Source: Candidatus Woesearchaeota archaeon (lineage in GTDB: Archaea > Nanobdellota > Nanobdellia > Woesearchaeales > GW2011-AR9). From it: DNA of 38,483 bases. Below are positions 1 through 38,483 of the stretch, piece by piece. Below the pieces are notes generated by a model. That model was given only the letters and a program-made list of their open reading frames with translations. It searched no databases and was not told the DNA's origin. How positions within the stretch are numbered: the first letter of the stretch is position 1; every line of letters begins with the position of its first letter. The stretch lies in NCBI GenBank assembly GCA_018696595.1, contig JABHQW010000008.1, positions 1 through 38,483 of the forward strand, in the 5' to 3' direction. The position numbers and the translations under genes were made by a program.

Positions 1-169
1 CTAATAAGCCAGTGTTCTTAGCGACTTTACCAAAAAGTTTGACATCTGCAGTATGTGCTTTATTACCAGCCATTAACTCAACTGCTCCATCTGCTTTGGC
101 AGAAAAAGGAGAAGCTAAAGTTACAGCAAGTGCCAGTGTTGTTAATCCTTTCTTCAATTTTTGTTTCAC
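1..169 (-). CDS. Secreted protein, beta-barrel-like family (3' end beyond window)
   Basis: Partial gene: the first 56 codons are here and the rest lies left of the window. I chose the GTG at 169 because a strong GGAGG ribosome site (plus 179-183) stands 9 nt before it. The N-terminus is a clear Sec signal: basic start KQKLKKG, hydrophobic run LTTLALAVTLASPFSAKA, then the mature protein. The mature start, GAVELMAGNKAHTADVKLFG, matches the mature start of the protein at 28860-29552 (GSVELMAGNEAVTLDAKLFG), so the two are paralogues. It is the last visible gene of an operon with the genes at 569-820 and 210-548, 40 nt after the latter. The function is unknown; the full-length paralogue has a beta-barrel-like strand pattern. 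Export and paralogy are well supported, the barrel idea much less. Confidence 0.8.
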   Translation of the reverse strand, partial: MKQKLKKGLTTLALAVTLASPFSAKADGAVELMAGNKAHTADVKLFGKVAKNTGLL

Positions 170-178
170 TTTATTTTT

Positions 179-198
179 CCTCCGGCATTGCGCCAAAA
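179..198 (-). repeat. 20-nt leader repeat, copy 1
   Basis: Read on the minus strand this 20-mer (ending GCCGGAGG) is identical to positions 829-848. It carries the ribosome site of the secreted-protein gene. It also contains a mini-ORF, ATG CCG GAG GAA AAA TAA, that ends one base before the GTG start at 169. It could be a translational control element or a remnant of duplicated leader DNA. Confidence 0.75.
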
Positions 199-209
199 TG
201 ATTTATTGT

Positions 210-548
210 TTATCCTCTGATATAACCAGTCACTCTTGCATCAACGGCATAATCTGGAAATTTTTCTTCTAGAACATCTCTAACCAGATTAATTGGTGGG
301 TTTCCAAAACTTCCGCTAGTCCCGTAAGTTTTGATGGTTTTATTCTGATGATTCATGGTCAAAATTCCTCCACCTAGAACTTCCATATGACTATTGTGGG
401 ATAAACTTCCAACAAATGCTCTGGCGATGCTGTCATGATAATCATAAGGTAAAGACACCAAAACATATTTTTCTTTTTCTCCCTCAACAACATGAGCGAA
501 GATGTATTTTTCATCACCATTGTGTTCGATGATTGCTTCAAGTTCCAT
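210..548 (-). CDS. Janus/Ocnus family protein, putative phosphohistidine phosphatase
   Basis: A 112-aa protein matching the Janus/Ocnus family (human PHPT1, sex-regulated Janus proteins) over nearly its whole length. Family landmarks in order: the strand KYVLVSLP (27-34), then DYHDSIARAF, where His38 aligns with the catalytic His53 of human PHPT1, then EVLGGGILTMNHQNKTIKTYG (56-76, matching [21 protein letters not shown]), and EKFPDYAV near the end (matching AKYPDYEV). PHPT1 removes phosphate from protein histidine and from phospho-lysine; whether this homologue does so is inferred. It lies in an operon, 20 nt after the gene at 569-820 and 40 nt before a secreted protein, with its own ribosome site (CGGAGGT) before ATG 548. 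The family is best known from eukaryotes, so an archaeal copy beside a TrmB regulator is notable. Confidence 0.85.
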   Translation of the reverse strand: MELEAIIEHNGDEKYIFAHVVEGEKEKYVLVSLPYDYHDSIARAFVGSLSHNSHMEVLGGGILTMNHQNKTIKTYGTSGSFGNPPINLVRDVLEEKFPDYAVDARVTGYIRG

Positions 549-568
549 TTTTCATTTACCTCCGTATT

Positions 569-820
569 TTAGTTGTACCATCTCCTAGATTGAATTGCTG
601 AGTACACTTCTTTGTTTTGATATCCAGTAGCTTGTGCTAACCACGGAACCAACATCTGTCTTGCATGTGTAGAAGGTCCTAAAGGACAAGCTATTTGATT
701 TTCAGTTTTAAGTAAAAACGGATGTTTACTTCCACTTACAATTTCAATCCCTCCAATTTTTCTAATTAATTTAGTCAAATCTGAGATCTTGTGGCCGTCT
801 CGTGTTTTTTTTCCTCCCAT
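569..820 (-). CDS. Small basic protein of unknown function
   Basis: 83 aa starting MGGKKTRDGHKISDLTKLIRK. The ATG at 820 is preferred over the in-frame ATG at 838 because a GGAGGT ribosome site sits 7 nt before it (plus 828-833), and the upstream ATG would include that site. The first third is basic. The middle has a Gly-Gly turn and a short beta-like stretch (GGIEIVSGSKHPFLLKT), followed by PLGPSTHARQMLVPWLAQATGY. The order basic helix, strand, Lys-His, strand, helix faintly recalls HicA-like or other small dsRBD-fold proteins, but the conserved HicA Gly-Ser-His is not clear and no HicB partner follows. It is the first gene of the operon that includes the Janus-like and secreted proteins. 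I do not recognise the function. Confidence 0.7.
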   Translation of the reverse strand: MGGKKTRDGHKISDLTKLIRKIGGIEIVSGSKHPFLLKTENQIACPLGPSTHARQMLVPWLAQATGYQNKEVYSAIQSRRWYN

Positions 821-828
821 TTCATTTA

Positions 829-848
829 CCTCCGGCATTGCGCCAAAA
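829..848 (-). repeat. 20-nt leader repeat, copy 2
   Basis: Identical to positions 179-198. Here the element is the start of the operon leader, just after the predicted transcription start. Its internal ATG is in frame with the gene that begins at 820, unlike copy 1, where the ATG opens a 5-codon ORF. Confidence 0.75.
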
Positions 849-861
849 GTAACAATTTTGC

Positions 862-873
862 ACTTTTTATATC
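862..873 (-). promoter_or_regulatory. TATA box for the 820-to-left operon
   Basis: On the minus strand this reads GATATAAAAAGTG, a good archaeal TATA element. It is about 26 nt before the start of the 20-nt leader repeat, so transcription would begin near 842. The operator at 878-903 stands directly upstream of it. Confidence 0.6.
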
Positions 874-877
874 AAAG

Positions 878-903
878 TTTGTTGTAGAAATAGCAACAAC
901 AGA
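878..903. promoter_or_regulatory. Palindromic operator between divergent promoters
   Basis: Inverted repeat TTGTTG (879-884), 9-nt spacer, CAACAA (894-899). Nearly the same 26 bases occur at 2127-2152 before the tiny-gene operon (about 24 of 26 match). The site lies between the minus-strand TATA (862-873) and the plus-strand TATA-like GATTTAAATAAA (about 909-920), which is about 27 nt before the TrmB start. It is inferred to be the binding site of the adjacent TrmB-like protein. Confidence 0.7.
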
Positions 904-941
904 CAGAAAGATTTAAATAAAACAACATTAAATTAAGAGTC

Positions 942-1664
942 ATGGCAAAAATAGAATCTGTTTTGGAAAACCTAGGTTTCTCACCCAATGAAATTAAAGT
1001 ATACTTAGCACTAAACGATCATGGTTCAAGCAAAGCAGGTAAAGTTTCAAAGATTGCTAAGATTGACCGAAGCAGTTGTTACAATACATTAAAATCTCTT
1101 ATCGAAAAAGGATTAGTAAGTTACGTTTCTATTGGCCAAATTAAATGGTTCCAATCTGCAGGACCAAAAAAGTTATTGCAATATATCAAAGAACAAGAAG
1201 AAGATATTAAAGAAATTATTCCAGACTTAGATGCGAGACACAAAGCTACAAAAACAAGCGGTCAAGTAAGATTATACAAAGGCCTAAAAGGAGTAAGAAC
1301 AATTTTCCAAGATATTATTTCTTCAAAAGCAAAAGAGAATCTTCTTTTCGGTAGCGAATCTCAATTAGAAGAACGTATGCCGGCATATCAAAAACAATTT
1401 GTTAGGCAATTGAAAGAAAATAAAATGTTGGTTAGAGAAATTGTTCGAGAAGATCGAGACAATAAAACATCTAATCCAAAACAAACAAGGTATGTTTCAA
1501 AAAATGTGATCTCTCCAGTAGCGACAAATATCTATGCTGATAAGATTGCTTTAGTCGTCTGGACAGATGAACCAGAAGGAATTATTATTGAGAACGAAGC
1601 GGCTGCAAAAGCTTACAGGAGCTATTTTGAGTTTATGTGGGAACATGCAAAAAAGAGAAAATAA
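942..1664 (+). CDS. TrmB-family transcriptional regulator
   Basis: 240 aa. The N-terminal winged helix is typical of TrmB: LENLGFSPNEIKVYLALND (9-27), a recognition region KIAKIDRSSCYNTLKSLIEKGLV (about 37-59) and wing SYVSIGQIKWFQSAGP. A short coiled-coil (about 80-105) leads to an effector-type C-terminal domain with VRLYKGLKGVRTIFQDI, seen in TrmB-like proteins of the short class. Known TrmB proteins sense sugars; this ligand is unknown. The TATA (about 909-920) sits about 27 nt before the ATG, so the mRNA is probably leaderless. The operator at 878-903 is just upstream, suggesting autoregulation together with the divergent operon. The same palindrome before the tiny-gene operon suggests a local regulon. 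A shorter relative lies at 29633-30391, also divergent from a paralogue of the same secreted protein. Confidence 0.9.
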   Translation: MAKIESVLENLGFSPNEIKVYLALNDHGSSKAGKVSKIAKIDRSSCYNTLKSLIEKGLVSYVSIGQIKWFQSAGPKKLLQYIKEQEEDIKEIIPDLDARHKATKTSGQVRLYKGLKGVRTIFQDIISSKAKENLLFGSESQLEERMPAYQKQFVRQLKENKMLVREIVREDRDNKTSNPKQTRYVSKNVISPVATNIYADKIALVVWTDEPEGIIIENEAAAKAYRSYFEFMWEHAKKRK

Positions 1665-1668
1665 TTTC

Positions 1669-1827
1669 TTAATGTTCTAAATAATTTTTTACTTCTTGAT
1701 ATTTTTCTAATTTATCTCCAACCGCAGCAGGATTTTTTAGATACTCTTGATTCCTCAACAACTTTTTCAAATGCATTACTTCATCATTAACAATCTCATA
1801 AAGTGTTTCTTTTATTTGTTGTTCCAT
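1669..1827 (-). CDS. Tiny protein, third gene of the small operon
   Basis: 52 aa, beginning MEQQIKETLYEIVNDEVMHL and ending KYQEVKNYLEH. It is highly charged, without a signal or membrane segment, and looks like two helices joined at NPAAVGD. A ribosome site GGGGGAG lies about 8 nt before the ATG, starting just after the stop of the preceding gene. It ends 4 nt from the stop of the convergent TrmB gene. I do not recognise a family. Reality is supported by the individual ribosome site and tight packing in a three-gene set with a clear operator upstream. Confidence 0.65.
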   Translation of the reverse strand: MEQQIKETLYEIVNDEVMHLKKLLRNQEYLKNPAAVGDKLEKYQEVKNYLEH

Positions 1828-1841
1828 TTTTCATTCTCCCC

Positions 1842-1964
1842 CTACTGTATTATTCCGTGCACATTTACTGTGTGGATTCTGATTCTCATCCCGCTTTCTT
1901 CAAATTCTCCTTGCCTTCCTTCTATCATCTTCGCACAGATTTTATTCAGTTCGCTTAGTTCCAT
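1842..1964 (-). CDS. Tiny protein, second gene of the small operon
   Basis: 40 aa, starting MELSELNKICAKMIEGRQGE and ending with a strand-like RIRIHTVNVHGIIQ. A ribosome site (GGAGAT) lies in the last codons of the preceding gene, and only 4 nt separate that stop from this ATG. The likely form is a short helix followed by a beta hairpin. No family is recognised. It overlaps a longer open frame on the plus strand that has no ribosome site and a low-complexity hydrophobic translation, which I regard as spurious. Confidence 0.6.
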   Translation of the reverse strand: MELSELNKICAKMIEGRQGEFEESGMRIRIHTVNVHGIIQ

Positions 1965-1968
1965 TGTT

Positions 1969-2091
1969 TTATCTCCAGCCCCTTATTCCCAGAGCTTGTT
2001 CTGCCATCCATCTTGCTTTATCTTGCGACCAGTTCGGGTGTTTTCTTAGCAAGATTTCTTCCACTCTTTGAATTTCTTTTTTGGTTTCCAT
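1969..2091 (-). CDS. Tiny protein, first gene of the small operon
   Basis: 40 aa, starting METKKEIQRVEEILLRKHPN and containing WSQDKARWMAEQALGIRGWR. It looks like two amphipathic helices with three Trp in the second half. No ribosome site is seen, but a TATA-like AATTAAAT (plus 2119-2126) is about 30 nt before the ATG, which fits a leaderless first cistron. The 26-nt operator at 2127-2152 is immediately upstream of that TATA. The function is unknown; it could be a small regulatory or nucleic-acid-binding protein controlled by the neighbouring TrmB-like protein. Confidence 0.6.
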   Translation of the reverse strand: METKKEIQRVEEILLRKHPNWSQDKARWMAEQALGIRGWR

Positions 2092-2126
2092 TTCAATAAT
2101 AAGAATTAAACTAAAGCATTTAATTG

Positions 2127-2152
2127 TTTGTTGTAGAAGTATCAACAACAGA
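2127..2152. promoter_or_regulatory. Second copy of the TrmB-locus operator
   Basis: TTGTTG (2128-2133), 9-nt spacer, CAACAA (2143-2148): same arms and same spacing as 878-903, and the spacer is also nearly identical. It lies directly upstream of the TATA-like element for the three-gene minus-strand operon. In TrmB-type systems a site upstream of the TATA often means activation, but that is inference here. Confidence 0.7.
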
Positions 2153-2166
2153 ATGAAGTTAGAACT

Positions 2167-2676
2167 CTATGGTTCTTTTTGGTCGACAAATCTTCCAGAA
2201 TATTTTGCTTTACCAATAGTTTTTTGAAAAATGAATTGGCACATTTTAGTGCCTGCATGTAATCTTAATGAAACAGCGCCCATATTACTAATTTCTAAAA
2301 CTTGCCGATTACTTATTCCTGGTTGCATGAAACTAGCAGAAATATGTACTAAAAGTCCTAACCTGGCAAAACGACTTCTGCCTTCTAACCAACCACAAAG
2401 ATTTGAAGCTAAAGTTATTTTTTCTTGAGTAATTCCTAAAATTGTTTCTCCTGGTTTAACAACGATAGAATCAGTAGTTACCAGTTTAGTAATATCTTGA
2501 TAATTTAAATTTTCATTTGCGTCCATAACTTTTTTTAATTTTTTGAAAACCCTAAACTTGTTACTTAAAGTTAAATCTATTGATCCTGGGCCAAGAGCAG
2601 ACTTATTGAAAGGAATGATTTTTATTGATCCTTTCCTAACCTCTTTTAAAATTTCATTTTTAGTTAATATTGACAT
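2167..2676 (-). CDS. dcd: dCTP deaminase / dUTPase-fold protein
   Basis: 169 aa from the ATG at 2676, which lies 2 nt after the stop of the upstream gene; an earlier in-frame TTG would overlap that gene. Motifs of the trimeric dCTP deaminase family: LGPGSIDLTLSN (about 29-40), the triphosphate-binding GRSRFARLGLLVH (about 99-111), and VLEISN with Glu128 matching the catalytic Glu of E. coli Dcd (VLEFYN). The family turns dCTP into dUTP, and some archaeal members are bifunctional and go to dUMP; the sequence alone does not settle which. The length is slightly short for Dcd. It is probably co-transcribed with the DUF4190-like gene upstream. Confidence 0.85.
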   Translation of the reverse strand: MSILTKNEILKEVRKGSIKIIPFNKSALGPGSIDLTLSNKFRVFKKLKKVMDANENLNYQDITKLVTTDSIVVKPGETILGITQEKITLASNLCGWLEGRSRFARLGLLVHISASFMQPGISNRQVLEISNMGAVSLRLHAGTKMCQFIFQKTIGKAKYSGRFVDQKEP

Positions 2677-2678
2677 TT

Positions 2679-3194
2679 TCAATTAATATAAACGTGAGCA
2701 GCGCCAACTAAAGTTTCTATGCTGCCAAACTTAAGCAAATATTCTTTTAAGAAATCAAACCCAAAAATAATTGCCACAATAATTAAAACAATTCCAAAAA
2801 AACCTAAAACCATTCCTAGAACTGCCATCCATTTGCCTTTCATATGCTCACGATGAGTTTGCATTAAACCACCAATGCCAAAAATTACTGCAAGTACGCT
2901 AAACAAAGGCAATATCAATCCAAATATCCCTAAAACTAAAGACATAAAAGAAAACTCTGAATGATATTTCTCTTCATAAGGGTTATGATGATACTTTTTT
3001 AAACGAGACTTTGAACCTTTAACACTTGCTTTTTGCTTTTCTTTAGATTCAGGGGCCACCTCTTCTTCAGTTTTCTCAGAAGCCTCACTACTTTCTCCAA
3101 GATTCAGATTAAAGTCTTCATTTGTTTCCAAGTCAAAATCTTTTACTGCTCTTTGAGAAGTTCTCTTTTCAAGTTCATCCATTGAATCGCCCAT
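2679..3194 (-). CDS. DUF4190-like small membrane protein
   Basis: 171 aa from ATG 3194 (MGDSMDELEKRTSQRAVKDF). The open frame extends to 3254, but a TATA (AATATATAAA, plus 3215-3224) lies inside that extension about 27 nt before 3194, so the longer start is rejected. The first about 80 residues are acidic, then Lys/Glu-rich and probably disordered. Two membrane segments follow: FMSLVLGIFGLILPLFSVLAV and WMAVLGMVLGFFGIVLIIVA, joined by a short basic loop (MQTHREHMKGK). This two-helix pattern with repeated GIFG/GxxLG is typical of DUF4190. The function is unknown; the long acidic tail is presumably cytoplasmic. Confidence 0.75.
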   Translation of the reverse strand: MGDSMDELEKRTSQRAVKDFDLETNEDFNLNLGESSEASEKTEEEVAPESKEKQKASVKGSKSRLKKYHHNPYEEKYHSEFSFMSLVLGIFGLILPLFSVLAVIFGIGGLMQTHREHMKGKWMAVLGMVLGFFGIVLIIVAIIFGFDFLKEYLLKFGSIETLVGAAHVYIN

Positions 3195-3256
3195 TATTAA
3201 AACTAAATAAAAACAATATATAAATCTTGCCCCAATAGACAACAAAAAAAACATCT

Positions 3257-3337
3257 TTGTCTAGTGTCAAAGCGCTTCTAACCGATAAATTTTCTAGTTA
3301 AAAACAGTGATATATAAACCACTAGACACACTAGACA
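3257..3337. promoter_or_regulatory. Three 9-bp CACTAGACA repeats with TATA boxes
   Basis: CACTAGACA occurs twice in tandem (3320-3328, 3329-3337) and once inverted (TGTCTAGTG, 3258-3266). A TATA element (GATATATAAA, about 3309-3318) lies just before the tandem pair, which would cover the transcription start. A second TATA-like element (TTATATATT) is at 3352-3360. A further inverted pair is TAGTGTCA (3262-3269) and TGACACTA (3366-3373). The region separates the divergent DUF4190-like gene from two tiny ORFs. Confidence 0.6.
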
Positions 3338-3401
3338 ACCCCAGATAGCACTTATATATTACCTCTGACACTATTAGAATCATAAAAAAGAGGTGATCAA
3401 T

Positions 3402-3530
3402 ATGATTGATTTGTCAACAAAAACAATAAAAAAATTATTTGAGGAACAAGTTAGAGCTTTAACAATGCAAACTGTCGGAATAAAACAACAAACTTTTGAT
3501 TACCAATTTAGTGGAGGTTGGATAAGATGA
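3402..3530 (+). CDS. Tiny ORF A, unknown
   Basis: 42 aa, starting MIDLSTKTIKKLFEEQVRAL. A good ribosome site AGGTGAT (3391-3397) is 4 nt before the ATG. The N-terminal half looks helical, and the C-terminus FDYQFSGGWIR is aromatic. It overlaps the next ORF through ATGA, which supports translational coupling and therefore real coding. No family recognised. It could be a small regulator acting on the repeats upstream, but nothing in the sequence proves that. Confidence 0.55.
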   Translation: MIDLSTKTIKKLFEEQVRALTMQTVGIKQQTFDYQFSGGWIR

Positions 3531-3628
3531 ACATGAAACAAAGAATAGCATATTTAATACAAAAATACGAAAACAATGAGTTTTTTAATCTCATTCCCAA
3601 TAAACAAACTTACTTAGATGAATATTAA
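3527..3628 (+). CDS. Tiny ORF B, unknown
   Basis: 33 aa, starting MNMKQRIAYLIQKYENNEFF. The start codon overlaps the stop of ORF A (ATGA), and GGAGG (3513-3517) lies about 10 nt before the start. The N-terminal half is probably one basic amphipathic helix. No family recognised. Coding is inferred from coupling and the ribosome site only. Confidence 0.45.
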   Translation: MNMKQRIAYLIQKYENNEFFNLIPNKQTYLDEY

Positions 3629-3682
3629 AACCTTCTAGCCAAGGCACACCACACCTCGAATTAATATTGGGGGCAGAAAAAA

Positions 3683-3690
3683 TTTATAAA
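3683..3690 (+). promoter_or_regulatory. TATA box of the Sua5 gene
   Basis: TTTATAAA centred about 29 nt before ATG 3715. It implies a leaderless or nearly leaderless mRNA and rules out the longer open frame that begins at 3667. Confidence 0.65.
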
Positions 3691-3714
3691 CTGCCCCTTC
3701 TATTTCTCTTTGTA

Positions 3715-4281
3715 ATGAAAATATTAACAAAAGCTGAAGTACAATTACAATTTGAAGAACTTGCCAATAAAATAAAAACGGGCCAAGTATTCATCCACCC
3801 AACCGATACAATTTATGGCATTAGTTGTAACGCTACAAATGAAACTTCTGTTAAAAAAGTTAGAGACCTAAAAGAACGCCAGGAGAATCCATTTTCAATT
3901 TGGGCACCATCAATAAAGTGGATTGAAAAAAACTGCGTAATAGATCAAGAAGCCAAGAAATGGTTAAAAGAGTTACCTGGCCCTTATACTTTAATTCTTA
4001 AGTTGAAAAACAAAAAAGCAATTTCAAAGAATGTTAATCCAGGACCAGACACAATTGGAGTGAGAATTCCAAACCATTGGTTCTCTCGAGTTGTAGAAGC
4101 ATTAGGATTTCCAATCATCACAACTTCTGCCAATAAAGCAGGAAAACCATTTATGACCAATTTAGAAGACCTTGATTCTGAAATGAAAATGAAAGTTGAT
4201 TTTATTATTTATGAAGGAGAGAAGAAAGTTCGCCCTTCTAAGATCATTAACTTAGTTAAAGGTAACATTAAAGAAAGATAA
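3715..4281 (+). CDS. Sua5/YrdC/TsaC-family threonylcarbamoyl-AMP synthase
   Basis: 188 aa beginning MKILTKAEVQLQFEELANKI. The YrdC fold signature is clear: the early strand FIHPTDTIYGISCNA, the basic KVRDLKERQENPFSIW motif (the family KxR/KxR region that binds ATP and carbonate), LPGPYTLILKLK, TIGVRIPNH and the Ser/Thr-rich PIITTSANKAGKP. The family makes threonylcarbamoyl-AMP from threonine, bicarbonate and ATP for the universal t6A37 modification of ANN-decoding tRNAs. The length matches the single-domain TsaC/YrdC form, without the extra Sua5 domain. The start at 3715 is chosen from the TATA box. It is convergent with the M29 aminopeptidase gene, with 2 nt between the stops. Confidence 0.88.
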   Translation: MKILTKAEVQLQFEELANKIKTGQVFIHPTDTIYGISCNATNETSVKKVRDLKERQENPFSIWAPSIKWIEKNCVIDQEAKKWLKELPGPYTLILKLKNKKAISKNVNPGPDTIGVRIPNHWFSRVVEALGFPIITTSANKAGKPFMTNLEDLDSEMKMKVDFIIYEGEKKVRPSKIINLVKGNIKER

Positions 4282-4283
4282 TA

Positions 4284-5330
4284 TCAAACACTAATTCTTT
4301 CACCATTAATAAAAATTTGCGGATTCTTAAAAATTTGATCGCCATGAAAAACAGTTTTGATCTCACCACCAAACCAAAAATTGCTACCAATTCCAATATG
4401 TGCGGTCCCTAAAACTTTCTCATCCATGATTGTAGAACCAATTAGTAGAGCCCCAGGATTAATTCCAATCCCCAATTCTCCGATATGCCTTACTCGATAA
4501 GGATATTTGGCCCGGTCTTCATATTTTTGAAAAGTTTCTTCCAAAAGAGATGCTTGTTTTCCTTCCAACTCAACGACTTTTCCTTCTTTAATAATCAACT
4601 TGACTGGTTCATCCAACAAAACCGTCCCCGTATTGGTTTTCATACTTCCATCAATTACCACAACCCCTTCAACGCCATAATATCCCTTGGGAGGAATGTA
4701 AACCTCACCAGCAGGCATATTTCCACCACTTCCTTGCACCTTATAATTACCAACATTAGCTAAAGCAGTCATGCCCATTACATTAAAAGTTACATCTGTG
4801 CCATTATCTGTTTTTATTCTGATAGTGTTAGCTTTATCCAATTTTCTCTTTAAAATTAACCCTTTCTTTTCCATCCGAGAATAGTTGATATTAATCGCTT
4901 CCATAAATAATTCAAAATGGCTCGTTCTAGCATCTGCTAATCCTGTTGCGGAGATAAATCTATGACCATTATCTCTACAAAAACCACGGAAACTTTTTGT
5001 CAACCCCATTCTTCCCAATTTGTTTGATACAGAAAGAATAATAATACTATTTGGGGATAAGTTCTCTAAAGCTTTAACAACATGTTCATCGGCATGCATA
5101 AACCCCTTCTTTACATTCTGAAAAAGTAGTGAGACATCCAGATCCTTTTTCTTAGCTGCCAAGTAATATCCGTAAGCTAACATGACAGATAATCTTTTAC
5201 TTTTCTCTCCATAATCAGAAATAATCAAAATATCTTCATTCTTAACTTTCAAACAACTTTTTAAGACTCTGTTGAACTGTGAACTATACTTTTCAACTTT
5301 TTCCGCAAAATCTTTAGTTAACCCAAACAT
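4284..5330 (-). CDS. M29-family (AmpS-like) metalloaminopeptidase
   Basis: 348 aa. The N-terminal half is a Rossmann-like alpha/beta region (DILIISDYGEKSKRLSVML and NSIIILSVSNKLGRMGLTK). The C-terminal half has the M29 metal-site features: GGNMPAGEVYIPP (Glu), VRHIGELGIGINPGA (Glu), KVLGTAHIGIGSNFWFGG (His) and FHGDQIF (His-x-Asp). The family (AmpS, AmpT) removes N-terminal residues with two metals, in the cytoplasm. The final strand PQIFINGERISV is also typical. A TATA-like TTTTAATATACC lies in the 66 nt upstream. The family is a bit variable in length (about 360-410), so this is slightly short. Peptidase activity is inferred. Confidence 0.82.
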   Translation of the reverse strand: MFGLTKDFAEKVEKYSSQFNRVLKSCLKVKNEDILIISDYGEKSKRLSVMLAYGYYLAAKKKDLDVSLLFQNVKKGFMHADEHVVKALENLSPNSIIILSVSNKLGRMGLTKSFRGFCRDNGHRFISATGLADARTSHFELFMEAININYSRMEKKGLILKRKLDKANTIRIKTDNGTDVTFNVMGMTALANVGNYKVQGSGGNMPAGEVYIPPKGYYGVEGVVVIDGSMKTNTGTVLLDEPVKLIIKEGKVVELEGKQASLLEETFQKYEDRAKYPYRVRHIGELGIGINPGALLIGSTIMDEKVLGTAHIGIGSNFWFGGEIKTVFHGDQIFKNPQIFINGERISV

Positions 5331-5396
5331 GTTTATTCTCAGAAAGAGAGGTATATTAAAAGATTTTGTTAGTTAATAGAATATATGTTAGAGAAG

Positions 5397-6347
5397 TCAG
5401 TTTTTTCTAATCTTGCAGACAAAGAAACCTTCTGTATCATTATCCTGTGGCCAGATACGCATTACATCCTTAACAGCAGAATTATACTTCTTTCCTTTAA
5501 ATTCCATTACTGATTTTGCCAACTTCAAACCAGGAAGTTTAACTTTAACAACTTCGGCATTGTCAAACTTCTCTAATAAATAATCCACAACCCCTTCATT
5601 TTCTTCAGGTTCAACAGAACAAGTGGAATACACCATTTCCCCACCAGACTTAAGATTCTCAAATGCACTTACAATAAGCTCTTTCTGCTGCCTGGCCAGT
5701 TTAGAGATCATACCTGGATTCCAAATACTAATTGTTTTCAAACTCTTACGAATTGTCCCTGTTCCAGAACAAGGAGCATCAACCAGAATCTTATCAAACT
5801 CAAACTCATGAAAACGTTTTCCTGACATTAAAGAAACGATTGTATTTGTCAACCCACTACGTTGTAAATTAATCCCCAAAGATTGTAATCTTGCTCCTTT
5901 GTAATCATTAGCAACAATTAATCCCTTATTTTTCATCATTACAGCCATTTGTGTTGTTTTGCTACCTGGAGCAGCACACATATCCAAAACAATCTCTCCT
6001 GGTTTAGGATTTAAAACAAGTGGAGGAATCATACTAGCAGCTTCTTGAACATAAATCTGTCCCAAATGATGTTCAAATAAATTTCCAACATCTCTCCGAT
6101 CTGGATGAAAAATCCAGAATCCTTCTTTACACCAAGGGATTGGATCAAGTTGCCATCCTTTTTCTTGAATAGACTTTTTAACTTCTGCAATGGAAGCAAG
6201 ATTAGTATTAATTCGAATACTTCTTCTTAAGAAAGATAAAGAATATTCCCTAAACTGGTCCCAATTTGTTAATTGAGAATATCTCTCAATAAATAAAGGT
6301 TTAAACTTCATATTTTCAGCGTTAGAGATTGGTTCCAATTTTGCCAT
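5397..6347 (-). CDS. NSUN/RsmB-family RNA cytosine-C5 methyltransferase
   Basis: 316 aa. Class I SAM methyltransferase of the NOL1/NOP2/Sun family. SAM binding is at VLDMCAAPGSKTTQMAVMMK, the second substrate motif is LVDAPCSGTGTIRKS, and MVYSTCSVEPEENEGVV carries the catalytic Cys. Both family cysteines (PCS and TCS) are present. The N-terminal about 60 residues hold the family's RRSIRINT element that packs on the RNA. A short C-terminal domain ends with EGFFVCKIRK. The target, rRNA or tRNA C5-cytosine, cannot be told from the sequence. It is divergent from GAPDH across 81 nt that hold shared AT-rich promoter elements. Confidence 0.9.
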   Translation of the reverse strand: MAKLEPISNAENMKFKPLFIERYSQLTNWDQFREYSLSFLRRSIRINTNLASIAEVKKSIQEKGWQLDPIPWCKEGFWIFHPDRRDVGNLFEHHLGQIYVQEAASMIPPLVLNPKPGEIVLDMCAAPGSKTTQMAVMMKNKGLIVANDYKGARLQSLGINLQRSGLTNTIVSLMSGKRFHEFEFDKILVDAPCSGTGTIRKSLKTISIWNPGMISKLARQQKELIVSAFENLKSGGEMVYSTCSVEPEENEGVVDYLLEKFDNAEVVKVKLPGLKLAKSVMEFKGKKYNSAVKDVMRIWPQDNDTEGFFVCKIRKN

Positions 6348-6378
6348 AATTGTCCTAATAAAGTAATCATTTAAAAAG

Positions 6379-6388
6379 TTTTATATAA
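6379..6388. promoter_or_regulatory. TATA region between NSUN and GAPDH genes
   Basis: TTTTATATAA is a strong TATA box. For GAPDH it gives a start near 6407, followed by ribosome site GAGGT (6417-6421) 7 nt before ATG 6429, so this mRNA has a leader. On the other strand a TTTTTAAATG element (about 6368-6378) is about 26 nt before the NSUN start. Confidence 0.6.
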
Positions 6389-6428
6389 GAGTCTTTCTTT
6401 ATTTAGAAATATAAAAGAGGTCAATAAA

Positions 6429-7424
6429 ATGGTTAACGTAGCAATCAATGGTTTTGGAAGAATCGGTAGAATGGTTCTTCGAGCAGGATGGAACGATAAA
6501 AAAATAAATTTTGTCGCTATTAACGATTTAACTGATACAAAAAACTTAGCATATTTATTACAATATGATTCTGTTCACGGAAAATTTGATCAAAAAATTT
6601 CTTATACAAAAGATTCATTAATTATTGGAAAGAAAAAAATAAAAATATATGCAGAAAAAGACCCTGCAAGTTTACCTTGGAAAAAACATAAAGTAGATGT
6701 TGTTGTAGAAAGCACAGGTAGATTTAGAACTAATGAATTATGTCAGTTACATCTTAAAGCAGGAGCAAAAAAAGTTCTTCTTTCCGCACCTTGTAAAGGT
6801 AATGACATTCCCATGTATGTTTATGGGGTCAATCATAAAAAATACAAAAAATCTGAAAAAATTATTTCTAACGCTTCTTGTACAACTAATGGCCTTGCAC
6901 CTTTAATCAAAGTAATCAATGACAAATTCGGAATTAAAAAAGGATTAATGACAACAGTGCACGCTTACACAAATGATCAAAGATTACTAGATTTGCCCCA
7001 CAAAGACTTGAGAAGAGGAAGAGCAGCTGCATTAAATATTATTCCAACAACTACAGGGGCAGCAAAAGCAATTGGGAAAATAATTCCTGAATTGGATGGC
7101 AAACTGAATGGTATGGCAATTAGGGTCCCAGTCGCAGATGGTTCTTTAATTGATTTGACGTTAGAACTTAAGAAAAAAGTTAATGGTTGCGGAATTGTAA
7201 ATGACGCTTTAATCAAAGCTTCTAAAAAAGAAATGAAAGGAATAATTGAACATAGTGATTTCCCTTTAGTCAGCAGTGATATCATTGGAAACCCCCATTC
7301 TTCCGTATTTGAATCAGATTGTACTTTAGAAATGGAAGGAAACTTAGTAAAAATTATTGCTTGGTATGATAACGAATGGGGCTATAGTAATAGGATGATA
7401 GACATGATAAAATTCATATCATGA
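6429..7424 (+). CDS. gap: Glyceraldehyde-3-phosphate dehydrogenase, bacterial class I type
   Basis: 331 aa. The NAD-binding start is VNVAINGFGRIGRMVLRA, and Asp33 in AIND suggests NAD preference. The catalytic Cys151 lies in ISNASCTTNGLAPLI and His178 in MTTVHAYTNDQ. WYDNEWGYSNRM near the C-terminus is the class I signature. It oxidises and phosphorylates glyceraldehyde-3-phosphate to 1,3-bisphosphoglycerate. Most archaea use the unrelated-in-sequence class II enzyme, so the gene is bacterial in type and probably an old transfer, as seen in several DPANN lineages. Together with enolase in this window it suggests a working lower glycolysis. It converges with the RelA/SpoT gene, 9 nt between the genes. 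Confidence 0.95.
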   Translation: MVNVAINGFGRIGRMVLRAGWNDKKINFVAINDLTDTKNLAYLLQYDSVHGKFDQKISYTKDSLIIGKKKIKIYAEKDPASLPWKKHKVDVVVESTGRFRTNELCQLHLKAGAKKVLLSAPCKGNDIPMYVYGVNHKKYKKSEKIISNASCTTNGLAPLIKVINDKFGIKKGLMTTVHAYTNDQRLLDLPHKDLRRGRAAALNIIPTTTGAAKAIGKIIPELDGKLNGMAIRVPVADGSLIDLTLELKKKVNGCGIVNDALIKASKKEMKGIIEHSDFPLVSSDIIGNPHSSVFESDCTLEMEGNLVKIIAWYDNEWGYSNRMIDMIKFIS

Positions 7425-7433
7425 ATCAATTAA

Positions 7434-9329
7434 TCATTCAAAAAATACTTTCATAACACCTTTAACTTTAGTTACTCTCTTAACTAATTCTTTTAGATGT
7501 TCTAAATCTCGAGGTACAACCAAGAAATTACATTGAGCATGATCTAAATCAATCAGTTTTGCTTTCGCTTCTTTAACTTCAAAACCAGCATTAGCAATTG
7601 TGTGTAACAAATCTGCTAATAACCCACTCCGCTCATGAGCATTAACAAAAAACTTTATTTTTTGTCCAAAAGAATCTTTCCAATTAACTGGCACCCAACG
7701 ATTTTGTTCTTTCAAAGCAAGTCGACAATCATCTTTATGTACTGAAACAATTCTTCTTTTGGTTAGTATCCCCGCGATGTCCTCTCCAGGTAAAGCTTGA
7801 CAACATTTAGCTAAAACACAAGAAGCATTGGGAAACTCTTCAGATTCAGCCAGAAGCCCTTGTTCTTCTCGCATAATCGGTTTAAAAGAACGGAAATGAA
7901 AAGCAGGTAAGTCTTCATAATTCTTTAATGATTTTCTAATTTTTTGTCTGGCCTTGGCAGATTTAACAATCTTAATCCAACTTCTTCTTGGACGTTGATT
8001 TTTGTTAGTAACAACCTCAACCACATCACCATGAGCAACTTCTTTCTTTAAAGAAACAAACTTGCCGTTAATTCTTCCACCAACAGTTTTATTTCCAACT
8101 TCTTCATGAACTAAATAAGCAAAGTCCAAAATAGTTGCACCTATTGGCAATTCTTTTATGTCTCCTTTAGGAGTATAACAATAAATAATATCTCCAAAAA
8201 CATCAACCTTTGCTGCTTCTAAAAATTCTTTGTTACCACCCTCTTTCTGTAAATCCAAAATACCCTTCAACCAAGAGATTTTTTTTTCAAATGATTGTTC
8301 TGAAGACATTCCTTTGTAACGCCAATGGGCAGCTATTCCTTCTTCAGCCACTTCATTCATTTCAGGAGTCCTAATTTGTACTTCGGCGATTCTCCCATTA
8401 GAAAGTTTTAGACCCGTATGAATTGAACGATAAAGGTTTGGTTTAGGGTTCGCAATATAATCTTTTAACCTTCCTTGAAGAGGATCAAATACTTCATGCA
8501 ATAAACCTAATACAGAATAACAATCCTTTTCATCGGGAACAATTATCCTAATGCCAAATAAATCAAATAGTTTGTCCAATCGAACTTTCTTTTTCTTAAT
8601 CTTACGATAAATGCTATAAACATGTTTAGGCCTACCTTTAATCTCAATAACTTTAATCCTTTCACCAATAACTTTCTTAATCACGCGAATTGCTTCGACC
8701 ACATTTTTTTGTCTTTGTTCATTAGACTCTTTTAAGAAATTAGTAATTTCTCTATACTTACGAGGATTAATAATTTTAAATGACAATTCTTCTAACTCCA
8801 CCTTAATTTTCTCCAATCCTAAACGATAAGCCAGAGGGGCATAAATTTCTAAGACTTCATGTGCAATTCTTTCTTGTTCTTCTTTAGGTAACTGACCAAT
8901 TGTCCTGAGATTGTCTAATTTATTTGCTAACTTAATTAAAATTACACGCATATCTGTCAAAGCAGTAATTAAGATTCTTCTTAACACTTCTGCTTCGAGA
9001 TTGTTATTCTTTTGTTTGATCTCCCGGATCTCTTCAACTTCTTTAATTAAAGAAAAAACTTCAGAACCAAATAAATCCTTGATCTTATTTTTAGTGTCCT
9101 CATTTAAATGACCATGCAATAGTCCCGCAAGAACAACTTCTATTGCAGAACTGTTTTCTGCCAAGATATTAGCTACTCGTAAATTATGTTCAAAGAAAGA
9201 ATCACCAGAAATCCTTTTTTTTCCAGTAAGATCAGAACTAATTAATGTTATCGCTTGATTAAACTTTTCAATAGCTTCTTTAGTGTACTGATTATTATCA
9301 CATAAAAATAAAAATTCCTTAACTTTCAT
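7434..9329 (-). CDS. Long RelA/SpoT homologue, apparently synthetase-only
   Basis: 631 aa with the domain order HD, synthetase, TGS, Cys-containing region, ACT. The HD hydrolase domain is degraded: the first His (His48, EHNLRV) remains, but the HD pair reads His72-Gly73 (LLHGHLNEDT) and the usual LADRLHN is LANKLDN (Asn136, Asp139). The synthetase looks intact: GRPKHVYSIYRKI, LFDLFGIRI with Asp256, GRLKDYIANPKPNLYRSIHT and Glu316 in AEVQIRTPEM. TGS starts near VDVFGDIIYCYTPKGDIKEL. The C-terminus carries CVLAKCCQALPGEDI and an ACT domain (KIKFFVNAHERSGLLADLLH). It should make (p)ppGpp from GTP/GDP and ATP but not break it down. Long RSH proteins are bacterial in origin and uncommon in archaea. 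Ribosome association is inferred from the TGS/ACT architecture. Confidence 0.93.
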   Translation of the reverse strand: MKVKEFLFLCDNNQYTKEAIEKFNQAITLISSDLTGKKRISGDSFFEHNLRVANILAENSSAIEVVLAGLLHGHLNEDTKNKIKDLFGSEVFSLIKEVEEIREIKQKNNNLEAEVLRRILITALTDMRVILIKLANKLDNLRTIGQLPKEEQERIAHEVLEIYAPLAYRLGLEKIKVELEELSFKIINPRKYREITNFLKESNEQRQKNVVEAIRVIKKVIGERIKVIEIKGRPKHVYSIYRKIKKKKVRLDKLFDLFGIRIIVPDEKDCYSVLGLLHEVFDPLQGRLKDYIANPKPNLYRSIHTGLKLSNGRIAEVQIRTPEMNEVAEEGIAAHWRYKGMSSEQSFEKKISWLKGILDLQKEGGNKEFLEAAKVDVFGDIIYCYTPKGDIKELPIGATILDFAYLVHEEVGNKTVGGRINGKFVSLKKEVAHGDVVEVVTNKNQRPRRSWIKIVKSAKARQKIRKSLKNYEDLPAFHFRSFKPIMREEQGLLAESEEFPNASCVLAKCCQALPGEDIAGILTKRRIVSVHKDDCRLALKEQNRWVPVNWKDSFGQKIKFFVNAHERSGLLADLLHTIANAGFEVKEAKAKLIDLDHAQCNFLVVPRDLEHLKELVKRVTKVKGVMKVFFE

Positions 9330-9368
9330 AAAGAAACTAAAAGAAAGCCTTATTTAAAAATTCTCTGT

Positions 9369-10628
9369 CTATTTTCGACTTAACAGTTCTTCAATTCTTA
9401 ATAACTGGTTATACTTAGCGGTTCTTTCTCCGCGACAAGGTGCTCCTGCTTTAATTTGTCCGCAATTAATACCTACAGCTAAGTCAGCAATAAAAGTGTC
9501 TTCAGTTTCCCCACTACGATGAGAGACCATAACCTTCCAACCATTATTATGGGCTAACCGAACTGCATTAAGAGCTTCAGTTAATGAACCAATCTGGTTA
9601 ACCTTTAACAATAAACAATCACAACTACCCTCACGAATTGCTTCTTCAATTCTGTCAACATTTGTTACAGTTAAGTCATCCCCAACAATTTGAACATTCA
9701 GTTTATTCTCCGCTAATTTCTTTTTTAATTCAGCAAAAGCAATAAAGTCTTCTTGATCAAAAGGATCTTCAATTGAAACAAGAGGATATTTCTTTGCCAA
9801 TTGAATGTAATGATTAGTTAATTGTTGTTTACTTAACTTTCTACCATCAACCAAATATTTTCCTCTCTTAAAAAATTCTGAAGCTGCACAATCCATAGCA
9901 ATATCCATTTTCCCAAAATAACCAGCATCTTTAATCGCTTTCATAAGAATCTTTAAAGCATCAGTAGATTTTTGCAATCTTTCAGGTGCGAAACCTCCTT
10001 CATCACCAACATTAGTTGATCCTTTCCCATATTTCTTATGCAAATCCTTCTTAAGAATGTGATAAACTTCGCCAGCTGCTTGTAAATTCTGTTTAAATGT
10101 TTTAAATTTAGGTGCAATCATAAATTCCTGAAAACTAAGTTTATTGTCGGCATGTTTGCCACCATTAATAACATTAAAGAATGGCCTTGGTAAAGATATA
10201 GGAAATTCTTTTTTATAGGGGCTTAATAACTTAGCAATGTGTTCAAACAGAAATAACTTTTTGTTGTTCGCTCCCGCTCTTGCACAAGCTAAAGAAACAG
10301 CAAGAATTGCATTAGCACCAAATCTACTTTTGTCATCAGTCCGATCTTTTTTAATCATCAGCAAATCGATTTCTTTTTGTTTAGTACAATCTTTACCAAC
10401 AATAAATTTAGAAATCTTATCTACATTACGAACAGCTTTTTGTACTCCTTTTCCTAAATAACGTTTAGTTTTATCTCTTAATTCTAAAGCTTCATGAATT
10501 CCAGTAGATGCACCAGAAGGAACAGAAGCACTATAAATCATATTTTTGGCAATAAGGTCTACTTCAATAGTGGGATTGCCCCGACTATCTAAAATTTCTC
10601 GTGCCTTTATTTTTTTTATTTTTGACAT
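9369..10628 (-). CDS. eno: Enolase
   Basis: 419 aa, full length. Motifs: KAREILDSRGNPTIEVDL at the start, PSGASTGIHEALELRD (loop closing on substrate), NVGDEGGFAPE, SIEDPFDQED (metal ligand), GDDLTVTN, LLLKVNQIGSLTEA (catalytic Lys) and VSHRSGETEDTFIADLAVG. It converts 2-phosphoglycerate to phosphoenolpyruvate. It has a good ribosome site (AGAGGT, spacing 6) that overlaps the end of the 869-aa secreted enzyme gene, 15 nt away, so it appears to be the last gene of that operon or to have a promoter inside it. Enolase is a frequent surface moonlighter in bacteria; here it has no signal and the placement alone is not evidence of that. Confidence 0.96.
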   Translation of the reverse strand: MSKIKKIKAREILDSRGNPTIEVDLIAKNMIYSASVPSGASTGIHEALELRDKTKRYLGKGVQKAVRNVDKISKFIVGKDCTKQKEIDLLMIKKDRTDDKSRFGANAILAVSLACARAGANNKKLFLFEHIAKLLSPYKKEFPISLPRPFFNVINGGKHADNKLSFQEFMIAPKFKTFKQNLQAAGEVYHILKKDLHKKYGKGSTNVGDEGGFAPERLQKSTDALKILMKAIKDAGYFGKMDIAMDCAASEFFKRGKYLVDGRKLSKQQLTNHYIQLAKKYPLVSIEDPFDQEDFIAFAELKKKLAENKLNVQIVGDDLTVTNVDRIEEAIREGSCDCLLLKVNQIGSLTEALNAVRLAHNNGWKVMVSHRSGETEDTFIADLAVGINCGQIKAGAPCRGERTAKYNQLLRIEELLSRK

Positions 10629-10643
10629 CTTATTAACCTCTTT

Positions 10644-13253
10644 TTATTTTCCGGAAAGTGAAAAGTGCATAAAATCTTTTTGGTTTCCAGACCACTCCCC
10701 ACCCCATTTCCAACCAAGATTAACTAAATTTTGATATGCCGGTGAACTTTTAGTAATTGTTCCGGGAAATGATTGATCTCTTAATTTATTCTTACTTCCG
10801 CCATGGCTTAATGAACATTTACTTGAATCCCAAACATTACAATTATCATACAACCCATTATACTCTCGATTAATATCTACTGCCAAACCATAAGGATGTT
10901 GTCCAAACTTTGTTTTAGAACTATAAGTTCTTCCTTCTCTGAAACCCACAACATCAAAAATATTAAAACCAGAATTACAAATATTTTGAATAGCATTTTT
11001 TATTTGTGCTTCATATTTCCAACAGATTTTAAATGAAAGACTTTGCCCATTACAATTAACATTAATTTCTTTTTGATCTTCCCTACAAAGGGTACAACCA
11101 GAACCACTAGGATCAAATACTTCTCCACCGATTTCGGAGTACTTTTTCTGTTTAAGTCCATTATCTTCATAACTACAAGTTTGTGGAGTAACACGATTAG
11201 AATTTAGAGTATTACCAAAATTAGTATTAACACCAGAACTACTTCCAGCAGTTGGATCACAAAATTGTCCTTGTAATTGTTGAATCAAGTTTGTTGGATT
11301 CTGAATATCTTGGTGTTTTTTTGTTAAAGAATCAACTTTACAGTCAGTTGAATAACCATTATTAGGTTCCCACTTAATGTTTTCATCTTTCATGCCAGAA
11401 TACACTTCTAAATGTAACATGGCATCTTTACCATTCGTCCCACAATAACTAGCGACACCGATCTTTTGACCTGGAACAATTGAATCTCCTGGATTAACAG
11501 CAACTTTATCATTATCTATCTCGCCATAATTAATTGTTCTTTTCAATTGAGGATTGTAAACATAAACTGCGGACACTTTTTTATTAATTCCTTGTGCACC
11601 CCAACCATCCTTACATTCGTAAAAATTTTTGACAGCAACAACGGTTCCAGCTTCCAAAGCAACAACAATTCCAGGGGGTTTATTGTAAATATCTATGCCA
11701 ACATGACACCTAGTATTATCATCACGAGGATTACCCCAATTACTACTAATTTTAGTAAAACTATCACTTGTTAAAGGAAAACATTGTCCGGGAGAAGATA
11801 AGGCTAAAATCCCCCCTGGATTACTAAGACTATGAGGAGTACCATAAGAGGGAGAAGACCCCGCAGAACCTTGTTGAATAGTATAATAAACTTTCTTAAT
11901 ATCTTGCCAACTCCAAGCGTTTGTTAAAGTTTTATCCCAAACTTTTCCAACACCTTCACTAGCAACAAAATTACTAACCTTCAACCAAGCTTCATCAATC
12001 TCTTCCTGTCTTTTAGGAAGACCTTTAGGAACTTCCTTATTTTGTCCGCCAGGGGCTTGTTTTTGATATGAAGTAGGGCTGTTTGCAATTGTACCTGAAG
12101 GAGTTTGAACATTTGTCTGCCCGAGAGTAATTGCACCATAAGCAGATGACCCAGAATAAGTCCAAGCCATAGACATTTTTCCAATATTTTTATGACCAAT
12201 ATCTAAAGGGACATAATTAACATTAGGGTGCCCAGGAACTTTAAGTACTTGACCCGTAACTGCTCCAGGAGTTGAAGATTTTTCTTTATCTTTCGTATTC
12301 CATTTAACATTCTCAGTATACCAACTAGCTACCTGAGCATCATATTGGGCACCTAATTGTTTTACAGTAAGAATTGCAAATTGTGTTGGCCGATGAGCAC
12401 CCCTTCTACTTGGATCTTGCACTAACATGTACATCTCGGCATTTGAATTGTATTGTAAATAATGTTCATAAACAAGCAAGGCAGACGGTTGTTCTTCAAA
12501 TGGACTACTAGAACTAAAACCCCACCCATAATCAGAATCTGAGAAAACTATTTTATTCACACCAATAGATTTCAACGCATTATTACTTTTACTTGGACGA
12601 GTAGCACCATGTCTTAATGCTGCACCACCAGCACTATGTCCAACCATAGAAACATAACCAACATCAACCCCTGGATTAAAATTTTGTTTCAAAATATTTA
12701 TTGCATCTTGGTGTAATTGAATCAAATTAGAATCGCCATCCTTCCAAATATCATTTTGATTACTTCTTTTAGCAGTTCCTGCAGACCAGGGCATTTCCGG
12801 AAAAACAATAACGAAGTTTCTTCCTGAACCAGACAATATTTTAGCTTGAGGTGCTACTCTTAAATTCATGTCATTATAACTATCACCATTCCCGTGATAA
12901 GAGAAACCCGTTAAACCATGAAAAAAGTACATCACCTCGATTTTTTTACTGAAGTCAGTAGAACAAGGAACAAAAATAATTGTTTCCCTACCTGTGTCTA
13001 CACGATCATCATTATCATTAGGTCCATTAGATTGTAATTTCCCAATCCAACTTTTTCCCCCCAGGGTTTGTCCACTAATAGCAGCCTTCCAACCATTAAC
13101 AATTTCTTGTCGAGGATTATTCGATTCAATAACTTCATGATTTGTATTTGTACAAGTTGTCGCTCCGAAAGGAACACTTGCAGCTAAAGAGAATGAAGAA
13201 AAGAGAACTAATAGGAAAAATGACAATAAAATAATTATTTTTATTTTCTTCAT
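10644..13253 (-). CDS. Secreted multidomain enzyme: alpha/beta hydrolase, M23-like, M15 peptidase
   Basis: 869 aa with a clear Sec signal (MKKIKIIILLSFFLLVLFSS, cleavage near SLAA). Domain 1 (about 90-390) is an alpha/beta hydrolase: MYFFHGLTG oxyanion region and nucleophile Ser207 in VGHSAGGA. Residues about 407-488 are the module shared with the 1064-aa protein. Domain 2 (about 500-620) is an M23-like fold: His517 and Asp521 in HVGID are kept, but the usual HxH reads MLHLEV (only His614) and the other catalytic His is absent (NYGEID), so it is probably non-catalytic. Domain 3 (about 740-869) is an M15-type peptidase with FREGR, QHPYGLAVDI (His786, Asp793) and DFMHF (His863), all zinc ligands present. 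It has many Cys, suggesting disulfides. M15 enzymes cut peptidoglycan stem peptides, so a bacterial wall is the likely target. Domain assignments are by motif only. Confidence 0.85.
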   Translation of the reverse strand: MKKIKIIILLSFFLLVLFSSFSLAASVPFGATTCTNTNHEVIESNNPRQEIVNGWKAAISGQTLGGKSWIGKLQSNGPNDNDDRVDTGRETIIFVPCSTDFSKKIEVMYFFHGLTGFSYHGNGDSYNDMNLRVAPQAKILSGSGRNFVIVFPEMPWSAGTAKRSNQNDIWKDGDSNLIQLHQDAINILKQNFNPGVDVGYVSMVGHSAGGAALRHGATRPSKSNNALKSIGVNKIVFSDSDYGWGFSSSSPFEEQPSALLVYEHYLQYNSNAEMYMLVQDPSRRGAHRPTQFAILTVKQLGAQYDAQVASWYTENVKWNTKDKEKSSTPGAVTGQVLKVPGHPNVNYVPLDIGHKNIGKMSMAWTYSGSSAYGAITLGQTNVQTPSGTIANSPTSYQKQAPGGQNKEVPKGLPKRQEEIDEAWLKVSNFVASEGVGKVWDKTLTNAWSWQDIKKVYYTIQQGSAGSSPSYGTPHSLSNPGGILALSSPGQCFPLTSDSFTKISSNWGNPRDDNTRCHVGIDIYNKPPGIVVALEAGTVVAVKNFYECKDGWGAQGINKKVSAVYVYNPQLKRTINYGEIDNDKVAVNPGDSIVPGQKIGVASYCGTNGKDAMLHLEVYSGMKDENIKWEPNNGYSTDCKVDSLTKKHQDIQNPTNLIQQLQGQFCDPTAGSSSGVNTNFGNTLNSNRVTPQTCSYEDNGLKQKKYSEIGGEVFDPSGSGCTLCREDQKEINVNCNGQSLSFKICWKYEAQIKNAIQNICNSGFNIFDVVGFREGRTYSSKTKFGQHPYGLAVDINREYNGLYDNCNVWDSSKCSLSHGGSKNKLRDQSFPGTITKSSPAYQNLVNLGWKWGGEWSGNQKDFMHFSLSGK
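11790..12035 (-). repeat. Shared linker module, copy 1
   Basis: Encodes about 82 residues (EVPKGLPKRQEEIDEAWLKV to ALSSPG) that recur in the 1064-aa protein at 15777-16022. Inside it, 68 bases at 11953-12020 are identical to 15940-16007. The module sits between the esterase-like N-terminal part and the wall-hydrolase part in both proteins. Confidence 0.9.
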
Positions 13254-13284
13254 TTCTTTCCCAAATTAAATTATTTTCTAAATA

Positions 13285-14109
13285 TTATCTTTCTTTATAA
13301 TAAATAAAGTAAATTGCTAAAATCACAACTAACATTATCGCTAAAACAATAGCAAGATAAATTTGCCAAGCAGTTTTGGTTTGCTTTGTTTCTTGTATTT
13401 CTGATGATTGATATGTCCCCACAAAAAGTGTTTCTTCTGGGACATCTTGTCCATCAAAAGGATCAGTACCAACTTGCTTTTCATATGTGTCACTGTATTG
13501 GTCATGATCAGTATCTGCCCAACCAGGCAGGATATCTTCATTTAGACTGTTTGAATTGCCTCTCAACTCTGCTAAGTTACGGTAACCATCACTATCTAAA
13601 TCTATCCACCACGGCGTGGATTTAGGATTTTCTTTGTCTGTGTTAGAATTATGTTCTTCATAATTATAAAACCCATCTTCATCGGAATCTACACAATCAA
13701 TATCATAATCACCCAAATAATCAAAACATTCTTCTTCATACAATATCACACAAATATTGTCGTTTTGCACACACCAGTTTTCCTCATCTATTTCCCCATA
13801 ATATTCAATAGTATTAGGATTTTCAGTTGGGTCTTCTGGGTCAGTACCAATTACCAGCTCTTCTTCGTTACCAAACCAATCACCATCAGTGTCCCATTGT
13901 GATAAAAAAATATTACAGGCATCTAAATTATTAGCGAGAAGATAGTTTTCAAATCCTGTATCTAGTTCTTGCAATTCGTAACATAGTGCCAAAGTAAGTG
14001 TATCTTCACTAATTTCTGACCCAGATAGTGCCGTTACTAAATAAATCGAACAAAATAAAAATACAAGTACAATAATAGTTTGTTTTGTTTTCTTTTGTTT
14101 TGTTTTCAT
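13285..14109 (-). CDS. Membrane-anchored thrombospondin type 3 calcium-repeat protein
   Basis: 274 aa. N-terminal signal or anchor (TIIVLVFLFCSIYLVTALSG) after a very basic start MKTKQKKTKQ. The ectodomain is acidic and holds at least four Asp-rich calcium repeats of the thrombospondin type 3 kind: DTDGDWFGNEEELVIGTDP, DSDEDGFYNYEEH, DLDSDGYRNLAEL and DTDHDQYSDTYEKQVGTDP. A C-terminal membrane helix (IYLAIVLAIMLVVILAIYFI) and YYKER tail anchor it. It probably binds calcium and acts as a rigid stalk or adhesive element on the cell surface. It lies between the two multi-enzyme genes in the same operon. The only purine-rich ribosome site (AGGAG, about 14139-14143) is about 29 nt before the ATG, with a pentamer array between. 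Confidence 0.82.
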   Translation of the reverse strand: MKTKQKKTKQTIIVLVFLFCSIYLVTALSGSEISEDTLTLALCYELQELDTGFENYLLANNLDACNIFLSQWDTDGDWFGNEEELVIGTDPEDPTENPNTIEYYGEIDEENWCVQNDNICVILYEEECFDYLGDYDIDCVDSDEDGFYNYEEHNSNTDKENPKSTPWWIDLDSDGYRNLAELRGNSNSLNEDILPGWADTDHDQYSDTYEKQVGTDPFDGQDVPEETLFVGTYQSSEIQETKQTKTAWQIYLAIVLAIMLVVILAIYFIYYKER

Positions 14110-14122
14110 TTGTTTTGTTTTG
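14083..14122. repeat. Eight-unit pentamer array across a start codon
   Basis: Eight consecutive 5-base units, six of them TTTTG or ATTTG and two TTTTC, run from 14083 to 14122. The start codon of the calcium-repeat gene (14107-14109) is inside the array: about five units are coding and three are in the leader. Slippage would change the reading frame or the leader spacing. Confidence 0.7.
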
Positions 14123-14153
14123 ATTAATTAGTGAATTAACTCCTAATTATTGG

Positions 14154-17100
14154 TTAAATATTAAATTGATCCAAAGTATTTCCATTTTCATCCTTAGCCA
14201 CACAATGTAAATTCGCATCGCAACGATAATACCCTCTTGTTTGTAAACAAAATACAGACCCTTGAGTAGGTAAACAGGATCTTGGATTTAGCATCGCACC
14301 AACTTCTAAATGTGTTACCCCCCCTCTAATTACTCTAGCTAATCCATGAGTGTGTCCAGCAAAAGCTAATACTTTATTCCCTTTATTTTTATGTTCCACT
14401 AATAATTCATGCCACTTTCTTGCGCAACCATTACTATGACTCCCAGTAATCTGTGGATAAGCAGGTTTATGATATCCCAACATAATATCTTTGTTAGGGT
14501 TCGCATTCAACTGTTGTTTTAAAAATTGAGTTTCGAAATTACAATTGCCCTCATTATTTAGAATGATTGCTATTAAATTAGAAGTTATAGGCACCACATG
14601 ATGACCACCATTAGACATTTGATTACGGATGTAAGGAAATTCATCACCTAAATTATCGGCAATTGCTTGGTGGCCTTTTCCTTTATAAGTACTCTTGCTT
14701 TCGTGATTCCCCACAATGGCATAAAGAGTCCCTTGCTTAATTAAATCACGTTCATAATTTAAAAACTTTTTCCAATGGTCTTTTCTACCACCATCATCAA
14801 CAAAATCTCCAACATGAAACAATGAAGGGTTGGCACATTCTTTCTTTATACTTTCAAGTGCTATTTTTTGTTTAAGCGTAGGGTTACGAGTATCACCATA
14901 TAATATCAAACAATTTGGATCTTTTACTTGTCCCTGGCCCACGTAAGTTGTTTGAGAAGGTGCTGTTGAACCAGAATTTTTAGCACTTGGACCAGTTGAA
15001 TAACCACTTTGAGATGCTTCCTTACATTTTGAAAAATAAACATAACGTTCTGGTCTATCACCTCCCACATATCTTTTAAAAACTTCTTTAATTTGTTCAG
15101 GAGTCTGTGCATTTTTAGCACCTTTTTTAATCAATTCATCAACCATAGCAACAATATTCTTATGAGGGTCAAAAAGATCACAAAGAGTATAAGTTATTCC
15201 CCCTTGCTCAATCGTAGTGGCCCCAAAATTAGAAGTTAATTGACCCAAACCAATCCCATATCGATAATTAGGATCAAATTTATTCCCATTATTATCACAA
15301 AAATGGGCTTTTGCTAAATTTGGATTGCTGGTAGGCACATTCAATGAATAAGTAGAAGTATCAAAAATTCCTTTAATACAAGGATCTTGTATTGCCTGAA
15401 TACATTGTGCTCTTAATTGTTGTCGTTCACTACTTGATAAACTCCTTCGATTCTCAACCAAATTAACACAACTAGAATGCTTATTTGCTTCAGCATTACA
15501 ATCATTCATCAATTTGCTAGTGCTTGCTTCTGAAAATGGACCATACTGATTTTGACATGCAGGAGATTTATCTAAAAGTAATCTTCTTCTTGCTGAAACA
15601 GTACATCTACCAACATTAGCATCATTACCTACTCTCCACCATTGACCACTAGATTCTTGTTTCACTGTTACCAAACCAAAACAAGGATCAATCCCTTTCT
15701 GTTTAGACACTTCTACAACCTCAGGCAAATAAGTAGTATCTTTATATCCACTAAGACCAGCAAAACTGCCAGATCCTGTTGAGGATAAAGGAAGTGGCCC
15801 GCCAGGATTACTTAAGCTAAATGGAGTCCCATAAGAGGGAGCAGAACCGATAGGAATTTGTTGAATGGTGTAATAAACTTTCTTAATGTCTTGCCAACTC
15901 CAAATGTTAGTCAAAGTTTTATCCCACACTTGATTAACCCCTTCACTAGCAACAAAATTACTAACCTTCAACCAAGCTTCATCAATCTCTTCCTGTCTTT
16001 TAGGAAGTCCCTTAGGAACCTCTTGAGTGGTAAATTGTTGTTGCTGTTGTTGAGAGTAAGGTTGTGCAAATTGCTGATTATTACTAGCCAACTTAGAACC
16101 AGGAGTTATTCCTTGTTGATTATTTGTCTGCTGTTTGATACAACTTGCAATCATCCCATTATGATCATTCTCTGTTACTTGTCCTTCTATCGGAGCAACT
16201 AATTCGACACTAAAAGGATTAAAATTTGCAACACTCTCTTTAGGAGCAAAATAATAATAAGCGTCAGTATTGTAAGCATAACGTAAACAATAAGCAACTG
16301 CCTTAACATGACGATGATCAGAAACAACTAACACTTTTTCTCCTGGTTGAATATAACCTTTTGAGTTTTGTAAGTTAGCAGCAGTGTCTCCAGACTTAGT
16401 TTCTTTAATGACGGCAATCTTAGAATGTATATTTTGGTCAAGTGTTAACAAATACGTTTCCATTTCTGTAGCTTCATTACAACCACCACTACAAGTCTGA
16501 CAGGTTGCATCTTTATCTGTTTCAACACAACCACCAGTTAAAATTAATTTTTTAAAATTATTTCCTACACTAATCAAATCATAACCTGCTCTTACTCGAT
16601 TTTCCATCTCTGAACGCAGATGTCTTCCAAGAATCATCATCGTATCAAACTCTTGCAAATTTGCCGAATTGGTTAAATAAGTACTTGTAGCTTGTTCTGT
16701 TGTTATTTGTCCCCCAAACACTTCGCTAAAAACTTTATTTGACATTGCTTGATATCCAGCAGTATTTGGATGAACATTGCCACAAGAAGAAGCATAATTT
16801 GAATTCATACAAGGTTCTTGACTAACAAGAAGTTGATAAAAATCTACCACACCACCAATATTCCCAATTTCTTTTTGTGTTCTTATCCAGACATTAATTT
16901 CTTTAACTACATTATTCTTTTCTACACTATTTTGTTTGTTATATGGGGGAATTGTTCCAGCTATGACCTTAATATTGTTATTTCTTGCTAAAAAATAGAT
17001 CTGTTCTAAATTTGCAATCACATCAGGGGCAGACTTGCCCCCACTAATATCATTAGTCCCACCAAGAACAATTAAATGAGTATATCCTTTATTAAGAATC

Positions 17101-17348
17101 TCTGATTTAAGTTTAGTTAACATCCAGGGAGTCCATTTCCCACTAACAGCATAATTAATGGGTTGATTTCCACAAGATTGAATAAATTGAGGACCCCAAC
17201 CAACAGTAATAGAATCACCTAATAAAGCAATTTTATTACTATTACAAGAATCAGCTAAGACAGAGAAAGATAACCAAGAAATAAATAAAAAAATAACAAC
17301 TAACAAAAACAATAATTTACCTTTCCCTCTTTTTCTGTCCCCAAACAT
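14154..17348 (-). CDS. Secreted multidomain enzyme: SGNH hydrolase, DUF218, lytic transglycosylase, metallophosphoesterase
   Basis: 1064 aa with a signal (KLLFLLVVIFLFISWLSFSVLA). Domain 1 (about 36-212) is an SGNH/GDSL hydrolase: LLGDSITVG (Ser46), LGGTNDISG (Asn99), NVHPN (His193), but the Asp three residues before that His is Gly190. Domain 2 (about 232-375) is DUF218/YdcF-like (MMILGRHLR, ILTGG, GDTAANLQNS, VVSDHRHVKAVAY). Then a Gln-rich stretch and the shared module (443-524). Domain 3 (about 535-780) is lytic transglycosylase-like: catalytic Glu565 in TVKQESSGQWW, GIGLGQLTS and DLFDPHKNIVAMVDEL. Domain 4 (about 810-1025) is a calcineurin-type phosphoesterase: GDTR, HVGDFVDD, GNHES, GYHKP and GHTHG all present. 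The set fits degradation of bacterial wall glycan and scavenging of esters and phosphate. Substrates are inferred. Confidence 0.85.
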   Translation of the reverse strand: MFGDRKRGKGKLLFLLVVIFLFISWLSFSVLADSCNSNKIALLGDSITVGWGPQFIQSCGNQPINYAVSGKWTPWMLTKLKSEILNKGYTHLIVLGGTNDISGGKSAPDVIANLEQIYFLARNNNIKVIAGTIPPYNKQNSVEKNNVVKEINVWIRTQKEIGNIGGVVDFYQLLVSQEPCMNSNYASSCGNVHPNTAGYQAMSNKVFSEVFGGQITTEQATSTYLTNSANLQEFDTMMILGRHLRSEMENRVRAGYDLISVGNNFKKLILTGGCVETDKDATCQTCSGGCNEATEMETYLLTLDQNIHSKIAVIKETKSGDTAANLQNSKGYIQPGEKVLVVSDHRHVKAVAYCLRYAYNTDAYYYFAPKESVANFNPFSVELVAPIEGQVTENDHNGMIASCIKQQTNNQQGITPGSKLASNNQQFAQPYSQQQQQQFTTQEVPKGLPKRQEEIDEAWLKVSNFVASEGVNQVWDKTLTNIWSWQDIKKVYYTIQQIPIGSAPSYGTPFSLSNPGGPLPLSSTGSGSFAGLSGYKDTTYLPEVVEVSKQKGIDPCFGLVTVKQESSGQWWRVGNDANVGRCTVSARRRLLLDKSPACQNQYGPFSEASTSKLMNDCNAEANKHSSCVNLVENRRSLSSSERQQLRAQCIQAIQDPCIKGIFDTSTYSLNVPTSNPNLAKAHFCDNNGNKFDPNYRYGIGLGQLTSNFGATTIEQGGITYTLCDLFDPHKNIVAMVDELIKKGAKNAQTPEQIKEVFKRYVGGDRPERYVYFSKCKEASQSGYSTGPSAKNSGSTAPSQTTYVGQGQVKDPNCLILYGDTRNPTLKQKIALESIKKECANPSLFHVGDFVDDGGRKDHWKKFLNYERDLIKQGTLYAIVGNHESKSTYKGKGHQAIADNLGDEFPYIRNQMSNGGHHVVPITSNLIAIILNNEGNCNFETQFLKQQLNANPNKDIMLGYHKPAYPQITGSHSNGCARKWHELLVEHKNKGNKVLAFAGHTHGLARVIRGGVTHLEVGAMLNPRSCLPTQGSVFCLQTRGYYRCDANLHCVAKDENGNTLDQFNI
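15777..16022 (-). repeat. Shared linker module, copy 2
   Basis: Second copy of the roughly 82-residue module, joining DUF218 to the transglycosylase-like domain. The protein copies differ at only a few positions, and 15940-16007 is base-for-base identical to 11953-12020, which argues for recent duplication or gene conversion. Confidence 0.9.
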
Positions 17349-17369
17349 TTCATTTACAACCTTAAAAAA

Positions 17370-17978
17370 TTAACCAATTAATTCTTCATAATCTTCTTCG
17401 TAGTACTCTTCACTAAAATCTTCAACATAAACCACCTGGAATTTTTTAACCAAAGTAGTTTTCTTTGTCAACAATGGATTCTCAATAAATAATTCCATGG
17501 TGTATTCTCCTTCTGGCAATCCTTGATTAACAATAAAAAAGTCTTTGAATGTAACATCTTCAGTTTCCTTATTACTTGTCAGATCAAAATTAAAATTGTT
17601 ACTTTCATCAACCTCCAATAACAGTTCTCCGGTCGGACCTTTAATTCGATAGTTCTCCACTAACATAATATCCCCATTATAAGTGCTACTTTCAACAGTA
17701 AAAATAAAATGAATCTCCGAACCAAGATCAAAAGTTTCAATTTCATTCATACAATTATAATCAAAATCAATGAAATCACAAAACTTAAAATCCTTGATTG
17801 TCAAATATCCTTCCCTGGTAACAGGGATAAAATTAGCATTTAAAACTGAAACTTGTTCATTTTCTGCTTCAACTGTAATAGTTCCAGTTTGGACCAACAA
17901 TAAAATAATTGCACTCGTAATAACTACCACAATTAGCATTACTAAAATTTCAGTCATTACTTTTCCTTGTTTATTCAT
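17370..17978 (-). CDS. Type IV pilin-like surface protein
   Basis: 202 aa. The N-terminus is MNKQG then KVMTEILVMLIVVVITSAII: a short basic leader, Gly5, and Glu at position +5 after it, followed by a hydrophobic helix, which is the prepilin (class III signal) arrangement. The rest is a beta-rich ectodomain (FIFTVESSTYNGDIMLVENY, GEYTMELFIENPLL) ending in an acidic tail DFSEEYYEEDYEELIG. Prepilin peptidase would cut after Gly5 and the helix would pack in a filament or stay in the membrane. No pilus ATPase or prepilin peptidase is in the window. It lies 8 nt after the giant gene and 21 nt before the 1064-aa enzyme. The call is from the N-terminal pattern only. Confidence 0.75.
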   Translation of the reverse strand: MNKQGKVMTEILVMLIVVVITSAIILLLVQTGTITVEAENEQVSVLNANFIPVTREGYLTIKDFKFCDFIDFDYNCMNEIETFDLGSEIHFIFTVESSTYNGDIMLVENYRIKGPTGELLLEVDESNNFNFDLTSNKETEDVTFKDFFIVNQGLPEGEYTMELFIENPLLTKKTTLVKKFQVVYVEDFSEEYYEEDYEELIG

Positions 17979-17986
17979 CTTTTATT

Positions 17987-20900
17987 TTATTCTGGGAGAC
18001 AACAATACATTATGGCACTACTACCGCACCCGTGTTCAAGACCTAAACTATCTGCCCACGCTTGTGTTGAATACATTCCCCTACTCCAACATTGTGGTGT
18101 AGTTGGCGGACTTCCAGGAAGGTTACTTGAAGATAATAATGCACCTCCAGTTGGAGTCCTACAAACATAAGTGTTCCAATTATTTGGTTGCCAACCAGCA
18201 GGATAATTTGTTGCGATTTGGAAATTTGCATCTTTATGACCACAAGTTCCTGTTACTGGAGAAGTTGTATCTAAAGAAGCACCATCAGTAACACCTGCAC
18301 CAGTAATATCAATATTACATTGTGCTTTATCTTTAATAATTGTTAAATATTTTCTAATCTTCTCATAATCTGGTTTCTCATTACCAAGTGTTCCAGTCAC
18401 ACCCTCTGGATAAGGTTGTCCAATGTTCCCAAACCCATAATCTCTTTCAAAGAATGTTTTTAACATACTACAAACTTTAAATTTAGAATCCTGATTTTGA
18501 ACCCAGTTTTCTCCTCCCAATAAAATATGACAAGCAGCAGAATAATACACAGCAATAGCATCTTCAACATCATTATTCTTCCGATCTAATATTTTTCCAG
18601 ACCGTGCTAAAACTTCTGCACAATTACCTACCATATAATCCTGATGTAATTGGCTAGCTTGCTGAGCAACTAAAGGTTGTAGTGTTAAAGTAATTGATTC
18701 AGTATGTTCCGACCTTCCAAACGTAGGGGCTTTGACCCCAATATTTGCATTGAAACAACCATTTTGTCCGTCTGGCATTAATAACTTAGCAGTTACTGAA
18801 ATTGAGCTTTGTCCTAATGAAGAAATTGACGAACCACCAGCAGAATAAACGCAAGATGTTTTGCCATTACCTACTGTTGGAGCACCAACAAGATTAGTAT
18901 ACTTCAAACCACCAAAATTAAATATTGTTGCTTTGATTTCTTGTGGAGTCAATAAGTCTTTGCCATCTTTTCTTAATACAGATTCTAATCCTTGTGGGAA
19001 TTCAGTATAACCGGCTGGACCTTCAACAGTTACTCCTGAAGGAAATTTAACACGATATTGGTTTCCAACTTTCTCAAAAATAAACGGATAATCTTTTGAT
19101 TGCACGGAAGCTCCAGAAGAACCATAAGCAAAAGGTTGACTACAACCTGGAGCACTACTTGATGTATCTAAAGTTAATTTCCCACTACCACCAGAAAACA
19201 TCCCTTCGTTAACTGTACCTAAACCTTGAATTTCAATTGCAAAAGGCCCAGGTAAACCCTTTGGAAGAGGATCAGCAGGAGGGAATTGAGATGAATAACT
19301 ATTTAGAGGATCAGACTGTTGATACAATCCAGAGACAGAAGTTCTTAAACAATAATCTCCACCATCAGTCATCATGTGTACTTTAACTCTTATTGGGTCT
19401 CCTTTTGAGAATACACCTGGAGTTTTACAACCAATCCAAGATTGTGTTCTTTGATCATAACAACTCATGTAAGGGTCTTCTAAATAAACCCCTGCCCCAG
19501 AACCAAACATTTTCTGAACCTCTGGGCAGAAGTATCTTCCCGTAGCAGGTTGTACTTGACAAATAAATTCTGCAGGTGCAGAAGTATCAATGATAGGATA
19601 ATAAAATACGCCATCGCGATAACCTTCATCAAAACATTTTTCCGATTCTTCATAAGCATCTAAGTTTAATTTTACAACAACATGATCATATCGATAACTG
19701 GAATCAACTTTTTGTGGTGCGGGTATTTCTAAATCAACAAATGAACCAGATTTAAGATCTCTAATTCTACCATGTTCAACATTATAAGTTTTTTCAGACT
19801 CTAAGTTACTAGACTCTTCTGTGATGTGTAAACAATCACAACCTTGCCCTTCACAGCTTACTCCGGGACGATCTAAATCTTCTTGCCCAACACATTTCAA
19901 GGAAACATCAACACTTTTAATCTTACATCCCGGAAGCACCATCGCGCCTAAGTTATAATTGTAAACTGCCGAACCTTTCTGGGGATTAAAAGTAGCTAAC
20001 TCTCTTTCAGCTGGGAAAACCATAACAGTAGTTTTTCCTGAAACAGCGTATGCAGAATCCAAAATGAAGTCTGTTCCCATCGGCCAATCATAACCAAATG
20101 CAGCCATACAAATTGATTGAGTAAATCCTTTAGAACCAGCAGCAAAATATTGGTTAAGTTGAGCATTACCATAATCACTTTTAATATCATCAATTGAAGA
20201 TTGCATTGCTTCTCCGATTGATTCAATTCCTGCTTTAAAACCAAAACCTAAGCTATCCAATAAACCGCCACTTTCTCCTTTGGCTTGATCACCAGCAGTA
20301 TTAGCGCTACAATCATTATAAAAATAAGCAATAATCTTGTAAACTAATCCACAGACGTGTTGTGAAAAAATAGTTTTACAAACTCCCGCATCTGTCAAAC
20401 CAGAAATCTTAGCTTCTTCGATACAATTTCTAAATCCTTCTAAGATGCTCTTCAATGTAATTAACTGGGCTCTAACTCTAGACAAACAAATTGTTTGGTA
20501 AGCTCCTAAAAATTGAGTGTGAGGATTAACTTCATGAACTTCTTTATTCTCTCCCTTCAAATAATCTAATAAATAATCTGCTCCAAAAGCTGAAGAAGTG
20601 TCTCTTACAGAATAATATCTCCATTCAGGATAGTAAGTCCCCCCATTACCAGAACTTTCTCTAAACAATGTTCCTTGCCTATAACTCCATCGTTCAGATT
20701 CCTCACCAACTTCTTTAGCCGCAACTCTGACACCACTATAACCTTTAGTGTTATTAATATCTTCAGCCACGCAAACACATTGTAATAATCCAGTGTAACC
20801 TGTGTCTGGTTTCTTAGCTACTAATGTGCTTGTTGAAGCTGTTTGTGTTACAACCCCTTCAACAATGCAAATATTATTTTTACCACAAAAAGAATTATTT

Positions 20901-23900
20901 CCAAGTTCTGTTTTACAAATTGCATCACTTTGACACTGAACTGTTGAGGCAGAAGCTTGTCCTGTTTGTTCCAAATCAACAAAACAATCCGAAGTATAAC
21001 CCGCAGGGTATCTTGGGCCTTTCAATAATCTGCCATTAGTGTCGTCTGCTGTTTCAGCTATTGGTTCACCTAAATTTGTTGAATCTTTAGAGTTTCCAGA
21101 CTGATCTGTAAGTTCGCCCTGCTCATTTTCTCTAATTATAATTGTCTGTTCATCAGAGTCGGCAGCAGGTTCAGGGATTTCCACTCCACCCTCTAAAACA
21201 ATATTCTTCCCAGAAAACTTTTCTGCATAACAGCCATGTTGTACGGCCCCTTTCTCTTGTTCATTAGCAATATTCTTCACACTTTTAGTAACATCATATT
21301 CATAACCCGGTTTCCTTAAACTTTGACAAACATATTCACAACTTCTATCTTGACCAACAATAAAGTTATTTGCTTTTGGAGGTTTGTAAGCAATTAATTT
21401 CTGAGGAACATCTTGAGCAATCGCACTTAAACCACCAGTATTTAATTTTCTTCCAAAGTCATAAATTAAACTTAACTCTCTAGTTTCTCCACCTCGTACC
21501 ACCGACTTTGAAGCCCCACCAGTATCTATATATAAACGATCATTGTAACGGTAACAAGTACTTCCTCCTTTACTGATAAACTCTGCAGTTCTTTGGTTAG
21601 GCATAGAAGAAACATGATTTTTTTCAATGATTTCATTACAATTCTCAATTTCTTGTAGTGGAACCCCTGAAGCAGAAACTGAACATTGACTTTGTTTAAG
21701 AACAACAGTATCAACTTCTGCTTTATCTTTTGATGCAGTCCAACCCGCAGGAACTGCTCGACAATAAACCCGATCACAAGTCCATTTGTATAATTGATCA
21801 AGAGCAGCCTCAGCTTTCCACATTCCTGCCGTGCTTGGACAAACATCATCTAAAGAATATCCTTCAGCATTCCAATCTTGTTTTACATTCCCGTCAGTGT
21901 ATCCAATAGAATCATAATCACCTGGATTAGTTCCTGGTTGATTGAATAAACCACTAACTTCACTCCAATGATCTACTGTTTTCTTCAATAATAAGTTACT
22001 TTGATCCTTGGGGCATTTTTTCCCTTCAGCATCAGCACCAACTGCACTTGAAACTTTAGAAGAATAAGATTCATATTTAGCAGTAAATATTCTTAACCAT
22101 CTTACAACCATCCTTCCAAGGAATGAACCAATACAAGCATAACCAGCCACAAGAACTGCATCTTCAATGTAAGGCAGGATATTATCTATTAAATTAATAG
22201 TTTCATCAACAACAGTTAATCCTTCATCAGCTAACCAATCTGGGATCATGTCTGCACTATCAATAGGAATATCAACAAAATAACTTAAATCATAACAAGA
22301 CGTTTGAGTTTTTACCGGCCCAAGATTCCCATTACCATCCCTCTCTTGATAACTAACTCTAATCTTCATCGGAAAAACTATTTGTCTTTTCTTGAAATCA
22401 TTCCAGAAATCGCCATCCTTATCACTTAACTTTTCTGCACTATGTAAATTATAAGTTAAGTACCAAGCAGTTTTATCATTGTTAGAAATCTTTCTAGGAT
22501 GTGGGGGCATAACATTACATCCCAACTTAGTACTTTCGTCTTCCATCATTCCTGATGTACACGCCCGATCAAAACTAACACTATTGACTTTAAATGCTTC
22601 ACCCTCTGGAAGAATCTGCCCAGAGTTCTGATCTTTCTTAGCCTGTCCAGAACCCCGATAACTCAAATTAAATACCGCGGTTGCTTCTTCCCTACCATCA
22701 TCCAATAACCCAGGATCTAAACGTAATGGTCTTTGAAATTCAGGAACTGAACGAATATCAAAATCCCAATCAGAGGAATAACAGGTGTTAACAGTAACAG
22801 TAGTTTGAGCAAAAGCAGTTTTTCCACTTTTATCTTCTGCAACTAAAAAAACATGATATGTCCATTGCTGTTGATCAACAACAGTAGAAGTTGGAAAGAT
22901 AGAATAATCTAACAAATTTTGAGGAACTTCTTTTGGGGCCAAATTTTCCAGACTTACTGGTTCGCTTTCAAAATCAACATCTTTAAATTTAAAAGTCCCA
23001 TTTTGGTCGGCAGTAACCTTTGCCCAAGCACGATCAAACTTAGGACTATAATCATAACCAATTGGCCGATAAACAAACAAGTAAATATCCGCCCCAGCTT
23101 CAGTCTCACCATCAATTGATGATTCTGCTCGGCCCTGATAATATTCCTGCCCTTTTGAAATGTCAAATTTAAGAGTTGGTGCTTTTGTATCTGCACCGAT
23201 AACTATTTCTTTAATCGTTTCCCAACCAGCCACATCTTTGGCAACAATCTTAATAATATTTTCACCTTCTTCTAAAGAGAGAGATTCTTTAATTTCAACT
23301 CCAGTCCCATCTGCTTCAGATTCATTATTGACAAAAACTTCATAATCAGATTCTTCAGAAATTGTTGCCACTAAATCAAAACTCCCTTGGTCAACTATTT
23401 CAGGAATATCAGCAACAGTTATTTGGGGCTTACTCCCATCTGCAAACACAGTTCCAGAGAATTGAGCAGAATTACCAGCAGCATCAATTACTTCTATTCC
23501 TATTTGATTATCCTTATCCTTGCCAACAATAACATTATTAAACACGAACTTACCATCCAAATTTTCTGGCTTGTCTTCCTCTTCTTTATCTTCTTGATTT
23601 TTATCCCATAAAGCTTTTCCATACGGCGCTTCTAAATAACTAAAACTAATTGCACTTCCAACTAAAGCTTTTTCCTGATCATAAATTTCATCAACAAAAT
23701 CTTTTTTGTTATTAAAACCTAATGCTGAAAAATCTAATCCCTTTTCATAAATAACGTAAGGAACATTTTCTCCATCTTCTTTTCGATTATAGCAACCATT
23801 AAGTCCTTCATACTTGTTCTCAGAAGCACAACTAGAATCAACAGTTGTAAAATAACCACCAGCAGGATCAACTGCTTTCCAAGCACCATCAATATAAACA

Positions 23901-24910
23901 TCCGCAAAAACATGACCTAAGAAAGGACTATCAACTTTTTCACCAGCATTAACTTTCTCTAAGAAATCCTGTTGGATCGTTTCAACATAAATTGCAGGAA
24001 TTCCTTTAGCTCTTGCTAAAGTTATAAACACTAATGCAAAATCAGTACAACCACTAAACTCTCCTTTTTCAATAATTTCTTCAGCAGTAAGACTTCCTTT
24101 AGCTAAAGAGTCAATATCTTTGTGTTCTAAATTGTCTTGGATCCAAGAAATAATATTCTCCGCAATCTCTTTATCAGAATCTCCAGTAATTAAATCGGCC
24201 ATTTTCTGGATTGCAGGAGTGACTTCTGTTTGTTCACCTGTTTGTAAATATTTAGTTGCTAAAGCAGGAAGTTCTTCTTCAGGAGTTTCACTTTCAATCA
24301 TTTCACTTTCATTTACTGGACCCTCAATTTCCTCTTCAACATCTTCAACAACAGTTTCTTTATTATCATCAAAAGCATCTTCAATAACTAAGTTTTCTTC
24401 AAACTCAGATTTAGCAACAGTACTACCAGCAAAAGCGTCGTTAACATAAAGCTTAACATTCATTCCTGGTTCGGTCCAACCAACAAGGTCAAATTTCCCG
24501 CCTGGAATCATTTTCGGAAGATTAACATAAACTTCGGGAGCAGTAGTGTCTGGAACTAATGTTCTGAATGAGTATAAGTTTCCAGAATTGTCATCAACAG
24601 TTCCAGAACTTTCAACATTGTAAAAATATTCCTGATCTTCATTAAGATTCTCTAACGACATCTCGTGCTCAGTTAATTCCTTAGCATCGCCTATCTTTTG
24701 CAAACTTTCTTTATTATCTCCGTAACTTACAAAACTACTTCCAGCTTCATCAGTATCCCATTTAATTACAGCACCATTCTCTGTAATATCTTCTGCACTA
24801 ATACCCGAAATTTCTAACGCGTTAACTAAAGGCAAATTAACAAATAGAGCAATAACTATCAAAACCAATAACTTCCTGTTCAGTATTCTTGTAAATTTTT
24901 CTCTCATCAT
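17987..24910 (-). CDS. Giant secreted surface protein with transglutaminase-like domain
   Basis: 2307 aa. Signal peptide (LLVLIVIALFVNLPLVNA, about residues 14-31), then a fibronectin III-like domain (32-119). An Ig-like domain (about 123-165) seems to be interrupted by an acidic linker and a transglutaminase-like domain with a complete triad: Cys288 (GEFSGCTDFALVF), His333 (GHVFADVYI) and Asp348 (AVDPAGG). More Ig-like domains follow (VFNNVIVGKDK and AADTKAPTL-type starts). The remaining about 1500 residues are Cys-rich, with a possible membrane segment near VAGYACIGSFLGRMVVRW, and end GCGSSAIMYCCLPE. The ATG overlaps the stop of the upstream 670-aa gene (ATGA). The transglutaminase fold could be a protease or crosslinker. 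The Cys content predicts many disulfides. Most of the C-terminal part is not recognisable. Confidence 0.85.
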   Translation of the reverse strand: MMREKFTRILNRKLLVLIVIALFVNLPLVNALEISGISAEDITENGAVIKWDTDEAGSSFVSYGDNKESLQKIGDAKELTEHEMSLENLNEDQEYFYNVESSGTVDDNSGNLYSFRTLVPDTTAPEVYVNLPKMIPGGKFDLVGWTEPGMNVKLYVNDAFAGSTVAKSEFEENLVIEDAFDDNKETVVEDVEEEIEGPVNESEMIESETPEEELPALATKYLQTGEQTEVTPAIQKMADLITGDSDKEIAENIISWIQDNLEHKDIDSLAKGSLTAEEIIEKGEFSGCTDFALVFITLARAKGIPAIYVETIQQDFLEKVNAGEKVDSPFLGHVFADVYIDGAWKAVDPAGGYFTTVDSSCASENKYEGLNGCYNRKEDGENVPYVIYEKGLDFSALGFNNKKDFVDEIYDQEKALVGSAISFSYLEAPYGKALWDKNQEDKEEEDKPENLDGKFVFNNVIVGKDKDNQIGIEVIDAAGNSAQFSGTVFADGSKPQITVADIPEIVDQGSFDLVATISEESDYEVFVNNESEADGTGVEIKESLSLEEGENIIKIVAKDVAGWETIKEIVIGADTKAPTLKFDISKGQEYYQGRAESSIDGETEAGADIYLFVYRPIGYDYSPKFDRAWAKVTADQNGTFKFKDVDFESEPVSLENLAPKEVPQNLLDYSIFPTSTVVDQQQWTYHVFLVAEDKSGKTAFAQTTVTVNTCYSSDWDFDIRSVPEFQRPLRLDPGLLDDGREEATAVFNLSYRGSGQAKKDQNSGQILPEGEAFKVNSVSFDRACTSGMMEDESTKLGCNVMPPHPRKISNNDKTAWYLTYNLHSAEKLSDKDGDFWNDFKKRQIVFPMKIRVSYQERDGNGNLGPVKTQTSCYDLSYFVDIPIDSADMIPDWLADEGLTVVDETINLIDNILPYIEDAVLVAGYACIGSFLGRMVVRWLRIFTAKYESYSSKVSSAVGADAEGKKCPKDQSNLLLKKTVDHWSEVSGLFNQPGTNPGDYDSIGYTDGNVKQDWNAEGYSLDDVCPSTAGMWKAEAALDQLYKWTCDRVYCRAVPAGWTASKDKAEVDTVVLKQSQCSVSASGVPLQEIENCNEIIEKNHVSSMPNQRTAEFISKGGSTCYRYNDRLYIDTGGASKSVVRGGETRELSLIYDFGRKLNTGGLSAIAQDVPQKLIAYKPPKANNFIVGQDRSCEYVCQSLRKPGYEYDVTKSVKNIANEQEKGAVQHGCYAEKFSGKNIVLEGGVEIPEPAADSDEQTIIIRENEQGELTDQSGNSKDSTNLGEPIAETADDTNGRLLKGPRYPAGYTSDCFVDLEQTGQASASTVQCQSDAICKTELGNNSFCGKNNICIVEGVVTQTASTSTLVAKKPDTGYTGLLQCVCVAEDINNTKGYSGVRVAAKEVGEESERWSYRQGTLFRESSGNGGTYYPEWRYYSVRDTSSAFGADYLLDYLKGENKEVHEVNPHTQFLGAYQTICLSRVRAQLITLKSILEGFRNCIEEAKISGLTDAGVCKTIFSQHVCGLVYKIIAYFYNDCSANTAGDQAKGESGGLLDSLGFGFKAGIESIGEAMQSSIDDIKSDYGNAQLNQYFAAGSKGFTQSICMAAFGYDWPMGTDFILDSAYAVSGKTTVMVFPAERELATFNPQKGSAVYNYNLGAMVLPGCKIKSVDVSLKCVGQEDLDRPGVSCEGQGCDCLHITEESSNLESEKTYNVEHGRIRDLKSGSFVDLEIPAPQKVDSSYRYDHVVVKLNLDAYEESEKCFDEGYRDGVFYYPIIDTSAPAEFICQVQPATGRYFCPEVQKMFGSGAGVYLEDPYMSCYDQRTQSWIGCKTPGVFSKGDPIRVKVHMMTDGGDYCLRTSVSGLYQQSDPLNSYSSQFPPADPLPKGLPGPFAIEIQGLGTVNEGMFSGGSGKLTLDTSSSAPGCSQPFAYGSSGASVQSKDYPFIFEKVGNQYRVKFPSGVTVEGPAGYTEFPQGLESVLRKDGKDLLTPQEIKATIFNFGGLKYTNLVGAPTVGNGKTSCVYSAGGSSISSLGQSSISVTAKLLMPDGQNGCFNANIGVKAPTFGRSEHTESITLTLQPLVAQQASQLHQDYMVGNCAEVLARSGKILDRKNNDVEDAIAVYYSAACHILLGGENWVQNQDSKFKVCSMLKTFFERDYGFGNIGQPYPEGVTGTLGNEKPDYEKIRKYLTIIKDKAQCNIDITGAGVTDGASLDTTSPVTGTCGHKDANFQIATNYPAGWQPNNWNTYVCRTPTGGALLSSSNLPGSPPTTPQCWSRGMYSTQAWADSLGLEHGCGSSAIMYCCLPE

Positions 24911-26919
24911 TTTACTTCTGGTTTAGGCAAAATTAAACTATGTTCCTTTAACCCCAACATTAATTCCACCATTTCATCTTCATTTGGATTCTTTTTAGTA
25001 ATAGTATGGAAAATAATTTCGTTAACATTTTCTAATTTGTTCCAAGGAACAGTCCATTCTCCTTTATATCCACCAACAAACTCTTCTTCGTTAAAGACAT
25101 GTACTTCCACATCATAGGTAAAGTCTGCTTTAGCCATTAATTCAACTTTCTGATCCTCCAAGAATTGGTCACTTAATCCAGAAGAACGAACAAAGTTAAT
25201 ATCATGAGTAATTTCTTTCTCAGAATAATTCCATGGTTGAAGTTTCATGGTAATCAAAGCCAACTCATCTTGAGTCGCACTTTCTGCATTTCCAAATAAA
25301 AGATCCCCGCCAATAAATAATTCATGTTTGACAATCTTAATTTTGCTAAGCGGAACTTTAATAGTTGGTATTAAGTTTAATTCAACTTCTTGGCCATCTT
25401 TAGTAACAACCCGTTGCCAATCTTCTTTGTAACTATCTTTAGTTCCCCTCAGAATACCACCAACGCAATAAGGAAAGTTTGTTGAGAAACCAGCATAACC
25501 TAATCCCGCATAATCATATTCAGTTTTACCAATTTCACATTGATATTGTAAACAACTAAATTCAACATCAACTTCATCTAAATCTTCGGTGTAAGCTACA
25601 CCCTGACCATTTTCAACAAATTCATAAGTTTTTACAGTCATTGGAACTTTTCTTTGAACACAGTAATCTTCTAAAGTTTCAGTAGGGAACATGTAAGAAG
25701 GTCTTGATTCTGGATTACCTCTACTTGGCTGATTTGCAACTAAATGAACAGTAAAAGCCATGTTAAAATTATAACCTGTTGTTTCATCTCTTAAGTTTAC
25801 GGTTACTGGATACATTAAATCATAAGTGAACTTCCAACTTTGGATGCATAAGAAAGATAATTGTTCTGCCCCACCCAGACTAGAACTTTTTAATTTTGAG
25901 CCAGAAACTGGAGTTACTGCAAAAACATAAGGAAAACTAGAATCAAAATTAAAAATTACATTAACATCAGAATCAGCATAATCATCTCCTAAGTCCCAAA
26001 CATAATGATTATCATAATAAGTTAATCCGTCTTCATACGCTGGATAATAATTTGTTGGGAATTCAACAACATCTGTATCTTTAATTCTTAACTGTCTTAA
26101 ATTTACTCTCACTAATTCTAATAAAGTTTCTTCTGCTTCTTTAACACTCCAGGTTTTTTTGTTACAACTTAATGTCATTCCAGCAGCAGGAACTTTAGGA
26201 TGTTCTAAAGCAATTAAATCTTGAGTAAGGTCTTCAAGTTTAAGTGTATCCATCTCCTTTTCAATAATTCTCTCAGCCAATTTGTGTAAGCGTTTTAACT
26301 TGGCCGGATTCTCAGTTACGTGATTAATTACTTCGGAAACGACTTCTCCACCCTTATTTCTAACCTCAACATCCCAATGAACATTAAAAATAACTTTACT
26401 TTCTACAATTTCTGTATTCGCAGTGATGTCACTTTTTTCAATTAAATCATAAGATTCTTGAAAAGCTTCTAAATCAAATAAACAAGGTCTTAAATTTTCT
26501 TCGATATAAGTGTCAATTCTTTCCTTAATTAAAAGAATTGAAGGAACATTTACGTTCGGACCAGAAGCCCAAAATGGAACTGTATGTATTGGAGATATTT
26601 TTAACCCATAATTAGCATCATTAAGAGAATCTTCAGAGATTTTAATATATCCCCCTTGCGAACCAATAATTAACAACGCATCTTCTCCCACTTGATCCAT
26701 ACAAGTTGTAATGAAATTTTCAACTTTACCTTTCTCTGTAGGAATGATTTCTTCGGTTTTAAACGAGATTACTTCTTTCTTTAACGCTATTACTAAGACC
26801 AAAGCTAGTAACATTAAAATCCCAAGAATAATGAAAATAGTAATCTGGCCTTTCTTAGATCTAGGTTTAGCAGAAAAAGCTCTAATTACATCTAATTTAT
26901 ACCTCTTTTTGTTATTCAC
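24907..26919 (-). CDS. KGQ-type membrane-anchored surface protein
   Basis: 670 aa. Starts at GTG 26919, about 30 nt after TATA TTTATAAA (26946-26953), so the mRNA is probably leaderless. After a 22-residue basic head comes KKGQITIFIILGILMLLALV, a single hydrophobic helix of the KGQ-x-TIFI kind that recurs at the N-terminus of large surface proteins in Woesearchaeota-like genomes. It resembles a class III (prepilin) signal with Gly then Gln, though there is no Glu at +5. The ectodomain (about 45-670) is mixed alpha/beta with no recognised catalytic motif and several Cys. It is the first gene of the secreted operon and overlaps the giant gene by 4 nt, so the two probably form a complex. The function is otherwise unknown. 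Confidence 0.8.
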   Translation of the reverse strand: MNNKKRYKLDVIRAFSAKPRSKKGQITIFIILGILMLLALVLVIALKKEVISFKTEEIIPTEKGKVENFITTCMDQVGEDALLIIGSQGGYIKISEDSLNDANYGLKISPIHTVPFWASGPNVNVPSILLIKERIDTYIEENLRPCLFDLEAFQESYDLIEKSDITANTEIVESKVIFNVHWDVEVRNKGGEVVSEVINHVTENPAKLKRLHKLAERIIEKEMDTLKLEDLTQDLIALEHPKVPAAGMTLSCNKKTWSVKEAEETLLELVRVNLRQLRIKDTDVVEFPTNYYPAYEDGLTYYDNHYVWDLGDDYADSDVNVIFNFDSSFPYVFAVTPVSGSKLKSSSLGGAEQLSFLCIQSWKFTYDLMYPVTVNLRDETTGYNFNMAFTVHLVANQPSRGNPESRPSYMFPTETLEDYCVQRKVPMTVKTYEFVENGQGVAYTEDLDEVDVEFSCLQYQCEIGKTEYDYAGLGYAGFSTNFPYCVGGILRGTKDSYKEDWQRVVTKDGQEVELNLIPTIKVPLSKIKIVKHELFIGGDLLFGNAESATQDELALITMKLQPWNYSEKEITHDINFVRSSGLSDQFLEDQKVELMAKADFTYDVEVHVFNEEEFVGGYKGEWTVPWNKLENVNEIIFHTITKKNPNEDEMVELMLGLKEHSLILPKPEVK

Positions 26920-26945
26920 TTTAATATTTTAAGTATATTATTTTT

Positions 26946-26953
26946 ATTTATAA
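26946..26953 (-). promoter_or_regulatory. TATA box of the secreted-protein operon
   Basis: On the minus strand TTTATAAA about 30 nt before GTG 26919. No other strong promoter is seen within the 16-kb operon downstream, where gene gaps are 8-44 nt or overlaps. The 192-nt gap between 26919 and 27112 otherwise shows no gene or tRNA; short frames there stop within a few codons. Confidence 0.6.
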
Positions 26954-27111
26954 AGGTTTTGAAATGAGCCCCCTAAATTACAGAGGAAAAACCATCAGAA
27001 AATATACTTTTTTTGAAAGAAGCGCCAGAAAATGAAAGAATATTAACAAAATTTCTTAATTAGATTGCATTTAACCCAGCAAAAACCAGTGATTTTTTAG
27101 GTTGCTTAACA

Positions 27112-27918
27112 TCAACCAATATAACTCATATCCCTATCTTTTGCTTTCGCACCAGCTTGATTGGAACCCATTGCAGACATCCATTCCTTAGTTTTTTTCT
27201 TCAACTCTTTCTCAACTTCAATAATTTCTTTACTCATTTTCTTCAAATCATAACCAAACTTAAATTTCTTCTCAATAACTTTAAGAATTTCTTGTGCACC
27301 TTTAATCCCCAAATACATTGGATGGCCAAAAGTTTCTGCAAGTAAAGCCACCCCCTTGATATTTCTTTTCATTCCCAATCCAAGAAGGACTCCTGAAACT
27401 CCGACGATCGGACCAACAACACCAAAAATATCTTTCTCAACCAACATTCCTTTCTTCACATATTCTTTGAAAAGTTTTTCATCATTTCCAGTACAATAAA
27501 CTTTTGGTTTCTCTGGCAGAGATTGTAACCCGATGCCACCAGTAGTAATCATTTCTGCACATTTGAAATGTTTAACAATTTTAAGAATCTCTTCACAAAA
27601 AGTGTAACAACTTTCTTCATCAATCGGTTGAATATCACCAACTAAAAGAATTAGGTCTCTTTTGTTTTTATTTTTGAATTGTTTGTAATAAATTTCAACT
27701 TTAGGCATTTCTACTAGATTATTTTCCCCGACAAAAACGGAGTGAGGAAATTTATATGAGAAAAATGAATACAATTTCTTCGCTTTAAACTCCTCTACTA
27801 AAAAATCAACAGCAATCTTACCTACATTACCAATTCCAGGTAAACCTTCTACAAATAAAGGATTATTTAGCTTAGGTAACGTTTTTGTTTCTTGTGTAAC
27901 TTGCCAAGTCGAATTCAT
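27112..27918 (-). CDS. PAC2-family (proteasome assembly chaperone-like) protein
   Basis: 268 aa. PAC2-family core: NNPLFVEGLPGIGNVGKIAVDFL at the start, LILLVGDIQP, MITTGGIGLQ, FGVVGPIVGVSGVLLGLG, and KGVALLAETFGHPMYLGIKGA, as in archaeal COG2047 proteins and PbaB. A Lys/Glu-rich helical tail (about 220-255) follows. PbaB-like proteins help assemble the archaeal 20S proteasome. The C-terminus here ends SYIG, so the classic hydrophobic-Tyr-X tail is not exactly at the end. No proteasome genes are in the window. It may be co-transcribed with the methyltransferase 44 nt upstream. Confidence 0.85.
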   Translation of the reverse strand: MNSTWQVTQETKTLPKLNNPLFVEGLPGIGNVGKIAVDFLVEEFKAKKLYSFFSYKFPHSVFVGENNLVEMPKVEIYYKQFKNKNKRDLILLVGDIQPIDEESCYTFCEEILKIVKHFKCAEMITTGGIGLQSLPEKPKVYCTGNDEKLFKEYVKKGMLVEKDIFGVVGPIVGVSGVLLGLGMKRNIKGVALLAETFGHPMYLGIKGAQEILKVIEKKFKFGYDLKKMSKEIIEVEKELKKKTKEWMSAMGSNQAGAKAKDRDMSYIG

Positions 27919-27962
27919 GGTTCGTTAGAAAGGGTTATTGTTTAAAAATGTTTGTTAAATCC

Positions 27963-28853
27963 TCACTTAAACTCATGCCGAGCAATTTCACGATGTAACT
28001 TAATTCTATCTTTCCAGGTTCTTCCTTTTAAATCAATATTATGTTCTACACAAACACTTGTTCCATTGCCATCTCGTTTTACAATTCCAACATTATAGTA
28101 AATCAAAGGATTCTGAGAACTTACTTCATCAACAAAACTCGAATACTTTCCCTGATAAACACTTTCTAAGAATTCTAAAGTACTAATGGAAGGAAGTACA
28201 TTTGTATAAACAATTGAAGGATCACCAGTTATTAATTGAGGGATGTATCTTAAAAACCTTGGCCCAAACTCATCTCCCAAACACATCTGATTAAAAAAGA
28301 GAATCCCATTTTCAGCTAAGTGATAATCTGCAATTGTTAATTGATTCTTAAACTCCCCTTGTCCATCACTTCCCCCTCGTGCGTGTTGAGGAATCTTTTC
28401 TTCAACAGAACTAGGATAAATATGATAAGGAGGGTACAACCCAATTACTTTTGCACTTCTTTCTGGAACAGAAGATTGACTATACACTCCGTGTTGTACT
28501 TGTAGCTCCAAACCATTTAATATTGCGTTTTTCTTTGCAAAGTCTACGGCTCGTTTACTTTTATCAATAGCTGTAACTCTTGCATTAAAATGTTTAGCCA
28601 TTAACAAACCAAAAACCCCGCTACCACAACCAACGTCTAAAAAATCTACGGTCCCAGTTGCTTCTATTAATGCTTCTTTAACATATGACTTAACAAATTG
28701 CCAAGTAAAAGGCTGTTCTTCATGAAAAATTGCCATAACATTATCATCACACTCATTTCTTTTCCGATCAATTCTATCAACTTGTAACCTCACACTATCT
28801 AATTCAACGTAATCATCGTACATAGTAGGGCTATTTGTTGTAAAGCTTTTCAT
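27963..28853 (-). CDS. Class I SAM-dependent methyltransferase, target unknown
   Basis: 296 aa. SAM-binding motif VDFLDVGCGSGVFGLLMAKH (about 74-93), the acidic loop RVTAIDKSKRAVDFAKKNA, and a motif IV of GLYPPYHIYP in place of the usual NPPY. Together these suggest an N-methyltransferase related to the PrmA/RsmC/HemK group, acting on a protein or RNA. The stretch IPQHARGGSDGQGEFKNQL resembles the GG-DG loop after motif IV in 50S/16S N2-guanine enzymes. The C-terminal about 80 residues are not recognised. It lies 6 nt after the secreted beta-barrel-like protein. The specific substrate cannot be assigned. Confidence 0.78.
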   Translation of the reverse strand: MKSFTTNSPTMYDDYVELDSVRLQVDRIDRKRNECDDNVMAIFHEEQPFTWQFVKSYVKEALIEATGTVDFLDVGCGSGVFGLLMAKHFNARVTAIDKSKRAVDFAKKNAILNGLELQVQHGVYSQSSVPERSAKVIGLYPPYHIYPSSVEEKIPQHARGGSDGQGEFKNQLTIADYHLAENGILFFNQMCLGDEFGPRFLRYIPQLITGDPSIVYTNVLPSISTLEFLESVYQGKYSSFVDEVSSQNPLIYYNVGIVKRDGNGTSVCVEHNIDLKGRTWKDRIKLHREIARHEFK

Positions 28854-28859
28854 TTTAAA

Positions 28860-29552
28860 CTAAAATTCTTTTTTAAAAAAACCACCAACATTGTAACCTA
28901 ATTCCCCATCATCACCAATTTGAATTAGATCCCCAGCAGCACCAAACTGGTAATCACCCACACCTAAACCCAGTCTTAATCTTTCAACACTAAAGTTATG
29001 TCCTAGTTCTCCAAAGTTAGTGACCGTTTCTATCTGTGTGATCAATTTCAAAGCATCACTTAATTTTGGTGTGTATTGCATTAAAGTAATGATTTCTCCA
29101 GTAGGATTTTCATCAACATTCACAGTTCCTAAAGCAAACAGACTAAAATCATTCCACTTACTAAAATATTGAACACCAGGTCGAGCAACAAAACCATCCG
29201 TTGGTGTAAATTGCATTTCTACTACAACATCCAAGCCACCAATTAGATGATATGATAAATCCACTAAAGTAAATGGGGCAAGATTATTTTCATAATCTGT
29301 TGTTAACCTAGTTCTTGCTAGAAGATTAGTTTTGGGAGCCAATTCTCCAAATAGTTTTGCATCTAAAGTAACTGCTTCATTACCTGCCATTAACTCTACA
29401 GAACCTCCTGCTGTTGCTGGTGTTGGGCTTAATGCCATTATTGCAGCCATTGCTGCTGTTGCTAATCCTTTTGGATTAATTTCTGTGGTTAGTGCATTTC
29501 CAACATATGGGATTTTACTAACTGTATCATTTAATTTTTTTCTTATATTCAT
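28860..29552 (-). CDS. Secreted beta-strand-rich protein with C-terminal Phe
   Basis: 230 aa from ATG 29552, chosen because a GGAGGG ribosome site (plus 29561-29566) precedes it; the open frame continues to 29600 without one. A long N-region is followed by GLATAAMAAIMALSPTPATAGG, a Sec-type signal. The mature part has 9-10 alternating beta strands (LLARTRLTTDY, LDVVVEMQF, FSLFALGTVNV, GEIITLMQY, SVERLRLGLGVGDYQFGAAG) separated by turns, and ends GGFFKKEF. Alternating patterns with a terminal Phe are the hallmark of bacterial outer-membrane barrels, unexpected in an archaeon. The mature start matches the protein at 1-169. Divergent from a TrmB-like gene. Barrel structure is inference; function unknown. 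Confidence 0.75.
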   Translation of the reverse strand: MNIRKKLNDTVSKIPYVGNALTTEINPKGLATAAMAAIMALSPTPATAGGSVELMAGNEAVTLDAKLFGELAPKTNLLARTRLTTDYENNLAPFTLVDLSYHLIGGLDVVVEMQFTPTDGFVARPGVQYFSKWNDFSLFALGTVNVDENPTGEIITLMQYTPKLSDALKLITQIETVTNFGELGHNFSVERLRLGLGVGDYQFGAAGDLIQIGDDGELGYNVGGFFKKEF

Positions 29553-29599
29553 TTTTAGTTCCCTCCGTCTTACTACATAATAGTCACAACAGAGAAACA

Positions 29600-29607
29600 T
29601 TTAAATA
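29600..29607. promoter_or_regulatory. Shared TATA box between divergent genes
   Basis: ATTTAAAT (within CATTTAAATACT) is self-complementary and can serve both directions. It is about 29 nt before the TrmB start at 29633 (leaderless) and about 50 nt before the secreted-protein start at 29552, leaving room for its ribosome site. Confidence 0.55.
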
Positions 29608-29611
29608 CTCG

Positions 29612-29631
29612 CTACTATAGAAAGATAGTAG
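29612..29631. promoter_or_regulatory. Perfect palindrome touching the TrmB-like start codon
   Basis: CTACTAT (29612-29618), 6-nt spacer, ATAGTAG (29625-29631): 7-bp perfect arms ending one base before ATG 29633 and downstream of the TATA. A protein here would block transcription of its own gene. A weaker related inverted repeat (ACTA-N5-TAGT) is at 29572-29584, over the start site of the divergent gene. Confidence 0.7.
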
Positions 29632-29632
29632 G

Positions 29633-30391
29633 ATGGACAAGATACAACAGATATTAAGTAAGATTGGTTTAACAAAACAAGAGTCAAAAGTATATTTGTC
29701 TCTTTTAGAATTACAAGAAGCCCAGACTGGAAAATTGTGTAAGTTCACAAAAATTGCCAGCTCAAACATTTACAAGATATTAGAATCATTAATGGAAAAA
29801 GGATTAACACATTATCGTCTCCAAAATAACATCAAGGTTTTTATGCCTGCCCCCCCGGAATCATTAAATGAATTATTTCTACAAAAACAGAAAAAGTTAG
29901 ATGAAGAAAGAAAAGAAGTCAATAAATTAATTTCTAATTTAAAAAAAATCGAGGTTAAGAAAGAACCACATTCCAATTACAAATATTATGAAGGTTTGAT
30001 TGGATTAAAATCTATGTGGCATGAAATTAATTCTAACATAATCAAAGATACTAAATTGTATTATTACACCGCCAAAAAAGAAAGTTATGAACGGTTTGTA
30101 GGGTTTTTTACTGAACACCACAAAATTAGAACTAAAAAACAAGCAACTGGAAAAATGATTTTTCCTGAAGAAGATAGAAAATTAGCGAAAGAAAGAAAAA
30201 AAGCAGACAAAAGATTTGAGGCTAAATTTATAAATCTCAAAAATGATGCTGAATGGGGCATTATTGGTGATTTATTTTACATACAATACATTACTGGAAA
30301 GAACCCGCGAGGATTTCTAATTAAAGACAAAACTTTTGCAGATACATTTAAGCAAGTTTTCAAACAAATTTGGAAAGAAGCAAATAGATAA
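29633..30391 (+). CDS. TrmB-family transcriptional regulator (second)
   Basis: 252 aa. Winged helix: ILSKIGLTKQESKVYLSLLE (8-27), KFTKIASSNIYKILESLMEKGLTHY and wing RLQNNIKVFMPAPPE. A long charged coiled-coil (about 82-115) follows, then KYYEGLIGLKSMWHEI, the same effector-domain entry as the other regulator (RLYKGLKGVRTIFQDI). The ligand is unknown. The perfect palindrome abutting the start codon suggests autorepression. It is divergent from a secreted-protein gene whose paralogue is divergent from the other TrmB-like gene, so the regulator/secreted pair has been duplicated. It ends 5 nt before the 3' end of the convergent tRNA gene. Confidence 0.88.
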   Translation: MDKIQQILSKIGLTKQESKVYLSLLELQEAQTGKLCKFTKIASSNIYKILESLMEKGLTHYRLQNNIKVFMPAPPESLNELFLQKQKKLDEERKEVNKLISNLKKIEVKKEPHSNYKYYEGLIGLKSMWHEINSNIIKDTKLYYYTAKKESYERFVGFFTEHHKIRTKKQATGKMIFPEEDRKLAKERKKADKRFEAKFINLKNDAEWGIIGDLFYIQYITGKNPRGFLIKDKTFADTFKQVFKQIWKEANR

Positions 30392-30410
30392 TTAACTGCG
30401 GGGGACGAGA

Positions 30411-30458
30411 CTTTCAAAAAAGTTGCACTTTTTTTAAATCATTAAGTACAACTTAATA
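30411..30458 (-). other. tRNA intron in the T-loop (59/60)
   Basis: 48 nt between G59 (30459) and T60 (30410). A textbook bulge-helix-bulge surrounds it: outer helix is the T-stem, inner 4-bp helix is TTCA (54-57) with intron TGAA (30413-30416), both bulges read AGT, and cutting after the second bulge base gives the canonical T-loop. A 10-bp hairpin AGTTGTACTT/AAGTGCAACT lies within the intron. Confidence 0.88.
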
Positions 30459-30490
30459 CTTGAACTCGCGCATCCACTAAGGAACAAGGC

Positions 30491-30536
30491 GTTTGCAACG
30501 TTAGGCGCGAGCCCCAGAAATCTATGATTTCTCGTG
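30491..30536 (-). other. tRNA intron at the canonical 37/38 site
   Basis: 46 nt between G37 (30537) and G38 (30490). The 3' bulge ACG and 5' bulge GGC fit a relaxed bulge-helix-bulge with an imperfect inner helix (TTG/CAA plus one mismatch). The intron itself folds into AGAAAT/ATTTCT and CGAG/CTCG stems. Exact ends could shift by a base or two. Confidence 0.8.
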
Positions 30537-30602
30537 CCTCAACCTTGCGCATTTGACCACTCTGCCACCCCCGCATAAAAGGTAAAAAGAATAATTTCTT
30601 TA

Positions 30603-31178
30603 TTAAACTTTTTCTACAATTGAAACAATTTTAGTATGAACATCTTCTTTACTCAAAGAGCCATCAACAATAACACAGTCTTTAAAATTAGAATATGCTT
30701 GCTTCAAAGACTTTGCATAATCTCCAATTATAAAATCAATGAATTTGTCGTCTTGTTTTTCTAAGATTATTTCTTGTCTTTCTTTAGCAACTTCTAAATC
30801 AACAAGTAAACAAATAACTTTGTCAACATCTTCATTATATTCAGAGAAAGTAGTCATTAATTGATTAGCCCTCTCCTGAACAATATGTCCTTGGGTTCTT
30901 TCTGCTTCAATCCAAACTTTAAAATCTATCCAACCTCGTTCAATAATAATATAATCCACTTTATCTTTATGCTCAAAGTATTGATCTAAAGCTTTAGCTG
31001 CAAAAACTAGTTTGTAACCAACAATCTCTGTAAAAGGAATCTTTAAATCTTCTGCTCTTTCCCGATCATAAATTATTGCAACAGAGTATCCTTTACTTTT
31101 AAGAGAATTTTCAAGAAGTTCAACTTGGGTGCTTTTACCTGCTCGTCCCAATCCAATTATTTCAATAACCTTTGTCAT
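30603..31178 (-). CDS. Thymidylate-kinase-like P-loop kinase
   Basis: 191 aa. Walker A is IIGLGRAGKSTQVELLENSL (8-27), then a DRERAEDL region and IIIERGWIDFKVW, which takes the place of the DRY/H-type motif of thymidylate and deoxynucleoside kinases. A lid-like stretch follows (VAKERQEIILEKQDDKFIDF). The first Gly-rich loop and overall length (about 190-210) fit the dTMP kinase/deoxynucleoside kinase superfamily, but the substrate-binding residues are not clear enough to say which nucleotide or other small molecule is used. The start overlaps the stop of the lipoprotein gene (ATGA), so the two are translationally coupled. The tRNA gene follows 28 nt downstream. Confidence 0.75.
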   Translation of the reverse strand: MTKVIEIIGLGRAGKSTQVELLENSLKSKGYSVAIIYDRERAEDLKIPFTEIVGYKLVFAAKALDQYFEHKDKVDYIIIERGWIDFKVWIEAERTQGHIVQERANQLMTTFSEYNEDVDKVICLLVDLEVAKERQEIILEKQDDKFIDFIIGDYAKSLKQAYSNFKDCVIVDGSLSKEDVHTKIVSIVEKV

Positions 31179-31438
31179 TCTTCGTTCATTACTGCTTCAC
31201 AACTTCCAGAAACACATTTAATTTGTCCCTGCCCACAATCAATTGTACCAGGAGTACATTCTAAAGTGCAAAGTTGTCCAGCACAATCAGGAGCAAACTC
31301 CTTATTAACTGCATCCGCCGCATGACAACACTTTGCTTTGAAACAATCTTCATCCACAGAACAAACTTTTTCTGCTGGAACACAAGATATTAAAAATAAG
31401 ACCCCCAATAACATAAACAATAAAATAATCTTCTTCAT
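31175..31438 (-). CDS. Small Cys-rich lipoprotein
   Basis: 87 aa. The signal is KKIILLFMLLGVLFLISC, with a lipobox-like LISC followed by VPAEKVCSVDEDCFKAKCCH. About eleven Cys remain in a 65-residue mature part (CCHAADAVN, CAGQLCTLECTPGTIDC, CVSGSC), so a disulfide-knotted surface lipoprotein is likely. It resembles other small Cys-rich exported proteins of DPANN genomes but no specific family is recognised. It starts right after the GatD stop and overlaps the kinase gene by 4 nt, so it is transcribed with both. A link in function to either neighbour is not evident. Confidence 0.7.
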   Translation of the reverse strand: MKKIILLFMLLGVLFLISCVPAEKVCSVDEDCFKAKCCHAADAVNKEFAPDCAGQLCTLECTPGTIDCGQGQIKCVSGSCEAVMNEE

Positions 31439-32728
31439 TCAAATCCCCCCAATAAAATCTTTTTCAAAACTAATCTGTTCATTAATCTCTCCACGTAAAT
31501 TCTTTGCCATCAACTCTTTAGCCTCACTAATCGGATAATTTCCAAGTAACCAAGACAATTTAATAAAAGCAGTTTCAGGTAACATATCTCCACAAAAGAT
31601 ACAACCAATCTCAGACAATCTTCTTAAGTTAGTATAAACATAAGGGTGTACTGCTCCAAATAAACATTGAGAAGTTATAGCAACAACCCCTCCCTTTTTA
31701 ATAAAATGTTTCAAAGCTTCGTAATTCTTAAGATTAATTCCCACATTAGTAGGGGCATGTCCTAAACCCGTCCCTTCAATTACAAACGCCTTGTAATTCT
31801 CTGTAAAGAATTTAAACAATTGTGAACCAATACCCGGATGAACTTTTAACAAACCAACATTCTTTGAGAACTTTTCTTTAAGAATAGTCTCTTTATCTTT
31901 TGATTTTGTAGTATAATCATTTTTCAAAAACTTAACTTTTCTTTTATTATAATCCACTAAAGCAATCGGCGAATCATTTATTGCTTTAAACGCATCTCTT
32001 CTACTAGTATGCATTTTTCTTGTTTTTGTTGCAGGAAGAATCGCACAATAATCATCATTAGAAGAATTATGCATACAAATTGCTACACCAGCAAATTTAG
32101 TTTTTGTAATAAATTCTGCTGCGCAGATTAGATTTTGAGTTGCATCAGTACTTCCCCGATCAGAACTTCTTTGAGAACCAACAACCAACACAGGAATATT
32201 TATTTTTTCCAACATAAAAGATAAAGCAGCAGCAGTATATCCTAAAGTGTCTGTGCCATGCCCAACAATAATCCCTGCAATATTTTTCTTTGCATGTTTT
32301 TTAATTGCTTCAGCAATTTTCTGATAATTGCCAAACATCATATCTTCCGACATCATGTTAGAAACTAATTCCGTTTCAATGTTGGCAACCTCATTTAATT
32401 CAGGAAACATCTCAAGCAAATCTTCAGCAGTAAATTTAGCAGAAACAGCCCCGGTTTTATAATCAACTTTACTAGCAATAGTTCCACCGGTATGTAAAAT
32501 AACAATAGTTTTCTTTTTTTTATCAAAATTCTTTTCTTCTTTTTTAATTTCAGTTTCTTTTCTCTTTTCAATCAATTTGATACTGAGAATATCTTTTCTT
32601 TCAAAACCAAGGTTATAACCATTATCTAACTTAATAATAACCGCCTTCTCATCAGGATCAGGCATCAAGATACCTTGTTCTGTTTGTGCATGAGTTTTAA
32701 TCTCTACTAAGTCACCAGGTTGAGTCAT
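31439..32728 (-). CDS. gatD: Archaeal Glu-tRNA(Gln) amidotransferase subunit D
   Basis: 429 aa from ATG 32728 (MTQPGDLVEIKTHAQTEQGI); a TATA (plus 32749-32758) about 26 nt upstream supports this start over the in-frame TTG three codons earlier. The N-terminal SH3-like region (to about 65) is specific to GatD. The asparaginase-like core has the Thr motif ILHTGGTIASKVDY, the second motif IIVGHGTDTLGYTAAAL, and KTRKMHTSRRDAFKAI. It releases ammonia from glutamine for GatE, which makes Gln-tRNA(Gln); the GatDE pair exists only in archaea. gatE is not in the window. It heads an apparent operon with the lipoprotein and kinase genes. Confidence 0.93.
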   Translation of the reverse strand: MTQPGDLVEIKTHAQTEQGILMPDPDEKAVIIKLDNGYNLGFERKDILSIKLIEKRKETEIKKEEKNFDKKKKTIVILHTGGTIASKVDYKTGAVSAKFTAEDLLEMFPELNEVANIETELVSNMMSEDMMFGNYQKIAEAIKKHAKKNIAGIIVGHGTDTLGYTAAALSFMLEKINIPVLVVGSQRSSDRGSTDATQNLICAAEFITKTKFAGVAICMHNSSNDDYCAILPATKTRKMHTSRRDAFKAINDSPIALVDYNKRKVKFLKNDYTTKSKDKETILKEKFSKNVGLLKVHPGIGSQLFKFFTENYKAFVIEGTGLGHAPTNVGINLKNYEALKHFIKKGGVVAITSQCLFGAVHPYVYTNLRRLSEIGCIFCGDMLPETAFIKLSWLLGNYPISEAKELMAKNLRGEINEQISFEKDFIGGI

Positions 32729-32748
32729 GATTAACAAGAAATAAACTG

Positions 32749-32758
32749 AGTTTATATA
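32749..32758 (-). promoter_or_regulatory. TATA box of gatD
   Basis: On the minus strand AATATATAAA, about 26 nt before the ATG at 32728, as for other leaderless genes in the window. Confidence 0.6.
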
Positions 32759-32776
32759 TTTTGTTAAAAAATATAA

Positions 32777-33085
32777 TTAAAGACCGGACAATTTAGATTC
32801 CAACAAATCATAAGCTTCAGGAGAACAAGTGTCTTTTAGTCCATCCAATATAGTTTGAACCTTCTTTTTCCTTCCCGATCTCTCTTCTTCAGCTTTTACT
32901 CCCGCAACATATTGATGATATGTCTTTAAGTCATCAATAGAAATAATTTGAGGTAAAGAATCCATTAAAGCATTATATTGTCTTGCCACGCCAGGAGAAC
33001 GATCTAATTCTTTAGCACTTTGAGGCATCGTTCTTTCTAAAACAGCAATTCTTTCTAAAGTGTCGTATAATTCTTTTGGGTTCAT
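32777..33085 (-). CDS. Small helical protein, unknown
   Basis: 102 aa, starting MNPKELYDTLERIAVLERTM and ending AYDLLESKLSGL. Predicted to be almost all helix with mixed charge and no signal or membrane segment. The middle contains DSLPQIISIDDLKTYHQYVA and a basic RSGRKKKVQTI patch that could touch nucleic acid. It is the only gene between gatD (downstream, with its own TATA) and the divergent ahcY, and starts about 146 nt from the ahcY start. A weak TATA-like AT-rich stretch is upstream. No family recognised. Confidence 0.65.
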   Translation of the reverse strand: MNPKELYDTLERIAVLERTMPQSAKELDRSPGVARQYNALMDSLPQIISIDDLKTYHQYVAGVKAEEERSGRKKKVQTILDGLKDTCSPEAYDLLESKLSGL

Positions 33086-33174
33086 AAGGATTTAAGACCA
33101 TTTGTAGTTTAATAGTATTTTGTAATTAGAAAATATATTTACAATGATACTGATGTGAAATCTAAAACAACAAT

Positions 33175-33222
33175 CTATTTAAATAAACCTAATAGATTAA
33201 TACAAATATCTAAACAAGAGGT
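33175..33222 (+). promoter_or_regulatory. Promoter and ribosome site of the purine-salvage operon
   Basis: TATA-like CTATTTAAATAAAC (about 33175-33187) gives a start near 33210, followed by AAGAGGT (33216-33222) 9 nt before ATG 33232. The following three genes are packed with a 2-nt gap and an 8-nt overlap, so this is probably their only promoter. Confidence 0.55.
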
Positions 33223-33231
33223 AAACATAAA

Positions 33232-34641
33232 ATGGAAAATGAAAATAACGATTATAAAATTAAAGATATATCCCTAGCAGAATGGGGCAAGAAAGAAATT
33301 AAAATTGCAGAAAAAGAAATGCCTGGTTTAATGGCAGTTAGAGAAAAATATAAAGAAACTAAACCGCTCCAGGGTTCTAGAATCATGGGCAGTTTACATA
33401 TGACAATTCAAACTGCTGTTCTGATTGAAACACTAAAAGACTTAGGAGCAGAAGTTAGATGGGCTTCTTGTAATATTTTTTCAACTCAAGATCATGCTGC
33501 AGCAGCAATTGCAGCAACAGGAACACCAGTATTTGCTTGGAAAGGTGAATCTCTTAAAGAGTATTGGTGGTGTACAAAACAAGCTCTTGACTTTGCAGGC
33601 AAAGGACCAACAATAATTGTTGATGATGGCGGAGATGCCACGATGATGATTCATAAAGGAGTAGAAATTGAAAAAGATCAAAGTATCCTAGAACGAGACT
33701 TCTCTGGAGAAGGAGAAGATTTCAAAGAATTAATGATTTCATTAAAAGAAACATACCAAGAGGATAATCAACGTTGGACTAATGTTGCCAGAGAAGTTAA
33801 AGGCGTATCTGAAGAAACAACAACTGGAGTACACAGATTATATCAAATGGCTAAAGAGAACAAACTTTTATTCCCAGCAATTAACGTTAATGATTCTGTA
33901 ACAAAATCAAAATTTGATAACCTTTACGGATGTAGAGAATCATTAGTAGATGGAATTAAAAGAGCAACAGATGTAATGTTAGCGGGAAAAGTTGCTATCG
34001 TTGCAGGTTATGGAGATGTGGGAAAAGGTTGTTGTCAATCTTTGAAAGGTTATGGCTGCCGAGTTATTGTAACTGAAATTGATCCAATCAATGCCTTGCA
34101 AGCAGCAATGGAAGGTTACGAAGTTAAGAAAATGGATGACGCTGCAAAAGAAGGCGATCTCTTTGTAACAACAACAGGAAATTATCATGTTATTGTAGAT
34201 CGACATTTTCAGATGATGAAAGACCAAGCTATTGTTTGTAATATTGGACATTTTGATAATGAAATTGATATGGACTGGTTAGATAACAAATCAGGAGCAA
34301 CAAAAGAAAACATTAAACCACAATACGACAAATATACTTTGAATGGAAAAGAGATTTATATTCTTGCAGAAGGACGTTTAATTAATTTAGGTTGTGCTAC
34401 CGGACATCCAAGTTTTGTTATGTCAAATAGTTTTACTAATCAAGTTTTAGCGCAAATAGAATTGTGGACAAAAGAACATCAGATTGGTGTAACAGTTCTG
34501 CCAAAAGAATTAGACGAAGAAGTTGCTAGGTTACATCTAAAAAAGATTGGGGTAGAACTTGATGTAATGACCGAAGAACAATCTAAATATTTAGACGTTC
34601 CTAAAAAAGGACCGTATAAATCAGACCATTATCGGTATTAA
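33232..34641 (+). CDS. ahcY: S-adenosylhomocysteine hydrolase
   Basis: 469 aa. The substrate region includes [27 protein letters not shown] and [33 protein letters not shown] carries the conserved Lys and Asp of the active site, and [18 protein letters not shown] binds NAD. The C-terminus ends YKSDHYRY with the Lys and Tyr that reach the NAD of the neighbouring subunit, as in bacterial and eukaryotic enzymes; many archaeal enzymes are shorter at this end. It splits SAH, the product of SAM methylations, into adenosine and homocysteine. It is the first gene of the salvage operon, and the adenosine would be taken by the kinase encoded 2 nt downstream. Confidence 0.96.
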
Positions 34642-34643
34642 AG

Positions 34644-35636
34644 ATGAAACAATACGATGTAATTGGTTTAGGAAATACTTTAATGGATTTCTTAATAGAA
34701 GTGGATGATGATAAACTAATTGAATTTGATTTAAAGAAAGGAGAGATGCATCTTGTTGATGAAGAGAAAGCCAAATTGGTTTTAGAAAAGATTAATCAAC
34801 ATCAGTTAGAAATTGAAACAATTCCGGGTGGAAGTTCTGCCAACACTTTGAAAGGAATTGCTCTTCTGGGAGGAAAAGCTATTCTCTGCGGAAAAGTTGG
34901 TGATGATCCGCATGGAGAAGTTTATGTTCAACAAATAGAAAATCATGGCGTTTCTTCAAGAATTAATAAACACCAAAATATTACTGGACACGCAGTAACA
35001 TTTATCACTCCCGATTCTGAAAGAACTTTTTCTGTCCATCTTGGAGCAGCTTTAGAATTGTACAAAGAAGACATCTTAGAAGAAGACATAAAACAAAGTA
35101 AAGTATTACATTTAGAAGGTTACCAAATTGAAGGGCCAACAAAAGAGACTATTATGCACGCCATTGAGTTGGCTAAAAAACATAACACTTTGGTTTCAAT
35201 TGATTTAGCAGACCCTGGTTTGATTAGAAGAAATAAAGAATTTTTGAAAGATTTAGTGATGAATCACGCAGATATTGTTTTTGTTAACGAAAAAGAAGCG
35301 GAAGAATTTACTGGTTTACCTCCAGAAGAAGCACTGAATGAAATTGCCAAACATACAAAAGTTGCTGTAGTTAAATTAGGAAAAAAAGGTTCTTTAATTA
35401 GTGCAGACGGAATTATTACAATGATTGATGCCCATTTAGTAGAAGCAGTTGACACAACTGGCGCAGGAGATTCTTATGCTGCTGGTTTCTTATATGGATA
35501 CACTAACGGGTTAAACATGGAACAATCTGGGAAGTTAGGTTCATTATTAGCAGCAAAAGTTGTGCAAGAGAAAGGTGTAGGATTCAAAGATATTAATGTG
35601 AATGAATTAAAGCAAATGGTGAATAACAATGACTAA
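34644..35636 (+). CDS. PfkB-family sugar/adenosine kinase (likely adenosine kinase)
   Basis: 330 aa. PfkB fold: [16 protein letters not shown] at the start, [37 protein letters not shown], the sheet lid region, [15 protein letters not shown] and the C-terminal anion hole and catalytic base [13 protein letters not shown] (Asp about 271). Family members phosphorylate ribose, adenosine, fructose and similar; the SLHLGAA-type loop and the operon with SAH hydrolase point to adenosine. It would turn adenosine into AMP. The stop overlaps the next start by 8 nt. The substrate is inferred from context. Confidence 0.85.
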
Positions 35637-36963
35637 AATCGGAATCATTGGTGGATCTGGATTAGACAATCCAGAGATTTTACAGGAAGCCCAAGATAAA
35701 GAAGTTGAAACAAAATATGGAAAACCAAGTTCACCATTAAAAGTGGGAAAGATTAATGGTGCTGATGTTGTTTTGTTAGCAAGACATGGAAGAAAACACG
35801 AAATCCCACCAACACAAGTTAATAATCAAGCCAATATTCAATCGTTGAAAGATGAAGGGTGCACACACATTTTAGCCACAACAGCATGCGGTAGTTTAAG
35901 AGAAGAGATTGGAAGAGGAGACTTTGTTATTTTAGACCAATTCATTGATTTTACAAGACATAGAAAAATTACATTTCATGAAGAATTTGTTAATGGAGAA
36001 ATTAAGCATACACCAATGGCCAAACCATTTAACAATAAGTTAAGAAAAGTATTAAACAAAACTGCAACAGATCTTGGATTAAAATGTCACAGTAAAGGCA
36101 CAGTGATTACAATTGAAGGCCCAAGATTTTCTACAAAAGCTGAATCGCATATGTTTAGATCATGGAATGCAGATGTTATTAACATGAGCATTGCACCAGA
36201 AGTTATCCTAGCTAATGAAATAGGAATCCCTTATGCAGCGGTTGCAATGTCCACAGATTATGATTGTTGGAAAGAAGAAGAGGAAGCTGTTACTTGGGAA
36301 GCTGTTCTAAAAGTATTTAAAGAAAATGTTAGTAAAGTAATGGAGTTATTAGTTAATGCAATACAAAAAATAAACTTTTGCCCAGGATTCCAATCAGGAG
36401 ATTGTTGTTCAACCACTATTGAAGAAGAGGAAGAAGAAACTTTTGATTTAAAATCAACCATAAGAACAATCCCTAACTGGCCTAAAGAAGGAATCATGTT
36501 CCGTGATATTACAACACTAATTGAAAACCCAAAAGCATTTTCTTATTGTATTGAAAAGTTTAAAGAGAAATATTCTGATTGTCAAATTGATAAAATTGCT
36601 GGTATTGAAGCCAGAGGGTTTATTTTCGGTGCCGCTTTAGCAAAAGATTTAGGATTACCTTTTGTTTTAATTCGAAAGAAGGGAAAATTACCAGGAGAAG
36701 TTGTTTCTCAAGAATATGAGTTAGAATATGGGACAGATAAAATTGAAATGCATATTGATTCTATTTCTGCTGGAGAAAAAGTTTTACTAATTGACGATTT
36801 ACTTGCTACTGGTGGAACTGCAAAAGCTTCTTGTCAACTAATTGAAAAAGTAGGTGGTAAAATTGTCAACATTGCTTTTGTTATCGATCTTCCAGATTTA
36901 AAAGGTGCAGAGAAACTCAAGAATTATAATTTATTTAAGTTAGTTAATTTTGAAGGAGAATAA
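35629..36963 (+). CDS. MTA phosphorylase-APRT fusion protein
   Basis: 444 aa in two domains. Residues 1-248 are methylthioadenosine phosphorylase: [65 protein letters not shown] and MSTDYDCW, which matches the MTAP specificity motif. A linker of about 25 residues with Cys ([11 protein letters not shown]) and an acidic run follows. Residues about 275-444 are adenine phosphoribosyltransferase: [36 protein letters not shown] and the PRPP loop [18 protein letters not shown] would be split into adenine and methylthioribose-1-phosphate and the adenine joined to PRPP to give AMP. Both halves look catalytically complete. Fusion of these two enzymes is unusual and the order follows the pathway. Confidence 0.93.
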
Positions 36964-36965
36964 AT

Positions 36966-38000
36966 TCAAGCAACATAATTAGCTAAATTATCCTTTAACC
37001 CTTCTGCAACTTCATCAATATTATCAACAGTAATGGGGGCAGGATTAATGTAACCACCAATATTAGCTCTACCGCCACCACCGCAACTTTGAGAAAAATG
37101 ACTAGCATCAAAATCACATTCTGATAACATCATCACATTATTAACAGGATTACCTAAAGCTAAACAATAGATGTCTGCTTGTCCTGAAAACATTTTTGCC
37201 ATTTTTCTTAATCCATCTTTTTGTGGTAAGAGAGGATTACCATAAGCAAAAATTATTTTTAAATCATTACTCTCAAAAAGTTGAGCAGTACCATAAATTG
37301 TGTTTAAAGCGGATTTTTCCAATTCATCATACTTATCAATTAATCTCTGTAAACCCCTATTAAACTTCCCCTTAATAATTGCTCTTTCAAAAGACAAATT
37401 ATTTACTAGTCTTAACAAATTAAAATCCGCTGAAGCAACAGATTTAGCCCCATAATAGTTTAAAGAAATTATTTTTTGTAAATCATTTCCCAATTCTGGA
37501 TGAATACCATTTCCAGGATTATCATGTTCTAAGGCAATTTTACTCAACCAATCACAATAAGCATCACCATTAAGAAAGTTAGCATAAACTATTCGAGAGG
37601 AACATTGATTAATACCAGTTGCCAACATTAAGTCAACCCCCATTTCTTCTAAGTGCGGTTGTGCTCCTTTTGTAGTATCATGATGATCAACCCAATGAAG
37701 ATTGGTGTTATGGGCCAATTTTTTTATAACATTTTCGCCACTATCTTTTGCAGAGAGTAGATGGCCATTAATTCCTAAATCTAAAACATAAAAATCTTCA
37801 CCTAAACAGTTTTCTGAAAGTTTAGCTAAACCAATGAAAGTTTCAGAAATATTACTATACCTACCAAAACCAAAACTAGCAGAAACATTACAAGATCTAA
37901 GGTGACGCATTAAAAGCGCCATTGAAATTATCCCATCAGGATCTTCTCCATGTGAGATTACTATTGGCCTATTAATCATTTTTTGTTTAAGAACCCCCAT
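36966..38000 (-). CDS. DHH/DHHA1-family phosphoesterase
   Basis: 344 aa from ATG 38000. The DHH catalytic part has IVISHGEDPDGIISMALLM, FYVLDLGING and LHWVDHHDTTKG, all Asp/His motifs for metal. The C-terminal DHHA1 signature is SCGGGGRANIGGYINPAP, which binds substrate. Related archaeal proteins include RecJ/GAN-like nucleases and oligoribonuclease or cyclic-dinucleotide phosphodiesterases; length and the single DHH-DHHA1 pair favour the short nuclease or phosphodiesterase class. The first motif has an extra residue compared with the usual HxDxDG. It starts 15 nt after the stop of the HIT-like gene. Confidence 0.85.
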   Translation of the reverse strand: MGVLKQKMINRPIVISHGEDPDGIISMALLMRHLRSCNVSASFGFGRYSNISETFIGLAKLSENCLGEDFYVLDLGINGHLLSAKDSGENVIKKLAHNTNLHWVDHHDTTKGAQPHLEEMGVDLMLATGINQCSSRIVYANFLNGDAYCDWLSKIALEHDNPGNGIHPELGNDLQKIISLNYYGAKSVASADFNLLRLVNNLSFERAIIKGKFNRGLQRLIDKYDELEKSALNTIYGTAQLFESNDLKIIFAYGNPLLPQKDGLRKMAKMFSGQADIYCLALGNPVNNVMMLSECDFDASHFSQSCGGGGRANIGGYINPAPITVDNIDEVAEGLKDNLANYVA

Positions 38001-38015
38001 CAATAAATTTAATAA

Positions 38016-38483
38016 TTAATTTCTAATTTTTTCTATTGCTTTCTTGATTTCATCTTCAAAACCTAAAGAACCATCTTCATCAGTATCTTTCTTTTCAGAA
38101 CCAATCTTAATAACTTCCGGTTTAACAATTAAAGTTTCTTCTTTCTTCGCTTCTTCTTTATATTTAACTTTCCAAGTTTTATCTTTTATCTTTTTCATAA
38201 CAGAGTCAACATCATAACTTGGCTGTTTTGCTTCCCACAATAAAGTTTTATTCAGCCCATCATCTTGTGATCTTGGTAAAATATGAACACACAATTTCCC
38301 TTCTGAATTGTCATCAGTAGTTCCAGATTTCAAGATAATGTTTGTTCCTTGAGAACCTAATCCCTCAAAAACTAAAGTTGCCGCTAATGAAGCAGTAGAG
38401 AATAAATGAAATGATTCTTCTATTGATAAATTTTCAATTAAACTTTTCTCAACTTTAGAATAAACTTCAATGTGTCCTTTAAC
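38016..38483 (-). CDS. HIT-like protein, 5' end beyond window
   Basis: 156 codons are visible with no stop to the right edge; the start lies outside. The visible N-terminal part, VKGHIEVYSKVEKSLIENLS with helix SFHLFSTASLAATLVFEGLG and strand QGTNIILKSG, follows the order of a HIT domain. The HIT signature position reads GKLCVHILPR, where His-x-His-x-His-x-x is expected: only the last His remains and the nucleophile position is Cys. A C-terminal extension of about 60 charged residues (KEEAKKEETLIVKPEVIKIG) ends KKAIEKIRN. It is either a non-catalytic HIT relative or another fold with chance similarity. It is co-oriented with the DHH gene, 15 nt apart. Confidence 0.55.
   Translation of the reverse strand, partial: VKGHIEVYSKVEKSLIENLSIEESFHLFSTASLAATLVFEGLGSQGTNIILKSGTTDDNSEGKLCVHILPRSQDDGLNKTLLWEAKQPSYDVDSVMKKIKDKTWKVKYKEEAKKEETLIVKPEVIKIGSEKKDTDEDGSLGFEDEIKKAIEKIRN

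What the first reader, a model, noticed from the sequence alone, without database searches (positions are those of the whole stretch)
30397..30574. tRNA-Leu gene with two introns, one in the T-loop at 59/60
The acceptor, anticodon and T stems pair only if two segments are removed: 46 nt at the usual 37/38 site and 48 nt inside the T-loop. The T-loop intron has a near-ideal bulge-helix-bulge (inner helix TTCA/TGAA, both bulges AGT), and precise removal restores TTCAAGT. Multiple and noncanonical introns are known mainly from Thermoproteales; they imply a splicing endonuclease with broad specificity. Two in one small-genome DPANN-like tRNA is notable and will be missed or misfolded by simple tRNA searches.
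Basis: partly seen in the sequence, partly recalled or inferred. Interest (0 to 1): 0.8.

Follow-up and report, generated by a model that had tools for sequence, protein, structure and literature searches.

The report
tRNA-Leu gene with T-loop intron
The window holds the genome's only leucine tRNA(GAG) gene, broken by two introns, and it is one of at least 18 tRNA genes in this Woesearchaeota genome that carry an intron at the same unusual spot, apparently because these introns have spread from gene to gene.

Summary
Confirmed. On the minus strand, 30574..30397, lies a tRNA-Leu(GAG) gene with a 46-nt intron at 37/38 and a 48-nt intron in the T-loop at 59/60. Removing both gives an 84-nt tRNA. 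Its exons match intronless orthologues from two related genomes at 78/84 and 76/84 bases, and the genome has no second copy. The lineage is Candidatus Woesearchaeota (DPANN). The case is not isolated: 18 of 32 tRNA genes I could identify in this genome carry a 59/60 intron. Near-identical introns sit in unrelated isotypes (Gln, Arg, Ser, Met). The window's own intron type recurs in this genome's Leu(TAG) and in Leu(CAA) of a same-genus genome, whose orthologous Leu(CAA) locus is empty here. These are signs of intron turnover and transposition, described so far (in the papers held) for Thermoproteales. The bulge-helix-bulge is ideal only on its 3' half; the 5' side is a relaxed internal loop. 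And no heteromeric endonuclease was found: the genome has one alpha-type splicing endonuclease without the crenarchaeal or ARMAN loop. That conflicts with the published view that relaxed motifs need such enzymes, and is directly testable in vitro.

The parts
30537..30574 (-). tRNA-Leu(GAG) exon 1: acceptor 5' strand, D arm, anticodon stem 5' strand, anticodon GAG, up to nt 37
   Evidence: 100% BLAST piece 1-38 of the spliced tRNA; identical or 2 mismatches to intronless orthologues G051/G034
30491..30536 (-). intron 1, 46 nt, canonical site 37/38
   Evidence: absent from G051 and G034 orthologues; ARAGORN reports a 46-nt anticodon-loop intron, one base shifted
30459..30490 (-). exon 2: nt 38, anticodon stem 3' strand, long variable arm, T-stem 5' strand, T-loop 54-59 (TTCAAG)
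   Evidence: 100% BLAST piece 39-71; alignment to orthologues
30411..30458 (-). intron 2, 48 nt, T-loop site 59/60; TTCA(54-57)/TGAA central helix, 3' bulge AG|T, 11-bp inner helix
   Evidence: folding; homologous introns in own Leu(TAG) and G002 Leu(CAA) with all pairs kept and 4 pairs changed on both sides; absent in orthologues
30397..30410 (-). exon 3: nt 60, T-stem 3' strand, acceptor 3' strand, discriminator A73
   Evidence: BLAST piece 68-84; ARAGORN on spliced form

Best explanation
This is the genome's single, functional tRNA-Leu(GAG) gene. Its transcript is cut at four sites by the cell's tRNA-splicing endonuclease (the alpha-type gene on contig C7), at bulges between the mature stems and helices that each intron forms with the mature loops, and the exons are joined by RtcB (contig C6). 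The 59/60 intron supplies the 3' strand of a 4-bp helix with T-loop nt 54-57, so the T-stem acts as the outer helix of the splice motif. The intron belongs to a class of short 59/60 introns that has spread through the tRNA genes of this Woesearchaeota lineage by copying between tRNA genes (transposition or gene conversion), with gain and loss still going on within a genus. Shown: gene anatomy, uniqueness, orthologous filled and empty sites, intron homology across isotypes, structural conservation, presence of one EndA and one RtcB. Inferred: actual splicing, the alpha4 assembly, the route and direction of intron movement.
For: Spliced form recognised as tRNA-Leu(gag), precursor not. Three-piece unique BLAST match. 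Intronless orthologues 78/84 and 76/84 identical. Homologous 59/60 introns in Leu(TAG) of this genome and Leu(CAA) of same-genus G002; the orthologous Leu(CAA) locus of this genome is empty at exactly that point, with about 1.3 kb of upstream DNA aligning at 72%. Pairing kept 100% over three sequences, with 4 two-sided changes. In 17 tRNA genes of this genome ARAGORN finds nothing before and a full-length tRNA in 14 after removal of the 59/60 intron. All 13 introns scored correctly have 4/4 central pairs. Near-identical 41-42-nt introns in Gln, Arg(TCG), Arg(TCT), Ser(TGA) and Met genes. EndA present once, alpha type. RtcB present.
Against: No RNA data. The 5' side of the 59/60 motif is relaxed, and published work says only (alpha-beta)2 and epsilon2 enzymes remove relaxed motifs efficiently (PMC6379350), whereas only a loop-less alpha gene was found. 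The MFE competes with the splicing-competent register by 1-3 kcal/mol in most of the introns. The intron could have been lost elsewhere rather than gained here.
Confidence: 0.9

Rival explanations
1. Decayed tRNA pseudogene: the two segments are insertions that inactivated the gene.
For: ARAGORN and Rfam tRNA searches do not see the gene.
Against: It is the only Leu(GAG) gene. Exons keep full pairing and 78/84 identity to an orthologue. Both insertions sit at recognised archaeal intron positions with the 3' splice-site bulge in place. The 59/60 insertion shows compensatory changes with its homologues. More than half of the essential tRNA genes found in the genome, initiator Met included, look the same, which pseudogenes cannot.
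Confidence: 0.03
2. The introns are ancestral and vertically inherited; their patchy distribution reflects repeated loss, not transposition.
For: Same-genus G002 has the same intron type at the same site in Gln. Loss by recombination with a spliced copy would be equally precise. Members of the main intron family occur in several families of the order (G054, G050).
Against: Near-identical introns in unrelated isotypes of one genome, while other isotypes of that genome (Phe, Leu(TAA), Leu(CAA)) lack an intron at that site although relatives have one, need copying between genes at some time. Distinct intron sequence families dominate different genomes.
Confidence: 0.2
3. A heteromeric (alpha-beta)2 endonuclease, as in Nanoarchaeum or Crenarchaeota, processes these introns and its beta subunit was missed.
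For: The closest solved chain to the alpha gene is the catalytic subunit of the heteromeric N. equitans enzyme. The T-loop motifs are relaxed on the 5' side.
Against: PF01974 gives one match in this genome even at E<=10, and one clear gene in nearly all of 60 relatives, intron-rich and intron-poor alike. The gene aligns over its full length with the M. jannaschii alpha4 enzyme. The genome is about 97% complete, so a missed gene is possible but unlikely.
Confidence: 0.12

Closest known systems
Multiple and noncanonical tRNA introns of Thermoproteales, with tRNA intron transposition (Sugahara 2008 and Fujishima 2010, as cited in PMC8450103 and PMC4033280)
   Different: Here in Woesearchaeota (DPANN; relatives are groundwater and marine MAGs by their titles, not hyperthermophiles), dominated by one site (59/60), and with a single loop-less alpha endonuclease instead of (alpha-beta)2 with CSL
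ARMAN-2 (Micrarchaeum) epsilon2 endonuclease and its tRNA introns (PMC12397907, PMC4033280)
   Same: DPANN archaeon with introns at various tRNA positions
   Different: The three-unit epsilon2 fusion and the ASL are absent here; the endonuclease is a single alpha unit
Methanocaldococcus jannaschii alpha4 EndA (1a79)
   Same: Full-length sequence match with no insert at the CSL/ASL position
   Different: alpha4 enzymes are described as restricted to canonical BHB motifs (PMC6379350), but here the only endonuclease found meets many relaxed, noncanonical introns
Nanoarchaeum equitans heteromeric EndA (3iey) and split tRNAs
   Same: Closest solved structure of the catalytic subunit; DPANN
   Different: No beta subunit (NEQ261-like) found; the tRNA is intron-bearing, not split

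Membership tests
Archaeal BHB tRNA intron at 59/60 | Removal restores a full tRNA at a T-loop 59/60 junction | tested here: met
Archaeal BHB tRNA intron at 59/60 | Outer helix (T-stem), 3-nt bulge at the 3' splice site, 4-bp central helix | tested here: met
   5/5 T-stem pairs, 4/4 central pairs, AG|T bulge
Archaeal BHB tRNA intron at 59/60 | Strict hBHBh' motif with inner helix stacked on a 3-nt 5' bulge (relaxed hBH forms are also accepted in the family) | tested here: not met
   inner helix reached only across an internal loop; relaxed hBH type
Archaeal BHB tRNA intron at 59/60 | Cleavage by EndA and ligation in the cell | not testable with these tools
   EndA and RtcB genes present; no RNA data
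Canonical 37/38 archaeal tRNA intron | Position one nucleotide 3' of the anticodon, absent in orthologues | tested here: met
Transposed tRNA introns (Thermoproteales type) | Similar intron sequences in different tRNA isotypes of one genome | tested here: met
   Gln/Arg/Arg/Glu/Ser/Met family and the Leu(GAG)/Leu(TAG) pair
Transposed tRNA introns (Thermoproteales type) | Filled and empty states of the same orthologous gene in close relatives | tested here: met
   Leu(CAA): filled in G002, empty in G000, same locus
Transposed tRNA introns (Thermoproteales type) | Direction of movement (gain rather than loss) established | not tested
   no tree-based polarity test was made
(alpha-beta)2 or epsilon2 broad-specificity endonuclease system | Second (beta) unit or fused three-unit gene | tested here: not met
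   one PF01974 gene of 207 aa
(alpha-beta)2 or epsilon2 broad-specificity endonuclease system | CSL or ASL insert with lysine | tested here: not met
   no insert at that position, where 2cv8 and 4fz2 have one

The most novel reading that the evidence does not exclude
A family of Woesearchaeota has undergone a spread of mobile 59/60 T-loop introns through more than half of its tRNA genes, and removes these relaxed-motif introns with a lone, loop-less alpha-type endonuclease. This would break the rule that diversified tRNA introns co-evolve with heteromeric or loop-bearing enzymes.
Probability: 0.5. Interest if true: 0.7.

Novelty: new variant of a known kind. Interest (0 to 1): 0.58.

Why it matters
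tRNA annotation of DPANN genomes is badly incomplete: the standard model sees 16 of at least 32 tRNA genes here, which can be misread as tRNA loss or host dependence. The published view ties diverse tRNA introns to (alpha-beta)2 or epsilon2 endonucleases with special loops (PMC6379350, PMC12397907); this lineage appears to have the introns without the enzyme, a direct test of that idea. The same-genus filled/empty pair offers material for asking how archaeal tRNA introns move. A 59/60 intron also splits the 3' part of the tRNA gene that integrating elements commonly use as attachment site, so a protective role (proposed for tRNA introns in general, PMC3293823) could be tested.

Tried and rejected
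Rfam tRNA (RF00005) and ARAGORN miss the gene. Brute-force deletion with ARAGORN could not fix D-arm intron boundaries because too many solutions pass. The Asp intron was mis-anchored (1248 nt spanning several genes) and is not counted there; one search gives 33 nt. Rfam found no named family in the Trp intron. The T-loop pattern screen has a real background: excess over the reversed control is clear in the own family (165 vs 58 over 46 genomes) but slight in the rest of the order (136 vs 115), so single pattern hits are not counted as introns. The pseudogene and heteromeric-enzyme readings were considered and set aside (see rivals).

Full report
Observation. On the minus strand of the window, 30574..30397, there is a tRNA-Leu(GAG) gene interrupted twice. 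The precursor is invisible to ARAGORN; with the T-loop segment removed it is called tRNA-Leu(gag) with a 46-nt intron, and with both removed it is a complete 84-nt class II tRNA. Intron 1 (46 nt) is at 37/38, intron 2 (48 nt) at 59/60. BLAST of the spliced sequence against the 1.187-Mb genome (97% complete) finds exactly three collinear pieces at this locus and no other Leu(GAG) gene. Two related genomes, G051 and G034, carry intronless Leu(GAG) genes identical to the spliced form at 78/84 and 76/84 positions. A structure-only scan expects 0.05 such loci per shuffled window, so the orthologues are the stronger evidence.

Splice motif. At 59/60 the T-stem is the outer helix, T-loop nt 54-57 (TTCA) pair with TGAA near the 3' end of the intron, and the 3' splice site lies in a 3-nt bulge AG|T. 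The 5' site is less regular: an internal loop separates the central helix from an 11-bp inner helix, and the unconstrained fold extends the central helix by two weak pairs. The 37/38 intron keeps 3 of 4 central pairs (my reading of the sequences). Both are therefore relaxed motifs with a good 3' half, not near-ideal BHBs.

The same thing elsewhere in the genome. Rfam's tRNA model finds only 16 tRNAs at E<=0.001. Using relatives' tRNAs as queries, a T-loop pattern and a covariance model of one intron family, I identified 32 tRNA genes by sequence. Of these, 18 have a 59/60 intron: Leu(GAG), Leu(TAG), Gln, Arg(TCG), Arg(TCT), Arg(CCT), Glu, Thr(GGT), Thr(TGT), Trp, Asp, Ile(GAT), Ile(TAT), Tyr, Ser(TGA), a second Ser, elongator Met and initiator Met. 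For 17 of them ARAGORN finds nothing before removal; after removal of the 59/60 intron alone 14 are full-length tRNAs, 9 with the expected anticodon and 5 with a wrong one because another intron remains. Introns in the D arm and three introns in one gene (initiator Met, Arg(TCG), Arg(CCT), Met) are visible by eye, but their boundaries are not fixed. The inventory is incomplete.

Spread between genes. Introns of 41-42 nt that are nearly identical sit in Gln, Arg(TCG), Arg(TCT), Ser(TGA) and Met; those of Glu and the two Thr genes are related. Relatives carry the same family in other isotypes (Tyr in G001, Phe in G035 and G032, Leu(TAA) in G050, Trp in G018, isotypes read by eye). The window's intron is of a different type, shared with Leu(TAG) of this genome and with Leu(CAA) of the same-genus genome G002. 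All 20 pairs of the proposed structure are kept in the three sequences, with 4 pairs changed on both sides, against 1.7 on average in shuffles, 19 of 500 of which reach 4. In this genome the orthologous Leu(CAA) gene, with about 1.3 kb of upstream DNA aligning at 72%, is empty at precisely that junction. Gain or loss within a genus is thus shown; its direction is not.

Lineage. Exact matches to the main intron family in 84,980 named genomes fall in records titled Candidatus Woesearchaeota or Nanoarchaeota, plus one scaffold filed under Aminicenantes, probably a binning error. The T-loop pattern is in excess over its reversed control in the own family (165 vs 58 hits, 46 genomes) and hardly in the rest of the order (136 vs 115, 47 genomes).

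Machinery. The genome has one PF01974 gene, 207 aa, with the Tyr/His/Lys residues of the catalytic triad conserved in its relatives. No second match appears at E<=10, and nearly all of 60 relatives have one clear gene. It aligns over its whole length with the M. jannaschii alpha4 enzyme and lacks the insert that the Sulfolobus (2cv8) and ARMAN-2 (4fz2) enzymes have at the CSL/ASL position. RtcB is present. A 2019 review states that only (alpha-beta)2 and epsilon2 enzymes efficiently remove relaxed motifs, and a 2025 structure paper ties the loops to intron diversity (PMC6379350, PMC12397907). Either a partner was missed, or loop-less alpha enzymes at moderate temperature are more permissive than thought; a homodimeric Ferroplasma enzyme is reported to cut minimal BHB substrates at 30 C (PMC8707768 abstract).

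Known or new. Noncanonical, multiple and transposed tRNA introns are known from Thermoproteales; noncanonical ones also from Thaumarchaeota (PMC8450103, PMC4033280). In the open-access papers searched I found no report of them in Woesearchaeota; subscription journals were not searchable. I class this as a new variant of a known kind.

Noticed in passing
L092, L101, L015, L195, L196 (contigs C8, C4, C3, C4, C6 of G000): A family of near-identical 41-42-nt 59/60 introns (core ATATCCTTTAGGGAGACTACAAATCTTCCTGAAGATTTGAAAG) in tRNA genes of different isotypes; the hairpin loop ACTACAAA is conserved across genomes more than BHB pairing would require.
   Followed up: partly
L197 (G000:C2:56900-57300, minus strand): The initiator tRNA-Met appears to carry three introns: in the anticodon stem 5' strand, in the T-stem region and in the T-loop.
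   Followed up: no
L097 about 1500-1620 (G000:C3, tRNA-Trp): The 37/38 intron of tRNA-Trp contains box C/D-like motifs (GATGATA ... CCTGA), also seen in Trp of G018 and G025, like the intron-encoded guide RNA of euryarchaeal tRNA-Trp; Rfam gave no match.
   Followed up: partly
L014 (G000:C1:36005-36074 and upstream, minus strand): tRNA-Leu(TAA) has an insertion in the D-arm region right after the acceptor stem; tRNA-Phe (L012) has one in the D-loop.
   Followed up: partly
L147 (JAFCCF010000040.1): A scaffold filed under a bacterial Aminicenantes MAG carries the woesearchaeal T-loop intron motif; probably a binning error.
   Followed up: no
L013 (G000:C7:8225-8317): A tRNA with acceptor and D arm like Val and an apparent GAC anticodon has C instead of T at position 33; ARAGORN calls it Ser(gga). 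Either an unusual loop or another intron register.
   Followed up: no
rows for G071, G022, G054, G051: Other genomes of the order hold their own, different T-loop intron-like sequence families in several copies (for example AATATAAGGGG...CCCCTTATCAACCCC in G071), suggesting independent bursts.
   Followed up: no
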